In this document: piece by piece, positions 1-59,081 of the stretch | Position numbering within the stretch: the stretch's first letter is position 1 | How the letters are laid out: every line of letters begins with the position of its first letter | Source of the DNA: Nitrospirae bacterium MYbinv3 | Lineage (GTDB): Bacteria > Nitrospirota > Thermodesulfovibrionia > Thermodesulfovibrionales > Magnetobacteriaceae | DNA length: 59,081 bases | Reading direction: 5' to 3' | Assembly (NCBI GenBank): GCA_002753395.1 | Contig: PEAB01000013.1 | Span: forward strand, 1-59,081 | Position numbers and translations under genes: made by a program | Notes under the pieces: generated by a model | The model's database searches: none | Seen by the model: the letters and a program-made list of their open reading frames with translations, nothing else | What the model was told of the DNA's origin: nothing

Positions 1-345
1 TCACTGAAAACACATATAACCTATTGATATCTAAGCAATCTATTGTAAGATCATTACGAAAAAAACATTTTATACCCACAGCAAAACTGTTGTAAAAAGC
101 CATTCGGCAAATTCATTGAGAATTGCTGGGGGTGAGGGGAGGGTGTTAAGTTTACTGTCGCCACTACTTGTGCAGGTCTAACCAAAGTATTTATTTACTA
201 ATGTAAAGCATTCATGTATTATAGATTTAAGATTGTTATTATACGTATACAAGTAGAGAAAAGATGATGAGGGATTGATATAAAAAGACAGGAGTATATA
301 CCTTCCTCCAAGGGGGAACATCTTTGAGCGTTAAAGGACGCAGGA
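1..345. other. Gene-free left edge
   Basis: No coding region is supported here. Positions 112-128 (minus) carry a 17-nt sequence identical to positions 16909-16925 (plus) and nearly identical to 58976 onward, so part of a dispersed repeat is present. The rest is AT-rich and probably holds the promoter of the kinase gene, but I cannot place a convincing -35/-10 pair. Confidence 0.5.
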
Positions 346-1080
346 TTGGATGTCATGCAAGGGGAAGCAGGAGAAGCAGCGGTGGAGAATCGCTGCGATA
401 AAGAAGACGAATTTAATTGTATTGGTGTTTTGTCATGTAAGTTGTCACATGAGATAAATAATTATTTGACAAACGCTATCTTAGCTGTACAGATTATGAA
501 TTTAAAGATAGGGCATTTGGCCAACGACCCTATCGTCTTGCAAAATATAAATGCCATCGAAAAGAGTTTAGATCTTGCCTCTCATGCAGCAAGCCAACTT
601 TTGACTATTAACAAACTGACTAAGGCAGGCTTTGAACGTATAGATGTAAATGCGCTTTTAAAAAGCGTTATAAGGGATTTGGCTGGCGTGTTGAAAGATA
701 TAGAGGTTTATTATGAGTTGTCTGACATCCCTGATGTGAAAGCCCACTGTTTGGCTTTAAAAAGAATCCTTATAAATCTACTTATAAACTCCATCGAATC
801 TATGCCGGAGGGCAAGGGCAGGATCACCTTATCAACCAGCTTGTTGGGCGATAAAGTAGAGATAGGCGTCCACGATACGGGTTGTGGTATTGCTAAAGAG
901 GACATACCAAAGGTGTTTGACCCTTTTTACTCAACAAAGAATAAGACGGTTAGGTTGGGACTGGGGCTTGCCGTTGTCCACGAGTTAATCAAACAGCACG
1001 ATGGCAACGTAGAACTTAAAAGTAAACCAAACAAAGGTACAAGGGTTACAATAACCTTGCCTGTTGCTAATATCCGATGA
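346..1080 (+). CDS. Soluble sensor histidine kinase
   Basis: Autophosphorylating histidine kinase of a two-component system; partner is the response regulator that overlaps its end by 4 nt (ATGA). The 244-aa protein has no membrane segment and no recognisable input domain, so it probably senses a cytoplasmic cue or a partner protein. The DHp helix carries the H-box LSHEINN (His35). The HATPase domain shows the N-box around Asn148, the DTGCGI motif (177-182) and the GLGLAV G2 box (205-210). The start is a TTG at 346; an in-frame ATG at 355 is an alternative three codons later. Family assignment is firm; the signal is unknown. Confidence 0.9.
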   Translation: MDVMQGEAGEAAVENRCDKEDEFNCIGVLSCKLSHEINNYLTNAILAVQIMNLKIGHLANDPIVLQNINAIEKSLDLASHAASQLLTINKLTKAGFERIDVNALLKSVIRDLAGVLKDIEVYYELSDIPDVKAHCLALKRILINLLINSIESMPEGKGRITLSTSLLGDKVEIGVHDTGCGIAKEDIPKVFDPFYSTKNKTVRLGLGLAVVHELIKQHDGNVELKSKPNKGTRVTITLPVANIR

Positions 1081-1730
1081 AAAAATTGCTTATTGTAGAC
1101 GATAACGCCGACATAAGGCGCCAAGTTGTTGATATACTACATGGAGCCGGTTATTACGTCGAGGATGCAGCTAATGCTAAAGAGGCCATTGACAAGACCA
1201 TCCTCAATAGCTATGACGTCGTGCTGCTGGATGCAATAATGCCAGGCATGAAAGGTATTGAAGCTATCAAAGAGATAAAACAGTTAAGACCAAAGACAAA
1301 GATTGTTATTATTACCGCCTTTGCAACAATTGAAAATGCCATAGATTCCATCAAACGGGGGGCTGTAGACTATCTGCCAAAACCCTTTAAAATAGAAGAA
1401 CTCCTCAATACCGTAAAACGTGAGTTGCAAGAGAGCATCTTTGAGACCCAGCTTGAAACAGGCAATATGGACTTCGTTCTCAACACCATATCAAATCCGA
1501 TCAGGCGTAAGTTGATAAAACTCATAAACCAGAAATCAATGCGTTTTATGGAATTAAATAGTGAACTTGCCCTGGTTGACCATACAAGGCTGGTGTTCCA
1601 CCTTAAACAGCTTAAAAAATCCGGCATTATCACACAGAACAACCAAAGGGCATACGTTATTACAGATAAAGGGATTAGGGTCTATAGGAGCATGATGATA
1701 CTAGAAACCTACCTAATAACTAACTCCTAA
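1077..1730 (+). CDS. Response regulator with winged-helix output domain
   Basis: Receiver domain (residues 1-120) with the acidic pair Asp8/Asp9, phosphoacceptor Asp52, Thr80 and Lys102. It is followed by about 90 residues that resemble an ArsR-like winged helix (NPIRRKLIKLI, then LVFHLKQLKKSGII as the likely recognition helix and wing) rather than an OmpR, NarL or NtrC output domain. It should bind DNA under control of the upstream kinase, with which it is translationally coupled. The winged-helix assignment rests on pattern similarity only. Targets are unknown; the tmRNA/smpB and tolC loci downstream lie beyond repeat-filled DNA and are not obviously linked. Confidence 0.88.
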   Translation: MKKLLIVDDNADIRRQVVDILHGAGYYVEDAANAKEAIDKTILNSYDVVLLDAIMPGMKGIEAIKEIKQLRPKTKIVIITAFATIENAIDSIKRGAVDYLPKPFKIEELLNTVKRELQESIFETQLETGNMDFVLNTISNPIRRKLIKLINQKSMRFMELNSELALVDHTRLVFHLKQLKKSGIITQNNQRAYVITDKGIRVYRSMMILETYLITNS

Positions 1731-2188
1731 CCTCCCACCATAAAAGAATAAACTAAAAACGTATCTTTTTTATATTTCATGGTAACTATGCTTTTACGCT
1801 TTCTGGATTCCTGCTTACCCCTGTTCAAGCCAGGGGCAGGCTGTGGAATGACATATTTGGAAAACGCTCATTACTGTCATTCCCACGAAAGTGGGAATCC
1901 ATAGTCTTGAAACCATGAACATTTTTACCTGACTGCCGTCTCCGTTGCACCTAATAAGGATCGGTGCATTGGGTCTTATACCAAGATAAGTCAGGTTTGC
2001 AAAAATCTTGTCATTCCCGCGTAAGCGGGAATCCACTCCGTAATCCCGTTAAGACGCATAGATTCCTGCTTTCGCAGGAATGACATTTTCATGTTATTGG
2101 ATGTCAAGGTCAAAATCTTTTTGCAAACTCCATTTAGTTTAGTATAGTTAGCGGATTGGGGCTTTTTTTATTTACTAACAGCTTTTAA
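1731..2188. repeat. Intergenic repeat cluster with dRS3-like hairpins
   Basis: No gene is supported. The stretch contains hairpins of the ATTCCCGC-N4-GCGGGAAT type at about 1878-1901, 2011-2034 and 2061-2084, plus a variant at 1803-1853. The part from 1749 to about 1920 matches 15064-15345 closely but lacks a 128-bp insert found there, so it is a related unoccupied copy. A T-run at 2164-2170 lies near the tmRNA 3' end. I see no clear intrinsic terminator for ssrA. Confidence 0.8.
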
Positions 2189-2542
2189 TGGTGGAGGCGG
2201 CGGGAGTCGAACCCGCGTCCGAGAGCACTACTTCCAAGCGTCTACATGCTTATCCTGTCCTTTTTTCTATCTCGGGCCCTTTAAACCATACAGGCAAGTC
2301 CTCGAGGACCCAATCCTCTTTTTTCTCGTACAAGGTGCAGAGGCATCCACCCCATACCAGCCTGCTTTATGACGCTAACTCCCGACCACAGACACCTTCA
2401 GGAGCAGCGTGCCGCATTTTTTTACGCGGCGAGTGCTAGTTCGTTGTTGGCTTTTGTAAAAGTCTCCGTCCTTTTAACGTGCTGACGGAACTCACGGCAT
2501 GCAACCTGAACCTCATAACCCCCGTCGAAACCGTACGCCCCC
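2189..2542 (-). ncRNA. ssrA: tmRNA (transfer-messenger RNA)
   Basis: Rescues stalled ribosomes by trans-translation with SmpB. Read on the minus strand, the 5' end begins GGGGGCGTACGG followed by the TTTCGACGGGG signature. The 3' end contains the T-arm GGTTCGACTCC and ends in CCTCCACCA with an encoded CCA. The 5' GGGGGCG pairs with 3' CGCCTCC (one G-U) as the acceptor stem. The resume codon GCC starts the tag ANNELALAA (minus strand, 2451 to 2425) followed by TAA at 2424-2422, so the appended tag would be AANNELALAA including the tRNA-borne alanine. It starts 2 nt beyond the smpB stop codon, so partner RNA and protein are adjacent. Length is 354 nt. Confidence 0.97.
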
Positions 2543-2544
2543 AT

Positions 2545-2988
2545 TTATTGTTTCATTGCGCGTTGGATCTCGCGCTTAGCATCTCGCTCCTTTATAGCTT
2601 CGCGTTTTTCATATTGTCTCTTACCCTTACACAACCCTACTGCAACCTTTATAAACTGCCCCTTGGTGTATATCTTTAGGGGTATCAACGTGTACCCCTT
2701 TTGGGCAGTCTTGCCTACTAACTTTTTAAGCTCCTTTTTGTTTAGAAGGAGCTTTCTACTCCTAAGTGGCTCATGGTTGTTGATATTCCCATGACTGTAA
2801 GAACTTACGTGACAGTTTAGCAAAAAAGGTTCATTTTCCTTTATTAACACATAACTATCTTTCAGGTGAACCCGCTTCTGCCGTATGGCCTTTACCTCAG
2901 TCCCTTTCAGGCAGATGCCAGCCTCATAAGACTCTTCCACAAAATAATCGTACAGCGCCTTTCTGTTATCAGCATATATCTGGTTCAT
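2545..2988 (-). CDS. smpB: SsrA-binding protein SmpB
   Basis: Small basic protein that binds the tRNA-like domain of tmRNA and brings it to stalled ribosomes. The 147-aa product shows family signatures: N-terminal NRKALYDYF, GICLKGTEVKAIR, and the lysine/arginine-rich C-terminal tail that occupies the mRNA channel. I chose the ATG at 2988 (MNQIYADN), because the frame extends upstream by seven residues (to 3009) that are not typical of SmpB. No Shine-Dalgarno sequence precedes 2988. A TTTACA-18-TATATT promoter places transcription start at about the A of the ATG, so the mRNA may be leaderless. ssrA follows immediately downstream. Confidence 0.95.
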   Translation of the reverse strand: MNQIYADNRKALYDYFVEESYEAGICLKGTEVKAIRQKRVHLKDSYVLIKENEPFLLNCHVSSYSHGNINNHEPLRSRKLLLNKKELKKLVGKTAQKGYTLIPLKIYTKGQFIKVAVGLCKGKRQYEKREAIKERDAKREIQRAMKQ

Positions 2989-2993
2989 ACTAT

Positions 2994-3023
2994 AATATAC
3001 CACGAACAAGTATTCTTTGTAAA
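2994..3023 (-). promoter_or_regulatory. Candidate promoter of smpB
   Basis: On the minus strand TTTACA (3023-3018) is separated by 18 nt from TATATT (2999-2994). Predicted transcription start falls at about 2987-2988, at the smpB ATG. Confidence 0.5.
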
Positions 3024-3432
3024 TATCTTAATGGGCGCAGGGCAATCGCATTTAAAAACTTGACGCATTGTTCGTTGACCTTAGGGATTGTCAGAACAAG
3101 GATTAAACGGATGGAAGGATTTGCAGGATATATATTCATAGCCTTGATACATTTTATTCGTTTTGTTACCTAAATCCTGTCAATCCCTTAATCCGTTAAA
3201 TCATGGTTCAGACAGTTTTTTCAAATGCGATTGCCCTGCATGGCGGGTGCATAAGAAAGTCGTGGGAAATTATGTCATTCCTGCGAAAGCAGGAATCTAT
3301 TAGCTTGTGGATTGCCATGTCGAGCTCGGCAATGACAGGACGACCCATAAGTTTCTTATGCACCCGGTCAAAGGGGACGAGTTCCCTTTTTTTCATGCCT
3401 CGTATTATAATACGTTGTAAAAACTAAGGTGT
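3010..3432. repeat. Repeat-filled spacer between smpB and tolC
   Basis: Apart from the smpB promoter, the stretch is made of repeats. About 3088-3213 is a divergent copy of the GTCTGAAC-ended element. 3245-3365 is a GGGTGCATAAGAAA-ended element containing a dRS3-like hairpin at 3274-3298. About 3366-3392 is a fragment of the GC-rich GGTCAAAGGGGACGAG repeat. No coding signal beyond short shadows. Confidence 0.75.
3245..3365. mobile_element. MITE-like element with GGGTGCATAAGAAA ends
   Basis: A 121-bp element bounded by perfect 14-bp terminal inverted repeats, GGGTGCATAAGAAA (3245-3258) and TTTCTTATGCACCC (3352-3365). It has no coding capacity. Related full-length copies lie at 9992-10186 and 57796-57918, and a solo end at 29913-29926. 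I see no clear target-site duplication. The mobilising transposase is not in this window. Confidence 0.7.
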
Positions 3433-4821
3433 ATGTTGATAAAGAAAACACACAAGTTTCTAAAATACAAGTTTAACGGCGTTCCCATTGTCATGGCGCT
3501 TTTAAGTGTCCTTGTTGTGATGTATCCAGAGCTGTGTTATCCACAAAACGGTCAGGATGAAGACATTGAGGTGGTGGACATATCAAAGGATGTCATTACT
3601 ATCACGGAAGGACTTAACATAGCCACGCAGAGCAGCCGTATAATCAACATCGCCTCTCATAACGTCGACATTGCTGACACAGAGTCAGAACTGGCAATGG
3701 CTGCCTTGCGTCCCTCCGTGGATGCTAACATTGGCCATACCTCCTTGTACAACCAACCTGGCGCCTTATTTAATAACAACAAGGTCAACACGGCCAATAA
3801 AAACTCGCTATTTTTTGGCATCACCGTCAAACACATCATCTACGACTTCGGTGTCAACAGCTACAGATATAACGAGTCTTTAGTGGCCATTGACAAGACC
3901 AAACTCGATGTTCATAGAGTAAAAAATATCATCGCCTTAAACTATCTCTTAGCTTGCTATGAGCTGCTTGAGACGGATAGGCTCATCTACGTTGCCTTAA
4001 GAGAGGTTGAGCAGCTTAAGGCACACAGAGATGTGACCCAGACCCTCTTCAATGAGGGCGTGATTACAAGAAACGATTTCCTTGCAGCAAACGTAAAATT
4101 GGCAGATGCAAATCAACGCCTCCTGAGTCTCAAAAACCTCAGAACCCTCAACGCTTCAAGGATCAACTACTTCCTCACCAGACCACTTATGGGTGAGGTG
4201 ACACTTGTGGATAACTTGCCTCAACCACCGGTGCTTGCTGGGCTTGAGGTATACTGGAAACTCGCTCAGTCACAGAGGATGGAGGTCAAGATGGCAGATA
4301 AGCAAATAGAGATTCTACAGATTGAATCAAAGATGAAGATGGCCACCTACTATCCTAAGTTCTTCATTCAGGGCGGTTTTAACTACACCGAGAACAGATA
4401 CCTGGTACATGAAGGCAACTGGTCAGTTGCCATTGGCGCCGATCTAAATATATTTAACGGTGGCGCTACAAAATCCGAGGTCTCTAAGATAAAGCACAAG
4501 ATAGCACAACAATCAGAGGAACGTAAGAAAATCATAGATGACATAAAACTTGAGGTAGAAAAGAGCTACCTCGATACAAAAACCGCCTTAGAAAAGCTCA
4601 AGGTCACACAGGCAGCCATTGCCCAGGGACATGAAAACCTCAGGATCAATAAGGCTCGCTACGAAGAAGGACAAGGCACAGCTACCGACATCCTTGACGC
4701 CATTGCCCTATTGGCCCAAGCTGAGTCAAACTATTACAGGGCGCTCTTTGAACTCAAACGCTCCTACGCTACCCTCTTATATGCAACGGCAACAGACGTT
4801 GTCCTGGAGTATAAACGATAA
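3433..4821 (+). CDS. TolC-family outer-membrane efflux channel
   Basis: Outer-membrane trimeric channel that would complete a tripartite pump with the EmrA-like adaptor 13 nt downstream and the EmrB-like MFS transporter further on. The 462-aa protein has an N-terminal signal (hydrophobic stretch about 17-36, ending near AVVMYPELCYPQ) followed by the duplicated, mainly alpha-helical OEP architecture with long coiled-coil segments (for example about 175-225 and 375-440). Length is normal for TolC/OprM-like proteins. The ATG at 3433 follows a short AAGG ribosome site. Substrate is unknown. Confidence 0.9.
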   Translation: MLIKKTHKFLKYKFNGVPIVMALLSVLVVMYPELCYPQNGQDEDIEVVDISKDVITITEGLNIATQSSRIINIASHNVDIADTESELAMAALRPSVDANIGHTSLYNQPGALFNNNKVNTANKNSLFFGITVKHIIYDFGVNSYRYNESLVAIDKTKLDVHRVKNIIALNYLLACYELLETDRLIYVALREVEQLKAHRDVTQTLFNEGVITRNDFLAANVKLADANQRLLSLKNLRTLNASRINYFLTRPLMGEVTLVDNLPQPPVLAGLEVYWKLAQSQRMEVKMADKQIEILQIESKMKMATYYPKFFIQGGFNYTENRYLVHEGNWSVAIGADLNIFNGGATKSEVSKIKHKIAQQSEERKKIIDDIKLEVEKSYLDTKTALEKLKVTQAAIAQGHENLRINKARYEEGQGTATDILDAIALLAQAESNYYRALFELKRSYATLLYATATDVVLEYKR

Positions 4822-4834
4822 GATGAGGATGTAG

Positions 4835-5947
4835 ATGGAAATAAACGGTACAACAATGATTGATAAACCTAGTAATAAGGAGTCTCATAAAAAAAGGAAT
4901 GCAATAGCTGTAGTCTTCATCCTTGCCGTAATAGGAACTGTGACCACGTACATGTATTATTCCTACAACGCCAAATATGTGAAGACAGACGATGCCTTTG
5001 TAGATGGCGCAATACACACAGTTGCCTCAAAAATACCCGGTACGGTAACGGAGGTTGTCGTCAAAGATAACGAGTTCGTTAAGAAGGGGCAGCCACTTGT
5101 TGTCCTTGACGCCGTGGATTACGACGTGAAGGAACAAGAGGCCAGGGCAGGGTATGAGGCCGAACGGGCAAAACTCAATGAGGTAGAAGCAAAGATCGAG
5201 ACGGCAAAGCGGCAGCTGCTGGAGATGAATGAGCGGCTAAAGAGTGCGCAGGCCAACCTCAATGCACACCACGCAGACCTTGAACAATCTGAAAAGGACA
5301 TCAGACGGGCAGAGAATCTGTATAAAAAAGAGGCCATATCAAAAGAGCGCTATGAAAAGACGCTCACTACACGCGACGTCAAGGCTGCCGAGATGGAAGC
5401 TGCTCTTAAACAGGTCAGCCTAAGCGAACAGACCATTGAGACCCAAAAAGCGATCATACGTCAGGTTGAGACGTCTAAGGTTACACAGGAGCTGCTCATT
5501 AAGCAAAAAGAGGCCACTCTGGCTCAGGTACAATTAAACGTGGATTACACAAAGGTCTATGCCCCTGCTGACGGCTACGTAAATAAGAAGTCTGTGGAGA
5601 TGGGCAATCGGATACAGGCTGGTCAACCCCTTATGGCCATTGTCCCACTGGGAGACGTGTGGGTTGTGGCTAACTTCAAAGAGACACAGCTCAGTAAGAT
5701 TAAGCCAGGTCAGAGTGTCTCGATCAAGGTCGACGCCTACCCTGGCAAGGTTTTTAGCGGTAAGATCGACAGCATCATGGCAGGTACGGGGGCGGTCTTT
5801 TCACTCTTCCCGCCGGAGAACGCTACCGGCCACTACGTAAAGATAGTCCAACGCATATCCGTAAAAATCCTTCTGGATAAAGGCTCAGACGCGGTTCATA
5901 CCCTCAGAGTCGGTATGTCTGTCGTCCCCACCGTCATGGTACAATAA
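4835..5947 (+). CDS. EmrA/HlyD-type periplasmic adaptor
   Basis: Membrane-fusion protein linking an inner-membrane MFS exporter to TolC. It has a short cytoplasmic N-terminus, one membrane anchor (about residues 23-43), the split lipoyl motif (VTEVVVKDNEFVKKGQPLVVLD) and a long alpha-helical hairpin (about 95-220). The second lipoyl half (VYAPADGYV) and a beta-barrel domain follow. The 370-aa length fits EmrA. It lies 13 nt after tolC, clearly one operon. Its natural transporter partner, emrB, is 1.25 kb downstream beyond an inserted Rpn gene on the other strand. Confidence 0.9.
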   Translation: MEINGTTMIDKPSNKESHKKRNAIAVVFILAVIGTVTTYMYYSYNAKYVKTDDAFVDGAIHTVASKIPGTVTEVVVKDNEFVKKGQPLVVLDAVDYDVKEQEARAGYEAERAKLNEVEAKIETAKRQLLEMNERLKSAQANLNAHHADLEQSEKDIRRAENLYKKEAISKERYEKTLTTRDVKAAEMEAALKQVSLSEQTIETQKAIIRQVETSKVTQELLIKQKEATLAQVQLNVDYTKVYAPADGYVNKKSVEMGNRIQAGQPLMAIVPLGDVWVVANFKETQLSKIKPGQSVSIKVDAYPGKVFSGKIDSIMAGTGAVFSLFPPENATGHYVKIVQRISVKILLDKGSDAVHTLRVGMSVVPTVMVQ

Positions 5948-6002
5948 CCCTCTCTAAGTACATGGACATAAGTATTTATACATATTTAGGATTGAGTATT
6001 AT

Positions 6003-6058
6003 GGGGTCAAGGGGACTGGTCCCCTTGTGGGTGGGTCTAAGGGAGGGCAAAGCCCTCA
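6003..6058 (+). repeat. GC-rich dispersed repeat (copy in emrA-emrB gap)
   Basis: Begins GGGGTCAAGGGGACTGGTCC and continues with a second palindrome GAGGGCAAAGCCCTC. Both halves can form hairpins. The family recurs about every 4-5 kb in this window, always between genes or at their ends. This copy lies between emrA and the Rpn gene. Confidence 0.8.
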
Positions 6059-6143
6059 CTTCTTTCCCTTTTCTTTTATATAATAATTATGAGCAGGTAC
6101 TTAACACAAACTTACAACAGTGAGCCACTACCGATTCCATGCG

Positions 6144-7070
6144 TTATTTGTTGAGTGCATTATTTAGGACATCTACAGAGGTAGCCCTTCTTATCAGTTC
6201 TTTGAATTGCTCTAATTTTTCTATATCTCCTATGTTTCTAACATCATCCATAAGCTCAAACCCTTTCTCTCCATACTTGATCTCAAGTAACACCTCTATT
6301 CCTTCAACTAACCCCTTGAGTCTTCCCCTACGCTCCCCCTCAATCAATCCCTTACGCTCTCCCTGTTCAAACGAGTACTCTCTCGCCCCCCGATCATCCT
6401 GTAATCTCATCAGCCAATAATCATAAACTTCAAGCTCTTCCTTGCTCCACTGCACCTTATTCGCAATGTCATACGCCTCTCTTATCTCCATAAAGTCAGC
6501 ACTCTTGGGTATCATATTCAAAGAACTGGCATTTTTTATAAAATGTATCCACTTATCTACGACACTCTCTAACTCATCCTCCTGTTTGTTAAACTTTTGC
6601 AGCTCTATAAAATTAAACTCAAGCTCCTTCAATTCCTGCTTTAACGTATCCGTATTGAGTATAAGATGCCTTGTCAAATAACCATCTCCCTCAAATATGT
6701 TAAAGTCCAATACCCCTATATATATCACCTGATTTAACTTGGGGTAGCTCTCTCCTATATCTAACTGTGCAACGTAGGCCTTGCTCGTATAATACACGAC
6801 ACGTTTCTCAAATCCCTTTTGCTGCTGTATCTGTATCTCAACTATGAATGTGACATTTCGCTTATCTGTTGCATGTATATCTAATACCGACTCTTTTAAC
6901 CCCAATATCCTTGGTACCTGAAATGGATTTAATAGCGTTATACTGTCTATCGCTCTATCACCTCTGAGGTCCAAGACCGCATTTAAAAAGGATATCAGTA
7001 TCTCCTTCTTATTCTCATTGCCAAAAACCCGCTTAAACGCTATATCACTTCTTACATCTACAAACTGCAT
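6144..7070 (-). CDS. Rpn-family recombination-promoting nuclease / PD-(D/E)XK transposase-like protein
   Basis: A 308-aa Rpn/YhgA-like protein: endonuclease of the PD-(D/E)XK fold known to promote RecA-independent recombination. It starts with the family hallmark MQFVDVRSDIAFKRVFGNE. The catalytic core shows VLDIHA (Asp) and FIVEIQIQ (E-x-Q), followed by KRVVYYTSKAYVAQL. The C-terminus has short Glu/Gly/Arg-rich repeats (EGERKGLIEGERRGRLKG). It lies on the opposite strand between emrA and emrB, which looks like an insertion into an efflux operon. A close paralogue is at 57965-58969; the two share the whole domain layout. Confidence 0.9.
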   Translation of the reverse strand: MQFVDVRSDIAFKRVFGNENKKEILISFLNAVLDLRGDRAIDSITLLNPFQVPRILGLKESVLDIHATDKRNVTFIVEIQIQQQKGFEKRVVYYTSKAYVAQLDIGESYPKLNQVIYIGVLDFNIFEGDGYLTRHLILNTDTLKQELKELEFNFIELQKFNKQEDELESVVDKWIHFIKNASSLNMIPKSADFMEIREAYDIANKVQWSKEELEVYDYWLMRLQDDRGAREYSFEQGERKGLIEGERRGRLKGLVEGIEVLLEIKYGEKGFELMDDVRNIGDIEKLEQFKELIRRATSVDVLNNALNK

Positions 7071-7197
7071 AATTTATTCTAACATAATCTTAAGAGAAAA
7101 CAACACGTTACCTCCAGCCTCAATTTCCCTTGACAATATCTTTGTCCTTATGTCAGAGTTACGAGCCGTAAGTGTAATTTGTTAAAGAGGTAAGAAG

Positions 7198-8727
7198 TTG
7201 AATAAGTGGGTTGTTGCTGTAAGTGTTATGCTCCCGACGTTGATCGAGATAATAGACACCTCGGTGGTTAATGTGTCGCTTGAGCACATACGGGGCAGCT
7301 TATCGGCGGGAATTGATGAGGCCACGTGGGCAATCACGGCATATCTCGTCTCAAATGCCATTATAATCCCGCTAACGGGGTGGTTGAGCAGGATGTTAGG
7401 CAGGAAGCTCTATCTGATACTGTCGATAACCGTTTTTACGGTGAGTTCGTTCTTGTGCGGTTCTGCTTGGAACCTGCAGAGCCTGATTGTCTTCAGGATC
7501 ATACAGGGCATAGGAGGGGGAGCACTTCAACCGCTATCTCAGGCCATTTTGCTTGAGGCATTCCCTCACAGCCAGCATGGTATGGCGATGGCGCTCTTTG
7601 GAGTAGGTGTCATGTTTGGCCCTATCATCGGACCGTTACTTGGCGGGTGGATTACGGATAACTGGGCATGGCAGTGGATATTCTTTATAAACATCCCTAT
7701 TGGCGTATTATCTATCGTCATGTGTATGATAGTTATTACTGACCCGCCTTACATGAAAAGGGCAAAGATGAGTATTGATTATTGGGGGTTGGCTCTGCTT
7801 GTTGTAGGGCTTGCATCGATGCAGATAGTGTTGGAGAAGGGGCAGATGGAGGACTGGTTTGCATCTAATTATATATTCTGGTTGTCGGTGGTCTCGGTGT
7901 CTTCCATAATCATGTTTATAGTGGTGGAGTCTTTTACAGAGATGCCTATAGTGAATTTAAATACGTTTAAGAACCTGTCTTTTACAACGGGGAATGTTGT
8001 TATGTTTTTTGCCTTTCTTAACCTTTTTGCAAGCATCGTCCTGCTGCCTATATATTTACAGGGCATAATGGGTTACACGGCAACGATTGCCGGTAAGGTG
8101 CTTGGTCTTGGAGGTATTGCAACGCTCTTGACCATGCCTGTTGTGGGAATGTTGGTCAACAAGGTCAATCCTAAGTGGCTTATGGCCTCTGGCATATTGA
8201 TAGCCGCTGGTTCAACATATCTTATATCGCAGCTAAACCTGTATGTCGATTACAAGACGGTGTTTATCCCTCGTGTGTTGTTGGGGGTAGGGATGGGGCT
8301 GTTGTTTATCCCGCTTACGACGTTAACGATGTCAGGCATTAAGAGGGAGGAGATGGGAAACGCAACGGGTATATACAATCTGTTAAGAAATATAGGCGGC
8401 AGTGTTGGCGTGGCATTTGTCATGACGATGGTATCCAGACATTCACAGACGCATCAGTTTCAGCTTACCGAGCACCTGACCCCGTTTGATAGAAACTACC
8501 AGATGGCCTCCACTTACATAGCTAAAACGTTACAGTATCAGGGATACGGTGAGCATGTCTCCAATTATGCGGCTAATGGGATTATCTATAGCCAAACCAT
8601 TAGGCAGGCGACAGTACTTGCATTTAACGATGCCGCCTATTTTATATTTGTGGTGATGTTGTGTGTCCTGCCTTTAGTGTTTTTTATGAAACGTGGTAAG
8701 GCGCCCACACAACCAGGACTGCACTAA
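7198..8727 (+). CDS. EmrB-like DHA2-family MFS drug exporter
   Basis: Proton-driven multidrug exporter of 14 predicted membrane helices, DHA2 family (509 aa). It opens with PTLIEIIDTSVVNVSLEHIRG (helix 1, motif D1 region) and contains the motif A-like loop GWLSRMLGRKLYL and motif C GVGVMFGPIIGPLLGGWI. The TTG start at 7198 follows an AGAGGTAAG ribosome site. It should work with the adaptor at 4835 and TolC at 3433 although an Rpn gene now separates them. The insertion means it may rely on its own promoter in 7071-7197. The 3' end overlaps the convergent MFS gene by 4 nt. Confidence 0.9.
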   Translation: MNKWVVAVSVMLPTLIEIIDTSVVNVSLEHIRGSLSAGIDEATWAITAYLVSNAIIIPLTGWLSRMLGRKLYLILSITVFTVSSFLCGSAWNLQSLIVFRIIQGIGGGALQPLSQAILLEAFPHSQHGMAMALFGVGVMFGPIIGPLLGGWITDNWAWQWIFFINIPIGVLSIVMCMIVITDPPYMKRAKMSIDYWGLALLVVGLASMQIVLEKGQMEDWFASNYIFWLSVVSVSSIIMFIVVESFTEMPIVNLNTFKNLSFTTGNVVMFFAFLNLFASIVLLPIYLQGIMGYTATIAGKVLGLGGIATLLTMPVVGMLVNKVNPKWLMASGILIAAGSTYLISQLNLYVDYKTVFIPRVLLGVGMGLLFIPLTTLTMSGIKREEMGNATGIYNLLRNIGGSVGVAFVMTMVSRHSQTHQFQLTEHLTPFDRNYQMASTYIAKTLQYQGYGEHVSNYAANGIIYSQTIRQATVLAFNDAAYFIFVVMLCVLPLVFFMKRGKAPTQPGLH

Positions 8728-9926
8728 CGATTGCTCTTGACCGTGAGGATGAAGCTCAGGCCTCCTATAAATAGCAGAGTTAGGGATAGTATGGCAGGTC
8801 TCTGGCTTTTGAAGTGTGCCGATATTAAACCGAAAAGCAGGGGGCCAATTATTGCTGAGGTCTTACCAATCATGGCATAAAGGCCGAAAAACTCCGACTC
8901 CCTGCCAGCGGGGATGAAGCCGGTAAAGTATGTCCTGGATGCAGCCTGTATAGTACCAAGCCCTAGACCAGCAGCAGCACACAAGAGGAAAAACGCTGGC
9001 TGGGTTTTGATAAAGTACGCAACTATCGTTATACAGCACCAGTGAACGAGGGATATGATGATCACCTTCTTGCCTCCCCACACATCTATCGGACGGGCCA
9101 TCAGCACTGCCCCAACTATAGCCGTTATCTGTACAATCAGGAATAGATATATGAGGCTGGTGCTCTGTACATTCAGGGTTGTAGCGGCATAGATGCTTGA
9201 AAACGCAATAACCGTGTTTGTGCCATCGGCGTAGAAAAAATAGGCAAGCATAAACTTCTTAAGCTCTCTCATCTGCCACAGTTCCATAGCATTGTTTTTA
9301 AGCTGAGTCAGGTTTTTTGAGATTGAACCTGTAAACTCGATGAGTTTCTTATCCGCTGGCAGATATACAAATGAAGGCAGCGAAAATACCACAAAAAAGC
9401 TGGCAGTTACTAACCATAGTGGTCTCAGTGCCTCTGCCTTAACAAATGGCCAGGCAACACCAAGGGAACACAACGACCCTAAATATCCAAGCGCAAAACC
9501 CCACGCCGAGACCCTCCCATGATATTCCCTCCTTGCTATGTCGCTAAGATAGGAGTTGTAAAACACCATAGCGCCTTCAAACCCAATATTGGCTACCACA
9601 ATAATAAGGAAGGCATAAAACATATCACCAGGCTTAACGAAATATAAAGATGCTATCGCCCCTACAGACATCAATGTAGACGCTATTAAAAACCTCTTTC
9701 GCAGTCCCCCATAGTCTGCAATTGCACCGATAAAAGGCGCCGTAATAGCCACCAATGCCATGCTCAGTGATATAACCCGTCCCCACCACAGGTCGCCCTC
9801 TCCGCTAGTGTTGCCAACCACCACATTTACGAAATAGACAGGAAAAACTACTGTTATTATGATCGCCCGATAACTAGAACTTGCAAAATCATAAAGACAC
9901 CAACTCAATATCTCTGACTTCTTCAT
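8724..9926 (-). CDS. UMF1-type MFS transporter (Atg22-like)
   Basis: A 400-aa, about 12-helix major facilitator protein. The beginning KSEILSWCLYDFASSSYRAIIITVVFPVYF, with the W-x-x-YD-x-A-x-S signature, and IGFEGAMVFYNSYLSDIA are typical of the UMF1 (vacuole effluxer Atg22-like) family. Substrate is unknown; family members are often linked to amino-acid or lipid-related export without firm evidence. It is a single-gene unit, convergent with emrB (4-nt overlap), and upstream of it is a repeat element. Confidence 0.82.
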   Translation of the reverse strand: MKKSEILSWCLYDFASSSYRAIIITVVFPVYFVNVVVGNTSGEGDLWWGRVISLSMALVAITAPFIGAIADYGGLRKRFLIASTLMSVGAIASLYFVKPGDMFYAFLIIVVANIGFEGAMVFYNSYLSDIARREYHGRVSAWGFALGYLGSLCSLGVAWPFVKAEALRPLWLVTASFFVVFSLPSFVYLPADKKLIEFTGSISKNLTQLKNNAMELWQMRELKKFMLAYFFYADGTNTVIAFSSIYAATTLNVQSTSLIYLFLIVQITAIVGAVLMARPIDVWGGKKVIIISLVHWCCITIVAYFIKTQPAFFLLCAAAGLGLGTIQAASRTYFTGFIPAGRESEFFGLYAMIGKTSAIIGPLLFGLISAHFKSQRPAILSLTLLFIGGLSFILTVKSNR

Positions 9927-9991
9927 TGTACTAATTAATCATATCTGTCTACAGTATGTCAAAAAGGTATTTGTAATTTTGGGGGTTTGGT

Positions 9992-10186
9992 CGGGTGTAT
10001 AAGAAATTAATGCTAACAAAGATATATTTTAACGGGGTCAAGGGGACGAATTCCCTTGTGGGTGGGTCTAGGGAGGGCAAAGCCCTTTCTATTGTTTTTA
10101 CATCTTCACAGCCTTAAGTCAACAGCATTAGGTCTGAGTGGAGAGCCTCCCCTTCTTTGAAAAAAACACGACTTTCTTATGCACCC
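9992..10186. mobile_element. MITE-like element with GGGTGCATAAGAAA-type ends, carrying a GC-rich repeat
   Basis: Ends are GGGTGTATAAGAAA (9992-10005, one mismatch) and TTTCTTATGCACCC (10173-10186). The interior holds a GC-rich repeat (10034-10090) and its associated tail TCTTCACAGCCTTAAGTCAA (about 10103-10122). It fills most of the gap between the UMF1 transporter and argH. No coding capacity. Confidence 0.65.
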
Positions 10187-10240
10187 GTTTGGTCTGAGCA
10201 CTTGACCAATCTGTTGGTGAAATTATATCTTTAATACACG

Positions 10241-11620
10241 ATGAACATAGAACAGAAGAAGTTGTGGTCGGGCAGGTTTACCTCTGGTATGGCTGTTAGC
10301 GTGGAGGGTTTTACCGAATCCATATCGTTTGACAGCCGGCTCTGGCCCTACGATATCGAGGGGTCAAAGGCACACGTAATGATGTTGGATAAACAGGGCA
10401 TCATAACTCACTCCGAGGCTCAGGCTATAATAGCGGGGCTTGAGGTGATAGCTAATGAGATACGCGACGCAATATTTCCCTTTAAACAGGAACTTGAGGA
10501 CATCCACATGAACATAGAGGCAGCCCTGATAGAGAAGATCGGCGATGCCGGCAGAAAGGTACACACCGCCCGTTCGAGAAACGATCAGGTAGCGCTTGAC
10601 CTCAGACTCTACCTGAGGGCAGAAACGGCTGAGGTAATCAAACTAATTGATATCTTCAAAAATACACTAATAGAAATCTCTGAAAAGCATGTAGACACAA
10701 TCATACCCGGATATACGCACATGCAAAGGGCACAACCGGTTTCCCTGGCACATCACTTAATGGCTTACGCCCAGATGTTGGAAAGAGACATGGAGAGGTT
10801 TCAGGACGCCTTAAAACGGATCGAATCGCTGCCCCTGGGCGCCTGCGCACTTGCAGGTACCACGTTAGACATAGACAGGGCATACGTGGCTGCCCTCTTA
10901 GGCTTTAAGCGCATCTCTGACAACTCTATGGACGCTGTCTCAGACAGAGACTTTGTGATTGAATTTATCTCCAACGCCTCCATTGTTATGATGCACCTAA
11001 GCAGAATGGCTGAGGAGATCGTCCTATGGTCTACCGTGGAATTTGGCTTCATTGAGATAGCCGATGCCTTTACAACCGGTTCAAGCATTATGCCTCAGAA
11101 AAAAAACCCCGACGTGGCAGAGCTTATCAGGGGAAAGACCGCAAGGGTCTACGGCTCGCTCGTAAGCATCCTGACGTTGATGAAGGCGCTTCCACTTACC
11201 TATAACAGAGACATGCAGGAAGATAAGATAGCGCTCTTTGATGCTGTAGATACGGTCAAGGCATGTCTTGAGATAATAAACGAGATGATACAGAATACTG
11301 AGTATAAAAAGATTCGTATGTATGAGACCGCAGGCGGGGGGTTTTCCCTTGCCACTGACCTTGCCGAGTACCTTGTCAAAAAAGGGGTACCCTTTAGGAG
11401 CGCCCACGAGATCACCGGTAAGGTGGTCAGATACTGCATTGATAACAAGAAAGGGCTGGATGAGCTGACGTTGGTTGAGTTTCAGGGATTTTCTGAGCTG
11501 ATAGATAGTGATATCTACAGCGCCCTGACGCTTGAAAACTCCATCGGTAACAAGAAGTCTCATGGGGGTACATCGCCTCAAGAGATTAGCAGTCAGATAG
11601 AGAGATTGAAGGGACGTTAA
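10241..11620 (+). CDS. argH: Argininosuccinate lyase
   Basis: Last step of arginine synthesis: argininosuccinate to arginine and fumarate, cytoplasmic homotetramer. The 459-aa protein has the signature GSSIMPQKKNPD (around residue 280) with the mobile catalytic serine loop. It also has MNIEAALIEKIGDAGRKVHTARSRND-type regions 1 and 2, including the TGRSRNDQ-like segment and the HMQRAQPVSLAHHL His loop. Length and N-terminus (KLWSGRFTSGM) are canonical. It is followed 11 nt later by an LptM-like lipoprotein gene, a common neighbour in other bacteria. Confidence 0.97.
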   Translation: MNIEQKKLWSGRFTSGMAVSVEGFTESISFDSRLWPYDIEGSKAHVMMLDKQGIITHSEAQAIIAGLEVIANEIRDAIFPFKQELEDIHMNIEAALIEKIGDAGRKVHTARSRNDQVALDLRLYLRAETAEVIKLIDIFKNTLIEISEKHVDTIIPGYTHMQRAQPVSLAHHLMAYAQMLERDMERFQDALKRIESLPLGACALAGTTLDIDRAYVAALLGFKRISDNSMDAVSDRDFVIEFISNASIVMMHLSRMAEEIVLWSTVEFGFIEIADAFTTGSSIMPQKKNPDVAELIRGKTARVYGSLVSILTLMKALPLTYNRDMQEDKIALFDAVDTVKACLEIINEMIQNTEYKKIRMYETAGGGFSLATDLAEYLVKKGVPFRSAHEITGKVVRYCIDNKKGLDELTLVEFQGFSELIDSDIYSALTLENSIGNKKSHGGTSPQEISSQIERLKGR

Positions 11621-11631
11621 ACGCTGTTTTT

Positions 11632-11790
11632 ATGATGCACAGGATATTACAATCTGTTTTGATTCTTATACTTTGTATCTTTTTATTTTCGTGTGGCAAA
11701 AAAGGTCCTCCAACGTTAAAACACACTGACAAGAGCGAAAAGACAAGGGGGGGCAGCGTTGACAACTCAGAAGATAGTAATCGGGATTGA
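11632..11790 (+). CDS. LptM-like small lipoprotein
   Basis: A 52-residue ORF starting at the ATG at 11632. It has a lipoprotein signal ending in LFSC (Cys21 would be lipidated and becomes residue 1 of the mature protein) and then GKKGPP, the hallmark of the small LptM/YifL lipoproteins usually encoded next to argH or lysA. E. coli LptM assists maturation of the LPS translocon LptD. Here the tail after PP is short and polar. Its end overlaps ruvC (start 11759) by 32 nt in another frame. Family call rests on the motif and the argH context. Confidence 0.75.
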   Translation: MMHRILQSVLILILCIFLFSCGKKGPPTLKHTDKSEKTRGGSVDNSEDSNRD

Positions 11791-12268
11791 CCCTGGCAGC
11801 GCGGTGTGTGGTTATGGAGTGATTGAAAAAAGAGGACATGATTTACATTACTTAACCTCTGGCGATATCAAGATGTCAAAAGGAAAACCCCTTTTTCTGA
11901 GGTTAAGGCAGTTGTTTGAGGGGCTTAGGGGGGTTATAAGAGACGTAAAGCCTGATGAGGCTGTTATAGAGAAGATATTTTATGCAAGGGGTAAGTTAGC
12001 GGCACTCAATCTTGGACATGCCAGAGGAGTTGCCATGTTGGCTGCCGCTGTGGAGGATGTACCGGTAGCTGAATACAGCGCCTTAGAGATTAAAAAGGCA
12101 GTGGTAGGTTATGGCCTGGCCAGTAAGACTCAGGTGATAAAAATGACCATGATGATCTTAAACATACGTAACGAACTTACCGCAGACAGTGCAGATGCCC
12201 TTGCCCTTGCCATATGCCATCTAAACAGATTGGAACCCGCAAAATACATTCAAGCATCACTCTCTTGA
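11759..12268 (+). CDS. ruvC: Crossover junction endodeoxyribonuclease RuvC
   Basis: Resolves Holliday junctions in recombination and repair, working as a dimer with RuvAB. The 169-aa protein begins with the RNase H-like strand IVIGIDPGSAVCGYGVI (catalytic Asp11). It continues with AVIEKIFYARGKLAALNLGHARG (catalytic Glu) and ends with TADSADALALAICHLN, which supplies the two C-terminal acidic residues. The start is a TTG at 11759 after a GGGGGG-CAG stretch, inside the upstream lipoprotein gene. ruvA and ruvB are not in the window. Confidence 0.93.
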   Translation: MTTQKIVIGIDPGSAVCGYGVIEKRGHDLHYLTSGDIKMSKGKPLFLRLRQLFEGLRGVIRDVKPDEAVIEKIFYARGKLAALNLGHARGVAMLAAAVEDVPVAEYSALEIKKAVVGYGLASKTQVIKMTMMILNIRNELTADSADALALAICHLNRLEPAKYIQASLS

Positions 12269-12331
12269 TGGGAGTGGTAATGCTGTTTAAGCATTATGTA
12301 TAATTTTAAGCAACTACGCTTGACATTTACA

Positions 12332-12388
12332 GGGTCAAGGGGACTGGTCCCCTTGTGGGTGGGTTTGAGGGAGGGCAAAGCCCTCCCT
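12332..12388 (+). repeat. GC-rich dispersed repeat (ruvC-TIGR02757 gap)
   Basis: Copy beginning AGGGTCAAGGGGACTGGTCC with the second GAGGGCAAAGCCCTC palindrome, followed by the TCTTCACAGCCCTAAGTCAA tail. It fills the 179-nt spacer. Confidence 0.8.
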
Positions 12389-12447
12389 ATCTTTCATCTT
12401 CACAGCCCTAAGTCAACTGCATTCGGGGTTAATGGAAGGTATCTCTC

Positions 12448-13344
12448 TTGCAGCTAACTTCAATCAAGGTTAAAACCCTGCTGGATAAATTTTATGCAGA
12501 GTTTGATTTTGCAAGGGGCGTTTCAAACGACCCCATAGAGTTCCCTCATCGGTACGAAGCACCATTGGACATTGAGGTTGCGGCGTTTATAGCTTCCTCG
12601 TTTGCTTATGGCAGGGTGGAGTTGTTTAAGCCAGTAATAGGCTCGATCCTGTCTAAGATGGGGCAGAGCCCGTCTGCATTCCTTTACGACTTTGACGTTG
12701 AGAGGCAGCGAAATAGTTTTGAAGCCATCTCTTACAGGTTCAATAAGGGCAAGGATGTTTGTGCGTTTTTGTACGTCATACATAGAGTGTTGCAGCAGAA
12801 AGGGTCTCTAAAAGCTGCTTTTTTAGAGCGTTATAATGGAGATGTATACGAAATGCTTGGTAATTTCGTTCAATACGCTTGTGAGATTGATACCATCGCC
12901 GTTTATGGAGATAATATTCATCACATCGGGTTATTGCAGCTTTTCCCGTCGCCGTTTAAAGGGAGTGCATGTAAGCGTCTTAATATGTTTTTGCGGTGGA
13001 TGGTGAGGGATAAAGACATAGACTTTGGGCTGTGGAAGGAGCTGCCTAAGAGCGGCCTCATTATCCCCTTGGATACGCACATAGGCAGGGTAGGTAGATG
13101 CCTTGGGTTAACAACCAGAAAGTCCAACGATTGGAAAACGGCCAAGGAGATCACAGTCCACCTAAAAGAGTTTGACCCCGACGATCCTATAAAGTACGAC
13201 TTTGCCCTGTGTCACCACGGCATCTCTGGCTCATGCAGCCCTGCGCAGTGTGGCGGTTGTGAACTCAACGCTGTGAGGGAAAGTAATAAAGGGGGAGGCT
13301 CTGCCTCCCCTCAGACCCTACCGCAAGGGGACTCGTCCCCTTGA
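12448..13344 (+). CDS. TIGR02757 (DUF2400) family protein with repeat-derived C-terminus
   Basis: Cytoplasmic protein of the TIGR02757/DUF2400 family, whose function is unknown. Recognised by DPIEFPHRYEAPLDIEVAAFIASSFAYGRVE, the KRLNMFLRWMVR segment and LDTHIGRVGRCLGLTTRK, which together resemble a helix-hairpin-helix/DNA-glycosylase-like fold. A C-terminal cysteine cluster follows (CHHGISGSC, CGGC). The TTG start at 12448 gives the usual family N-terminus. The last about 16 residues (GGSASPQTLPQGDSSP) are encoded by an inverted copy of the GC-rich repeat, so the ancestral protein probably ended shortly after the CGGCELN segment. Confidence 0.85.
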   Translation: MQLTSIKVKTLLDKFYAEFDFARGVSNDPIEFPHRYEAPLDIEVAAFIASSFAYGRVELFKPVIGSILSKMGQSPSAFLYDFDVERQRNSFEAISYRFNKGKDVCAFLYVIHRVLQQKGSLKAAFLERYNGDVYEMLGNFVQYACEIDTIAVYGDNIHHIGLLQLFPSPFKGSACKRLNMFLRWMVRDKDIDFGLWKELPKSGLIIPLDTHIGRVGRCLGLTTRKSNDWKTAKEITVHLKEFDPDDPIKYDFALCHHGISGSCSPAQCGGCELNAVRESNKGGGSASPQTLPQGDSSP

Positions 13345-13349
13345 CCCCG
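13289..13349 (-). repeat. GC-rich dispersed repeat overlapping a gene end
   Basis: Inverted copy that ends (on plus) in GGGGACTCGTCCCCTTGACC. It supplies the last codons and stop of the TIGR02757 gene. Confidence 0.8.
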
Positions 13350-13431
13350 TAAATAATCTTATTTCCACTATTTTTCTTTGCATCCCTTACCTCTTGAAAA
13401 CTTGTCAGTAGCTCAGAAAAGTTGTTAAAAT

Positions 13432-14961
13432 ATGGCAGTAATGAAAAGTAAGGAAAGTGAGTTTAGTAAACCATCTTGGATTGTACAATATCCTGAGCTG
13501 GTTTTTGTCATTTTAGCAAGTGGATTTGGCGTCCTCTTTATACTATTAGTACCACCCTTTCAGGCCCCGGATGAATATGCGCATTTTTACAGGGCTTATC
13601 AGATTTCCGAGGGACGGATGGTTGCAGAAATACAGGAGGATTATATTGGAGGATATCTACCTGAGAGCTTACTTGCTACGGCATTAGGCGTCACTAAGGG
13701 TGTTCCTTATCCTTTTGCAATTGGTGTCTCCATAGATACTAATTATAATATAGACAAAAAACTAACATTAAGCGACTATACACCTATACTTAAATTGCCT
13801 GTCAATAGTCAAAAAAGGGTATTTTTAGCTTTTCCAAATACAGCATCCTACAGTCCTGTTCCGTATTTACCACACCAATTAGGATTTATGATCGGACGAT
13901 TGTTTAACCTTTCACCGATTTTGCAGTTTTATATCGCTAGAGCGTTTAATTTGTTTGTATGGATAGGTCTAATGTTTTTTTCTATCAAGGCTATACCAAT
14001 TTTGAAGTATGTGTTTTTATTATTGGCTCTGACCCCCATGTCTTTATTTATAGCATCCACCCTTTCTGCAGATACTTTTACTAATGCTATTGCTTATCTC
14101 ATCATCTCTGTGTTTATTCGCTTTGCCTACGATAACAACAGAGAGATAAGGATGAAGGACATTTTTATCCTTTTTGTATTATCTACCCTCCTGTCTCTTT
14201 CAAAGCAGGGTTATTACTTGCTTTTGTTTTTATTCTTTTTGATCCCATCTATTAGATTTAGTTTTATAGCGGATAACAAATATAGACTCTTAAAATACTT
14301 GATAGTTTTTCTTGCTCTAATAATAATTAATTTATCATTAATAATGTTATGGTCATCTATAGTGAGAGATATTGTGATGTTGCCGCAAAGTTATTCCCCT
14401 AACATGTCAGCACATGATCAGTTGAGTTTGATTCTCTCTCATCCATTAACTTATTGCAGAACAATATTAAATACTTTCATAAGGCGTCATTTCTATTTAG
14501 ATCAATTAATCGGAGTTTTGGGATGGTTAGATACACGTATGCCAACATTTATCTTATACTCGTATTTTATTGTGCTTGTAACTACCTCTTTTATTGAGAA
14601 AGATAAACACTGCGTTATATCAAAGTTCAAAAAGGTTCTGATATTTAGCATTATGATTTTAACCATACTTTTAATCAACACATTAGCTTATCTATTATGG
14701 ACTCCGGTTGGGTCTGAATCTATAGATGGGATACAAGGGAGATACTTTATTCCCATATTTCCTCTTGCTATGCTGCTGTTGTATAACGCTAAGATAGCTA
14801 ATCAATGTATAAATATAAAAGGCATCGTATTTGACAAGCACTTAAAGGTCATTGAATATATTAGAAATAACAATATAGTTTTTCATTTATCAGTTGTCTC
14901 ATACAGCGTATTTACTTTGAGTCTTACCTTGTCTATATTGTTTCGGAGATATTGGGTTTAG
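13432..14961 (+). CDS. DUF2142 polytopic membrane protein
   Basis: A 509-aa integral membrane protein with about ten hydrophobic helices. The N-terminal periplasmic loop motif PPFQAPDEYAHFYRAYQISEG is diagnostic of DUF2142, a family with a GT-C-glycosyltransferase-like layout: an acidic DE motif after the first helix, as in polyprenol-dependent sugar transferases. It may transfer a lipid-linked sugar to a cell-surface polymer, but no substrate is known. It is flanked by repeats and stands alone on the plus strand. Base composition is more AT-rich than its neighbours, which could indicate transfer. Confidence 0.8.
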   Translation: MAVMKSKESEFSKPSWIVQYPELVFVILASGFGVLFILLVPPFQAPDEYAHFYRAYQISEGRMVAEIQEDYIGGYLPESLLATALGVTKGVPYPFAIGVSIDTNYNIDKKLTLSDYTPILKLPVNSQKRVFLAFPNTASYSPVPYLPHQLGFMIGRLFNLSPILQFYIARAFNLFVWIGLMFFSIKAIPILKYVFLLLALTPMSLFIASTLSADTFTNAIAYLIISVFIRFAYDNNREIRMKDIFILFVLSTLLSLSKQGYYLLLFLFFLIPSIRFSFIADNKYRLLKYLIVFLALIIINLSLIMLWSSIVRDIVMLPQSYSPNMSAHDQLSLILSHPLTYCRTILNTFIRRHFYLDQLIGVLGWLDTRMPTFILYSYFIVLVTTSFIEKDKHCVISKFKKVLIFSIMILTILLINTLAYLLWTPVGSESIDGIQGRYFIPIFPLAMLLLYNAKIANQCINIKGIVFDKHLKVIEYIRNNNIVFHLSVVSYSVFTLSLTLSILFRRYWV

Positions 14962-15456
14962 TCTTACATGTTTTTCGTATTTGATTTGGCAATGTCATAT
15001 TCCATGTGGTTGCCATAAAAGTGTCTGAACCACGATTTAACGGATTAATGGATTACCATGATTAATTAAAATCTTTTTCGTATCTTCTTATATTTCATAG
15101 TAATACTAAGTTGCATCCAAAAAAGTTGAACTTAAATGGGGTTAAGGGGACTGGTCCCCTTGCAGAGGGGTCTGAGGGGAGACAGAGTCTCCCCTTCTAT
15201 ACTAATACTGGTATAAACCCAACTTGGTATAACCATGCTTTTACGCTTTCTGGATTCCTGTTTACACAGGAATGACATCTTTGGAAAACGGCCATTACTG
15301 TAAATTCCCACGAAAGTGGGAATTTACAGTCTTGAAACCTTGCTACTATTTTTCATGTAAATCCTTTAATCTGTGTAATCATAGTTCAGACAATACCTGA
15401 TAGGCATTTAATTAATTTGAAATCTAAAATAGGTATATGTTACACTAAGCGCTCTA
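14962..15456. repeat. Three-level nested repeat island
   Basis: No gene. Outer element C has GTCTGAAC at 15023 and GTTCAGAC ending at 15391. Inside it is a segment (15064-15345) matching 1749-1920, with dRS3-like hairpins at 15253-15276 and 15302-15325. Inside that segment is a 128-bp insert at 15103-15230. A segment at 14987-15010 (GCAATGTCATATTCCATGTG) recurs inverted at about 26911. Confidence 0.75.
15103..15230. mobile_element. 128-bp inserted element carrying a GC-rich repeat
   Basis: Imperfect terminal inverted repeats ATACTAAGTTG (15103-15113) and CAACTTGGTAT (15220-15230), with TAA at both junctions as a possible target duplication. The core holds a GC-rich repeat (15138-15197). The matching sequence at 1749-1920 continues without this insert, so the insert boundaries are visible by direct comparison. 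Confidence 0.65.
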
Positions 15457-16899
15457 ATGAATACTAAGAGCTATGAATGTTGCATTATAGGGGCCGGTCC
15501 TGCTGGCTTAGCCGTTGCGGTTGAGTTAACAAGACACGGCGTAAACGATATCATCATTATAGACAAGAATCAGAAGGCTGGAGGTCTCTCTAGGACCGAG
15601 ATCTATGATGATGTGAGATTTGATATTGGGCCGCACAGGTTTTTTACCAAAAACCATGAGGTCAACACCCTCTGGCATGACACCCTTGGAAATGACTTCA
15701 GGGCGGTAGACCGGATAACGCGTATACTCTATAAAGACCGTTTCTTCAACTATCCCATAAAGGCGATGGACGTATTAACAAAGTTAGGTTTTGTAGAGTC
15801 AACAATGGCTTTGGTGTCCTTTGCCGCTGCAAAGGTTAGTGGCAGCAGTAATGCAAAATTAGAGACGTTTGAAGACTGGATAACACAGAAGTTTGGACGA
15901 AAGCTCTATGAGACGTTCTTTAAGACATATACAGAAAAGGTCTGGGGTATCCCATGCAGCCAGATAAGCGCACAGTGGGCGGCTCAACGTATAAAGGGGC
16001 TTGACGTCATTGCGATCATTAAAAAGGCTCTGTTTTCACAGTCTTCTCAATCGCCAAAGACACTGGTGGAGCAGTTTGATTACCCTTTGCTTGGCGCCGG
16101 TCAGATGTACGAGGCCATGTGTGAAAACGTCGTCAAAAGCGGCGTTGACGTGTCTATGGATACTAGGGTTGTTTCATTTAACCGCCATGAAAACGTAATA
16201 GACTCAATAGACGTCATCTATGGCGATGGCCAGAGGAGTAAGATTTCAGCCAGACATTTTTTTAATTCCGCCGCCCTTACACATTTTTTCAAACTTCTAC
16301 AACCCAAACAAGACGATCTCAACGATAGAGAGGTAGATGCCCTGTACTATCGAGACCACATAACTGTAAACATCCTTGCCGATGCCACCAGCCTCTTCCC
16401 TGACCAATGGATCTATATACATAACCCCGACGTACAAGTGGCGCGGATTGCCAACTACAACAACTTCTCACCCAAAATGGTCAGAGACAAGAACAAGACA
16501 GCCCTGAGCGTGGAGTACTTTGTGTTTCAGCACGAGGATCTCTGGAAACAGAACGATGACTCTATAAAGGAACTGGCTATTGATGAGCTGCAATACCTAG
16601 CCCTGGTAAAAAAAGAGCAGATAGTAAACTCCTGGGTTGTCCGTGAGACCGAGGCCTATCCCACATACTATATAAATTTTCAAGAGCCTTACGACGTTAT
16701 AAAGAGACACACAGACCGATACGTGAACTTTTCACCCGTTGGCAGGGGTGGCTTATATAAGTACAACAATCAGGATCACTCTATCTTAAGCGGAATTCTG
16801 GCAGCACGCAATTACCTCAAACTGCCTGGCTCACCATACCGCATCTGGGACATCAACATAGACGCCCAATACCATGAGGATGCCAATAGAAAAGATTAA
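15457..16899 (+). CDS. FAD/NAD(P)-dependent amine-oxidase-like oxidoreductase
   Basis: A 480-aa flavoprotein with an N-terminal dinucleotide fold (CCIIGAGPAGLAVAVELTRHG and IIIDKNQKAGGLSRTE) of the protoporphyrinogen-oxidase, phytoene-desaturase and UDP-galactopyranose-mutase type. The second conserved block DVRFDIGPHRFFTKNHEVNTLWH and the segment FNYPIKAMDVL fit the UDP-galactopyranose-mutase-like branch found in polysaccharide gene clusters. Near the C-terminus, FSPVGRGGLYKYNNQDHSI is the second FAD contact. Substrate is not predictable. It stands alone between repeat-rich spacers; the preceding DUF2142 gene suggests a surface-polysaccharide setting (inference). Confidence 0.82.
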   Translation: MNTKSYECCIIGAGPAGLAVAVELTRHGVNDIIIIDKNQKAGGLSRTEIYDDVRFDIGPHRFFTKNHEVNTLWHDTLGNDFRAVDRITRILYKDRFFNYPIKAMDVLTKLGFVESTMALVSFAAAKVSGSSNAKLETFEDWITQKFGRKLYETFFKTYTEKVWGIPCSQISAQWAAQRIKGLDVIAIIKKALFSQSSQSPKTLVEQFDYPLLGAGQMYEAMCENVVKSGVDVSMDTRVVSFNRHENVIDSIDVIYGDGQRSKISARHFFNSAALTHFFKLLQPKQDDLNDREVDALYYRDHITVNILADATSLFPDQWIYIHNPDVQVARIANYNNFSPKMVRDKNKTALSVEYFVFQHEDLWKQNDDSIKELAIDELQYLALVKKEQIVNSWVVRETEAYPTYYINFQEPYDVIKRHTDRYVNFSPVGRGGLYKYNNQDHSILSGILAARNYLKLPGSPYRIWDINIDAQYHEDANRKD

Positions 16900-16908
16900 T
16901 GGTATCTT

Positions 16909-16960
16909 CAGCAATTCTCAATGAAAAAAATAATCAGCTTTAGATGAGCTTTTTCAAATA
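16909..16960 (+). repeat. Dispersed repeat after gene end (CAGCAATTCTCAATGAA)
   Basis: About 50 nt that align with 58976-59020. The first 17 nt are also identical, inverted, to positions 112-128. Both plus-strand copies begin within 10 nt of a stop codon. Confidence 0.55.
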
Positions 16961-16985
16961 ATAGCTGTATATGTTATAATTAAGC

Positions 16986-17468
16986 ATGAGACAAGCGATT
17001 ATACTTATTTTAGCAACAGCAGGGATCATAATAGCAGCCGCCATGCCCACACAGGCAAGGGACATCCCCTTTACGCAGGAAGACAGGGATAGGATTATAA
17101 GACTTGAAGAAGGGCAAAAGGCCATAAACCAACGGATAGATGATATGAATAAAAGATTCGAGGATATGAATAGAAGATTCGAAGATACGAATAGAAGATT
17201 AGACGATATGAATAGAAGATTAGACGATATGAATAAAAGATTAGACCAGATGATGACACTGATACTTTGGGGCTTTGGAATCCTCTTTGGTGGTATGGGG
17301 CTTTTATTGGGGTTTGTATTATGGGACAGACGTACAGCCCTTGCCCCTGCCATACGAAAAACCAAAGAGGTCGATGAACAAGCGCAATTGCTTGTAAAAG
17401 CCATTAAGGAAGTGGCTGAAAAAAACCAGGACGTAAAAGAAGCCCTTAAACACGCAGGGCTGATGTAA
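16986..17468 (+). CDS. Heptad-repeat coiled-coil membrane protein
   Basis: A 160-aa protein of unknown function. It has a signal-like hydrophobic N-terminus (residues 3-20, ending MPTQA), then a coiled coil built of five nearly identical heptads (DDMNKRF, EDMNRRF, EDTNRRL, DDMNRRL, DDMNKRL) at about residues 52-87. One strong membrane helix (about 89-117) is followed by a soluble tail (KTKEVDEQAQLL...). The heptads come from 21-nt tandem DNA repeats at about 17139-17245. A TATAAT at 16975-16980 lies only 5 nt before the ATG, so the transcript may be leaderless. No adjacent partner gene. Confidence 0.75.
   Translation: MRQAIILILATAGIIIAAAMPTQARDIPFTQEDRDRIIRLEEGQKAINQRIDDMNKRFEDMNRRFEDTNRRLDDMNRRLDDMNKRLDQMMTLILWGFGILFGGMGLLLGFVLWDRRTALAPAIRKTKEVDEQAQLLVKAIKEVAEKNQDVKEALKHAGLM
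17139..17245 (+). repeat. 21-nt tandem repeat within the coiled-coil gene
   Basis: Five tandem units of about GATATGAATAGAAGATTAGA, each encoding one heptad. Copies differ by a few bases, mostly AAA/AGA and TTC/TTA changes. Confidence 0.85.
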
Positions 17469-17513
17469 TAACAGTCTGAACAAGGTTTAAACGGAAATGA
17501 CAGATAATAGCAG

Positions 17514-17546
17514 CCCCTCCCTTAGCCCTGGGAATTAAGGGAGGGG
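17514..17546. terminator. Hairpin between convergent genes
   Basis: Perfect 11-bp inverted repeat CCCCTCCCTTA / TAAGGGAGGGG with an 11-nt loop, between the convergent coiled-coil gene and the ASKHA gene. It lacks a T-tract on either side, so a bidirectional terminator or mRNA-end stabiliser is an inference from position. Confidence 0.45.
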
Positions 17547-17571
17547 TGTTACGAATATCCTCCCATCAAAG

Positions 17572-19446
17572 TCAATGGCAAGATGGGAATCTTGACATAT
17601 CAGTGTGTGGGATGAACATGGCCGATATGTATTCGTCCATATAGCCTCCTACCACGGAGAGTTCAACATAAGTCATCTTGGATGCTATATCCTCCAATTC
17701 CTTTCTCAGGTCGTCGGACATGAGGGCCAGGTAAGAGCCTATAATGGATGTGTTTCCTAAGAAGACGTACCTGTCTTGTGCAAGGTCTGGAAGCATCCCA
17801 AGCATGATGGCCTTGGGGATGTTGAGGGAATTGCCAAAGCCGCCGGCTATGTACACCTTATCCAACGCCTCCAAGGGCATCCCAACCTCGTTAAGCAGAA
17901 GCGATATGCCAGCATAGATAGCGGCCTTTGCCCTGATGAGGTTTTCAATATCCACCTGAGTAAGAACGATATCTCTGTGCAGTACATTGTCTGTGTGTAA
18001 AACGAACTCCATCCCCTCCTGGCCCTCCCTGATGCGAGTGGATCTGCTGGGTACAAAAGAGCCCTTTTGGTTTATAATGCCGGTATTGTACATCTCAACG
18101 ATTGCATCTATCATACCAGAGCCGCAGATGCCCACAGGGGTTGCTCCGTCTATGACGCCTAGCGTTAGCTCCATAGAGTTGGGGTCGATCTTGACCGACT
18201 CTATAGCCCCTGGCGTGGCCCTCATGCCGTGCTTTATGCCGCTGCCTTCAAAGCACGGACCGGCTGAACAGGCTGCCGTCATTATCCACTCGTTGCTGCC
18301 GATAGCCACCTCGGCGTTTGTGCCGATGTCCATAAACAACGACAACTCAGGGTTTTTGTACAGCTTCGAGGCCAATATACCCGATACAATGTCGCCTCCG
18401 ACGTAGCTGGCAACAGAGGGAGTCGTGTAAACCGGAGATTGCGGATTAATGGAGAGCTTTGCCGTCTGCGCCTTCCAGGTTGGATAAACGTTTACGGTTG
18501 GTATGTAGGGGTCTTCTCGTATGGAGGCGGGATTTAGCCCCCAGAAGATCTGAGTCATAGTGGTGTTGGCTGAGATCGCAGCGCCGTCTATTTCGCAGCT
18601 TGATAATGCGTGTTTGTCCATAAATGAGCTTATGATCGTGTTTATATCGCCAACGACGGCGTCTCTGAGGTCGTCAAGGCCTCCTCCCTCGGTAGCGTGG
18701 ACTATCCTTGTTATGACGTCATCGCCATATCTGGTCTGGGAATTATATGTTGACCCGATGTCCAACACCTCGCCTGTTGTGATGTCAACTAGGTATACAA
18801 CCACGGTGGTAGTGCCGATGTCGATGGCCAGGCCGAACCTGCGTTTACACTTATCGGTCAGCAGCAGCGATAATGCCTCGGCAGAGGTATCATCGTAGAT
18901 GGTGTAGGACAGTGAGACGTGCCAGTTGCCTTCTCTTAACACATCGTGGAGGGTAGAGACAAGCTCATATGAGACTCCGCTTAACTTCATGGATGCCTCA
19001 TTGGTTGCCCTTTTCAACCTCTCAAGGTCACTGATATTATCATGTATTGAGGGCGGCGGTAATTGAAGTGCCAGACGTTTTACTAAAGGGTTTAAGGTCA
19101 CACCGTATGAGGTTAGATAGGCCGCAGGGTCTTTAAAGGCAGCGATAGCGATCCTTCCGCCAAGGACGAGTCTTGACTCCTTGGGTATCTCAATCGTCAA
19201 TGGGGTCAACGGCGTGGTCTGACAGGCCAAGACAATACCGCTGTCTTTCTCCTCTTTCTGTAAACGGCCATACCCCTTGGCATCGAATTGACCATCTAAT
19301 ACCCTGACCTTGCATTTACCGCAGCTTCCCTTGCCTCCGCATGGCGCTGTAATGTAGACACCGTTTCTCTTTAATGCACTATAGATGTTCTCGTTTTCGT
19401 ATACGTGGAGAGTTCTATCTCCGGCTATTTGTATTTCTATCGTCAT
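17572..19446 (-). CDS. Ferredoxin-ASKHA protein, RACo-like (DUF4445)
   Basis: A 624-aa protein with an N-terminal plant-type [2Fe-2S] ferredoxin domain (CGGKGSCGKCKVRVLDG plus a later cysteine near residue 75, in VLACQT). A linker and a C-terminal ASKHA/DUF4445 ATPase domain follow (LAIDIGTTTVVVYLVD phosphate loop; FMDIGTNAEVAIG; IYIAGGFGNSLNIPKAI). This is the layout of RACo, the ATP-driven reductive activator that returns corrinoid proteins to Co(I) in methyl-transfer pathways. No corrinoid protein or methyltransferase is encoded nearby, so its client must be elsewhere. Length is typical. Convergent with the coiled-coil gene. Confidence 0.88.
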   Translation of the reverse strand: MTIEIQIAGDRTLHVYENENIYSALKRNGVYITAPCGGKGSCGKCKVRVLDGQFDAKGYGRLQKEEKDSGIVLACQTTPLTPLTIEIPKESRLVLGGRIAIAAFKDPAAYLTSYGVTLNPLVKRLALQLPPPSIHDNISDLERLKRATNEASMKLSGVSYELVSTLHDVLREGNWHVSLSYTIYDDTSAEALSLLLTDKCKRRFGLAIDIGTTTVVVYLVDITTGEVLDIGSTYNSQTRYGDDVITRIVHATEGGGLDDLRDAVVGDINTIISSFMDKHALSSCEIDGAAISANTTMTQIFWGLNPASIREDPYIPTVNVYPTWKAQTAKLSINPQSPVYTTPSVASYVGGDIVSGILASKLYKNPELSLFMDIGTNAEVAIGSNEWIMTAACSAGPCFEGSGIKHGMRATPGAIESVKIDPNSMELTLGVIDGATPVGICGSGMIDAIVEMYNTGIINQKGSFVPSRSTRIREGQEGMEFVLHTDNVLHRDIVLTQVDIENLIRAKAAIYAGISLLLNEVGMPLEALDKVYIAGGFGNSLNIPKAIMLGMLPDLAQDRYVFLGNTSIIGSYLALMSDDLRKELEDIASKMTYVELSVVGGYMDEYISAMFIPHTDMSRFPSCH

Positions 19447-19849
19447 ATTACCACCTCATTGACCAAGATTATTATATCAAGCCCTTCTTTCTAACTCTTG
19501 TTGTCCTGTCCATCAAATAGTTTTTATTGCCTTTTGAGTTAACTCCGCAGCCTATTGTACAAACCCAATCTGCCATCCATTCAATGCTTGTCATTCCCGC
19601 GTAAGCGGGAATCCACTCTTCCGAACAACAAAGGGTGGATAGATTCCTGCGTAAGCAGGAATCCAGAAAGTGCAAAACTATAAGTAGTCTTACTAATGTC
19701 CTGCCCTATAAATCTCTTGAAAGCTTAGGCATATGAAAGAACTTCTTCTATTACCATGTGATAGATAGACCTTTAAAACGTTAACACAGAAATATTATAA
19801 CAGATTCTTATGGGTAAATTGCCCTCCCACCTTCTCTGTCTCCCCTCGT
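19447..19849. repeat. Spacer with dRS3-like hairpin pair
   Basis: Hairpins at 19591-19614 and 19643-19664, the latter followed by CCAGAAAGTGCAAAACTATA, the end sequence shared with the copy at 26618-26763. No gene is supported; a short ORF crossing the hairpins is repeat-derived. The remainder (19685-19849) shows nothing I recognise. Confidence 0.7.
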
Positions 19850-20905
19850 TCAGCTTGGTTCTTTTAGGTGGAAGATTTTTTTCATATCGATCCTTTCACC
19901 GGGGGTGCTCATAAAGACGAGGGTATCGCTGGGGTTGATTACCTGGTGCTCCGATGGATTATATACCCACGCCCCGCTTCTTGTCTTTACCGCAAGTAAC
20001 ATGCAGGTTGGAAAACGTTTAAGGTGAAGGGCTGAGATAGGCTTGGGGTCAACATCGTCGGGGATGACGACCTCCTCTATGCGCAGGTTCCTTTCCTTAT
20101 CCCTTAACATAGTATCCAGAAAGGACACCACTGTGGGGCGAAACATCTCTGAGGCCATCCTCAGACCACCTATATAGTTAGGCGAGACAACCACATCTGC
20201 TCCAGCCTTCTTCATCTTGTTTACATTTTTTATCTCCTTGCACCGTGTTACAACCTTTATATCAGGATTGAGTTGTTTTGCGCTCAAGGTAACTACCAGG
20301 TTGAGATTATCTTCACCGGCTGCAGCAAAAAGCCCCTTTGCCCGTTCAATACCGGCGCTCAACAAGATGTCATTATCGGAGGCATCCCCCTCAATAAATG
20401 GTAAGGCATGAAACATCTCCAATGCCCTTTCTATCCTCCTCTTCTCTATCTCTACAACGATACAAGGCCGAGACGTTGCATATAGCTCATGCACTATGTA
20501 AAAGCCATCCCCCTCAAGCCCACATACTATGTAATGATTAGAAAATGTCTTGATCTTATTCTCCATGCGCTTCCTCCAAAAGGCCTCTTTAAGTTCCCCG
20601 CCAACTACAAAGGCAGTAAAGTTCGACAACAGATATGTCAATACTCCTATGCCAAAGAACGCAACAAACATCGTAAACACCCTGCCCTCAGGACTGTATG
20701 TCATGTCTATTATCTCGCCATAACCTATGGTAGAGATGGTTATGAACGTCATGTAAAAACAGTCAAGCATCGAATATTGACTACCACCTATCAAACGATA
20801 ACCGGTGGTTCCAGATACCAGGATAACCGACAAAATGATCACTCCGCCAAAAAATCGCCGATAAAAACCAGAGATTCTCTCGTCTTTCATTACAAAAGCC
20901 CTCAC
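19850..20905 (-). CDS. Potassium channel with RCK (TrkA-N/TrkA-C) domains
   Basis: Inner-membrane K+ channel subunit with two transmembrane helices around a pore loop, then cytosolic ligand-gating RCK domains. The selectivity filter is TISTIGYGE (about residues 54-62). The TrkA-N Rossmann domain begins NHYIVCGLEGDGFYIVHEL, and acidic residue E after strand beta2 (VVEIEKRRIERA) suggests NAD binding; a TrkA-C domain closes the 351-aa protein. An internal ATG (MKDERISG, 5 codons in) is an alternative start. It begins directly after the stop of the PIG-L gene, so the two are co-transcribed. Confidence 0.9.
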   Translation of the reverse strand: MRAFVMKDERISGFYRRFFGGVIILSVILVSGTTGYRLIGGSQYSMLDCFYMTFITISTIGYGEIIDMTYSPEGRVFTMFVAFFGIGVLTYLLSNFTAFVVGGELKEAFWRKRMENKIKTFSNHYIVCGLEGDGFYIVHELYATSRPCIVVEIEKRRIERALEMFHALPFIEGDASDNDILLSAGIERAKGLFAAAGEDNLNLVVTLSAKQLNPDIKVVTRCKEIKNVNKMKKAGADVVVSPNYIGGLRMASEMFRPTVVSFLDTMLRDKERNLRIEEVVIPDDVDPKPISALHLKRFPTCMLLAVKTRSGAWVYNPSEHQVINPSDTLVFMSTPGERIDMKKIFHLKEPS

Positions 20906-21721
20906 CTACAAAAGTATATCTAATCTACAGCTATAGCTAAACCACCTGCCCATGGTCTCCTCCTGCCAGGGGTTTATAAGCACCAGCAGGGCTTCGGCAT
21001 GAGTGACGCCACTACCGAGGGTCAAGGCACGCAGCCTGTTTAATGACGTTATAAATCCATAGTAATCGGTCGTCTTGAGTTGAGACTCGTAAGCCTTGAT
21101 AGCCTTCTGTTTTACATTTAGTGTGCCAGTGATGTTTACAAGCGCATTTGGTCTAAGCGGTACCGTTACCTCATAAAAGACGACCATGACGCCATAAAGC
21201 CTCTGAAGTTCGAGCGCCAAGGCTGCGGCGGCCCTATGATCGGGGTGAAGCTCAATTGGTGATGGACTGTAGATGGCGTCAAATAACGGTTTACCATCCG
21301 GGGCTATTATATCCTTAAGCCGCTTAAGACAATCATCCTGGCAATCGTAGAGCTCCCTGTCCGGATACCTAAGAAACAGATGTGGCAGCCCCGTACTTAG
21401 GTGCATTTCTGCGCTGAGTATTGAGAGCGCACTCTGAGCCTCTCCCTCTCTAAAGAGGGCGTACTGGGTAAAATGCGGGACTGTGTTGCCGTTGTAGACA
21501 TGCTGACTGGCTAACGGATGGGTTGGTTCTGCCTTGTCGCCACTTGTGAGAAAGACAACGCTTACACGCCTGCCAGCTTCCAACAACGCCCTCAACGAAC
21601 CCCCAACACCAAGCGTTTCGTCATCGGGATGCGGCGCTAAGACAAGTACGTTGTCCCCCGGCGGCATGACATGATAAAAGGGTATTATGTCAGGTTCATT
21701 CAATAACTGATTCTTTGACAT
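20906..21721 (-). CDS. PIG-L (LmbE-like) family deacetylase
   Basis: Zn-dependent N-acetylglucosaminide deacetylase-like protein, 271 aa. The zinc motif is seen in VLVLAPHPDDETLGVGGSL (His and DD) and the distal histidine in PSPIELHPDHRAAA. Such enzymes deacetylate GlcNAc-type sugars in glycolipid or mycothiol-like thiol synthesis, or act on aglycones. Substrate is not predictable. The C-terminal third (LNRLRALTLGSGVTHAEAL) is typical of the family. The start overlaps the HicB-like gene by 26 nt and the stop abuts the channel gene. Confidence 0.88.
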   Translation of the reverse strand: MSKNQLLNEPDIIPFYHVMPPGDNVLVLAPHPDDETLGVGGSLRALLEAGRRVSVVFLTSGDKAEPTHPLASQHVYNGNTVPHFTQYALFREGEAQSALSILSAEMHLSTGLPHLFLRYPDRELYDCQDDCLKRLKDIIAPDGKPLFDAIYSPSPIELHPDHRAAAALALELQRLYGVMVVFYEVTVPLRPNALVNITGTLNVKQKAIKAYESQLKTTDYYGFITSLNRLRALTLGSGVTHAEALLVLINPWQEETMGRWFSYSCRLDILL

Positions 21722-21872
21722 ACTCTAGCTCATCCTCAAAGTGCAGCGTATCTGCTTCTCTTATATTATCAAGCAATTCGTCGTATGTTGCACCTTGAGT
21801 GAAGATATCATCATTTGTCCCTCTGGCACACCAGTATTCACCGTCAAAATATGTTTCCATCTTTACAATCAT
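21696..21872 (-). CDS. Orphan HicB-like small protein
   Basis: A 58-aa product starting at MIVKMETYFDGEYWCARG. I chose the ATG at 21872 because AGGGGT precedes it at good distance and the residues encoded upstream to 21938 do not fit the family. The short beta-strand pattern and TYDELLDNIREA helix resemble the HicB/UPF0150 fold of type II antitoxins. No HicA toxin (small dsRNA-binding protein) and no C-terminal DNA-binding domain are present, so it is an orphan fold member rather than a functional toxin-antitoxin pair. It overlaps the PIG-L start. Confidence 0.65.
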   Translation of the reverse strand: MIVKMETYFDGEYWCARGTNDDIFTQGATYDELLDNIREADTLHFEDELEYVKESVIE

Positions 21873-21994
21873 AAGTTTTACCCCTAATATAGAGCCTTTG
21901 GGGCTATAATGTCTACTATCTTTCCAATACCTATCCATTAATATCTTTTTTTGTAATCGTTCAGCTATCCAAGCGACTTCGGCCCAGCATTTAC

Positions 21995-22055
21995 GGGGTC
22001 AAGGGGACTGGTCCCCTTGCGAAGGGGTCTGAGGGGAGGCTGAGCCTCCCCTTCT
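21995..22055 (+). repeat. GC-rich dispersed repeat overlapping the tsaD end
   Basis: Copy beginning GGGGTCAAGGGGACTGGTCC; on the minus strand it encodes the last residues of TsaD. Confidence 0.8.
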
Positions 22056-23081
22056 GTCTGTCCCCACTGGAAGATATGCCTTGGGATTGAGGGTCAGGCC
22101 GGCGAATTCTCCCTTCTTGAAGGCTATGTAGCCGGCAGCCCCAATCATGGCCGCATTGTCGGTGCAGAGAGACTTTGGGGGGTTGATTGCATCAACACCC
22201 GTGTTTTCGAGGTCTTTTATCCTCCATCTGAGGGCGTCGTTGGCAGCCACACCGCCTGTAATGGCTATGACGCTGACATCTTCGCTCTTGAGCGCCTGCT
22301 GCACCTTGTAAATCAGGGTATCGATCACAGCCGCCTGAAAAGAGGCACAGATATCCTCAACACTGTGATTTGACGCCCCCTGCTTACTTTTCTTGAGATA
22401 GGTTATAACGGAGGTCTTTAAACCGCTGAAGCTAAAGTCGAGACTGTCAGGCATGTAGGGGCGTGGAAATCTGATCGCATCTGGATTGCCGTTCTTGGCC
22501 AGTGCGTCTATGACTGGGCCGCCCGGATAACCCAAACCCAACATGCGGGCAACCTTGTCATAGGCCTCACCGGCGGCATCATCCCTCGTAGCGCCCAACT
22601 GTGTGTATTGAGCATCACCATCAACTCTGTACATGCTGGTATGCCCGCCGGAGACCACCATACAGACGTAGGGAAATCTCAAAGGCTCCTGCGGCTCTAC
22701 AAGATTGACGCTACAGATATGCCCTTCGAGATGGTTCACCCCGATAAGGGGCAGCTTGTGCACATAGGCGATAGACTTGGCAAAGGCACACCCCACAATC
22801 AGAGACCCTATCAACCCTGGCCCATGACAGACTGCCACGGCCGAGAGACCGCCAAATGTTACATCTGCCGTCTGCATTGCCTCCCTTACTACGAACCATA
22901 TCTGCTCCAGATGCTTGCGTGACGCTATCTCTGGCACTATGCCGCCATACTTGCTGTGAAGATCGCTCTGGCTGCTGACCACACTTGACAGCGCATACCT
23001 GCCGTCCCTGACCACGGCGGCAGATGTATCGTCACAGGAGGTGTCTATTGCTAAGATAAGAGCACTCTCGTTGTTTGCCAT
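21999..23081 (-). CDS. tsaD: tRNA N6-threonylcarbamoyladenosine transferase TsaD
   Basis: Transfers the threonylcarbamoyl group to A37 of ANN-decoding tRNAs, working with TsaB, TsaC and TsaE. ASKHA fold: LAIDTSCDDTSAAVV, metal-binding GVNHLEGHICS (His117, His121), VVSGGHTSMY and GEAYDKVARMLGLGYPGGP. The C-terminal conserved segment CTDNAAMIGAAGY carries the catalytic Asp. The 360-aa length includes about 16 extra C-terminal residues (GGSASPQTPSQGDQSP) encoded by the invading GC-rich repeat. The normal end would be soon after NPKAYLPVG. lolA lies 29 nt upstream. Confidence 0.96.
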   Translation of the reverse strand: MANNESALILAIDTSCDDTSAAVVRDGRYALSSVVSSQSDLHSKYGGIVPEIASRKHLEQIWFVVREAMQTADVTFGGLSAVAVCHGPGLIGSLIVGCAFAKSIAYVHKLPLIGVNHLEGHICSVNLVEPQEPLRFPYVCMVVSGGHTSMYRVDGDAQYTQLGATRDDAAGEAYDKVARMLGLGYPGGPVIDALAKNGNPDAIRFPRPYMPDSLDFSFSGLKTSVITYLKKSKQGASNHSVEDICASFQAAVIDTLIYKVQQALKSEDVSVIAITGGVAANDALRWRIKDLENTGVDAINPPKSLCTDNAAMIGAAGYIAFKKGEFAGLTLNPKAYLPVGTDRRGGSASPQTPSQGDQSP

Positions 23082-23110
23082 ACGCTACCCTCCCCTAACC
23101 CCTCCCAGCG

Positions 23111-23755
23111 TTAGTTATCCACTATCTTTGTGTCTTTGGGGGGGGTGAAAATAAAGGTCTCATCTATGATGTTGGTGTTGAGGCGGACGTCCTTTAACGT
23201 TATCTCGATCTCGTTGTCCCTGGTGTCGTGAACGACCACCTTTTTGATAGGGAAGTCAGCCTCAGAGGGATATATGTCAAAATACTTTATATTATTAAAC
23301 TCTTTTTTGGGTACGAGATGCAGGGAGCCATTTTTCTCAGTAACATCGTAGCTTTTCTCTATGTCCTTTAGGCCGCTCAACAGGGCTATCGGACTGTTTC
23401 CCATTGTCTCGGCGTTATATCGTGTGCGTATGGCCTGGGACTGCTTCTTTTGATAGACTATGAGAACGTTATCATTGACATACACCTCCTGTGCCTGATC
23501 TCCCTCATAGCGCCAGAATAACCTGTTTGGAATCTTAATGAAAAATACGCCATCGAAATTCATCTCCTTCCCAAGGTCTTTGATCCTGCTTGTCTGCTTA
23601 AACTGACCCTTCATATCCTTCATAGTGGAGTAGGCCTCCTTTAGCCGAGGCAACAGCCTACCCTTGGCATCCTCAGCCATAACATGAGTGGTTGTCAGAG
23701 ACAGGATCAGCATAACAACAAACAAGTGCATCGCCCCCTTTAAAGCATTAATCAT
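23111..23755 (-). CDS. lolA: Outer-membrane lipoprotein carrier LolA
   Basis: Periplasmic chaperone that carries lipoproteins from LolCDE to the outer membrane. The 214-aa protein has a signal peptide (cleavage after HVMA, near residue 27) and the LolA beta-barrel half with KDMKGQFKQTSRIKDLGKEMNFDGVFFIKIPNRLFWRYEG. It ends with the aspartate-rich NEIEITLKDVRLNTNIIDETFIFTPP, the classic C-terminal motif. Its start overlaps the end of the upstream sugar transferase by 8 nt, so the two genes are translationally coupled. Confidence 0.93.
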   Translation of the reverse strand: MINALKGAMHLFVVMLILSLTTTHVMAEDAKGRLLPRLKEAYSTMKDMKGQFKQTSRIKDLGKEMNFDGVFFIKIPNRLFWRYEGDQAQEVYVNDNVLIVYQKKQSQAIRTRYNAETMGNSPIALLSGLKDIEKSYDVTEKNGSLHLVPKKEFNNIKYFDIYPSEADFPIKKVVVHDTRDNEIEITLKDVRLNTNIIDETFIFTPPKDTKIVDN

Positions 23756-25091
23756 TCGTTCTTTCTCCTTTCATAAAATGTACTACCGTTATGGTCCTTA
23801 ACAGTATAAACAGATCCAGCCATAACGACCAGTTCATTATATACCATATGTCCAATCTAATTCTATTTTCGTATGTGTCGTCTTTTCGTAAGGAGACCTG
23901 CCACAGACCGGTTATACCTGGGGCCACCTTTGTGATGGCATCTATGCTGTCCTGTACATCGTTGACCTCGCTCAATAGATATGGGCGCGGACCGATGAGA
24001 CTCATGTCCCCTTTGAGGACATTGATCACCTGTGGTAATTCATCCAGCGAGGTTCTGGTTAAAAAACCTCCGACACTTGTTAATCTCCCATGTGAGGTAG
24101 TTCTAAAGTTAAAGCACTTAAAGGGTTGACCATCCCTGCCTATCCTACGCTGTGACGATATGACGGCTCCAGGGGATTGTATCCTCACAAGCGCCGCTAT
24201 AACACCCATTAACAACAAAAGTATTGGAGATAGGGCAAGGACTATGATGATGTCAAAGAGTCTCTTGATAAACCTGTTGGGCAGCGATTTGAGATTGTTT
24301 CTGACCCTAAGGAGAAACAATTCCTCATAGAACAGGTGCAGGAGTTCTGTGTTTAACATGGCCACCCCGTAGAGGTCTGGTACGACCAGGGTGTGTCTAA
24401 CCTTACGTTGGATATCGTAGGCCATAGCCGATATTCTAGCTGCTCCCATAGATGGCATTGCAACGATGATAGTGTCTATGGCCAGCTCTTTGACAAATCT
24501 GGTGTAATGCCTGATCCTTCCAAAGACCTTTCTGCCGTTGATAAACCGACCTATCTTCTCTGTATCGTCATCTAAGAAGCCAACCACATCATAACCAATA
24601 TGCCTCTCTCTGTCTAACCACTGTACAATCAGCCGTCCAGCCTTTCCTGCACCGAGAATCAGAACCTTTTCCTTGCATATACCCACGTGGAAAAGGTACT
24701 TCTTACCGTAGAGGTGAAACACCGGATATATGAACATCGAGCAGCCCCACAACATCAGCAGCACTGAGCCGGACACCGTCTCTGGCACCCTGCCAAGCGT
24801 TACCACAGCCATGAAGATTATAAAGGCCAGGGTAAGGGCATGGAATAGCTTCTTGGTCTCATCCCAAAAAGGCAGACGTGCTGTATATGTCTGCTGATAG
24901 GCTATGAGGAAGATATAGATCACAGGAATCCACCACAGCTTTAGATAATAAAGAAGTGGATAGTTAAGCGTAACCCCCTCAGACAGCACAGGTAATAGCC
25001 ATTGACGCACAGACCATGCACCCAAGAGAGAGACATAGTACGACAGTATGTCAAGCATGATTAAGCAGGACAACTCTAAACTCCGTTTCAT
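23748..25091 (-). CDS. Undecaprenyl-phosphate sugar phosphotransferase (WbaP/EpsE-like)
   Basis: Starts surface-glycan synthesis by moving a sugar-1-phosphate from UDP-sugar to undecaprenyl phosphate. It has four N-terminal membrane helices (about residues 8-110), a Rossmann-like CoA-binding-type domain (EKVLILGAGKAGRLIVQWL) and a reentrant helix. The catalytic bacterial sugar transferase domain includes RLFDIIIVLALSP, QRRIGRDGQPFKCFNFRT, SLDELPQVINVLKGDMSLIGPRPY and ITGLWQVS. The RT after the F (usually KFRTM) reads NFRTT here. The 447-aa length is normal for the exopolysaccharide polyprenyl glycosylphosphotransferase subfamily. Coupled to lolA. Confidence 0.92.
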   Translation of the reverse strand: MKRSLELSCLIMLDILSYYVSLLGAWSVRQWLLPVLSEGVTLNYPLLYYLKLWWIPVIYIFLIAYQQTYTARLPFWDETKKLFHALTLAFIIFMAVVTLGRVPETVSGSVLLMLWGCSMFIYPVFHLYGKKYLFHVGICKEKVLILGAGKAGRLIVQWLDRERHIGYDVVGFLDDDTEKIGRFINGRKVFGRIRHYTRFVKELAIDTIIVAMPSMGAARISAMAYDIQRKVRHTLVVPDLYGVAMLNTELLHLFYEELFLLRVRNNLKSLPNRFIKRLFDIIIVLALSPILLLLMGVIAALVRIQSPGAVISSQRRIGRDGQPFKCFNFRTTSHGRLTSVGGFLTRTSLDELPQVINVLKGDMSLIGPRPYLLSEVNDVQDSIDAITKVAPGITGLWQVSLRKDDTYENRIRLDIWYIMNWSLWLDLFILLRTITVVHFMKGERTND

Positions 25092-25149
25092 ATCTATACA
25101 GGTATTTTACCTTTTTTTACGCACAACTGTGTACAATCTGAAATATAAA

Positions 25150-25278
25150 GAAGGGGGCGGCTCCGCCCCCCCTTAGACCTAATGCTGTTGACTTAAGGCT
25201 GTGAAGATGCAAAAAAAATAGAGAGGGCTTTGCCCTCCCTATACCCTCCCACAAGGGGACTCGTCCCCTTGACCCCAT
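25150..25278 (-). repeat. Long copy of the GC-rich dispersed repeat
   Basis: Inverted copy with all parts: outer palindrome GGGGGCGGCTCCGCCCCC, the TGACTTAAGGCTGTGAAGAT tail, the GGGCTTTGCCC palindrome and the GGGGACTCGTCCCC core. It fills the divergent spacer between the sugar transferase and YdcF-like genes. Confidence 0.8.
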
Positions 25279-25295
25279 AAATAAACCTACTCCCA

Positions 25296-26117
25296 ATGTA
25301 TTTCTATGTATTCGGTAACATTGTGTTAAAGGTTGTATATAGTTTAAAATACAACATTGAGATGATTTTAAATGATATTGCCATGCTTTTGATTAATCCA
25401 ATGTTATATGTCTTTATAGCGTTGACTATACTATTAGTATTAAAAAAGAAAAACAATGTACTTTTAATTATTCTGACACTTTATCTATACGTCATAAGCA
25501 TCCCCTATACGACTAATCAACTCATTGCAAGGTACTGGAGCGTCAACGATACCTACGACTCCTCTGGCACCTACGATGCAGCGGTTGTAATGGCTGGGGT
25601 TACAGATGCAAACTTGTATATAGCCAATCACTTTCCGTTTTACGTACCCGAAAGCCACGTGTTTAACGCAAACAGCATCGAACGTATCTGGGCCGGGGTA
25701 TACTTTGTCAAGAACGGGTTTGCAAAGACACTGCTCTTTGGACAGTGGACACTGAAGACCTACAACGAGGGCGAGGTCGTAAAGAAATACGCCTTAAACC
25801 TCGGATTAAAAGAAGAACAGCTTTATCTCTACGGACCGGTGCACAGGACGATCGACGAGGCTAAGGGCGTCAAGAGACTTAACAGCCAAAAGACCTTTAA
25901 AAAACTCCTGCTGATAACCTCAGACTCACACATGCGCAGGTCACTGGCCATGTTCAAAAAACAAGGTCTAACCCCTGATGTGTTCTCTACAAACAAACAC
26001 GGTACACACGTAGACTTCCTCTCTTTCTTACCAACGGCTGCAGCCTTAGAAAGCACAAATATGTATCTCTACGAAATAGTTGGCTACGTGCTATACTATA
26101 TCTTAGGCGACTTATAA
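25296..26117 (+). CDS. YdcF/SanA-like DUF218 membrane protein
   Basis: A 273-aa inner-membrane protein with one or two N-terminal helices (IAMLLINPMLYVFIALTILLVL; NVLLIILTLYLYVIS) and a DUF218 domain in the periplasm. The domain shows DAAVVMAGVTDANLY, then ERIWAGVYFVKNGFAKTLLFGQWT, DEAKGVKRL and KKLLLITSDSHMRRSLAMFKKQGL. Family members (ElyC, SanA, YdcF) affect envelope integrity and lipid-carrier use in E. coli, but the biochemical activity is not known. An in-frame ATG at 25362 (MILNDIAM) is a likely alternative start. Its end overlaps the convergent bcp gene by 6 nt. Confidence 0.82.
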   Translation: MYFYVFGNIVLKVVYSLKYNIEMILNDIAMLLINPMLYVFIALTILLVLKKKNNVLLIILTLYLYVISIPYTTNQLIARYWSVNDTYDSSGTYDAAVVMAGVTDANLYIANHFPFYVPESHVFNANSIERIWAGVYFVKNGFAKTLLFGQWTLKTYNEGEVVKKYALNLGLKEEQLYLYGPVHRTIDEAKGVKRLNSQKTFKKLLLITSDSHMRRSLAMFKKQGLTPDVFSTNKHGTHVDFLSFLPTAAALESTNMYLYEIVGYVLYYILGDL

Positions 26118-26579
26118 GACTTGCAATACCTTTTCGACATGACCCTTTGCCTTTACGTTTCTCCACATTTTTTGAACCACACCATCAGGACCTATGAGAT
26201 ACGTGGTGCGTATAATGCCAATTGACGTCTTGCCACACATTACCTTCTCACCCCAGGCGTCATATTCCTTTGACACCTTGTTGTCAACATCACTCAGGAG
26301 CGGGAAGTTAAGCCCCTGTTTTTCCCTAAACTTCTTGTGGCTCGTAATGGAATCAGGACTCACACCCACCACCGTACAAACGCTGCTCCATCTATTGAGA
26401 TTGTCCCTAAAATCACAGGCCTCCGTAGTACACCCCGGCGTGTTGTCCTTGGGATAGAAATACAATATGAGCCTCTTGCCATCCTTAAACAGATCGCTAA
26501 GACAGAACTCCCTCACCTCTGCATTTTCATCCACACCAAGCAGACAGAAATCCGGTGCCTTCATGCCCTCTTTTATCAT
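26112..26579 (-). CDS. bcp: Thioredoxin-dependent peroxiredoxin (Bcp/PrxQ)
   Basis: Reduces H2O2 and organic hydroperoxides using thioredoxin. The 155-aa enzyme starts MIKEGMKAPDFCLLG and carries the peroxidatic motif YPKDNTPGCTTEACDFRD, with peroxidatic Cys and the PrxQ-type resolving Cys five residues later. I place the start at the ATG at 26579 because TAAGGAGG lies 9 nt upstream. The open frame extends to 26774, but the extra 65 residues (HFLDSCLRRNDIEE, VIPAKAGIYFP) are translated dRS3-like repeat. Confidence 0.94.
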   Translation of the reverse strand: MIKEGMKAPDFCLLGVDENAEVREFCLSDLFKDGKRLILYFYPKDNTPGCTTEACDFRDNLNRWSSVCTVVGVSPDSITSHKKFREKQGLNFPLLSDVDNKVSKEYDAWGEKVMCGKTSIGIIRTTYLIGPDGVVQKMWRNVKAKGHVEKVLQVL

Positions 26580-26617
26580 AAGTAATACCTCCTTATTATT
26601 TATGCAATATAGTTTAC

Positions 26618-26763
26618 TATACTTTTGCACTTTTCCATCAATAGGCATTTTGTATGACCATGGAAAATAGATTCCCGCTTTCGCGGGAATGACGGTAAAC
26701 AGCACATTTAGCTCCTCTATGTCATTCCTGCGTAAGCAGGAATCCAGAAAGTGCAAAACTATT
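26618..26763. repeat. Composite hairpin repeat with TTTTGCACTT ends
   Basis: Begins TATACTTTTGCACTTTT and ends AAAGTGCAAAACTATTA (imperfect inverted ends) with two internal dRS3-like hairpins, ATTCCCGCTTTCGCGGGAAT at 26671-26690 and one at 26722-26744. Similar composites lie at about 29731-29871 and 50390-50539, with partial ones at 1786 and 19591. Lies upstream of bcp. Confidence 0.7.
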
Positions 26764-26803
26764 AGGTTTGACAATGTCAGATTTAAATAAAAATAAAGAT
26801 TGT

Positions 26804-26894
26804 CTGAACTAAGATTACATGGATGAAAGGATTTACAGGAAAAAGAGATGACATAAACCTGACAATCCTTAAATCCGTTAAATCATGGTTCAGA
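26804..26894. mobile_element. Short element with GTCTGAAC ends
   Basis: About 91 bp, from GTCTGAACTAAGATTACATG to AAATCATGGTTCAGAC, with inverted outer ends and an imperfectly symmetrical interior (AAGGATTTACAGG / CCTGACAATCCTT). Other copies are at about 3088-3213 and 15023-15391 (interrupted), with a fragment at 17473. Confidence 0.6.
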
Positions 26895-26978
26895 CGTCTT
26901 AATTGTAAACACATGGAATATGACATTGTCAATACAAATACATTATACTAACTTCGCTGGTATAAAGGAATATATAGT

Positions 26979-27037
26979 GGGGTCAAGGGAACTGGTCCCC
27001 TTGCGGAGGGGTCTGGGGGAGGCAGAGCCTCCCCTTC
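26979..27037 (+). repeat. GC-rich dispersed repeat upstream of the NtrB-like gene
   Basis: Copy beginning GGGGTCAAGGGAACTGGTCC with the second palindrome GGAGGCAGAGCCTCC. It lies immediately before the kinase gene. Confidence 0.8.
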
Positions 27038-27068
27038 TATTTCTCCCCAATATTTATAAAGTCAAGCT

Positions 27069-28322
27069 ATGAGATTCACTAAAAACCTTATAATCTCGAT
27101 GGCGATAGCGCTTACTGCAATGGCCGCATTTAACGGGGTTTCAACCTACAGGATAGCCAAGCGCTCATCGGAGGAGATACTGAAGTCCACGGCCTACTTC
27201 ATCGGTATAACACTGGATAACGCCCTTGAGCGTACCGGTATTGACGAGGGGCTAATCATTGACATAATGAAAAGCCAGGCGTGGGAAAACATAGCCTTCA
27301 TCGCCATGTACGACAGATATGGTGCTGTCCTCCTGCACTCATCAAAGAGGCTCATTGGCCAGACACAGGAGATCTCAAACATCGAACAGACGCTCGAAAG
27401 GGGGCGGCCAGCCGGCTCCTATTTGACGCTTAAGACCGGCGAGCTGGTCTATGTAATGGACATACCGATCTTTGTACACTCCATCTCTGAAAAACGATAC
27501 CTGCTTAGGGTCGCTCTGCACACCTACCCTGCTCAAGTAGTCGTCAGAAGTGCGCAGATGCACGCACTGTTGCAACTACTGATCCTTTTGGCACTGTGGG
27601 CATTGACAGCCTTTGTGTTGTACTATATAAGAAGGATGGAGAGATTACAAGAGACGGCCAGGCAAAACGAACGCTTTGCTCTGCTTGGGGAGATGGCGGC
27701 GGTGCTGGCTCACGAAATCCGCAGCCCCTTAAGCGCCATTAAAGGTTTTGCTCAGTACATAGAGGAAAAAGTAAGCCACAACGAGCAATTAAGCGAAGGA
27801 GCCGGCATAATAATTGCCGAATCACAACGGCTTGAGACCCTGACTGAGGACCTCCTTGTCTATGCTAGGCCTCCCGTACTACAAAAGCAGAGGTTTTCTA
27901 TATCGGCACTCGTAGACGAAATTCATGGACTGTATGAAAAAAAGTTCGGTAGTATTACTATCAACAAAAGAATATCACTTAATAATGACATTGTATTGTC
28001 AGATAAAGAGAAATTGAAGCAGATTATGATAAACATAATCCAAAACGCCATAGACTCCACTGTTGGGACCGGTTCAATTGATATCAGCGTACTTGAGAAA
28101 AGCGACAACATGTTTATAATTATTAAAGACAGTGGAACCGGCATGGATGCAGATACGCTCAAGAACGCCCTTAAACCCTTCTACACGACAAAGGTCAGGG
28201 GGACGGGTCTTGGTCTATCCATCGTTAATAACCTTGTAACTATGTTAGGTGGTACTGTGGCCATAGACAGCGCCCCAAATGCAGGCACAACCGTAACCGT
28301 GTCACTGCCAAGGGTGAAGTGA
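27069..28322 (+). CDS. Membrane sensor histidine kinase (NtrB/AtoS-like)
   Basis: A 417-aa kinase with two transmembrane helices (about 7-25 and 167-188) flanking a periplasmic sensor of about 140 residues with no family I recognise. The DHp domain carries AHEIRSPLSAIKGFAQYIEE (phosphoacceptor His). HATPase motifs are the N-box INIIQNAIDS, IKDSGTGMD and TGLGLSIVNNL. It overlaps the sigma-54 activator gene by 4 nt, and this gene order is standard for sigma-54-linked two-component systems. No clear ribosome site precedes the ATG at 27069. Confidence 0.9.
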   Translation: MRFTKNLIISMAIALTAMAAFNGVSTYRIAKRSSEEILKSTAYFIGITLDNALERTGIDEGLIIDIMKSQAWENIAFIAMYDRYGAVLLHSSKRLIGQTQEISNIEQTLERGRPAGSYLTLKTGELVYVMDIPIFVHSISEKRYLLRVALHTYPAQVVVRSAQMHALLQLLILLALWALTAFVLYYIRRMERLQETARQNERFALLGEMAAVLAHEIRSPLSAIKGFAQYIEEKVSHNEQLSEGAGIIIAESQRLETLTEDLLVYARPPVLQKQRFSISALVDEIHGLYEKKFGSITINKRISLNNDIVLSDKEKLKQIMINIIQNAIDSTVGTGSIDISVLEKSDNMFIIIKDSGTGMDADTLKNALKPFYTTKVRGTGLGLSIVNNLVTMLGGTVAIDSAPNAGTTVTVSLPRVK

Positions 28323-29650
28323 TGCAGCGCCAGGACTTTAAGATACTTATCGTGGATGATGAACGCTCCATGCAGCTTCTGATTAAGCGCATACTCTCAG
28401 AAGTAGGTTACACGGTCAGCACTGCGTCGGACGGTAAGGAGGCTCTGTTGCGATGTGAGGAGTTTAGGCCACACCTCTTGCTTGTAGACCTAAAGATGCC
28501 GGTCATGGATGGCATGTCCTTTATTGAAAGATACAGGCAGGTGGACGTCTCGGCCAACTTTATAGTGTTAACGGCCTATGGGAGCATCGACACAGCAGTA
28601 AGGGCAATGAAAATGGGGGCTATTGACTACATAACAAAACCGCTTGAGGGGCCAGAGGCCTTGAGAGACCTAATTGAAGCAGCTTTTGAACAGTGGCAGA
28701 TCAAGATACAGAGACAGGTCTTGAAGACATCTTTGTTTAAGGAGCTGCCGCCGGTAGAGGTCATGTTTGGTGGAATGGAGGAGGTTCTTGAGGAGGTCAG
28801 CGCTGTGGCATCTACTAAGGCCACGGTCTTGATCACCGGGGAGACCGGTACGGGAAAGACACAGCTTGCCAGACATATCCACAACATTAGCGAGAGGGAA
28901 GGGGCATTTGTGGAGATCAACTGTGCAACCATGACCGAAAATCTTATAGAAAGTGAGCTTTTTGGTCACGAAAAGGGCGCCTTTACAGGTGCAGTGGCCC
29001 AGAAGAAGGGAAAGTTTGAACAGGCCACCGGTGGAACAATTTTCTTGGACGAGGTAACGGAGATGAACGACCTGATGCAAGCTAAATTCTTGCGCGTCAT
29101 TGAGAGCGGGGTATTCGAGCGGCTTGGCAGTGTTGTCACGCAGAGAACTGACGCTCGTATAGTGTGTGCCACAAACAAGGATCTACAAACAGAGGTCGCA
29201 CAGGGCAGATTTCGACAAGATCTGTTTTTTAGGCTAAACGTCTTTCCAATTCAGATACCCCCGCTGAGAATGAGAAAGGGACATATTGCACGCATAGCTC
29301 AGTACCTGATTGAACAGATCTCACTGGCATTGGGCAAAGAGGTGAAACAACTGTCGGCTGGCAGTAGAGAGATGCTGATCTCCTACCCCTGGCCTGGCAA
29401 CGTCAGGGAACTTCAGAACGTCCTGGAGAGGTCGATCATCCTCAGTCGCATCGACACCATAGACATAACTAAATCACGGTTAATCAATCAACCTCAGAAA
29501 GTACCTGCCGGCAGGCTACTGGACATGGAAAAGAAGGCCATTGAAGACGCCCTCATTCTCTACGGCGGCAATAGGAAACAAGCGGCAGAAGCCCTCGGCA
29601 TCTCCCTCCGTACAATGCACTATAAAATAAAGGAGTTTGGCCTTAAGTGA
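28319..29650 (+). CDS. Sigma-54-dependent response regulator (NtrC family)
   Basis: A 443-aa transcription activator with a receiver domain (LIVDDERSMQ; phosphoacceptor Asp in LLVDLKMPVMDG; YITKPL) and an AAA+ domain. The AAA+ domain shows Walker A GETGTGKTQLARHIH, the sigma-54-contacting loop GAFTGA and Walker B GGTIFLDEV. The C-terminal Fis-type helix-turn-helix is NRKQAAEALGISLRTMHYKIKE. It should open sigma-54 promoters once phosphorylated by the kinase directly upstream. Target genes cannot be named. The dimer interface and arginine finger region (FERLGS, TDARIVCATNKDL) are intact. Confidence 0.95.
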   Translation: MMQRQDFKILIVDDERSMQLLIKRILSEVGYTVSTASDGKEALLRCEEFRPHLLLVDLKMPVMDGMSFIERYRQVDVSANFIVLTAYGSIDTAVRAMKMGAIDYITKPLEGPEALRDLIEAAFEQWQIKIQRQVLKTSLFKELPPVEVMFGGMEEVLEEVSAVASTKATVLITGETGTGKTQLARHIHNISEREGAFVEINCATMTENLIESELFGHEKGAFTGAVAQKKGKFEQATGGTIFLDEVTEMNDLMQAKFLRVIESGVFERLGSVVTQRTDARIVCATNKDLQTEVAQGRFRQDLFFRLNVFPIQIPPLRMRKGHIARIAQYLIEQISLALGKEVKQLSAGSREMLISYPWPGNVRELQNVLERSIILSRIDTIDITKSRLINQPQKVPAGRLLDMEKKAIEDALILYGGNRKQAAEALGISLRTMHYKIKEFGLK

Positions 29651-30009
29651 TGAGATGAGGGACTATACTACCTAACCCCATATATTTCAATGTCCCTACG
29701 ACATCTTTAAGCCACAGTAAATTTATTCTGTATTTTGCACTTTTCCTTAAATAGGCGTTTAATACGGTTTTGAAGATGGATTCCCGTTTTCGCGGGAATG
29801 ACGCCAAGTGGTGTTTTAGCCTATATTTGTCATTCCTACGTAGGCAGGAATCCAGAAGATGGACAACGATAGCTTTGGACACCATAGTATGAGAGAAAAT
29901 AAATTAACCGTGTTTCTTATGCACCCCTGTTTGACAAATATAAATACGATTTATTAAAATAGTGTATTGGAATATAGATGATTTTGATAAGAATTAATTA
30001 CAGGAGAAT
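29651..30009. repeat. Spacer with composite hairpin repeat and solo MITE end
   Basis: About 29731-29871 is a composite repeat with dRS3-like hairpins at 29780-29799 and 29829-29852. Positions 29913-29926 carry a lone TTTCTTATGCACCC end of the 121-bp element family. No gene is supported. AGGAG at 30002-30006 is the ribosome site of the next gene. Confidence 0.7.
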
Positions 30010-30318
30010 ATGAATCCAAAGCAGAAGATATCGGGGCTAATAGTTTTTGCTTCAGTGTTTGTAGGTAGTTTTCTAGGGGCCGGTATAACGGTAATAACTA
30101 CACCAAAAGAAGCCGCCAAAGGTTTGCAAAAGAAGATTAAGACCACAGCAGAGGCATTGAAGGAAAACGTCAACGAGCAATTGGACAGTGCAACAGTCAG
30201 ATTGATTGAAAATAGCACAAAGTTAATAACTAAGACAAAAACAACATTTACGGGGGTGAGTACCTTACTAGAAACATTAAAAGATGGCTTCGGCAGTATG
30301 TTGAAAAAGGACTCATAG
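30010..30318 (+). CDS. Small YtxH-like membrane protein
   Basis: A 102-aa protein with one N-terminal helix (KISGLIVFASVFVGSFLGAGITVI, rich in small residues) and a helical, lysine-rich soluble part (AAKGLQKKIKTTAEALKENVNEQLDS). This is the YtxH-like layout found in small stress-associated membrane proteins of unknown function. AGGAGAAT precedes the ATG. It stands alone, and no partner gene is suggested by context. Confidence 0.6.
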   Translation: MNPKQKISGLIVFASVFVGSFLGAGITVITTPKEAAKGLQKKIKTTAEALKENVNEQLDSATVRLIENSTKLITKTKTTFTGVSTLLETLKDGFGSMLKKDS

Positions 30319-30427
30319 AATAATTGTAAAGTGACAGTGTGCCTGCATCACACGCATTCTAAGAGGCGCAGATAGCGAGTTGTACAGATGCACTAAACAA
30401 CATATACATTAATTGGTCTGCCTTAAA

Positions 30428-30871
30428 TTAGAAGTCAGTCTCGCTGAGTGAAGGTCTGTTATTTTCAAATGAAGCATATTCGATAGAGGATTTATAGTCA
30501 ACAATCTTTAAGTAAGGACTTAGTCCAAGGGCAGCGCGAGCTTGCGCCAGGTTTGCTAAAAATTCCTTCTTTTCTTTAGACGATTTCTTCTTCCAGACGC
30601 TTCCGTCTACTTTAATCTTAAGATAGTTATTTATTTCTGAGAATTCTTTAACAACACCGGTAGTGTTGTTCACTAATAGCGTATCAACAGTTTTATTGGC
30701 CGCTTCTATCTCTCTTGGGTCGTTTGATTTTTTTATTATGACCGTTTGCTTACCTATTCCACCGGTAAAAAGCAGGATGGAATAGACAATAATCACTAAA
30801 CCGAGGATTATTACTGTGCTAAACTTTATTAGATCCATATTTATCCCTTTGCCTGACTTGCTAACTTTCAT
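30428..30871 (-). CDS. Hypothetical membrane-anchored protein
   Basis: A 147-aa protein of no family I recognise. It has a short basic N-terminus, one membrane helix (about 15-35, FSTVIILGLVIIVYSILLF) and a mostly polar domain. That domain contains VDTLLVNNTTGVVKEFSEINNYLKIKVDG and WKKKSSKEKKEFLANLAQARAALG. TAAGGAGG lies 8 nt before the ATG at 30871, which supports this start over MDLIKF (11 codons in). Alone on the minus strand between two plus-strand genes. Confidence 0.7.
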   Translation of the reverse strand: MKVSKSGKGINMDLIKFSTVIILGLVIIVYSILLFTGGIGKQTVIIKKSNDPREIEAANKTVDTLLVNNTTGVVKEFSEINNYLKIKVDGSVWKKKSSKEKKEFLANLAQARAALGLSPYLKIVDYKSSIEYASFENNRPSLSETDF

Positions 30872-31008
30872 GTAACCTCCTTAGTTGATAATTTATATGT
30901 ACTCAACTATCTGTTTATATTATATCTTATTATGCAATATTAAAACACAAAAGAAGAAAAGAAGCAAGGGTGTTGTTGCATCCTGTTGTCCAGTGTTATA
31001 AAATTATC

Positions 31009-31037
31009 TTGACATACTTTTATATTATGTATATAAT
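31009..31037 (+). promoter_or_regulatory. Consensus sigma-70 promoter
   Basis: Perfect TTGACA (31009-31014), a 17-nt spacer and perfect TATAAT (31032-31037), 40 nt before the bestrophin-family start codon. An initiation site near 31044 would leave a 5' leader of about 33 nt. Confidence 0.8.
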
Positions 31038-31076
31038 CTAGAGTTTAATAGTTTACATAATAGGGGATAAATATGT

Positions 31077-31964
31077 ATGTTAAATTATGACAATAAGGCA
31101 TGGTTAACTCTGCTGTTTAGCATCAGAGGGTCGGTATTAAAAAGTATCTTTCCTAGGATATGTATTTTTGCAGTATTGTCTGCAATAATAACGCTAATTC
31201 ATTACTTTGTAATCAAGATAAACACGCCTCCTACACCGTGGTCTATCGTTGGAGTAGCTCTTGGTCTGATGCTTGTCTTTAGGACAAATACAGCTTACGA
31301 ACGCTATTGGGAGGGCAGACGGATGTGGGGCAATATCATGAACTCTACCCAAAACCTAGCCTTAGACATTATCTCCTATATTTCTTCTGACCATACAGAG
31401 TCTTTAAAGCTCAAACAGAAGCTGTTTAAACTACTTACAGCCTTTCCAATCCTGGTCAAACAGAGACTGAGGGAGCAAAGGGATTTCGATGTTCTAAAGT
31501 CTTTTCTCACTAACAACGAGATAGCAATACTGGATAAATCTTATAACATGCCTGTAAACTTAATTGCGATGATAAAGAAAACCCTCTACATGTGCTTAAA
31601 ACTTGGCATTCTCAACCAGCCGCACCTGACCATACTTAATGCTAATCTCTCAGATCTGCAGAGTTCCTTGTCTAACTGTGAGAGGATAAGATACTCACCT
31701 GTACCATTAGCGTATGTTTTGCATCTTAAGGGATTCATGTATCTCTTTTGTCTGACGATACCGTTTTCATTGGTAAGCACGTTTGGATGGTGGACTATAT
31801 TTTTCGGCGCCATGATTGCTTATGTCTTTATTGGTATTGAGGAAATAGGTATCGAGATCGAGGACCCATTTGGAGATGACCCCAACGATCTGCCGCTTGA
31901 TGAGTTTTGTGAAAACGTCAAGAGTACATTACAAGATATCTTTGCCAAACAAAACAGCCTTTAA
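31077..31964 (+). CDS. Bestrophin-like (YneE/UPF0187) anion channel
   Basis: A 295-aa membrane protein of the bacterial bestrophin family, homopentameric ion channels related to eukaryotic Ca-activated chloride channels. The family pattern is clear: LGLMLVFRTNTAYERYWEGRRMWGNIMNSTQNLALD, PLAYVLHLKGFMYLFCLTIPFSL and the C-terminal EEIGIEIEDPFGDDPNDLPLDEFC. It has four or so membrane helices. Driven by a consensus promoter and followed 17 nt later by a PRTase-like gene, so the two probably form an operon. Physiological ion is unknown. Confidence 0.9.
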   Translation: MLNYDNKAWLTLLFSIRGSVLKSIFPRICIFAVLSAIITLIHYFVIKINTPPTPWSIVGVALGLMLVFRTNTAYERYWEGRRMWGNIMNSTQNLALDIISYISSDHTESLKLKQKLFKLLTAFPILVKQRLREQRDFDVLKSFLTNNEIAILDKSYNMPVNLIAMIKKTLYMCLKLGILNQPHLTILNANLSDLQSSLSNCERIRYSPVPLAYVLHLKGFMYLFCLTIPFSLVSTFGWWTIFFGAMIAYVFIGIEEIGIEIEDPFGDDPNDLPLDEFCENVKSTLQDIFAKQNSL

Positions 31965-31981
31965 CTTTAAGGAGACTAAAT

Positions 31982-32794
31982 ATGAATCAAGAGGAGCAGT
32001 CGAGAAACCTGATTATTGATCTGTACAAAGAGGGTTACATCCAGACCCTATGGAACGCTGTTGAACATAAAAACAGGGCTGAAGGCTGGTGGTTAAAGAG
32101 CGGGATCTGGTCGCCCTGGTTTTTCAACATGAGACACGTTGGCAGCTCACCCAAGTTGTTCTACGACATATGTTGTGCTATGGCCGACATGATCTCACAG
32201 CATGACGTGAATCTTCTTATCGGTGTGGAAATGACTGGGCTGCCATTGGCCGGGGGGATTGCAATTGCGCTGACTTCTAAACATAGAAGGGGACAGCCTA
32301 TTGGTTTTACGAGACCATTGTCTAAGAAGGCAAGAACGGCCTTGGAGGCGTTACAGCTTCTACAGGACAGTAGTGATATAGCCGTCTACGGGCAGAAAAG
32401 CCTCGTGGAAGCCAGATTACATAACAATGATATCGTAAGTATTATAGATGACATGGCCACAGACCTGGAGAGTAAGATTATTGCTCGGCTGTTAGTACTA
32501 AAAGAGGCAGATCGGCAGAACATAAAGGTGCAATGCAACAAGATATTTTACCTTTTAAACCGCAACAAGCAAATCCGGCAGAAGGGACTCAACTTTATCA
32601 ACGAAAAGGAACTGCAGTTGTATCCCGCAGCCCTTGAGGTCAACTATATAATTGAATTCGACGAGGCCTTGCCATTTTTGCGTTCTTGTATGGCTCCAGA
32701 GGAATACGAGGCAATAATAGCCTTTCAGGAAAACAAGGAACAGTTTCAGGACGAAAAGACAAGGAAAGAACTGATTAAAATAGCTAGCGGATGA
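31982..32794 (+). CDS. Orotate-phosphoribosyltransferase-like protein
   Basis: A 270-aa cytoplasmic protein with a type I phosphoribosyltransferase-like core. NLLIGVEMTGLPLAGGIAIAL resembles the OPRT segment preceding the PRPP site, and VSIIDDMATDLESK occupies the place of the PRPP motif (usually VVDDVxTTGxS). The canonical glycines after the threonine are missing, so it may bind PRPP poorly or have another role. The C-terminal 80 residues have no match I recognise. GGAG lies upstream of the ATG. Adjacent to the bestrophin gene, in an association I cannot explain. Family call is moderate. Confidence 0.6.
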   Translation: MNQEEQSRNLIIDLYKEGYIQTLWNAVEHKNRAEGWWLKSGIWSPWFFNMRHVGSSPKLFYDICCAMADMISQHDVNLLIGVEMTGLPLAGGIAIALTSKHRRGQPIGFTRPLSKKARTALEALQLLQDSSDIAVYGQKSLVEARLHNNDIVSIIDDMATDLESKIIARLLVLKEADRQNIKVQCNKIFYLLNRNKQIRQKGLNFINEKELQLYPAALEVNYIIEFDEALPFLRSCMAPEEYEAIIAFQENKEQFQDEKTRKELIKIASG

Positions 32795-32813
32795 TTAACA
32801 ATTAATGTTTACG

Positions 32814-33296
32814 TCATTGCCCATCTTGCCCGTGATGGTGCAGGAGGGGTTTGAGCAGATCCATTGTCATGTCGTCAAACCGCATGACCTTACCGCCGTA
32901 CTGTTTAACGTGCTTTTCTGCATCATTGCGGTCTGAGAAAGGGACCAGAGGGTCTCCCATCGCTCCCTTTTTTTCTCCACCGTAGGCGTAGAAGGCGCTC
33001 TTGGCGTCTATCCAGTGTCCAGTGGGGCGTTGCCAGTCTTCCTTGGCCATGTCATTTACGTATATGGCAGCAATATTTTTAGGGCTGTCTGGCTGTAGAT
33101 AAAAGGAAAACATATCAAGCGTCCCACAGAACAGATCATACTTGCCGTTTGTGTACATGATCTGCCCCTTAGCGCCAGGGAAGTCTAAGAGGATCATCCT
33201 GCACACGCTGCAAAAGTGCTCTCGTGTCAAATTCACTGGCTCCGTCTTTGGCTCCGTCACCTTTGAGCATCCCACAAGCAACAAGCAGCACACCAT
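32814..33296 (-). CDS. nosL: NosL copper-chaperone lipoprotein
   Basis: Outer-face lipoprotein that binds Cu(I) and supports CuZ assembly of N2O reductase. It has a lipobox LLLVGC, then REHFCSVCRMILLDFPGAKGQIMY with the Cys/Met metal motif (C-x-x-C-R-M) and YDLFCGTLDMFSFYL. It ends KVMRFDDMTMDLL, all typical of NosL. The ATG at 33296 gives a signal of only nine residues before the cysteine. A CTG or TTG 6 or 3 codons upstream would add an arginine, so the start is uncertain. The open frame runs on to 33443 through a GC-rich repeat. Last gene of the nos block, separated from the rest by repeats. Confidence 0.88.
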   Translation of the reverse strand: MVCCLLLVGCSKVTEPKTEPVNLTREHFCSVCRMILLDFPGAKGQIMYTNGKYDLFCGTLDMFSFYLQPDSPKNIAAIYVNDMAKEDWQRPTGHWIDAKSAFYAYGGEKKGAMGDPLVPFSDRNDAEKHVKQYGGKVMRFDDMTMDLLKPLLHHHGQDGQ

Positions 33297-33313
33297 AAGC
33301 AACCTCGCCAGGA

Positions 33314-33378
33314 AGAAGGGGGCGACTCCGTCCCCCCTTAGCCCCCCCTGCAAGGTGGCCAGCCCCCTTGACCCCTTA
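33314..33378 (-). repeat. GC-rich dispersed repeat at the nosL 5' end
   Basis: Inverted copy directly before nosL, in frame with it. It separates nosL from the upstream genes and may carry its mRNA start. Confidence 0.75.
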
Positions 33379-33607
33379 ATTGTCAATCCTGCACCGTGAT
33401 TCGTAATCCTAATTTCATAAGTACTATTTTTTAATACCCTCAAAGTTTCATTTCCTCATATATTTTTTTCAATTAAGGCCTCAACCTCGGAATCTCTTCT
33501 TTGAGCACATGGCAAACGAACTTGAAATTTACCCCAAAGTTAAAATGATGCCTCACCAATTATCTCAACACATCTAACAACGGAATTCTGTCAATCTTTT
33601 GTTAAGG

Positions 33608-33680
33608 TAGGGGGTCAAGGGGGCTGGCCCCCTTGCAGGTGAGGTTTAAGGAGGGGGCGGAGCCGCCCTCCTTATTTTTT
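33608..33680 (+). repeat. GC-rich dispersed repeat with T-run, after cytochrome gene
   Basis: Copy starting GGGGTCAAGGGGGCTGGCCC and ending in the palindrome GGAGGGGGCGGAGCCGCCCTCC followed by a T-run on the plus strand. The hairpin plus T-run would be an intrinsic terminator only for plus-strand transcription. On the minus strand the run is the lysine-rich end of the cytochrome gene. 33379-33607 otherwise shows nothing I recognise. Confidence 0.7.
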
Positions 33681-33685
33681 TTTTC

Positions 33686-35182
33686 TTATTTCTTCTTCTT
33701 GCGTTGATCCCTCGTTTTCTTAGTATTATTGGCCATCACCAGACCAAGGGCAAACACCAGTATCGCTGCTATAGGTGGCATTACGTACACCTTTATGGGA
33801 GTAGGCGGCTCCATCATTAGGAAGTACCATGCCGAGATCGCTGACTTGTTGCCGTCCTCTGCATTGTTACCATCAAAGAGGGTAACAGAGAATGGGATAA
33901 ACTTCCCAACCATAAATGCAGGCGAACCTTCTTGCCCTGTGTTCAGCGCCCTCTTAAACACAACCCTATAAAGGCCATCTGTGTAAGTGCCTACAGCGCT
34001 TATATCAGTCTTTTCCTTTGACTCAACCAGGTCAAAGCCTTTAGCAATAAGCTCGACCACCTTGTTATCATCAGAGGCCTTCCATTGCCAGAGATTGGCA
34101 GGCGCCTTTCTGCTTCCCATGTAGAAATAAGGCCGTTCAGCACCGTCCACCAACTTGACAGGAAACTGTATGCGGGCCGAATCTTGGGGGATGTTATCAG
34201 CGCCCTTGCTTGGCTGCTTATCGGTCCACTCAAGCATTATGGCAATCTCCTTAGGGGTATAGACGCCTCTAACCCTTGCGTTGGTTATAACCGACGTAAA
34301 ATTTCTCGGCTCAAACATCAACTGTCCGCCAATTGGCAGATCTAGGTATTCAACATCTTTCCATTTTGCATCGTCTGTACCTACCGGCAAAGACTCTACT
34401 TTCTTTACCTTCAATGCCACACCAAGTTTCCTCGTCAACTGTAGGGATTTAATAAAATGGGCAAGAGACCAGCGCTCATCGTCCTTAAGTGAGTCCAGAT
34501 ACGATGTCATCGGTGTACCGGCTAGACCGGCTGATATCGTTCTATATATATCTACCAGGTCAGAGCCGTTTCTGAGCTCCCATCCTTGGGTGTAATTTGC
34601 CGGCGCTACACGATAGCCCCAGTCGGTTTTAAAATCGGCCTGCCAGCCTTTTTCGCCATCTCCTCTTCCTTCTTTGCCGTGACACTCCACACATTTGGCC
34701 ATGTTGAACAGCTCCTTCCCCTTTGCGATAGACTCTGGGGTCGACTTGGGGGGGTTGTCCAGCTTTATGGACTTTGCCTCGGATGAGAAGACATCGGGTG
34801 CAAACGTCTTTACATGCTGCACTATGGCCTTGACCTCATCATCGCTGAATCTCTCCCATGGGGGCATAGAGGTACCAGGATTACCCTTTCTGATGATGCG
34901 AGTTAGATCGGCGTCCGTTGGTGGTTCACCCGGGGCGCTTGAACGAAACTTGTACACACCAAAGGCAAAGTCCCTTGGCAATGGCAGAGTAACATCCTTG
35001 GTATAGGCATCTGCATCGCCCTTGTAACCGTGGCACTGAGCGCACCAGGAGTCGTATATAGTCTTACCTTGCGAGGCTTCGATTGGTTTCTTTTCCTCTG
35101 GCTTGTGTTTATCGTCAGCATAGCCGCTGACAGGCAGTAACAATGATACTATTAGCAATAAAATAGCTGCTATGTTTGTCAT
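33686..35182 (-). CDS. Diheme cytochrome c fused to an ethylbenzene-dehydrogenase-type heme domain
   Basis: Periplasmic, membrane-tethered electron-transfer protein (498 aa from the ATG at 35182; AGGGAGGC upstream supports it). It has a signal peptide, then two c-type heme sites, WCAQCHG and CVECHGKEGRGDG, and a C-terminal EB_dh-like heme domain (LMFEPRNFTSVITNARVRGVY; IAIMLEWTDKQ; YFYMGSRKAPANLWQWK). It ends with one membrane helix and a lysine-rich tail. EB_dh domains bind heme b in DMSO-reductase-family gamma subunits. Here the fusion could take electrons from the membrane complex upstream and pass them to NosZ or another terminal enzyme (inference). Its first half is paralogous to the cytochrome at 49139. 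Confidence 0.85.
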   Translation of the reverse strand: MTNIAAILLLIVSLLLPVSGYADDKHKPEEKKPIEASQGKTIYDSWCAQCHGYKGDADAYTKDVTLPLPRDFAFGVYKFRSSAPGEPPTDADLTRIIRKGNPGTSMPPWERFSDDEVKAIVQHVKTFAPDVFSSEAKSIKLDNPPKSTPESIAKGKELFNMAKCVECHGKEGRGDGEKGWQADFKTDWGYRVAPANYTQGWELRNGSDLVDIYRTISAGLAGTPMTSYLDSLKDDERWSLAHFIKSLQLTRKLGVALKVKKVESLPVGTDDAKWKDVEYLDLPIGGQLMFEPRNFTSVITNARVRGVYTPKEIAIMLEWTDKQPSKGADNIPQDSARIQFPVKLVDGAERPYFYMGSRKAPANLWQWKASDDNKVVELIAKGFDLVESKEKTDISAVGTYTDGLYRVVFKRALNTGQEGSPAFMVGKFIPFSVTLFDGNNAEDGNKSAISAWYFLMMEPPTPIKVYVMPPIAAILVFALGLVMANNTKKTRDQRKKKK

Positions 35183-35210
35183 ATTTAGATTAGCCTCCCA
35201 CCTTACTTTT

Positions 35211-36020
35211 TTAAGTCCTCGGCTTATTACCGGTGGCTTCATAGATGAACATACTGACCTTCCAGACCTCTTCCTCCGTCAGAAAATCCTCAAAAGAAGG
35301 CATTGAGGAGTTCCACGGGCCAGAGCCAGCCGGAAGACCGCGCCAACCCTTAGACACTCTCCAAAAGACAAACGACTCGGGCAGTTGAGCAATCGTGTCG
35401 CCGCCTCTGAAGGGCAGAGGTAGCGGGTTATAGGCTTGCGCCAGATGTCCTTTGCCATCGAGGTCATCGCCGTGACAATAAAAACAGTTCTGGTAGTAGA
35501 TCTTTTTACCATCCTCTACGTTTTTTGCAAAATTGGCGGTATCTTTTCTAAGCGGGTTTTCAAGGCCAATGACGTTTATGGTCTTACCTCTGAACTCCAT
35601 CTGAGACGGTGGTTCTGGATGCACAATCCTTGCCGATACCGGCGGCTCGTAGACAGGAACAACCTTAGTGTATGTAATAAAACCTGTTAGCAGTGGAAGC
35701 GCTATAAACACTATAAGCACTCTTAGGATCTTTTTGTCCTCATCCCCTAGTACTGCCCTCATAGGTTCCAGAAAGGCTTGGAAGGTCTCCTCCTGTATGG
35801 AGAAATAGATAAGGAAAGAGAAGATCGACATAGCCATGTACATGGTTATGACCTGCCCAGGAAATGGAGGTATAAAAAGACCTGCCGACTTTAGCAATCC
35901 AAAAAGTAGGATCAGGATACCCAGAAAGTTAAAAAACGATGACTTCCTGATAACCGATACAATCGAGATTAACAGCCCAACGGCAGCAAGTACTGGATAT
36001 ATCTTTAGCATAATTATCAA
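35211..36020 (-). CDS. Membrane-bound monoheme cytochrome c
   Basis: A 269-aa protein with four N-terminal hydrophobic helices (about residues 5-85 and 104-122), then a periplasmic cytochrome c domain. The heme motif is NCFYCHGDDLDGKGH, and the distal methionine is probably in SSMPSFEDFLTEEEVWKVSMFIYE. The multi-helix anchor plus single heme is unusual and suggests a dedicated subunit of the CydA-like complex. It overlaps the neighbouring cytochrome gene by 4 nt. Probably a partner in moving quinol electrons to the periplasm. Confidence 0.82.
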   Translation of the reverse strand: MIIMLKIYPVLAAVGLLISIVSVIRKSSFFNFLGILILLFGLLKSAGLFIPPFPGQVITMYMAMSIFSFLIYFSIQEETFQAFLEPMRAVLGDEDKKILRVLIVFIALPLLTGFITYTKVVPVYEPPVSARIVHPEPPSQMEFRGKTINVIGLENPLRKDTANFAKNVEDGKKIYYQNCFYCHGDDLDGKGHLAQAYNPLPLPFRGGDTIAQLPESFVFWRVSKGWRGLPAGSGPWNSSMPSFEDFLTEEEVWKVSMFIYEATGNKPRT

Positions 36021-36541
36021 CTACCTCCTTTCTTGGCCTCTTTTGCAATCTGCTCTTTCAAGGCCTCTAAAGACTCTGGATATGAGACAGTCACCTGTGA
36101 GCCCTTACTCTGAAGAAATGCTGCTACAGCTATCAACTCTCCTTCGTTAAGCGACGTTGGAGACTTGTGGATGGGAGGCATCATATTTTCAAACCCCTTC
36201 TGCACGTACTCTGCTGGATTAACTAAAGCCTCAAAGACGTAGGCCTCAGGCTTCATGTTGCGTTCTTTAGCGCTTTTGACCATCTCTCCTCCGATGGTAG
36301 ATATAGCAGGGGCTCGCATACCGGTTTCAGCCTTCATGGGATGGCAGACCATACACTGACCTTTGCTAAAGCTGATCTCCTCGCCGAGACTCAAAAGCTC
36401 ATCAACAGTAACGCCTTTTTCAATCTTTATGGTCTTGGGTGGCTGTGACTCAGATTGCGGCAGGAAGTATAGACCAATATAGGTAAAAAATATGTTTAGA
36501 CCTATTACAACAGCCAAGAGTTTTAATCCTCCACCTTTCAT
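36017..36541 (-). CDS. Membrane-anchored monoheme cytochrome c
   Basis: A 174-aa protein with an N-terminal anchor helix (LLAVVIGLNIFFTYIGLYFL) and one heme site, GQCMVCHPMKAE. MMPPIHKSPTSLNEGELIAVAAFLQSKG supplies the likely axial methionine. It overlaps the CydA-like gene by 4 nt upstream and the next cytochrome by 4 nt downstream, so these three genes are translationally coupled and likely encode one complex. Confidence 0.82.
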   Translation of the reverse strand: MKGGGLKLLAVVIGLNIFFTYIGLYFLPQSESQPPKTIKIEKGVTVDELLSLGEEISFSKGQCMVCHPMKAETGMRAPAISTIGGEMVKSAKERNMKPEAYVFEALVNPAEYVQKGFENMMPPIHKSPTSLNEGELIAVAAFLQSKGSQVTVSYPESLEALKEQIAKEAKKGGS

Positions 36542-38289
36542 GCCTTCGCCCCCCCTTTGGCTGCTTGTGCCTTTTCAAGTTTCATAATACTCCAAAATAA
36601 CAGACCGATAAAGAGAAAGAATAAGACAGTAACCGTTGAGCACACAATAGCAGCATAACCGTGAGTTGGCAGGTATGCATCAGGGCTTGTGTCTTTCATA
36701 ATACCGTATACGTGCCAGTACTGCCTGCCACCAGACCTCATGTAGCCCATCATCGCCATAAGCCACGTAAACGTAACGGTTATACCAATCAGGGCGTACT
36801 GTGATCTCTCCGGCATCTTCCCCCATCTGGGTTCACCGATGATCTTTGCATTCTTGTACATCATGTTATCCAAGATAAACAGAGCTATAATAGTAACAAA
36901 AAATATACCAAACTGTATAGGTGAAAGCACCTTCACCCTAACGGCTGACGTTACCATATAGCTGTACACACCTATACCCAACATTGCTACGCTCGATCCC
37001 AAGACAAGGATAATCCTAATAGCGTTACCAGCCTTTGCCCAGGGTACCACAGGCTCCTTGTTGCTCATCTTAAAGATGGCAAAGCTCAAAAACGTGGCAA
37101 GATAGGAAATGACAACCGCCGTGTTTTTTGCAGCCATAACACCGAGATTACCAAGAATAGGATGATATGCCCCTATACGCCTTGCCTCTTCTAAGGACAG
37201 GGCAACGCTGTGTGGTGTCAACCACACGGTATAACCAAGAAGCATAATTATGAATAGAAATTTCACATATTTAAAGTATCGCTCACCTCCGGGCATCTTG
37301 TTTAGTGATATCCACAGGTAGTAATTTACAAACATAAGGATAGCCCCTATGAGTATTGCCTGCATAACCCAAAGCCAAGCAAAGAATCCACCCATAAGCT
37401 GTATGCCCATCTGCTCGTTGTATGCGTAGATCTCGACGCCAAGCAGATAACCGATCCCTGGCAGGATGAGGGAAAATCCGATGGATATCATAGCTGACGT
37501 ATATCCCATCCAATCGTAATATGCCCTATCCTCATCCGTCTCAGACGTTATAAACCGGTAGGCCGCATAAGCAGCGGCGATACCGGCTCCAAAAACTACA
37601 TTGGCAACTAGTCTGTGTAACGAAAGGGGTATCCACATATACGTCTTTATGGCGGCCCACCTGTTAATCAATGCCCCCGTCTCGCTTACGCCTCCAGGTG
37701 TTGTCATGTATCCTACCCATGAACTCGTTATCAGAAGCATTGTCAAACCCATAAAGTTTAGCAGCACTCCAATAGCCACATGCACACCTTTTTTATCCTT
37801 CATCTGGTGCCAGGAATAAAAGTAGTAGTAACACACCAAAACCTCACCGTACATCACTACAATGTAAAGCCACCACGTCGGTCCGAGTATGTCCATTAAA
37901 TGCCCCATGAACTTCGGATACAACAGGGGAAGGCTTACCATAAGCACTGTGCCAGCTATAGCGGTTAAGGTGTAGGCAAGCGTAAAGAGTTTTGTAAAAT
38001 CATACGCAATGCGATCGAGCCTGTCGTCAGTACGTCTCCAGCTCAGAAACTCCATAGAAACTGCAAATATGGGAACACCTAAGACAAAGGCGGCAAAGTT
38101 CAGATGTAGCTGGGCAATAATCCATACCCATACCCTACTGCCTAACATAGGAAAGAACCTGTAGCCATCCTCTGTGGGAGCTGATAGTATCTTGCCAAAA
38201 AGGAAAAGACACACAAATCCCACAGTTAGCAACACGGTCAGCTTTACTACTCCCTTTATCAATCCTTTCGTTACACTAACTTCTGCCAT
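36538..38289 (-). CDS. CydA-like quinol-oxidising membrane subunit
   Basis: A 583-aa protein with about 14 membrane helices related to subunit I of cytochrome bd oxidase. Recognised by IIAQLHLNFAAFVLGVPIFAVSMEF (His at the b595-like position), the FTLAYTLTAIAGTVLMVSLPLL helix and GRQYWHVYGIMKD, which corresponds to the GRQPW-V-YG motif of CydA. It is longer than typical CydA and has no CydB partner. Instead it is coupled to two cytochromes c. It may oxidise quinol and reduce the cytochromes rather than oxygen; that role is inferred from the gene order. bd-like proteins of this kind occur in Nitrospira relatives. Confidence 0.8.
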   Translation of the reverse strand: MAEVSVTKGLIKGVVKLTVLLTVGFVCLFLFGKILSAPTEDGYRFFPMLGSRVWVWIIAQLHLNFAAFVLGVPIFAVSMEFLSWRRTDDRLDRIAYDFTKLFTLAYTLTAIAGTVLMVSLPLLYPKFMGHLMDILGPTWWLYIVVMYGEVLVCYYYFYSWHQMKDKKGVHVAIGVLLNFMGLTMLLITSSWVGYMTTPGGVSETGALINRWAAIKTYMWIPLSLHRLVANVVFGAGIAAAYAAYRFITSETDEDRAYYDWMGYTSAMISIGFSLILPGIGYLLGVEIYAYNEQMGIQLMGGFFAWLWVMQAILIGAILMFVNYYLWISLNKMPGGERYFKYVKFLFIIMLLGYTVWLTPHSVALSLEEARRIGAYHPILGNLGVMAAKNTAVVISYLATFLSFAIFKMSNKEPVVPWAKAGNAIRIILVLGSSVAMLGIGVYSYMVTSAVRVKVLSPIQFGIFFVTIIALFILDNMMYKNAKIIGEPRWGKMPERSQYALIGITVTFTWLMAMMGYMRSGGRQYWHVYGIMKDTSPDAYLPTHGYAAIVCSTVTVLFFLFIGLLFWSIMKLEKAQAAKGGAKA

Positions 38290-38350
38290 ATATCATCTCC
38301 GTATATTAGTATGAGACAGACAACATAAGATTTATCTTTATGCTGCGTCC

Positions 38351-39082
38351 CTACTTCTTTGAAAACGTGTGGTCAAGTTCAGCAGCCGCACCGCCCTTAA
38401 CCTCAACGTCTTTAGTCACCTCACCAAAGCCTTCATGCCAGATTTTTACCTTGTACTTGCCAGGTAATAGATCCTTTATCTCGAAATTCCCCTTATCGTC
38501 CGTAACAGCTACATAAGGGTGTTTGGAGGCATAGACGTATCCTCTCATCCATGAGTGGGCGTCACACTGTACAATCTGCATACCGGCCACTTTAATTGGT
38601 TTTTCAATGACCTGATCCTTGTTTGGAAGGGCCAGATTGTACACAGTCCTTCTTTTGCCTTCGCCTAACATTATACCCAATGATGTGTTATGAAATATGG
38701 GGTCTTCATTCTTGATAATGTACTTCTGACCAACATATGCAACACCTACCAAAGGTTCAAACACGCACTTCTTGTTGTTGATTACCAAGTCGGTCTTGGG
38801 CACAGCCTTACCCTTTTCTACATCTTCAACGGCAACTATTACATTCTTAACACCCATATCAGAAGAAATCAAATACTTTTCGGCCTTCACTGACTTTCCA
38901 CAGGCAGCCTCGTCCTTAGCAATAGTTAGAGTCTCATCCGGCACCGCTGATGATGCCTTTATCTTGCCTTTGATACTTCCCCCGCCCTTAACATCTTCCA
39001 CCTTGTAATCCTTAACTTCTGCGAACAATGCTGCCGGGATCAACATTGCAAGGACTACCACACTTAAAACGATCCTTCTCAT
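38351..39082 (-). CDS. Carboxypeptidase-regulatory-like (methylamine-utilisation-type) periplasmic protein
   Basis: A 243-aa secreted protein with a signal peptide ending ALFA (about residue 21). It has a cupredoxin-like beta domain with a cysteine in ACGKSVKAEKYLI and a His in IFHNTSLGIML. QIVQCDAHSWMRGYVYASKHPYVAVTDD and GNFEIKDLLPGKYKVKIWHEGFGEV form the carboxypeptidase-regulatory-like fold. It is paralogous to the first two thirds of the DUF1573 fusion at 40745. The CDAHSWM motif, with Cys/His/Met, is suggestive of copper binding. It lies between the TlpA-like and CydA-like genes, so it probably serves periplasmic metal or electron traffic; exact role unknown. Confidence 0.78.
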   Translation of the reverse strand: MRRIVLSVVVLAMLIPAALFAEVKDYKVEDVKGGGSIKGKIKASSAVPDETLTIAKDEAACGKSVKAEKYLISSDMGVKNVIVAVEDVEKGKAVPKTDLVINNKKCVFEPLVGVAYVGQKYIIKNEDPIFHNTSLGIMLGEGKRRTVYNLALPNKDQVIEKPIKVAGMQIVQCDAHSWMRGYVYASKHPYVAVTDDKGNFEIKDLLPGKYKVKIWHEGFGEVTKDVEVKGGAAAELDHTFSKK

Positions 39083-39191
39083 TTAAACCTCCATAGCTTT
39101 TATTATATATCTCAGTAGCCCCTTGAAAATCAAAGAACTACAATACATCTCATTACCAGTCTAACTTCGACAGATAAGTATAACACAAAAC

Positions 39192-39713
39192 TCATTTAAT
39201 TGATATGTCTGTAATATGGTCGTGAAGCTCTTTTTCATGTATGTAGTGACCAACAATACTTTTTACTACCCCTTGTGCATCTATAAAGACTAAAACCGGC
39301 ACGTAGTTTATCTTGTACGCCTTAAGGACATCCTGCCGATTGCCTGCAAACATTGGAAACACAAAGCCAAGTTCCTTTTTATATGCCTTTACCAACTTGC
39401 CGTCCTTCGCCATAATGTTAATGCCAATGATACGTAAGTTCTTGCTTCCGAACTTCGTCTCTGCCCTCTTTAAAAGGGCTATTATCTGTGTACAGTAGTG
39501 ACAGGCGTTGTGTGTAAAATAGATAATGGTCGGTTTATCTATCAATGTCTTTAAGTCTACCTCTTTATTGTTTTCATCAACCATAACAAATGTTGGCGCA
39601 GGTTCGCCCTCCTTAACAGATGCCACTGCTTTGCCTGATGTCAGTGTCGTAAGAAACGAAGTCAATAATAACGTAAGAAGTGTCCTCAATGCAATAGCTA
39701 ATACTCCATTCAA
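39192..39713 (-). CDS. TlpA-family thiol-disulfide oxidoreductase
   Basis: A 173-aa secreted thioredoxin-fold protein: signal peptide (about 1-30), active site HNACHYCTQ (C-x-x-C) and the cis-proline loop NYVPVLVFIDAQG. Such proteins reduce apocytochrome c cysteines or copper-site cysteines in the periplasm. Its start overlaps the transglutaminase-like gene by 4 nt, linking it to the candidate selenoprotein gene above. That position makes it a plausible electron donor to the U-x-x-C or heme-site thiols (inference). Confidence 0.87.
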   Translation of the reverse strand: MNGVLAIALRTLLTLLLTSFLTTLTSGKAVASVKEGEPAPTFVMVDENNKEVDLKTLIDKPTIIYFTHNACHYCTQIIALLKRAETKFGSKNLRIIGINIMAKDGKLVKAYKKELGFVFPMFAGNRQDVLKAYKINYVPVLVFIDAQGVVKSIVGHYIHEKELHDHITDISIK

Positions 39714-40741
39714 TTCTGTCCCTCCATCTTTACGATCTCATATTGTATGAAGTTCTTGTAGTTATGTCCATAAATCAATGGAATACCATCTGCCTCAACG
39801 TTTGTGTAGGCAAAGGTATTGAGTATCTCTTTCTGAGGCGGTTCAAGCGTCAGCCCTCTACCGGTGGACATCCGAATCCTGTTTGGAACAAGATTACCGA
39901 AGTAAAACTCCTTCAGGTCGGGCCGTCGTTTGGCCTCCGATAAGTCCACAGGCACCCAGCGGTTACCCCCGGCATGAAACATGAGCCAGCTATGGGCGTT
40001 TATACAGTCTGCCTCAATCCGACCCGACTTTTTCATCTCAGAGGGGTAGGGCAGGATAGTGCCCTGCTGCCACTTAACGGGGATACCTTTGTACATCAGC
40101 ATCGACCGGTACAAAGCATGAAAATCGTCGCTCCGGCCAGACTTCTCCTCAAACGCAAGGGTGCTAACCCCTCTGGTACATATCTTGTGCATGTACGTCG
40201 TGCGTTCTACGATCCCATCATAGAGCTTTCTCGCTATGACAGCCGGTTCCGTAACCTTACCCACCGTGGTGTCAACGTACTGCGTGATACCGTTATCCCA
40301 CTTCTCCCACTCTGAAGGCGTCAGATGCTGTTGGGGATCCTCATCCTTTAGCTCTACGGTTCCTATGTTTGTCCTCTTTATTGTGTAACGCAGGGTTAGC
40401 TTCTCTCCTTTATTGATGTTTTTGGTCTTGATATAAAAGACCTTGTTTTGCTTCTGGTCATACTCTTTTGAGGGCTTCCGATATGGCAGTTTTGTCTCTA
40501 TCTTAAGATCGGTTATCTCCTGTTCCATGTCGCTTGGCGGTATAGGCAGCCATATATCAATTTCCTCGTCCTTGGGGCAGCGTAAAAACTCCGTAGTATA
40601 CGTTATCTTCAACGTAATGGACTTCACCTGCGCATCATTTAAACCAGCATCAGAAGAGACCCTTTCGCCAGCTAAAAGAAAGCCGGCTCCGGCCAGGCTG
40701 CCCATCAGAAACTCTCGTCTGCTTAAATTAAATTCAGACAT
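39710..40741 (-). CDS. Transglutaminase-like domain protein with Ser in place of catalytic Cys
   Basis: A 343-aa protein exported by the Tat route or anchored (LSRREFLMGSLAGAGFLLAG, twin Arg at 8-9). It has a beta-sandwich-like region and a transglutaminase-like (cysteine-protease fold) core. The core usually reads G-x-C-x-D-x-A at the nucleophile, but here it is SGRSDDFHALYRSM with Ser204. The His (AHSWLMFHA, His250) and Asp (WVPVDLSEA, Asp266) of the triad are kept. It may be a non-catalytic binding protein or use serine. It starts 3 nt after the extended DUF1573 frame and overlaps the TlpA-like gene. Confidence 0.8.
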   Translation of the reverse strand: MSEFNLSRREFLMGSLAGAGFLLAGERVSSDAGLNDAQVKSITLKITYTTEFLRCPKDEEIDIWLPIPPSDMEQEITDLKIETKLPYRKPSKEYDQKQNKVFYIKTKNINKGEKLTLRYTIKRTNIGTVELKDEDPQQHLTPSEWEKWDNGITQYVDTTVGKVTEPAVIARKLYDGIVERTTYMHKICTRGVSTLAFEEKSGRSDDFHALYRSMLMYKGIPVKWQQGTILPYPSEMKKSGRIEADCINAHSWLMFHAGGNRWVPVDLSEAKRRPDLKEFYFGNLVPNRIRMSTGRGLTLEPPQKEILNTFAYTNVEADGIPLIYGHNYKNFIQYEIVKMEGQN

Positions 40742-40744
40742 GTT

Positions 40745-41896
40745 TCACTTCCCTTTATTACCCGGCTCAACAACTACTCCATGTACCACCAGGTTTGTCA
40801 TGGCTTTATCAGGGTCGTTTGTCCATACCTCAACACCCTTTTGAGTCTTACCTGGCTCTTCATCGCTCTTATAAGTTACGGTAACGAAACCACTCTGTCC
40901 TGGCTCTATCTCCACCGAACTGGCAGAGGCACTCGTGCAGCGCCTTCAGGAGGGTATTACATCCTTTATAATGAGTTTACCGCTACCACTATTAACAAAC
41001 TCAAATCTATGACTAAGAACCTTTCCTTGCTCTATAGAGCCAAAGTTATGACTAGTCTCCTTGAACTCTATCTTTGACGAACCATTCTTCACATCCTGAG
41101 ATGCTTTGTTTTCTGTAATTTTGCCCTTTTCAGAAAAGTCTATCTCCACGGTCTTTGTCTGTCCAGACGTAGTCTTAATAGTCGTTTCAACCAATCCAAG
41201 CCCCTCATGCCATGCCTTTATGACATACTCTCCTGCGGGCAGCCCGCTTAACTCAAATTCTCCATTATCATCCGTCACCACTGCATAGGGTTGGTCGAAA
41301 ACGAAGACGTAACCACGCATCCAGTCGTGTGAGTTGCTCTTTACGGTTATGAACCCTGTCTCCTTGCTGTGCTTGTGAGAGTCCTTTATGGGCTTTTTAA
41401 CCTCTGCTCCCTTGTTTGGAAGCGCTATGTTTAATATGGTTGTGCCATCTGTCAACGGTCTGGCAGAGAGCTTTTTTTGATACTGAAGGCCGAGCTTCAA
41501 CTGGATGGTGTGAAGGAGCGGGTCATCGTTTTTAAAATCATACTCTCCGCCAACAAAGCCAACGGCAACCAGAGGTTCAACCTTACATTTTCTGATTGTG
41601 ATCTCCACTAGCGTCTTTGGCAGCGACTTGCCGCGTTTTACGTTCTCAATCCACACCACGGTGTTTTTCACCCTCGAGTCGGTTATCAAGAACTTCTCAC
41701 CCTGCAGGGTCTTCCCACATGTCTCCTCATCCCTGCTGACGCTCACAACGGTATCCTGAGGCGCTGTGCCAGAGAACTTCACCACGCCCTTGACAGACGA
41801 GGCATCTTTGACATCCACCACATCGTATGCAGACGCCGCTGTTATGTACAGAAACGTGCATACAAGTGCTAAAACCAAACCAACAAACCTATTCAC
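40745..41896 (-). CDS. Candidate selenoprotein: carboxypeptidase-regulatory + DUF1573 domains with in-frame TGA
   Basis: Read through one TGA (40948-40946), this is a 383-aa secreted protein. It has a signal peptide (1-23), a cupredoxin/carboxypeptidase-regulatory region paralogous to the 38351 protein (about 25-255), and a DUF1573 domain (about 275-380). That domain begins ETSHNFGSIEQGKVLSHRFEF and ends VEVWTNDPDKAMTNLVVHGVVV. In DUF1573 the strand LIIKDV-x-x-S is normally followed by a C-G-C motif. Here it reads IPS-[TGA]-RRCTSAS, so the TGA takes the place of a cysteine in a U-x-x-C context. The same frame then codes the rest of the domain and stops 3 nt before the next gene. A SECIS-like hairpin follows. 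If TGA is a stop, the protein is truncated at residue 316 and 200 nt remain unused. Selenocysteine is an inference; no selA/B/C lies in the window. Confidence 0.7.
40910..40928 (-). promoter_or_regulatory. SECIS-like hairpin downstream of the TGA
   Basis: On the mRNA, CUCUGCC-AGUUC-GGUGGAG forms a 7-bp stem (two G-U pairs) with a 5-nt loop. The loop begins 25 nt after the UGA, within the 16-37 nt window of the bacterial SECIS consensus, and has G at loop position 2 followed by U. This is the pattern expected for SelB recognition. Sequence-based only. Confidence 0.55.
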
Positions 41897-41937
41897 CGTT
41901 CAAATCCTCCATACTTAAAATATAAACCAAAGGGCGA

Positions 41938-42001
41938 AATAAAATGAAGGGCTTTGCCCTCCCTCAGACCCACCCACAAGGGGACCAAGTCCCCTTGACC
42001 C
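41938..42001 (-). repeat. GC-rich dispersed repeat inside the nos block
   Basis: Inverted copy between nosY and the DUF1573 fusion gene. Its hairpins may weaken or process the long transcript between the core nos genes and the genes downstream. Confidence 0.8.
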
Positions 42002-42054
42002 CTTTATTTCTACGTTTTCTATAGTCATTTTCACTGTGGTAATATAAATCCCAA

Positions 42055-42900
42055 TTATTCTAAATATCGTTTCTTAAAGAAGTAGTAACTTGACATCAAG
42101 GGTATGACTATCCAAAGCAGACAAATACCCCATAGCACTGGTGCTTTGATAAAGGAGGGCAGGTCTACTGAGGACATCCCTAAGAAGATCATATATTTAC
42201 CGATAGTAAGGAAGTTTATTATACGGTATACGTCTACAGGGTTTAACATCAGAAGGAACGAGAATATCTTTGGGCTTAGTATGCCTTTAGTAACAACGAG
42301 CACTCCAACAAGTCCCATGTCATACAATATCGTAAAAAACAACCATAGAAAGATTGTAAAGGCTATTACCTTGCTTCTTTCGTAAAAGACAACCGATACC
42401 AAAAACGAGATGCTCAAGAAGATAATGCCTAGTATTACAGAGTTCACTACGAATATCAGAAAGCTACCTGCTGAGCCAAGCCCCGTTTTAGCAACAAGCA
42501 CGATACCGGAGAGGCCAAACCCGAATACCGCAGGCAGGGTTAGTGCAATAGCCAGCCCTATGAACTTACCTGTGATAAACTCAGTAACTGATATGGGTGA
42601 GGCCAGGTAAAACTCAAGATTATGCCTGTCGCGCTCATCTGCAATTACCCCGCCGCCAAGTGTCAGGGCCAGGAGAGGGATAAAGTAGATGACCAGGGAC
42701 GTCAGACTGGCAATCGTGGCCTCCATGTTTCTGAAGCTGGCAACCCCAGAGGTAGCCGTCCCAAAGTACGCTATAATTATAGTAAACAGGGCAAACCCTA
42801 CGGTAATCACCCCAACCCACTTGCTCTTGAGCTTATCGGAGACCTCCTTGTGGGCAATGGCCTTCATGGCGTCAGTGAATACCAAAAAACACCTCCTCAA
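42055..42900 (-). CDS. nosY: NosY-type ABC transporter permease
   Basis: Inner-membrane permease of the NosDFY system needed to supply sulfur or copper for the CuZ centre of N2O reductase. The 281-aa protein has six hydrophobic helices (for example VGVITVGFALFTIIIAYFG, LVIYFIPLLALTLGGGVI). It also carries the ABC-2 feature ADERDRHNLEFYLASPISVTEFITGKFIG, which contacts the ATPase. It overlaps nosF by 29 nt, an unusually long overlap. The likely alternative start MKAIAHKEVSDKLKSK (12 codons in) would put the overlap at 8 to -8 nt. Confidence 0.9.
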   Translation of the reverse strand: MRRCFLVFTDAMKAIAHKEVSDKLKSKWVGVITVGFALFTIIIAYFGTATSGVASFRNMEATIASLTSLVIYFIPLLALTLGGGVIADERDRHNLEFYLASPISVTEFITGKFIGLAIALTLPAVFGFGLSGIVLVAKTGLGSAGSFLIFVVNSVILGIIFLSISFLVSVVFYERSKVIAFTIFLWLFFTILYDMGLVGVLVVTKGILSPKIFSFLLMLNPVDVYRIINFLTIGKYMIFLGMSSVDLPSFIKAPVLWGICLLWIVIPLMSSYYFFKKRYLE

Positions 42901-43768
42901 GGTTTGGCTCTCTTACAGAGAAATCAACAAACAGGTTTTTATGTTCTAAGATAGAGGACAGAACCTTAAACTTATGCTCTCTGGGCAGATCAGCCATGAG
43001 ATGTCCATTGCTGCACGTAATGTCGACAGCGCCATCTCTCTTAAGTATCTCCTCAAGTCTGACGTCCTTATCTTTAATCGTTATATACAATTTAAGCGGA
43101 AGGTTTAGACCTTCATATAACTCATCCAGTGTCCCGCACGCCTTTAAAACACCACTCTTCATCACGCCCACGCGTGTAACTTTTTCCTCTATCTCGGCCA
43201 GTATGTGGGAAGACAGAACCACGGTCAATGGTCTTTTCTGCCTGACGTTGTCAATGATATCGTAGAGTTCCCGAGTACCGATGGGGTCAAGCCCCGATGT
43301 AGGCTCATCTAAGATCAACAACGAGGGTGTGTTTAAGAGGGCCTGGGCAAGGTTTAATCTCTGTCTCATGCCCTTGGAGTATCCTCCGACCCGTCTGTCC
43401 AGGACGCCGCGGGTTAGGAGCTTGTCCAAGATATCCGAGATGTTGTTGACACTGCCTCCCTTGATGCGGGCAAACAGCGTTAGCGTCTCACTCCCCGTAA
43501 GGTTGTCGTAGAAGGATATCCGCTCTGGCATAAATCCAATCGTCTTTCTAAATGACTGCCAGCCTTTTTCAGACAGTCTCTCTCCATTGACTAGGAGTTC
43601 GCCGGCTGTGGGTCTTATGATACCAAGCATTATCTTTAGAAGCGTCGACTTACCAGAGCCGTTGGGACCAACAAGACCAAACATCTCACCGACCTTCAAC
43701 TCAAAAGACACAGAGTCAACCGCCTTGACGTCTGCATAGTTCTTAGATACCTGTTGAAACTTTAGCAT
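42872..43768 (-). CDS. nosF: NosF-type ABC transporter ATP-binding protein
   Basis: Cytoplasmic ATPase powering NosDFY. The 298-aa protein carries Walker A GPNGSGKSTLLKIML, Q-loop region GFMPERISFYDNLTG, the signature YSKGMRQRLNLAQALL, Walker B LLILDEPTSGLDP and the switch His in VLSSHILAE. The C-terminal 80 residues form the extra domain typical of NosF-like ATPases. It sits directly between the polyferredoxin-NosD fusion (1-nt overlap) and nosY. Confidence 0.94.
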   Translation of the reverse strand: MLKFQQVSKNYADVKAVDSVSFELKVGEMFGLVGPNGSGKSTLLKIMLGIIRPTAGELLVNGERLSEKGWQSFRKTIGFMPERISFYDNLTGSETLTLFARIKGGSVNNISDILDKLLTRGVLDRRVGGYSKGMRQRLNLAQALLNTPSLLILDEPTSGLDPIGTRELYDIIDNVRQKRPLTVVLSSHILAEIEEKVTRVGVMKSGVLKACGTLDELYEGLNLPLKLYITIKDKDVRLEEILKRDGAVDITCSNGHLMADLPREHKFKVLSSILEHKNLFVDFSVREPNLEEVFFGIH

Positions 43769-46065
43769 CAGTACATCCCTCCTGGCATGTTGGCAAGTTT
43801 CTCTACGTCGCCGTAGTATTTTGCTGGAACATAGTTGGCATACTTATCGAGCAGCTCTTTCCACTGGGCATGAAACGGCAGCATCGAGGGCTTGCTGTCG
43901 ATCACCTTTGGCACGTTGATGATGGGAAACTGCTTTTCCAACATCTTCAGGACATGCAAGGACGGGCTTGCAAACAGGAGCTTTGCCATCGGATACCTCC
44001 AGAAGATGTGATCCACGACCGTGTTTGACTCATACGGTACGTCCCCCTTGCCGGTGCCGGAGAGGTCCCAGCCCAGGTAATCGCTCCAGTAGTTGTTGTC
44101 CCACTCCTGGTTTCTTGACGACACGTATTTTACCTGTACCTCGTTTCTGATAAACGAGTTCTTACTAATACGATTATCCTCCGAGCCGCCCCAATTATGC
44201 AGCCCCATGTTGTTGTTCATGATCAGGTTTGACTCTATCGTGTTTTCTATCGAGTTGTATAAGAACATCCCTTTTGTATTGCTGATAACTGTGTTACCTA
44301 TGATTTCACTATGCACAGTCTGGTTTATGAGTAGACCGTGGGTCTTGTTACCAACGGAGAGATTTCGGTTAATCCTGGAGTTTTTCGTGTACATAATCGC
44401 CATCCCGACGAGGTTACCCAATACCACGTTGTCATTAAAATTACCGTTGTCTACCCACATCGTGTGGATTGCGTAACGGCTTTTTGTGATATGATTATCC
44501 TCAACGGTTGCGTTGTGGCATACCTCAAGGTACATTGCATCGCGGCAGTTGCTAAAGGTGTTGCCTTTGATGTAAGCCTTAAACGTACCCGTGAAGGACA
44601 TACAGTTACCCCTGTTGTTTTCGTCAAATTTTTCAATGCCGCTTATCGTGTTGTTGATAATCCTTATGTTGATTCCCTCAAGGTTGCGGATACCAAACAT
44701 GGTGTTTACCAGCTTGTTGTTTTTAATCACCACGTCGTCGGCATACTTTGCTATAGCGATTGCCGTGTCATCGGGATCATGTCCGGCGCCGTCATACGTC
44801 AGTGTAAATCCCTCAAGTGTCACACCGGGGCTGGTTATAACGACAAGATGGCCTTTTTTTGCAAAGATGGCAGGGTTGTTTATACCCTTTAGGTTTAGCT
44901 CCTTATCGATTTTTATGTGTTCCTCGTATCTCCCGCCACGCACCTCTATAGTGTCGCCGTCCTTAGAGTCCTTGATGGCCGCTGATATGGTAGTATATCC
45001 GCCTGGTGTCTTATCGTCTACTATAAGTGTCTTTGACAGCGTTTTTGCTGAGGCCGTAGCACAGATCAATAAAACAGCCAACATCGCCAGGGCAGACGTC
45101 ACAGTCATGTTTGTCAGGTCAGGTTTGGTCTCGTTCACAACCTCTGCCCTTTTCTCTTTGCTGTGCTTTATCAGGGCAGGACATCGAGCCTCATCCCTGT
45201 AATTTACCTGGCAGTCCAGACAATACAAGCAGCTGCGCGCATCAATGGCACCCTCAGCTGTTATGGCACCGGCCATACAGTCTTTATAACATATCTTGCA
45301 CTTTGAGCAGAGCGCATACCTCTTGAGCTTTATCAGCGGCAGCCATCTCAAAAACGACACTGAAGATAACCCCGCACCCAATGGACACAGATACTGACAG
45401 AACGACCTGTACAGGAGCGTCGAACCAATCGTTAGGAACACAAAGTAGGCAACAAAATACCACTGCCTGTTGAGCTTTAACACAAAGGTCCTAAATGGCT
45501 CAACCTCTGTAAGGTACTCAGAAAGTATAAAGTTGTAAAACGAAATGCCTATGATAATAAAGAGAACGAAATAGCGCACATTCAGGAGTCTTCCATGTAT
45601 CCTTTGGGAGAGTCTAAACAGTGGTTTTGAGCGCACTGCCTTGACAATCCCATTTAACAGCTCTACCATAGCGCCGTAGGGACACAGCCAGCCACAGAAC
45701 ACCCCCCTTCCCCACAGTACAACGCTCAGACCTATGAAAAGGAACGTGAAAAACAGAAACGGCTCCATCAGGAAGGTCTCAATGGGGAACTGATGTTCCG
45801 TCAAGAGGCTGTTGATGGGGATAACAAGGTTTGCGGTAGTGGGCTGGGCCTTAAGCGCCAACCCTATGTATATAAAGGCTGTCAGCAAGAAACCATAACG
45901 CACGACACTGAGAAGTTTTGCCTTTTTAGACAGTCTGTCTTTGGCAAACATGACGATTGTCAGCGCCAAAAGAAACAATACAAAGGCGGCGATGTGATAG
46001 ATCTTTTGCCGCCATATCATTAGCCAAATGGCGTCCTCGCCAAATAAATCGCCTAGATGCTCCAC
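43768..46065 (-). CDS. nosD: Fused polyferredoxin (NapH/NosR C-terminal type) - NosD protein
   Basis: A 765-aa fusion. Residues 1-240 form a multi-helix membrane domain with two C-x3-CP motifs, CGWLCP (Cys124, Cys128) and CQYLCP (Cys223, Cys227). Two [4Fe-4S] ferredoxin motifs follow (Cys253/256/259/263 and Cys279/282/285/295). This is the NapH/NosH/NosR C-terminal module. After another membrane helix (about 318-340) comes a full NosD: a right-handed beta-helix with many parallel N-x-I-x-x-N repeats (about 345-765), the periplasmic part of NosDFY. Separate nosD and ferredoxin genes are usual. The fusion ties cytoplasmic-side electron input to the maturation machinery. Confidence 0.9.
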   Translation of the reverse strand: MEHLGDLFGEDAIWLMIWRQKIYHIAAFVLFLLALTIVMFAKDRLSKKAKLLSVVRYGFLLTAFIYIGLALKAQPTTANLVIPINSLLTEHQFPIETFLMEPFLFFTFLFIGLSVVLWGRGVFCGWLCPYGAMVELLNGIVKAVRSKPLFRLSQRIHGRLLNVRYFVLFIIIGISFYNFILSEYLTEVEPFRTFVLKLNRQWYFVAYFVFLTIGSTLLYRSFCQYLCPLGAGLSSVSFLRWLPLIKLKRYALCSKCKICYKDCMAGAITAEGAIDARSCLYCLDCQVNYRDEARCPALIKHSKEKRAEVVNETKPDLTNMTVTSALAMLAVLLICATASAKTLSKTLIVDDKTPGGYTTISAAIKDSKDGDTIEVRGGRYEEHIKIDKELNLKGINNPAIFAKKGHLVVITSPGVTLEGFTLTYDGAGHDPDDTAIAIAKYADDVVIKNNKLVNTMFGIRNLEGINIRIINNTISGIEKFDENNRGNCMSFTGTFKAYIKGNTFSNCRDAMYLEVCHNATVEDNHITKSRYAIHTMWVDNGNFNDNVVLGNLVGMAIMYTKNSRINRNLSVGNKTHGLLINQTVHSEIIGNTVISNTKGMFLYNSIENTIESNLIMNNNMGLHNWGGSEDNRISKNSFIRNEVQVKYVSSRNQEWDNNYWSDYLGWDLSGTGKGDVPYESNTVVDHIFWRYPMAKLLFASPSLHVLKMLEKQFPIINVPKVIDSKPSMLPFHAQWKELLDKYANYVPAKYYGDVEKLANMPGGMY

Positions 46066-46068
46066 TTA

Positions 46069-47145
46069 CTACTCTAAAAACCTGTCTGGCAGTTTATACT
46101 CAACCCCAGATGTCTTAAATTTCTTCTCTGTACCCACCCTATAGGGTAACATTAGCTTGAGTTTAAAGGGGTTTGATGGCTCAAATTCCTTGCCTCTGAT
46201 GATAAACACCCCGCCCTCCTTTGGCTTAGGCGCTCCTTTAGCTGCAACCTCAGTCAATATCCTGTAATCCTTATCTGTAAAGTTAAAGACCCGCGCCTCC
46301 TGTTCAATGCTGAATCTTTCAAAGACACCGCCACGGGCAAACCCAGATCCCTTAAACGAACCAGCGCCCATGGAAAATATGAAGACAGGCGTCTCACCTG
46401 GTTTAAGAGCTTCCATTATTTCATTGTAAAACCGCTCGCCCAATACGTTCTTGCCTATCGAGGGGGGGGACACTAGACCAATGTACAGGTCAAGATACGC
46501 CTCCTTGCCTTCTAAAGCAAGCTCTTCAGAGGTAATCAAGATATTTTTTACCGCCCCTGCATCAACAAGATCCTTCCAGTTGAGGATGTCAGACTTACTG
46601 CTGATCTTACGTACCTTGTCTTGCGTGTGTTTGGTCATACCAGCGATGCCGGCTACCTTCTTTGCGCTCTCGGTGATTATAGCGTGCTGCACAGCAGCCG
46701 TAACAGTAGCGCCAGTGATGGCGTCCATCTTTATTTCATTGCCAAAGGTCAGCCCTTTGATAGCATTTTTTCCTGTGTATTGTTTTAGGTATTCCTGATA
46801 GTTATCTTCTTTAAGACCTATGAGTACAATAGGTTCTGAGTGAAAGAGCAGCTTAACACCGGTGATATTACCGCTGGTATCTATACCGATGAGGGTCTCC
46901 ATGTGTTTACCGGAGTAACCAACGTGCCTTTCAGTCCAATCTTTAGATAAAAAAACATACCCTATAATCTTAACGCCTGCATAGGCTTCCCAGTAGCGTT
47001 CTTTTTGTGCAAACTTCTCAGCCTTCATTACGTCTTCTAATTTATACTCGTATCTGTGTTCAAAATACTTTGACTGAGCGGCATACAACGTAGATGACGT
47101 AAAAACCATTATAATATATAAACACAACAAAATTGTTCTTTGCAT
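46069..47145 (-). CDS. NosR-like FMN-binding periplasmic protein lacking the ferredoxin half
   Basis: A 358-aa secreted protein; the ATG at 47145 is preceded by TAGGAG, and the residues encoded up to 47247 look spurious. A signal peptide ending LYAA is followed by an FMN-binding domain: MDAITGATVTAA carries the S/T-GAT flavinylation motif (Thr147 likely). The rest (KDYRILTEVAAKGAPKPKEGGVFIIRGKEFEPSNPF) matches the periplasmic C-terminal part of the NosR N-terminal half. It lacks NosR's membrane helices and [4Fe-4S] centres, which here are fused to NosD next door. Should relay electrons to NosZ or its maturation system. Needs ApbE for FMN attachment, not in the window. Confidence 0.86.
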   Translation of the reverse strand: MQRTILLCLYIIMVFTSSTLYAAQSKYFEHRYEYKLEDVMKAEKFAQKERYWEAYAGVKIIGYVFLSKDWTERHVGYSGKHMETLIGIDTSGNITGVKLLFHSEPIVLIGLKEDNYQEYLKQYTGKNAIKGLTFGNEIKMDAITGATVTAAVQHAIITESAKKVAGIAGMTKHTQDKVRKISSKSDILNWKDLVDAGAVKNILITSEELALEGKEAYLDLYIGLVSPPSIGKNVLGERFYNEIMEALKPGETPVFIFSMGAGSFKGSGFARGGVFERFSIEQEARVFNFTDKDYRILTEVAAKGAPKPKEGGVFIIRGKEFEPSNPFKLKLMLPYRVGTEKKFKTSGVEYKLPDRFLE

Positions 47146-47266
47146 GACTCTCCTATATTTGTTCCTCTTCTGGTTCATTATACACGAAGACTTATACCAG
47201 ATTGTGTTCAGAGAGATAGTACCAGGATGGATGCACCCTGGTACCATAATCTCTTAGCTCTATCCT

Positions 47267-49114
47267 TTATGCCTTTTCGACGATAATCCTCATCCTCATC
47301 TCAAGGTGCAGGGCGTGACAGAAGTTTGTGCAGTATGCCCAGTATACGCCAGGCTTATCGGCGGTGAACGTCACTGACTTAGTCTGAAACGGGGCTACAA
47401 CAAAGTTGATGTTGTAGTTTGACAGGGCAAAACCATGTCCAAGGTCTGATATCTCGTCGTTATTTGTCACAATGACGGTAACCTCATCACCCTTTTTGAC
47501 CTTGACCTCCTGCAATCCAAAAACAGGTGCATTGGCGGTGAGTTTAACGGTTACCTTTTTGCCTTTTCTCTCTACACCGCTTCGCGTAACGGCCAGCGGG
47601 TGCTCAAACATATTGAATCTGTCCTTGACGTGCTTCTCAATGATATCCCTTCTGACTATTATACAGTCATGGGGTTCTATATATTGAGCTGAGTCGTGTA
47701 TGATCTTGAGCTTATCACCTGAGATGTCAACAAGCTGTTCACACTCGTTTTTCAACGGTCCTACGTTTATAAATCTATCCTTAGCGAACTTGTTTAGAGA
47801 CACAAGCCACTTGCCGTCGGCCTCTTTGGTCTCCGCCATTGTTGCCATTATATGTCCAACCTGATAGGTTATATCCAGGACATCTACGATGTGTTCGTTT
47901 TTCTTCTTTTCTTCTGCGCCCTTTTTCTCGGCGTCTATTGCCTTTTGTATGTTCCACTTGACGTTGGTGCTGTCTATAAAGACCGAGGTAATGGCGTTAC
48001 CCCTTCCGTCAAACGTGGTATGTAGCGGACCAAGGCCGATATAAGGCTGGGCTACGATGCAGTCTTTGGGTTTGATCTTCCCGCTATAGACCTCATCCAG
48101 TTTGTCTATTGCCACAACAGTACAGTTAGGGGATACCTTGCCGGAGCAGACTGCGTACTTGCCGTCAGGAGAGATATTTATTCCATGCGGGTTTTTAGCC
48201 ACTGGGATCCTAACGACTATATCGGACTTGCCCTCACGTCCATCGATCATCTTAACGCCTTCAATGACCTTAAACTTGCCTTCCTTGAGGGCCTTTCTGA
48301 TCCTGTCCCAGTTAAACACCAACATGTAATCAAAATCCGAGGCCAGCATCTCTGATACAGTAACGCCCTTTTCTATGTTGTACGACGTGGTCATCGAATA
48401 CTTGCCGCCGTAATCAGTAGCGGCCAGGTCCATGTTCTCATCTACCATCACCTGGCAAACGATCTCCATCTTCTCGGCATCTATGATTGTGTGGCAGCCG
48501 TAATACTTATCTTGGGGCACATCAGACGGATTGTTTGGTACAGGGATCTGAAACTCACTGTTACAGACAAGCCACTCGGTCTTAGGATACCGTTGCGTAA
48601 ACAACCCGTGCATACCTTGTATGTTTGGCACATCGAGGATCTTGTCCACCTCCATGTACTCTACCCTTATGCGGGCTACCCTGTTGTTTAACTTGTCGTT
48701 TACAAACAGATATTTACCGTCATAAACGCCATCCTTGTACGAACCATGCACATGATGTGTATCGCCGCAGAACCTCCCTTTGAGCAGGGCCTTGCTCTCG
48801 TTGGTTATACCCCAGCCGGATCCAACGTCCATGTTAAAGACGGGTATCCTCTTGAGTTCTCTCATTGAGGGAACACCAAGAATTCTGACCTCGCCAGAGT
48901 GCCCGCCACTCCAGAAACCATAGTAGGCATCGAGTTCACCGGGCTTCACCTCTGCGCTCTGGTGCCCGTTGCCTTTGGTCTCAGCCTGAGCTACGGCAGT
49001 TCCTAAGACCTTATCCTTATCGTTAATGGTCTTATCGAGCATCACAACACCTGCTCCTGCTGCAACTCCGGCCATTCCTATATATTTAAGAAAATCTCTT
49101 CTATCAAACGACAT
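47267..49114 (-). CDS. nosZ: Nitrous oxide reductase NosZ
   Basis: Terminal enzyme of denitrification: N2O + 2e- + 2H+ to N2 + H2O, a periplasmic homodimer with CuA and CuZ centres. The 615-aa protein begins with a twin-arginine signal (DRRDFLKYIG, 4-13). The seven-bladed propeller follows with FWSGGHSGEVRI and DTHHVHGSY (His119-123 region, CuZ ligands). The C-terminal cupredoxin domain ends in CTNFCHALHLEM (Cys595, Cys599, His603, Met606), the CuA set. Genes for a diheme cytochrome, FMN protein, NosD fusion, NosF and NosY surround it. This set lacks a full-length NosR and resembles clade II clusters, though Tat export is more typical of clade I. Confidence 0.97.
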   Translation of the reverse strand: MSFDRRDFLKYIGMAGVAAGAGVVMLDKTINDKDKVLGTAVAQAETKGNGHQSAEVKPGELDAYYGFWSGGHSGEVRILGVPSMRELKRIPVFNMDVGSGWGITNESKALLKGRFCGDTHHVHGSYKDGVYDGKYLFVNDKLNNRVARIRVEYMEVDKILDVPNIQGMHGLFTQRYPKTEWLVCNSEFQIPVPNNPSDVPQDKYYGCHTIIDAEKMEIVCQVMVDENMDLAATDYGGKYSMTTSYNIEKGVTVSEMLASDFDYMLVFNWDRIRKALKEGKFKVIEGVKMIDGREGKSDIVVRIPVAKNPHGINISPDGKYAVCSGKVSPNCTVVAIDKLDEVYSGKIKPKDCIVAQPYIGLGPLHTTFDGRGNAITSVFIDSTNVKWNIQKAIDAEKKGAEEKKKNEHIVDVLDITYQVGHIMATMAETKEADGKWLVSLNKFAKDRFINVGPLKNECEQLVDISGDKLKIIHDSAQYIEPHDCIIVRRDIIEKHVKDRFNMFEHPLAVTRSGVERKGKKVTVKLTANAPVFGLQEVKVKKGDEVTVIVTNNDEISDLGHGFALSNYNINFVVAPFQTKSVTFTADKPGVYWAYCTNFCHALHLEMRMRIIVEKA

Positions 49115-49138
49115 TATAACCTCCTTTCGTGTATTCGC

Positions 49139-49954
49139 CTATTTGCTGAGCCGTCCCATTAGTTTTAATGTATAAGAAACTAGGTGCCATCTATCCTCCT
49201 CTGACAAGGAATCCTGAAAGGAGGGCATCCCTGTGCCATCTAACCCGGTAGTATATGCTATGAAAACGTTCTCTGGAGCAAAGCCCATCTTTGTTGCCCC
49301 GCTTGTAAAATCAAAAGGCACCACCTTATCACCCCAGTCGTCTTTCAGACTGTCAGACTTTGTGCCATCGCCTTTGCCTTCCTTACCGTGGCATTCCCAG
49401 CACTTCATGTTTTCCCAAACCTTCTCGCCCTTTGCAACTGAGTCCGGATTCCCAACCCATGCCGGCTTCTTTATTGCCACCGGCTGACACGGTTGTTCAT
49501 CCTTCCATCTTGGAGAAAAGCTCTTAATGTATTGTATTACAGCCTTTCTTTCTTTCTCCGATAGATCCGTGGATGCCGGCATGTAGGCCCTCGGTATACC
49601 GTTTGAGATTACCCTCATCAGATCGCTATCTACAGGCATACAACCAGTTGGCGTTGTCCTGAACTTAAAGACGCCTGCCGTAAAGTCCCTTGGGAAAATA
49701 CTCCACGTCATACCCTTCTTTTCCACCCTGTGAACCAAATCAACCAGTCCCTTACCATCACCTTTTGGTCCGTGACAGATTACACAACGGCTTTCATAGA
49801 TCTTCTTCCCATCAGCAGCAGCGTCAGCAGCATAGACGGACTTTGCCGTTTGCATGAGAAACACTAAACTAACCAGCAAAACGACTTGTAACAGAGAATG
49901 TCCCTTGAACTTAACCATCATTTTGCTAACAATAAACTTGTCTTCATTGCCCAT
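49139..49954 (-). CDS. Diheme cytochrome c upstream of nosZ
   Basis: Periplasmic electron carrier of 271 aa (NosC-like by position). It has a signal or anchor helix (SLLQVVLLVSLVFLMQTA), a first heme site CVICHGPKGDGKG and a second site CWECHGKEGKGDG. GMPSFQDSLSEEDRWHLVSYTLKL is the likely axial-methionine segment. AAGGAGGAAGAA precedes the ATG at 49954. It is the first gene of the nos block and probably donates electrons to NosZ. Its layout is paralogous to the first half of the EB_dh-fused cytochrome at 33686, so similar diheme cytochromes bracket the cluster. Confidence 0.9.
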   Translation of the reverse strand: MGNEDKFIVSKMMVKFKGHSLLQVVLLVSLVFLMQTAKSVYAADAAADGKKIYESRCVICHGPKGDGKGLVDLVHRVEKKGMTWSIFPRDFTAGVFKFRTTPTGCMPVDSDLMRVISNGIPRAYMPASTDLSEKERKAVIQYIKSFSPRWKDEQPCQPVAIKKPAWVGNPDSVAKGEKVWENMKCWECHGKEGKGDGTKSDSLKDDWGDKVVPFDFTSGATKMGFAPENVFIAYTTGLDGTGMPSFQDSLSEEDRWHLVSYTLKLMGRLSK

Positions 49955-50620
49955 TTCTTCCTCCTTTGTCTTTTTTTACTTTACATCAGTTCTACCCGTC
50001 ATGGGTATACCAAACCGTTATCTTATATAAATCGCCGTTATTGTTGAATACAGTGTAACAGCAATTTTACATCATATACTACAATAAATGCAATATTATA
50101 CTAAAGTAATTATAATATTTCAAACAGTAACCCATATCATTGACAATGATAACATGTTTATGAGTTATTTTCACCATGATGTATTAAGAATGAAGGCTTT
50201 GTCCACTAACACAGGGTTCGCAACCCCCTCCTTAATCATTTTCACAGCCTTAAGTCAACAGCATTATCCCTCAGACCCACCCACAAGGGGAGGGGTGAGG
50301 CGCCCCGGCCACAAAGAAGTCCTCTTAACCCCATTATATCGGATGTTTATACACAATGTTTCAATCGTGTGCCGAACTATTACATTTTCTATAGTTTTGT
50401 ACTTTCTGGATTCCTGCTCAGGTCAGGGGCAGGCATGGAACAGTTAAAGACGACACTTGCTGCCATTCCCGCGAAAGCGGGAATCTATTTTCGAGAGCTG
50501 CATAAAATGCTGGTTTATAAAAAAGTGCAAAAGTATAGCATTTTATAAAAAAACTATTTACATGAAAAAACTAAAAGAGTATACTACTTACATTTTAGAA
50601 AAGGAGCTGGTAGACTTATA
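49955..50620. other. Divergent spacer between the nos block and bamA
   Basis: Holds the ribosome site of the cytochrome gene, an AT-rich stretch (50040-50130) likely to contain the nos promoter, and a perfect 7-1-7 inverted repeat at 50136-50150. A degenerate GC-rich repeat spans about 50238-50335. A composite hairpin repeat covers 50390-50539 (dRS3-like hairpin at 50463-50486). An AAGGAG ribosome site lies at 50600-50605 before bamA. No gene is supported. Confidence 0.7.
50136..50150. promoter_or_regulatory. Candidate operator upstream of nos genes
   Basis: Perfect 7-1-7 palindrome ATCATTG-A-CAATGAT, 182 bp upstream of the cytochrome-nosZ start. The spacing resembles Fur-family operators more than an FNR/DNR box (TTGAT-N4-ATCAA), which it matches poorly. 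Function is an inference. Confidence 0.35.
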
Positions 50621-52927
50621 TTGAAAGAATTAAGATTTTGGATAGCACACATACCGCTGCTGGCCTTAACAGTATGTACACCCATACTGAACCTGGGTTT
50701 GCAGCCGTTGTATGCACAAGAGCAGCAGATAAAACCAACAATAGAGCAGCCTAACGAACCATTGATAAAGGCCATTGAGATCATTGGCATTAAGCGTATT
50801 GAGGAGGGGGCGGTGAAGACCAAACTCTCGCAGAAGATAAATCAACCCCTATCCAAGGCTGCTATAGACACAGATATAAAGACCATATACAAGATGGGAT
50901 ATTTTGATGACGTAAAGGTCGAGACTGAGTTTTATGAAGGGGGGCTCAAGGTCATCTACCGTGTGAAGGAAAAACCCACAATAGTAAAGATTAATTTCGA
51001 TGGCAACCTTGAGTTTAAGGACGATAAACTCAAGGAAAAGATAGCCGTTGTCAAAGGTTCAATTGCAGATACAGCCCTCATCCAGGATAACATACAAAAG
51101 CTCAAGACCTTCTACGAAGGGGAAGGCTATTACCTGTGCGAGATATTCCCGATACTTCATTACGTAAAGGATGACGAGGTCAACCTCACCTTAAAGATTA
51201 ATGAAGGCAAGAAGATAAAGATTAAACAGTTGCAGCTCAAAGGTAACAAGAACATATCCGACAGTAAGATAAAGAAGGTTTTAAACACATCCACTTGGTG
51301 GATATTTTCGTTCTTTACCGGCTCAGGGTATGTTAAAAAGGATATGTTGGAAGAAGACGTCAAGAGATTAAGCAACCTCTACCATGACCACGGCTACGTC
51401 AACGTTAAGGTGAGCGAGCCTAAAGTGCTTGTGGATGAGGAAAAGTCATCTATTACAGTTGTCTTTGAGGTAGAAGAGGGAGATAAATATAACCTTGCAA
51501 AGGTAGACATAGAGGGTTTTCACGCCTTTCCTGACACAGAGATAAAGAAGCTGATAACACTAAAGACAGGCGACGTGTTTAGTAAGAAGACCCTCACTAG
51601 CAACATCTCGGCAGTAGCAGATTATTATTCCGAGCGTGGCTATGCAGCTATAAATGTAACGCCTGAGGTAGTGCCTGACGCCGCAACCAAGACCGTCAGC
51701 GTATACTTGAAGGTAGAGGAAGGTAAGATATACAAGATAGGCAGGATAGAGGCATTTGGCAACACAAAAACCAGAGACAAGGTGATAAGGCGTGAGTTGA
51801 CGTTGGACGAGGGAGAGATGTTTAACAGTAAGAAACTGAAAAGAAGTTATCAGAACGTCAACAACCTTAATTTTTTTGAATCTGTCGATTTCACTCCAAG
51901 ACCTCAACCCGATACAGATATCGTGGACATTGATATAAAGGTCAAGGAGAAGTCAACAGGGTATATAAGTATAGGGGGTGGTTATAGCTCGATCGATAGT
52001 ATCATTGGCATGGTGCAGCTTACACAGGACAATCTGTTTGGATCTGGTCAGTATGCCAAGGTAAGCGCTGAAATCGGCGGAAAATCATCTCTTTATGAAA
52101 TAACCTACAAGGAGCCGTGGCTGTTTGACAAACCAGTAAGTCTTGCCGCAAGCATATATAAATTAGATCGCGTATATATAAAGTACAGCAGAAGGGCGGC
52201 TGGCACGGCAGTTGGCGTTGGCAAGAGGTTTGCGGAGTACTACGATCTCGGCGTCATGTACAGGTTTGAGGATGTAAATGTGTTTGACGTTAGTAGTGAT
52301 GCCCCCAAGATAGTCAAGGAACAGACGGGAAAGGCAACAACAAGCAGTATGACGCCAACACTGACAAGAGATACACGTGATAGTTATACTGATCCCACAG
52401 AGGGTTCTCGAAACTCTGTCTATTTTACATATGCTGGTTTGGGCGGGACAAATGCGTTTTACAAGGCGGGGGCGGATTCTTTGTGGTTCTTCCCGTTCAT
52501 TGGCCCTACGACTTTGTCGTTTCGTGGCAGATATGGCTATGGTTCAGGACTCTATGGTAAGAATTTGCCTATATATGAGAGATTTTACGTTGGCGGCATA
52601 AATACGATCAGGGGGCTCGCCTTTGGCGAGGCCGGCCCAAAGGACACTGATGGCACGTTTATTGGCGGAACAAGCCAGCTGCTGTTTAACGCTGAGTTTA
52701 TCTTCCCCATTGTTTCTGAGATAAAACTCAAGGGTGTTACGTTTTTTGATACCGGATCGTCCTTTGGAAACGGTGTTGAATTGACAGAGTTTAAATACAC
52801 ATCGGGAGCAGGCATAAGGTGGATCTCTCCGTTTGGTCCTATTCGTATAGAATATGGTTATAACTTGCACAGAAAGCAGGGTGAATCATCTGGAAGGATT
52901 GAGTTTTCATTTGGCAACTTCTTTTAG
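50621..52927 (+). CDS. bamA: Outer-membrane protein assembly factor BamA
   Basis: Core of the BAM complex that folds and inserts outer-membrane beta-barrels. The 768-aa protein has a signal sequence (ending PLYA, about residue 30). Five POTRA repeats follow (about 45-425; for example IKAIEIIGIKRIEEGAVKTKL and IYKIGRIEAFGNTKTRDKVIRREL). The Omp85 barrel contains ERFYVGGINTIRGLAFGEAGP, the conserved VRGF/Y-type motif here as IRGL. It closes with IRIEYGYNLHRKQGESSGRIEFSFGNFF, ending in the C-terminal Phe signal. The TTG start at 50621 is preceded by AAGGAG. First gene of the envelope operon. Confidence 0.96.
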   Translation: MKELRFWIAHIPLLALTVCTPILNLGLQPLYAQEQQIKPTIEQPNEPLIKAIEIIGIKRIEEGAVKTKLSQKINQPLSKAAIDTDIKTIYKMGYFDDVKVETEFYEGGLKVIYRVKEKPTIVKINFDGNLEFKDDKLKEKIAVVKGSIADTALIQDNIQKLKTFYEGEGYYLCEIFPILHYVKDDEVNLTLKINEGKKIKIKQLQLKGNKNISDSKIKKVLNTSTWWIFSFFTGSGYVKKDMLEEDVKRLSNLYHDHGYVNVKVSEPKVLVDEEKSSITVVFEVEEGDKYNLAKVDIEGFHAFPDTEIKKLITLKTGDVFSKKTLTSNISAVADYYSERGYAAINVTPEVVPDAATKTVSVYLKVEEGKIYKIGRIEAFGNTKTRDKVIRRELTLDEGEMFNSKKLKRSYQNVNNLNFFESVDFTPRPQPDTDIVDIDIKVKEKSTGYISIGGGYSSIDSIIGMVQLTQDNLFGSGQYAKVSAEIGGKSSLYEITYKEPWLFDKPVSLAASIYKLDRVYIKYSRRAAGTAVGVGKRFAEYYDLGVMYRFEDVNVFDVSSDAPKIVKEQTGKATTSSMTPTLTRDTRDSYTDPTEGSRNSVYFTYAGLGGTNAFYKAGADSLWFFPFIGPTTLSFRGRYGYGSGLYGKNLPIYERFYVGGINTIRGLAFGEAGPKDTDGTFIGGTSQLLFNAEFIFPIVSEIKLKGVTFFDTGSSFGNGVELTEFKYTSGAGIRWISPFGPIRIEYGYNLHRKQGESSGRIEFSFGNFF

Positions 52928-52969
52928 CAACCGTAGAGAGCGTGGATTATTATACAGTAGCATTCAATT

Positions 52970-52989
52970 TTGAACCTCTATAGGTTCAA
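52970..52989. other. Inverted repeat between bamA and ompH
   Basis: TTGAACCT-CTAT-AGGTTCAA, an 8-bp stem with a 4-nt loop, 20 nt before the next start codon. No T-run follows, so termination is unlikely. It could be an operator or mRNA-processing site. Confidence 0.4.
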
Positions 52990-53009
52990 ATTAAACAATA
53001 GGAGGATAT

Positions 53010-53534
53010 ATGAAAAGAGTTTCAGCCGTTTTTTTGACGGTAGTAGTGGTGATGTTGTTTAGTGTGTCAGTCATGGCTCAACAGCAGGGTAAGTTAGTGT
53101 TTGTGGACGTTCAAAAGGTCTTAAACGAATCAGAGCCAGGGAAGAAGGCAAAGTCGTCACTAGAGACATATGTTAAGTCTCATCAGGGCAAGATAGAAGA
53201 AAAAGAAAAGGCCATCGATAAACTCAAAGAAGAATTAGATAAGAAAGGAACAGCCCTCTCAGATGATGCTAAGAAAAAGAAGCAAGATGAGATCCAGGCC
53301 ATGACGCGAGATCTCAAACGTATGGCCGCAGATGCTCAGGAAGAAATAAGGAAGAAAGAGACAGAGCTCACAAAAGATGTCTTTAAAGACATTAGAGACG
53401 TGATCAACAACGTCGGCAGAGAGGAAGGTTATTCGGCGATACTGGATAGTACAGTGTTACTTTACTCCGTTGACAACGTCGACGTTACAGAAAAGGTCGT
53501 TAAGAAATACAACGAATTGGGTAAAAAAAAGTAA
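53010..53534 (+). CDS. OmpH/Skp-family periplasmic chaperone
   Basis: Skp-like chaperone that escorts unfolded outer-membrane proteins to BAM. The 174-aa protein has a signal peptide (MKRVSAVFLTVVVVMLFSVSVMAQ), the start of the body GKLVFVDVQKVLNESEPGKKAKSSLE and a long charged coiled-coil tentacle (about 55-130). The closing segment EEGYSAILDSTVLLYSVDNVDVTEKVVKKYNEL is typical of OmpH. AGGAGGATAT precedes the ATG. Located between bamA and lpxD, as in many Gram-negative bacteria. Confidence 0.92.
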   Translation: MKRVSAVFLTVVVVMLFSVSVMAQQQGKLVFVDVQKVLNESEPGKKAKSSLETYVKSHQGKIEEKEKAIDKLKEELDKKGTALSDDAKKKKQDEIQAMTRDLKRMAADAQEEIRKKETELTKDVFKDIRDVINNVGREEGYSAILDSTVLLYSVDNVDVTEKVVKKYNELGKKK

Positions 53535-53730
53535 CTCCATTAAAAAAATAGCAATTACCATCAGTGGCCGTAGTAGGCGGACTGATCAATTTGACATGAT
53601 ACTTAAGTTTTAATTGACAGTCCCTTACGGTGTAAATCAAGCAATCAATATTTAGATGTGGGACTGCTTAGTTAAACAATAGGGTAATTAAAGAGATTAA
53701 AACTAAACTAACAACAATAAAGAGATTATA

Positions 53731-54741
53731 ATGAAATTGGGAGAGATAACCAACCTGCTTGACGGCATCCTCAAGGGAGACCCTGAGATGCTAATTGATG
53801 GGGCTTATGGCATCAAAGAGGCAGCAGAGGGACATGTAACAGTATATAAAGGCTATAAACCGCTCGATGATCTTACAGCCTCAGCGGCCTCAGCGGTGAT
53901 AGTAAAAGAAGAGCTGGCAGGACTTGATAAGGCACAGATTATCGTTAGCAATCCGTCTCTGGCCTTTGGTAAGCTCTGTCTGCTATTTTATGGCAGGCCG
54001 TTTAATCCTAAGGGGATAATGCCAGGGGCTAATGTAGCCGAAGGTGTGTGTATCTCAAACAACGTAAGTGTCTACCCTGGCGTTTATATTGACCACGGTG
54101 CAACAGTAGGGGATGGCACAACCATTTACCCTGGTGTATACATAGGCGAAAACTCAGAGATAGGCAAAGATTGCATAATACACGCAAACGTGACTATACG
54201 TGAAGACAGCCGGATAGGTAATCGTGTAATAATACAACCTGGAGCGGTCATAGGTTCTGATGGTTTCGGGTACGAGTTTGAAAATGGCAGGCACTTTAAA
54301 ATACCGCAGGTTGGCAGGGTCGTCATAGAGGATGACGTTGAAGTCGGTGCCAACGTTACAATAGACAGGGCAACCAGTGGTGTTACACTTATCGGTGCCG
54401 GTACAAAGATAGACAATATGGTACAGATTGCGCATAACGTTAAAATAGGCAAACACTCCCTGATCGTGGCCCAAACCGGTATAGCGGGCAGCAGCGAAAT
54501 TGGCGACTACGTAGTGCTTGCAGGGCAGGTGGGGGTGTCAGACCACACGATGATTGAATCGGGGACACAAATAGGTGCTCAGTCTGGCGTTATGGGTAAG
54601 GTTAAAAAGGGGGCCTATATGGGCTCACCAGCAATGCCTCACTTGCAATATAAGCGATCATACGTATTGTTCAAACGGCTACCGGAGCTTAACGATAGAC
54701 TGCAAGAGCTTGAAAAATGGGTTTTTAGAGATAATAAATAA
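53731..54741 (+). CDS. lpxD: UDP-3-O-acylglucosamine N-acyltransferase LpxD
   Basis: Third step of lipid A synthesis: adds a 3-hydroxyacyl chain to the 2-amine of UDP-3-O-acyl-GlcN. The 336-aa protein has the N-terminal uridine-binding domain (residues 1-100). A left-handed beta-helix of hexapeptide repeats follows (about 100-285), including [29 protein letters not shown] and the active-site region [18 protein letters not shown] (catalytic His). The C-terminal helix ends in [15 protein letters not shown]. The repeat count and length are normal. Confidence 0.96.
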
Positions 54742-54796
54742 ACTGTTCTAAAATAATTTAGCGACCACTTCTACGGTCACTAAGGAGGCATAGACA

Positions 54797-55228
54797 ATGA
54801 TAGACATATCAGGGATAATAAACACTTTACCTCACAGGTATCCTTTTCTGATGGTGGATCGGGTAGTAGAACTCGTATCAGGGGAGAGTGCAAAGGGGAT
54901 AAAGAACGTGACGATAAATGAACCTTTTTTTCAGGGGCATTTTCCAGATAACCCTGTAATGCCTGGTGTATTGATAATAGAGGCATTGGCACAACTGTCT
55001 GGTATTTTAGCATTCCAGTCAGGGGTAAAGGGCAATACTGTGTACTTCATGAGCATAGAAAAAGCAAAGTTCAGAAGGCCAGTTGTACCAGGGGATCAGT
55101 TAGTACTCGATATAAAGGTAACACATAAAAGAGGTAACGTTTGGAAGTTTACCGGCAAGGCCATTGTGGCGGAGATGGTTGCTTCTGAGGCTGAATTTAC
55201 TGCTATGGTTACACAGCGGGAGTTATAA
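54797..55228 (+). CDS. fabZ: 3-hydroxyacyl-ACP dehydratase FabZ
   Basis: Dehydrates 3-hydroxyacyl-ACP in fatty acid elongation and so competes with LpxA/LpxD for hydroxyacyl-ACP. The 143-aa hotdog-fold protein shows LPHRYPFLMVDRVVEL (catalytic His) and FFQGHFPDNPVMPGVLIIEALAQ (catalytic Glu later in the same block). AAGGAGG precedes the ATG. It lies between lpxD and lpxA, the classic order, with 2 nt to lpxA. Confidence 0.97.
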   Translation: MIDISGIINTLPHRYPFLMVDRVVELVSGESAKGIKNVTINEPFFQGHFPDNPVMPGVLIIEALAQLSGILAFQSGVKGNTVYFMSIEKAKFRRPVVPGDQLVLDIKVTHKRGNVWKFTGKAIVAEMVASEAEFTAMVTQREL

Positions 55229-55230
55229 AG

Positions 55231-56016
55231 ATGCAGGCAAAGATACATCCAACAGCCATTATTGGCAGCGGCGTGGAGATAGGCGAAGATACGGAGATTG
55301 GCCCCTACTGTATAATTGGAAACGGGGTCAAAATCAATAGAGGCACGAGACTGCTCTCTAACGTAATATTAGAAGGAGATCTGGAATTAGGTCACAATTG
55401 CACCGTACATCCGTTTACTAGCATAGGTTTTACACCACAAGACCTGAAATACGACGGCAGGCAAACCTCAGTTAAGATCGGTAACGACAATGTCATCAGA
55501 GAGTATGTGACGATTCACAGGGCGTCTATTCACGGAGATGGGACAACTGTCATTGGAAACGGAAACTTTATTATGGCCTACGTTCATATAGCACATGACT
55601 GCAAGGTTGGCAACAGCATCGTTATGGCCAACGCCGCCACACTGGCAGGGCACGTCGAGATAGAAGATTATGCCGTGATTGGCGGCATTGTAGCCATACA
55701 TCAATTTACTCGGATAGGGGCTTATGCTATGGTTGGCGGTTTCAGCGGTGTAGGCCAAGATGTACCGCCTTTTACAATAGCATCGGGACCAAGAGCCAGG
55801 TTGTTTGGCCTAAACCTTATTGGCCTAAAGAGAAATGGGTTCTCGGATGACGCAATACAGAGGCTGAAAGATGCCTATAAGATACTGTTTAGAGATAAGT
55901 TGACCTTAACTGAGGCACTGCGTAAGTTAGAAGATGAGATGGAGATGACCCAAGAGATAAAAACTCTGGTTGAGTTTATAGCAAAAAACAAGAGGGGCAT
56001 ATGTCGGCAGACGTAA
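55231..56016 (+). CDS. lpxA: UDP-N-acetylglucosamine acyltransferase LpxA
   Basis: First step of lipid A synthesis: 3-hydroxyacyl-ACP to the 3-OH of UDP-GlcNAc. The 261-aa protein starts MQAKIHPTAIIGSGVEIGEDTEIGPYCIIG and is built of hexapeptide repeats. It contains IREYVTIHRASIHGDGTTVIGNGNFIMAYVHIAHDCKVGN (catalytic His in IAHDC region) and IGGIVAIHQFTRIGAYAMVGG. The C-terminal helical part (NGFSDDAIQRLKDAYKILF) is typical. The end overlaps lpxI by 16 nt. Confidence 0.97.
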   Translation: MQAKIHPTAIIGSGVEIGEDTEIGPYCIIGNGVKINRGTRLLSNVILEGDLELGHNCTVHPFTSIGFTPQDLKYDGRQTSVKIGNDNVIREYVTIHRASIHGDGTTVIGNGNFIMAYVHIAHDCKVGNSIVMANAATLAGHVEIEDYAVIGGIVAIHQFTRIGAYAMVGGFSGVGQDVPPFTIASGPRARLFGLNLIGLKRNGFSDDAIQRLKDAYKILFRDKLTLTEALRKLEDEMEMTQEIKTLVEFIAKNKRGICRQT

Positions 56017-56822
56017 CAAAGATATTAGGTCTGATAGCAGGACAGGGGGAGTTGCCATTTGCCATTGCCGATGAGGCACACCAGCAGGGTTTTAAGGTCA
56101 TAGCTATAGGGCTTGACTCACTCTGTGACGAGAGACTTAAGGACCATGTAGATGAGTTTAAGACCATAAGCGTTGGAAAACTTGGCTCCATCATAAGCGC
56201 TCTAAAGAAGGCACACGTAACTGAGGCGGTAATGGGTGGAAAGGTACCTAAGGCCCTTGTGTATAAGAGTAAGATCGTCCCTGACCTAAAAACGGTTGGG
56301 TTGATGATGAGATTAAAAGATAAAAGTGACGACTCCATAATGCTTGCCGTAACCGAGGAGTTTATCAAGGAAGGCATAAATATGCGTAACGTAACCGAGT
56401 TTACGGTTAAGCTCTTGACCCCCTCTGGTGTACTAACCAAAAAGGGGTTGTCAAAGCAAGAAGAAAAGGACATAAATTTTGGCTTTCGGATAGCAAAAGA
56501 AATCGGAAGACTCGACATCGGTCAGACGGTGATCATCAAGGACAGCGCAGTGATAGCCGTTGAGGCAATCGAGGGCACCGACAGCGCCATACACCGAGGG
56601 GGAGAGTTAGCAGGAGAGGGGGTCATCGTTATAAAGGTCAGTAAACCTGCACAGGACAAACGCTTTGATTACCCCGCCGCAGGTCTTCAAACCCTCAAGA
56701 CCATGACAGAGGTCAAGGCAAGGGTGCTTGCCCTTGAGGCCGAAAACACCCTGATGCTGGATAAAGCAAACATGCTAAACGCCGCCAACATCTCAGGCAT
56801 CACGATTGTTGGCATAAAATAA
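56001..56822 (+). CDS. lpxI: UDP-2,3-diacylglucosamine pyrophosphatase LpxI
   Basis: Hydrolyses UDP-2,3-diacylglucosamine to lipid X and UMP, the LpxH-independent route for the fourth lipid A step. The 273-aa protein is recognised by LGLIAGQGELPFAIADEAHQQGFKVIAI (N-terminal domain). The DUF1009 C-terminal segment includes GQTVIIKDSAVIAVEAIEGTDSAIHRGG and FDYPAAGLQTLKTM, which carry the conserved acidic residues. Overlap with lpxA (16 nt) shows it belongs to this operon. Confidence 0.94.
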   Translation: MSADVTKILGLIAGQGELPFAIADEAHQQGFKVIAIGLDSLCDERLKDHVDEFKTISVGKLGSIISALKKAHVTEAVMGGKVPKALVYKSKIVPDLKTVGLMMRLKDKSDDSIMLAVTEEFIKEGINMRNVTEFTVKLLTPSGVLTKKGLSKQEEKDINFGFRIAKEIGRLDIGQTVIIKDSAVIAVEAIEGTDSAIHRGGELAGEGVIVIKVSKPAQDKRFDYPAAGLQTLKTMTEVKARVLALEAENTLMLDKANMLNAANISGITIVGIK

Positions 56823-56825
56823 ACG

Positions 56826-57734
56826 TTGCAAACAAGCAAAGACATTCAACCTCTTGTCAGTGTTGTAATGTTATGTTACAACCGCCGGGAGGACGCACGC
56901 GAGGGGCTCATACGCCTAACCACACAGTCATACAAGAACCTCGACATAGTGGTCGTGGACAACTGCTCCACAGACGGTACAGCAGAGATGGTACATGGAT
57001 TGAACAACCCCTGCATAAGACTCATAAGGATGCCTAAGAACCTAGGCGTAGATGCCTACAACGAGGGGTTTAGGAACAGTAAGGGCGATTTCGTGGTTAT
57101 CCTGGACGATGACAGCTTTCCCTCCGAGGGCAGCATTGAGAGGATGGTCGAGAAGTTTCAGGCTAATCCGGCCCTTGGCATCGTCGCCTTCGACGTTAGG
57201 GATTATGCCCAGTACAGCAGCGTGTGCTCTGACAAGGAAGTCACAGACAAGAAGGCCCCATCAAGTACATACATCATGTCCTTTAACGGCGCAGGGGCCG
57301 GCGTCAGGAAAGAGATACTTGATAAGCTCGGCGGCTACCCAGGCGAGTTCTTCCTGTATGTCAACGAACTCGACTTATCCTTCAGGGTATGGGACAACGG
57401 CTACAAGGTAGAATCCTTCCCCGACGTGGTAGCCTATCACAAGAGCTCTCCCGTAAACAGGTTGTCTGAGAGGGCGCCGTTTTATTACACACGTAATACG
57501 TTCTGGTTGACTTGGAAGCACTATCCCTTCGATCTGATGTTTAAGGTAACTGTTTTACTCATCTACTACGTCTTTTATCATACATTAGAGCAGTCTACGA
57601 CCATTTATCTGAGGGCATTTGGTGGTGCCATCTCTGATCTTAAGCATATACAAAAGAGACGTAAGCCGGTAAAAAGAGAAATCGCCCTTAGGATGCGAGT
57701 ACCACTAAGGCTGCCCTTCACCATGTATCGTTGA
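56826..57734 (+). CDS. Family 2 glycosyltransferase
   Basis: A 302-aa GT-A fold enzyme that would use a nucleotide sugar. It starts PLVSVVMLCYNRREDAREGL, with LDIVVVDNCSTDGTAEMV, the DXD-type FVVILDDDSFPSEG and MSFNGAGAGVRKEILDKLGGYPGEFFLYVNELDLSFRVWDNGYKV (acceptor-side E-D motif). It follows lpxI by 3 nt with a TTG start, so it may decorate LPS core or another envelope glycan (inference from context). A hydrophobic stretch (about 238-255) suggests membrane association. Confidence 0.88.
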   Translation: MQTSKDIQPLVSVVMLCYNRREDAREGLIRLTTQSYKNLDIVVVDNCSTDGTAEMVHGLNNPCIRLIRMPKNLGVDAYNEGFRNSKGDFVVILDDDSFPSEGSIERMVEKFQANPALGIVAFDVRDYAQYSSVCSDKEVTDKKAPSSTYIMSFNGAGAGVRKEILDKLGGYPGEFFLYVNELDLSFRVWDNGYKVESFPDVVAYHKSSPVNRLSERAPFYYTRNTFWLTWKHYPFDLMFKVTVLLIYYVFYHTLEQSTTIYLRAFGGAISDLKHIQKRRKPVKREIALRMRVPLRLPFTMYR

Positions 57735-57795
57735 TGGAGAGAGGAGAGAAAGCTCTGCTCAGAGTTCAAGGGATTGACATAAAGGGGGTCCATAA

Positions 57796-57918
57796 GGGTG
57801 CATAAGAAAGTCGTGGGTTTTGTCAAAGAAGGGGAGGCACTGCCTCTCCTCAGACCCCTCCGCAAGGGGACCAGTCCCCTTGACCCCATTAAACTCCCCA
57901 TGAATTTATTATGCACCC
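57796..57918. mobile_element. MITE-like element with GGGTGCATAA ends
   Basis: Ends GGGTGCATAAGAAA (57796-57809) and TTATTATGCACCC (57906-57918), 123 bp, with an inverted copy of the GC-rich repeat (57825-57890) inside. It lies 46 bp before a second Rpn gene. Confidence 0.65.
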
Positions 57919-57964
57919 ACCTAAAGGGGATCCTAATTTAATAGTATACATGGTAAAATAAAAT

Positions 57965-58969
57965 ATGCGGTTTGTAGATGTACGTAGTGACATAGCGTTT
58001 AAGAAGGTCTTTGGCAATGAGAACAAGAAGGAAATCCTGATTTCCTTCTTAAATGCGGTATTAGACCTCAGCGGTGATCGAGCGATAGACGATATTACGT
58101 TATTGAATCCCTATCAGGCACCAAGGATTGAGGGATTAAAGGAGACTGTATTAGATATACAGGCTGTTGACAGGAGAAAGATAACATTTATAGTAGAGAT
58201 CCAGATTCAGAGGCAAAGGGGGTTTGGCAAACGGGTATTGTATTACACAAGCAAGGCCTATGTTGCGCAGTTAGAGAAGGGAGCTGACTATCCCAAGTTA
58301 AACCAGGTTATATACATAGGAATATTGGACTTTATTAATTTTGAAGGTGATGGATATCTGACAAGACATCTCATACTCAATACAAATACGCTTAAACAAG
58401 AGTTGACCGACTTAGAGTTTAATTTTATAGAGCTTCCCAAGTTTACCAAACAGGAGGGTGAATTAGAGAGCATTGTAGATAAGTGGATACATTTTATTAA
58501 GAATGCTGAAGATCTGAGGATTGTGCCTAAGTATGCTGATTTTGTAGAGATAAGAGAGGCGTATGATATAGCAAATAAGATGCAGTGGAGCAAGGAAGAG
58601 CTTGACGTCTACGATTATTGGCTGATGAGATTACAGGATGAGAGGGGTGCAAGAGAGTATGCACTTGAAGAGGGGCTGCGCGAGGGATTTAGCAAAGGAG
58701 AACGTAAGGGATTTATCGAAGGGGAGCGAAAGGGGATGCTCGAAGGAAAGCTCGAAGGAAAGCTCGAAGGTTTGATAGAAGGAGAACGAAAGGGATTACT
58801 GGAAGGTATTGAGGGGATGCTTGAGATCAAGCATGGAGATAAAGGGCTTGAGCTTATGAGTATTGTTAGAACCCTTGGAAGTAAAGAAAAGTTAGAGGAA
58901 TTTAAAGAGCAGATAAAGAGGTCTATCTCAGTTGATGATCTCATTAAAGCACTCAAAGAAGAAAGATAA
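57965..58969 (+). CDS. Rpn-family recombination-promoting nuclease / PD-(D/E)XK transposase-like protein (second copy)
   Basis: A 334-aa paralogue of the protein at 6144. It begins MRFVDVRSDIAFKKVFGNENKKE, shows the catalytic segments VLDIQA and FIVEIQIQRQRGFGKRVLYYTSKAYVAQL, and continues in the same domain order. The C-terminal region is longer than in the first copy because of short tandem repeats (ERKGFIEGERKGMLEG, KLEGKLEGLIEG) at DNA positions about 58690-58805. Intact frame. Adjacent MITE-like element and end-of-gene repeat suggest a repeat-rich landing site. Confidence 0.9.
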   Translation: MRFVDVRSDIAFKKVFGNENKKEILISFLNAVLDLSGDRAIDDITLLNPYQAPRIEGLKETVLDIQAVDRRKITFIVEIQIQRQRGFGKRVLYYTSKAYVAQLEKGADYPKLNQVIYIGILDFINFEGDGYLTRHLILNTNTLKQELTDLEFNFIELPKFTKQEGELESIVDKWIHFIKNAEDLRIVPKYADFVEIREAYDIANKMQWSKEELDVYDYWLMRLQDERGAREYALEEGLREGFSKGERKGFIEGERKGMLEGKLEGKLEGLIEGERKGLLEGIEGMLEIKHGDKGLELMSIVRTLGSKEKLEEFKEQIKRSISVDDLIKALKEER

Positions 58970-58975
58970 TCTATG

Positions 58976-59020
58976 CAGCGATTCTCAGTGAAAACATTGT
59001 TCGGCTTTATATGAGGTTAT
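58976..59020 (+). repeat. Dispersed repeat after gene end (second copy)
   Basis: About 45 nt aligned with 16909-16960, beginning CAGCGATTCTCAGTGAAAA (two changes from the first copy), 7 nt after the Rpn stop codon. The last 60 nt of the window show no other feature. Confidence 0.5.
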
Positions 59021-59081
59021 TCAAAGAGCGTAAAAGAAATTTTTCGCGATGTTCCTCCTGAGTACAGCCAATGTTTGTTGT

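Follow-up and report, generated by a model that had tools for sequence, protein, structure and literature searches.

The gene at positions 40745-41896 (minus strand) of the window, by which we mean the whole 59,081-nucleotide stretch of Nitrospirae bacterium MYbinv3 DNA analyzed here, contains an in-frame TGA that, on comparative evidence, almost certainly encodes selenocysteine (Sec). The gene belongs to a nitrous-oxide reductase (nos) cluster, and its product ends in a DUF1573 domain that would carry the Sec in a U-x-x-C motif. The full statement, that this is an exported Sec protein with a role in maturing or protecting the copper centers of the nitrous-oxide reductase NosZ, is one toward which we lean with moderate confidence.

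The gene and its DUF1573 domain

The features of the gene are as follows:

40745-41896, minus strand: complete predicted selenoprotein gene (GTG start at 41896, TGA for Sec317 at 40948-40946, stop TGA at 40747-40745)
40946-40948, minus strand: in-frame TGA as putative selenocysteine, in the motif U-R-R-C-T (same codon in 20 orthologues; the family column is Cys or Sec)
40910-40928, minus strand: candidate SECIS-like hairpin with a 7-bp stem and an AGUUC loop (pairing in 95.7% of cells across 20 sequences, versus 37-49% in sliding controls)
40772-41077, minus strand: DUF1573 domain with the U-x-x-C motif and a predicted Ig/HYDIN/PapD-like fold (PF07610, 81.8 bits; domain search, structure model and Foldseek)

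A GGAGG lies upstream of the GTG start, and the frame 41896-40748 has only one internal TGA, at codon 317, which is followed by 66 sense codons and then by a stop TGA located 3 nt ahead of the next gene's ATG (40741). The read-through product is 383 residues long. Its signal-like N-terminus is followed by a beta-rich region that matches CarboxypepD_reg and then by DUF1573, which is complete: residues 276-375 match positions 1-98 of the 98 in the PF07610 profile (gathering cut-off 26.1 bits). Its nearest named relative, at 65% identity, is found in Ca. Magnetobacterium casense (Nitrospirota). The preliminary description of this DNA had the start, the TGA, the 66 codons and the distance to the next gene all correct. 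It had also claimed that the 66 codons supply the missing second half of DUF1573, which is borne out by the match to all 98 profile positions when the TGA is read as a residue, and that the TGA occupies the column where the family's C-G-C motif has its first Cys, which is so, with a spacing one residue longer (U-R-R-C-T versus C-G-C-T). Gene finders that take TGA as a stop truncate such genes, and half of a functional domain is lost.

A structure model of the protein was of intermediate quality overall (mean pLDDT 72.7, pTM 0.53), with the DUF1573 part mostly at 71-93. The model predicts an Ig/HYDIN/PapD-like fold for this part, and its Foldseek matches include an uncharacterized Porphyromonas protein (2qsv) and human HYDIN (2e6j). 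Strands 308-315 and 321-325 are joined by a turn on which the U-x-x-C motif is placed, with both Sec317 and Cys320 at this turn. A sequence search of solved structures retrieved nothing useful.

Evidence for selenocysteine at the TGA

All 20 orthologues, from 17 Nitrospirota genomes and three Aquificaceae MAGs, have the TGA at this codon, within the motif P-x-U-x-x-C-T. Full-length relatives come from nine genomes of the order, and each has the TGA at this codon. When the Ca. Magnetobacterium casense gene is compared with that of the window, substitutions at codon positions 1, 2 and 3 number 7, 12 and 26 over the 61 codons after the TGA and 16, 17 and 30 over the 60 codons before it, i.e., the coding pattern after the TGA is at least as constrained as that before it. 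Because the same TGA recurs in 20 orthologues and the coding pattern continues beyond it, the internal TGA is not there by chance.

When 176 genomes of the order were searched with the domain alignment, 86 yielded DUF1573 matches, 105 in all; 103 of these contain a TGA, the position of which was checked in the fetched loci only. Among the fetched unique domains, the Sec column holds U in 69 and Cys in 22, and a single divergent paralogue has Ser there; sorted by motif, the fetched genes comprise 17 with U-x-x-C, six with U-x-x-A/S (second domains), 46 with UGC (one of them UGG), and 22 with Cys. Among 396 genomes sampled across the phylum, non-TGA forms occur in families f22, f23, f24, and f28, and TGA forms in f25 and most of the order. 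Judging from these alignments, the exchange of Sec and Cys takes place across the wider DUF1573 family, outside the U-x-x-C subgroup, and it is by way of that wider family that the gene shares with bacterial selenoproteins a UGA in frame at a column where Cys and Sec exchange. A search for Cys versions within the U-x-x-C subgroup itself, covering the order, the sampled phylum, the relatives of the Aquificaceae MAGs, and plasmids, found none.

Numbered from the UGA, alignment columns 21-27 and 33-39 pair to form the stem of the downstream hairpin. In the 20 U-x-x-C genes, 95.7% of cells are paired, as against 37-49% with slid partners; the same stem is paired in 86.0% of cells in 43 distinct UGC genes, where 56 cells changed on both sides versus 22.4 in shuffles, and pairing at these positions is 35% in Cys genes. 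The loop is AGUUC or nearly so in both Sec groups; in most Sec genes it encodes Ser-Ser (AGU UCN), and of the 22 Cys genes only 4 have it. The fold of the single window sequence is not significant (z -0.72). The host's own selD has a different loop from which AGUUC is absent, so this loop is not universal in the host genome. By comparison across genes, the conserved hairpin is best taken as a SECIS-like element directly 3' of the UGA, as bacterial selenoproteins have. The four Cys genes that do have AGUUC (L105, L106, L109, and L110) all belong to family f28 and come from genomes without SelA, and their loop may be the fossil SECIS of a lost Sec.

The host has the machinery of bacterial selenoprotein synthesis, namely SelA (597.6 bits), SelB (378.8 bits), SelD (315.8 bits), and a tRNA-Sec (75.5 bits; anticodon tca by ARAGORN), and its selD itself carries an N-terminal TGA. 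Across genomes, SelA was detected in 26 of the 30 that have the TGA form and in 6 of the 22 whose forms lack TGA (Fisher p=2.7e-5, a value that ignores kinship and, the genomes being related, overstates their independence). A tRNA-Sec is present in three TGA genomes in which SelA was not found and in a fourth that has just a fragment of SelA. Ca. Magnetobacterium casense (G001; L003 / L145) is the exception, with no SelA, SelB or tRNA-Sec found in its assembly. One missing assembly region could explain this gap, since the complete genome G010 has selA, selB, and tRNA-Sec within some 116 kb of each other. In Ca. Magnetobacterium casense, the TGA gene and its hairpin are intact despite the absence of sel genes from the assembly.

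We propose that the UGA is decoded by SelB and tRNA-Sec, aided by the hairpin. UGA read-through with other residues happens elsewhere, and the Ca. Magnetobacterium casense assembly would suit near-cognate decoding of this kind, by which Trp, Arg or a similar residue would be inserted. Nevertheless, the alternative residue in homologues is Cys and never Trp or Arg, the TGA form tracks SelA across genomes, the hairpin is conserved with compensatory changes, and only TGA, never TAG or TAA, is seen at the Sec codon; we therefore consider near-cognate decoding very improbable. Still less credible is a genuine stop, whether in a pseudogene, through a sequencing error or in a functional truncated protein: TGA is an ordinary stop in the host genome, where it closes 14 of the window's 39 long open frames, including that of the selenoprotein gene itself, but this one is conserved over two phyla, with coding constraint past it and a DUF1573 domain that is complete only if it is read through. 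The conservation of the TGA and the constraint after it rule out a pseudogene, frameshift or sequencing error, and the many open frames that TGA terminates in the window rule out an alternative genetic code.

The preliminary description had set the gene apart from a pseudogene and put the TGA forward as a candidate Sec codon, naming as checks Cys/TGA alternation at the motif column, the presence of selA, selB, selC, and selD in the host, and a bacterial SECIS prediction. Its distinction from a pseudogene stands, and all three checks favor Sec: alternation is found across the wider family (apart from the divergent Ser paralogue), all four genes are present, and, by comparison, the downstream hairpin keeps its pairing in Sec genes and loses it in Cys genes.

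Relationship to known DUF1573 selenoproteins

DUF1573 with a UGC motif appears in two published selenoprotein tables (PMC9312934, PMC13188914) and in NCBIfam as the OS_HP2 family (seleno)protein (NF041425). These entries contradict the preliminary description, which knew of no DUF1573 selenoprotein family, and rule out a new selenoprotein family. The window protein and OS_HP2 share the Pfam domain PF07610 and the column of the Sec, and UGC homologues in Nitrospirota have a similar downstream hairpin with the AGUUC loop. In contrast, the motif of the window protein (U-R-R-C) has one residue more than UGC, and its score against NF041425 is 57.7 bits, below the 100-bit cut-off, under which a UGC homologue (L020) also falls with 86.1. 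The U-x-x-C form further differs from OS_HP2 in often being fused to other periplasmic domains or doubled, and in being found only in nos clusters. As far as we found, the U-x-x-C motif with its extra residue, the fusions, the double-Sec forms, and the restriction to nos clusters are new.

Among the 20 U-x-x-C genes, eight are fused like the window gene, six have a second DUF1573 domain with its own in-frame TGA, three are fused to SCO1/SenC (two of these three were scored against Pfam), and three, all from Aquificaceae, stand alone. In the two-TGA proteins (L148, L149, and L152-L155), the first DUF1573 domain has U-x-x-C, and the second has U-x-x-A/S or a shortened U-x-x-S without the resolving Cys.

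The nos cluster and a possible role

The neighboring genes of the window that bear on function are as follows:

47267-49114, minus strand: nosZ, TAT-dependent nitrous-oxide reductase (TIGR04244, 812.6 bits, cut-off 625)
46069-47247, minus strand: NosR N-terminal half, FMN-binding
43768-46065, minus strand: NosR C-terminal half fused to NosD (TIGR04247, 355 bits; NF046105 positions 389-679)
42872-43768, minus strand: NosF-like ABC ATPase (PF00005 and cluster position)
42055-42900, minus strand: NosY-like ABC permease (PF12679 and cluster position)
39710-40741, minus strand: transglutaminase-like protein, the next gene (PF01841; strict co-occurrence with the U-x-x-C DUF1573 gene)
39192-39713, minus strand: TlpA/ResA-like periplasmic thioredoxin (PF00578, 64.9 bits; ResA-like)
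38351-39082, minus strand: paralogue of the selenoprotein's N-terminal half, without DUF1573 (42% identity over query 7-257; CarboxypepD_reg)
32814-33443, minus strand: NosL copper chaperone (PF05573, 152.7 bits)

The cluster thus runs from nosZ through the nosR halves, nosD, nosF, and nosY to the selenoprotein gene, followed by the transglutaminase-like, TlpA-like and paralogue genes, and continues with a cytochrome bd-like gene, cytochromes, and nosL. All 20 U-x-x-C genes reside in nos clusters; nos genes flank them in all loci examined, in Nitrospirota and Aquificaceae, with the same gene order. In the set tested, a close homologue of the transglutaminase-like protein was found in 17 of 17 U-x-x-C genomes versus 0 of 15 others. 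In two genomes (G004 and G014), the gene for the N-terminal part is still found beside the paralogue, and DUF1573, transglutaminase, and TlpA are together absent there. As G004 has nos genes upstream of this locus, the DUF1573 domain is not essential for every nos cluster.

The three Aquificaceae MAGs (L158-L160) have the same cluster with a standalone U-x-x-C gene, and SelA was detected in two of the three. Only 4 of 112 genomes of their order were matched, three of the four with the TGA, which suggests that the cluster has been transferred.

We envisage a protein of two parts that is exported and that would present the Sec/Cys pair of its C-terminal DUF1573 domain on a beta-hairpin turn, as a periplasmic redox or Cu(I)-handling site. 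Its partners would be the neighboring TlpA-like thioredoxin (or the fused SCO1) and the transglutaminase-like protein, and its target the maturation or protection of the copper centers of NosZ from the same cluster. A role in NosZ maturation is proposed because SCO-type proteins act in CuA assembly, some U-x-x-C domains are fused to SCO1, and a TlpA-like gene is adjacent. SenC and PCuAC are cited for CuA of cytochrome oxidase, and NosL is the copper chaperone for CuZ of N2O reductase (PMC6530538). In three genomes this cluster contains a fusion of the same U-x-x-C DUF1573 domain with SCO1/SenC (PF02630), which has a thioredoxin fold; the window protein itself lacks SCO1. NosL shares the cluster and the proposed pathway of the selenoprotein but belongs to an unrelated family, has no Sec, and is a separate gene in the window. 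Titles and abstracts, in a search outside which most subscription journals lay, yielded no literature linking nosZ or nitrous oxide reductase with a selenoprotein or selenocysteine, transglutaminase with nosZ and nosD, or DUF1573 with copper.

If Sec is granted, gene context and fusion make a NosZ role about an even proposition, perhaps slightly better. The main competing view, that of a general periplasmic redox or peroxide-defense Sec protein carried along in the nos cluster without acting on NosZ copper sites, has a real but smaller chance of being correct. We know of no function for DUF1573, and standalone UGC DUF1573 selenoproteins are widespread in the order, in genomes without a U-x-x-C gene, both of which suit a general function; on the other hand, every U-x-x-C gene found sits in a nos cluster of conserved order, and the SCO1 fusions also speak against it. 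More broadly, N2O respiration in Nitrospirota and some Aquificaceae might use a dedicated periplasmic Sec factor, with U-x-x-C and in some cases two Sec residues, that loads or protects the NosZ copper centers, a suggestion we make tentatively and hold a little short of even. If it is true, nitrous oxide removal would be tied to selenium supply. A NosZ role, if the gene context has been read correctly, would provide one form of this uncharacterized domain with a function that can be tested, and would link selenium and copper with the enzyme behind the removal of the strong greenhouse gas N2O.

In the transglutaminase-like protein of the window, the motif GRCDEFHAL reads GRSDDFHAL, with Ser at the presumed catalytic Cys. 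Two other Magnetobacteriaceae copies (L057 and L058) have the same Ser, and the nos-cluster homologues elsewhere retain the Cys.
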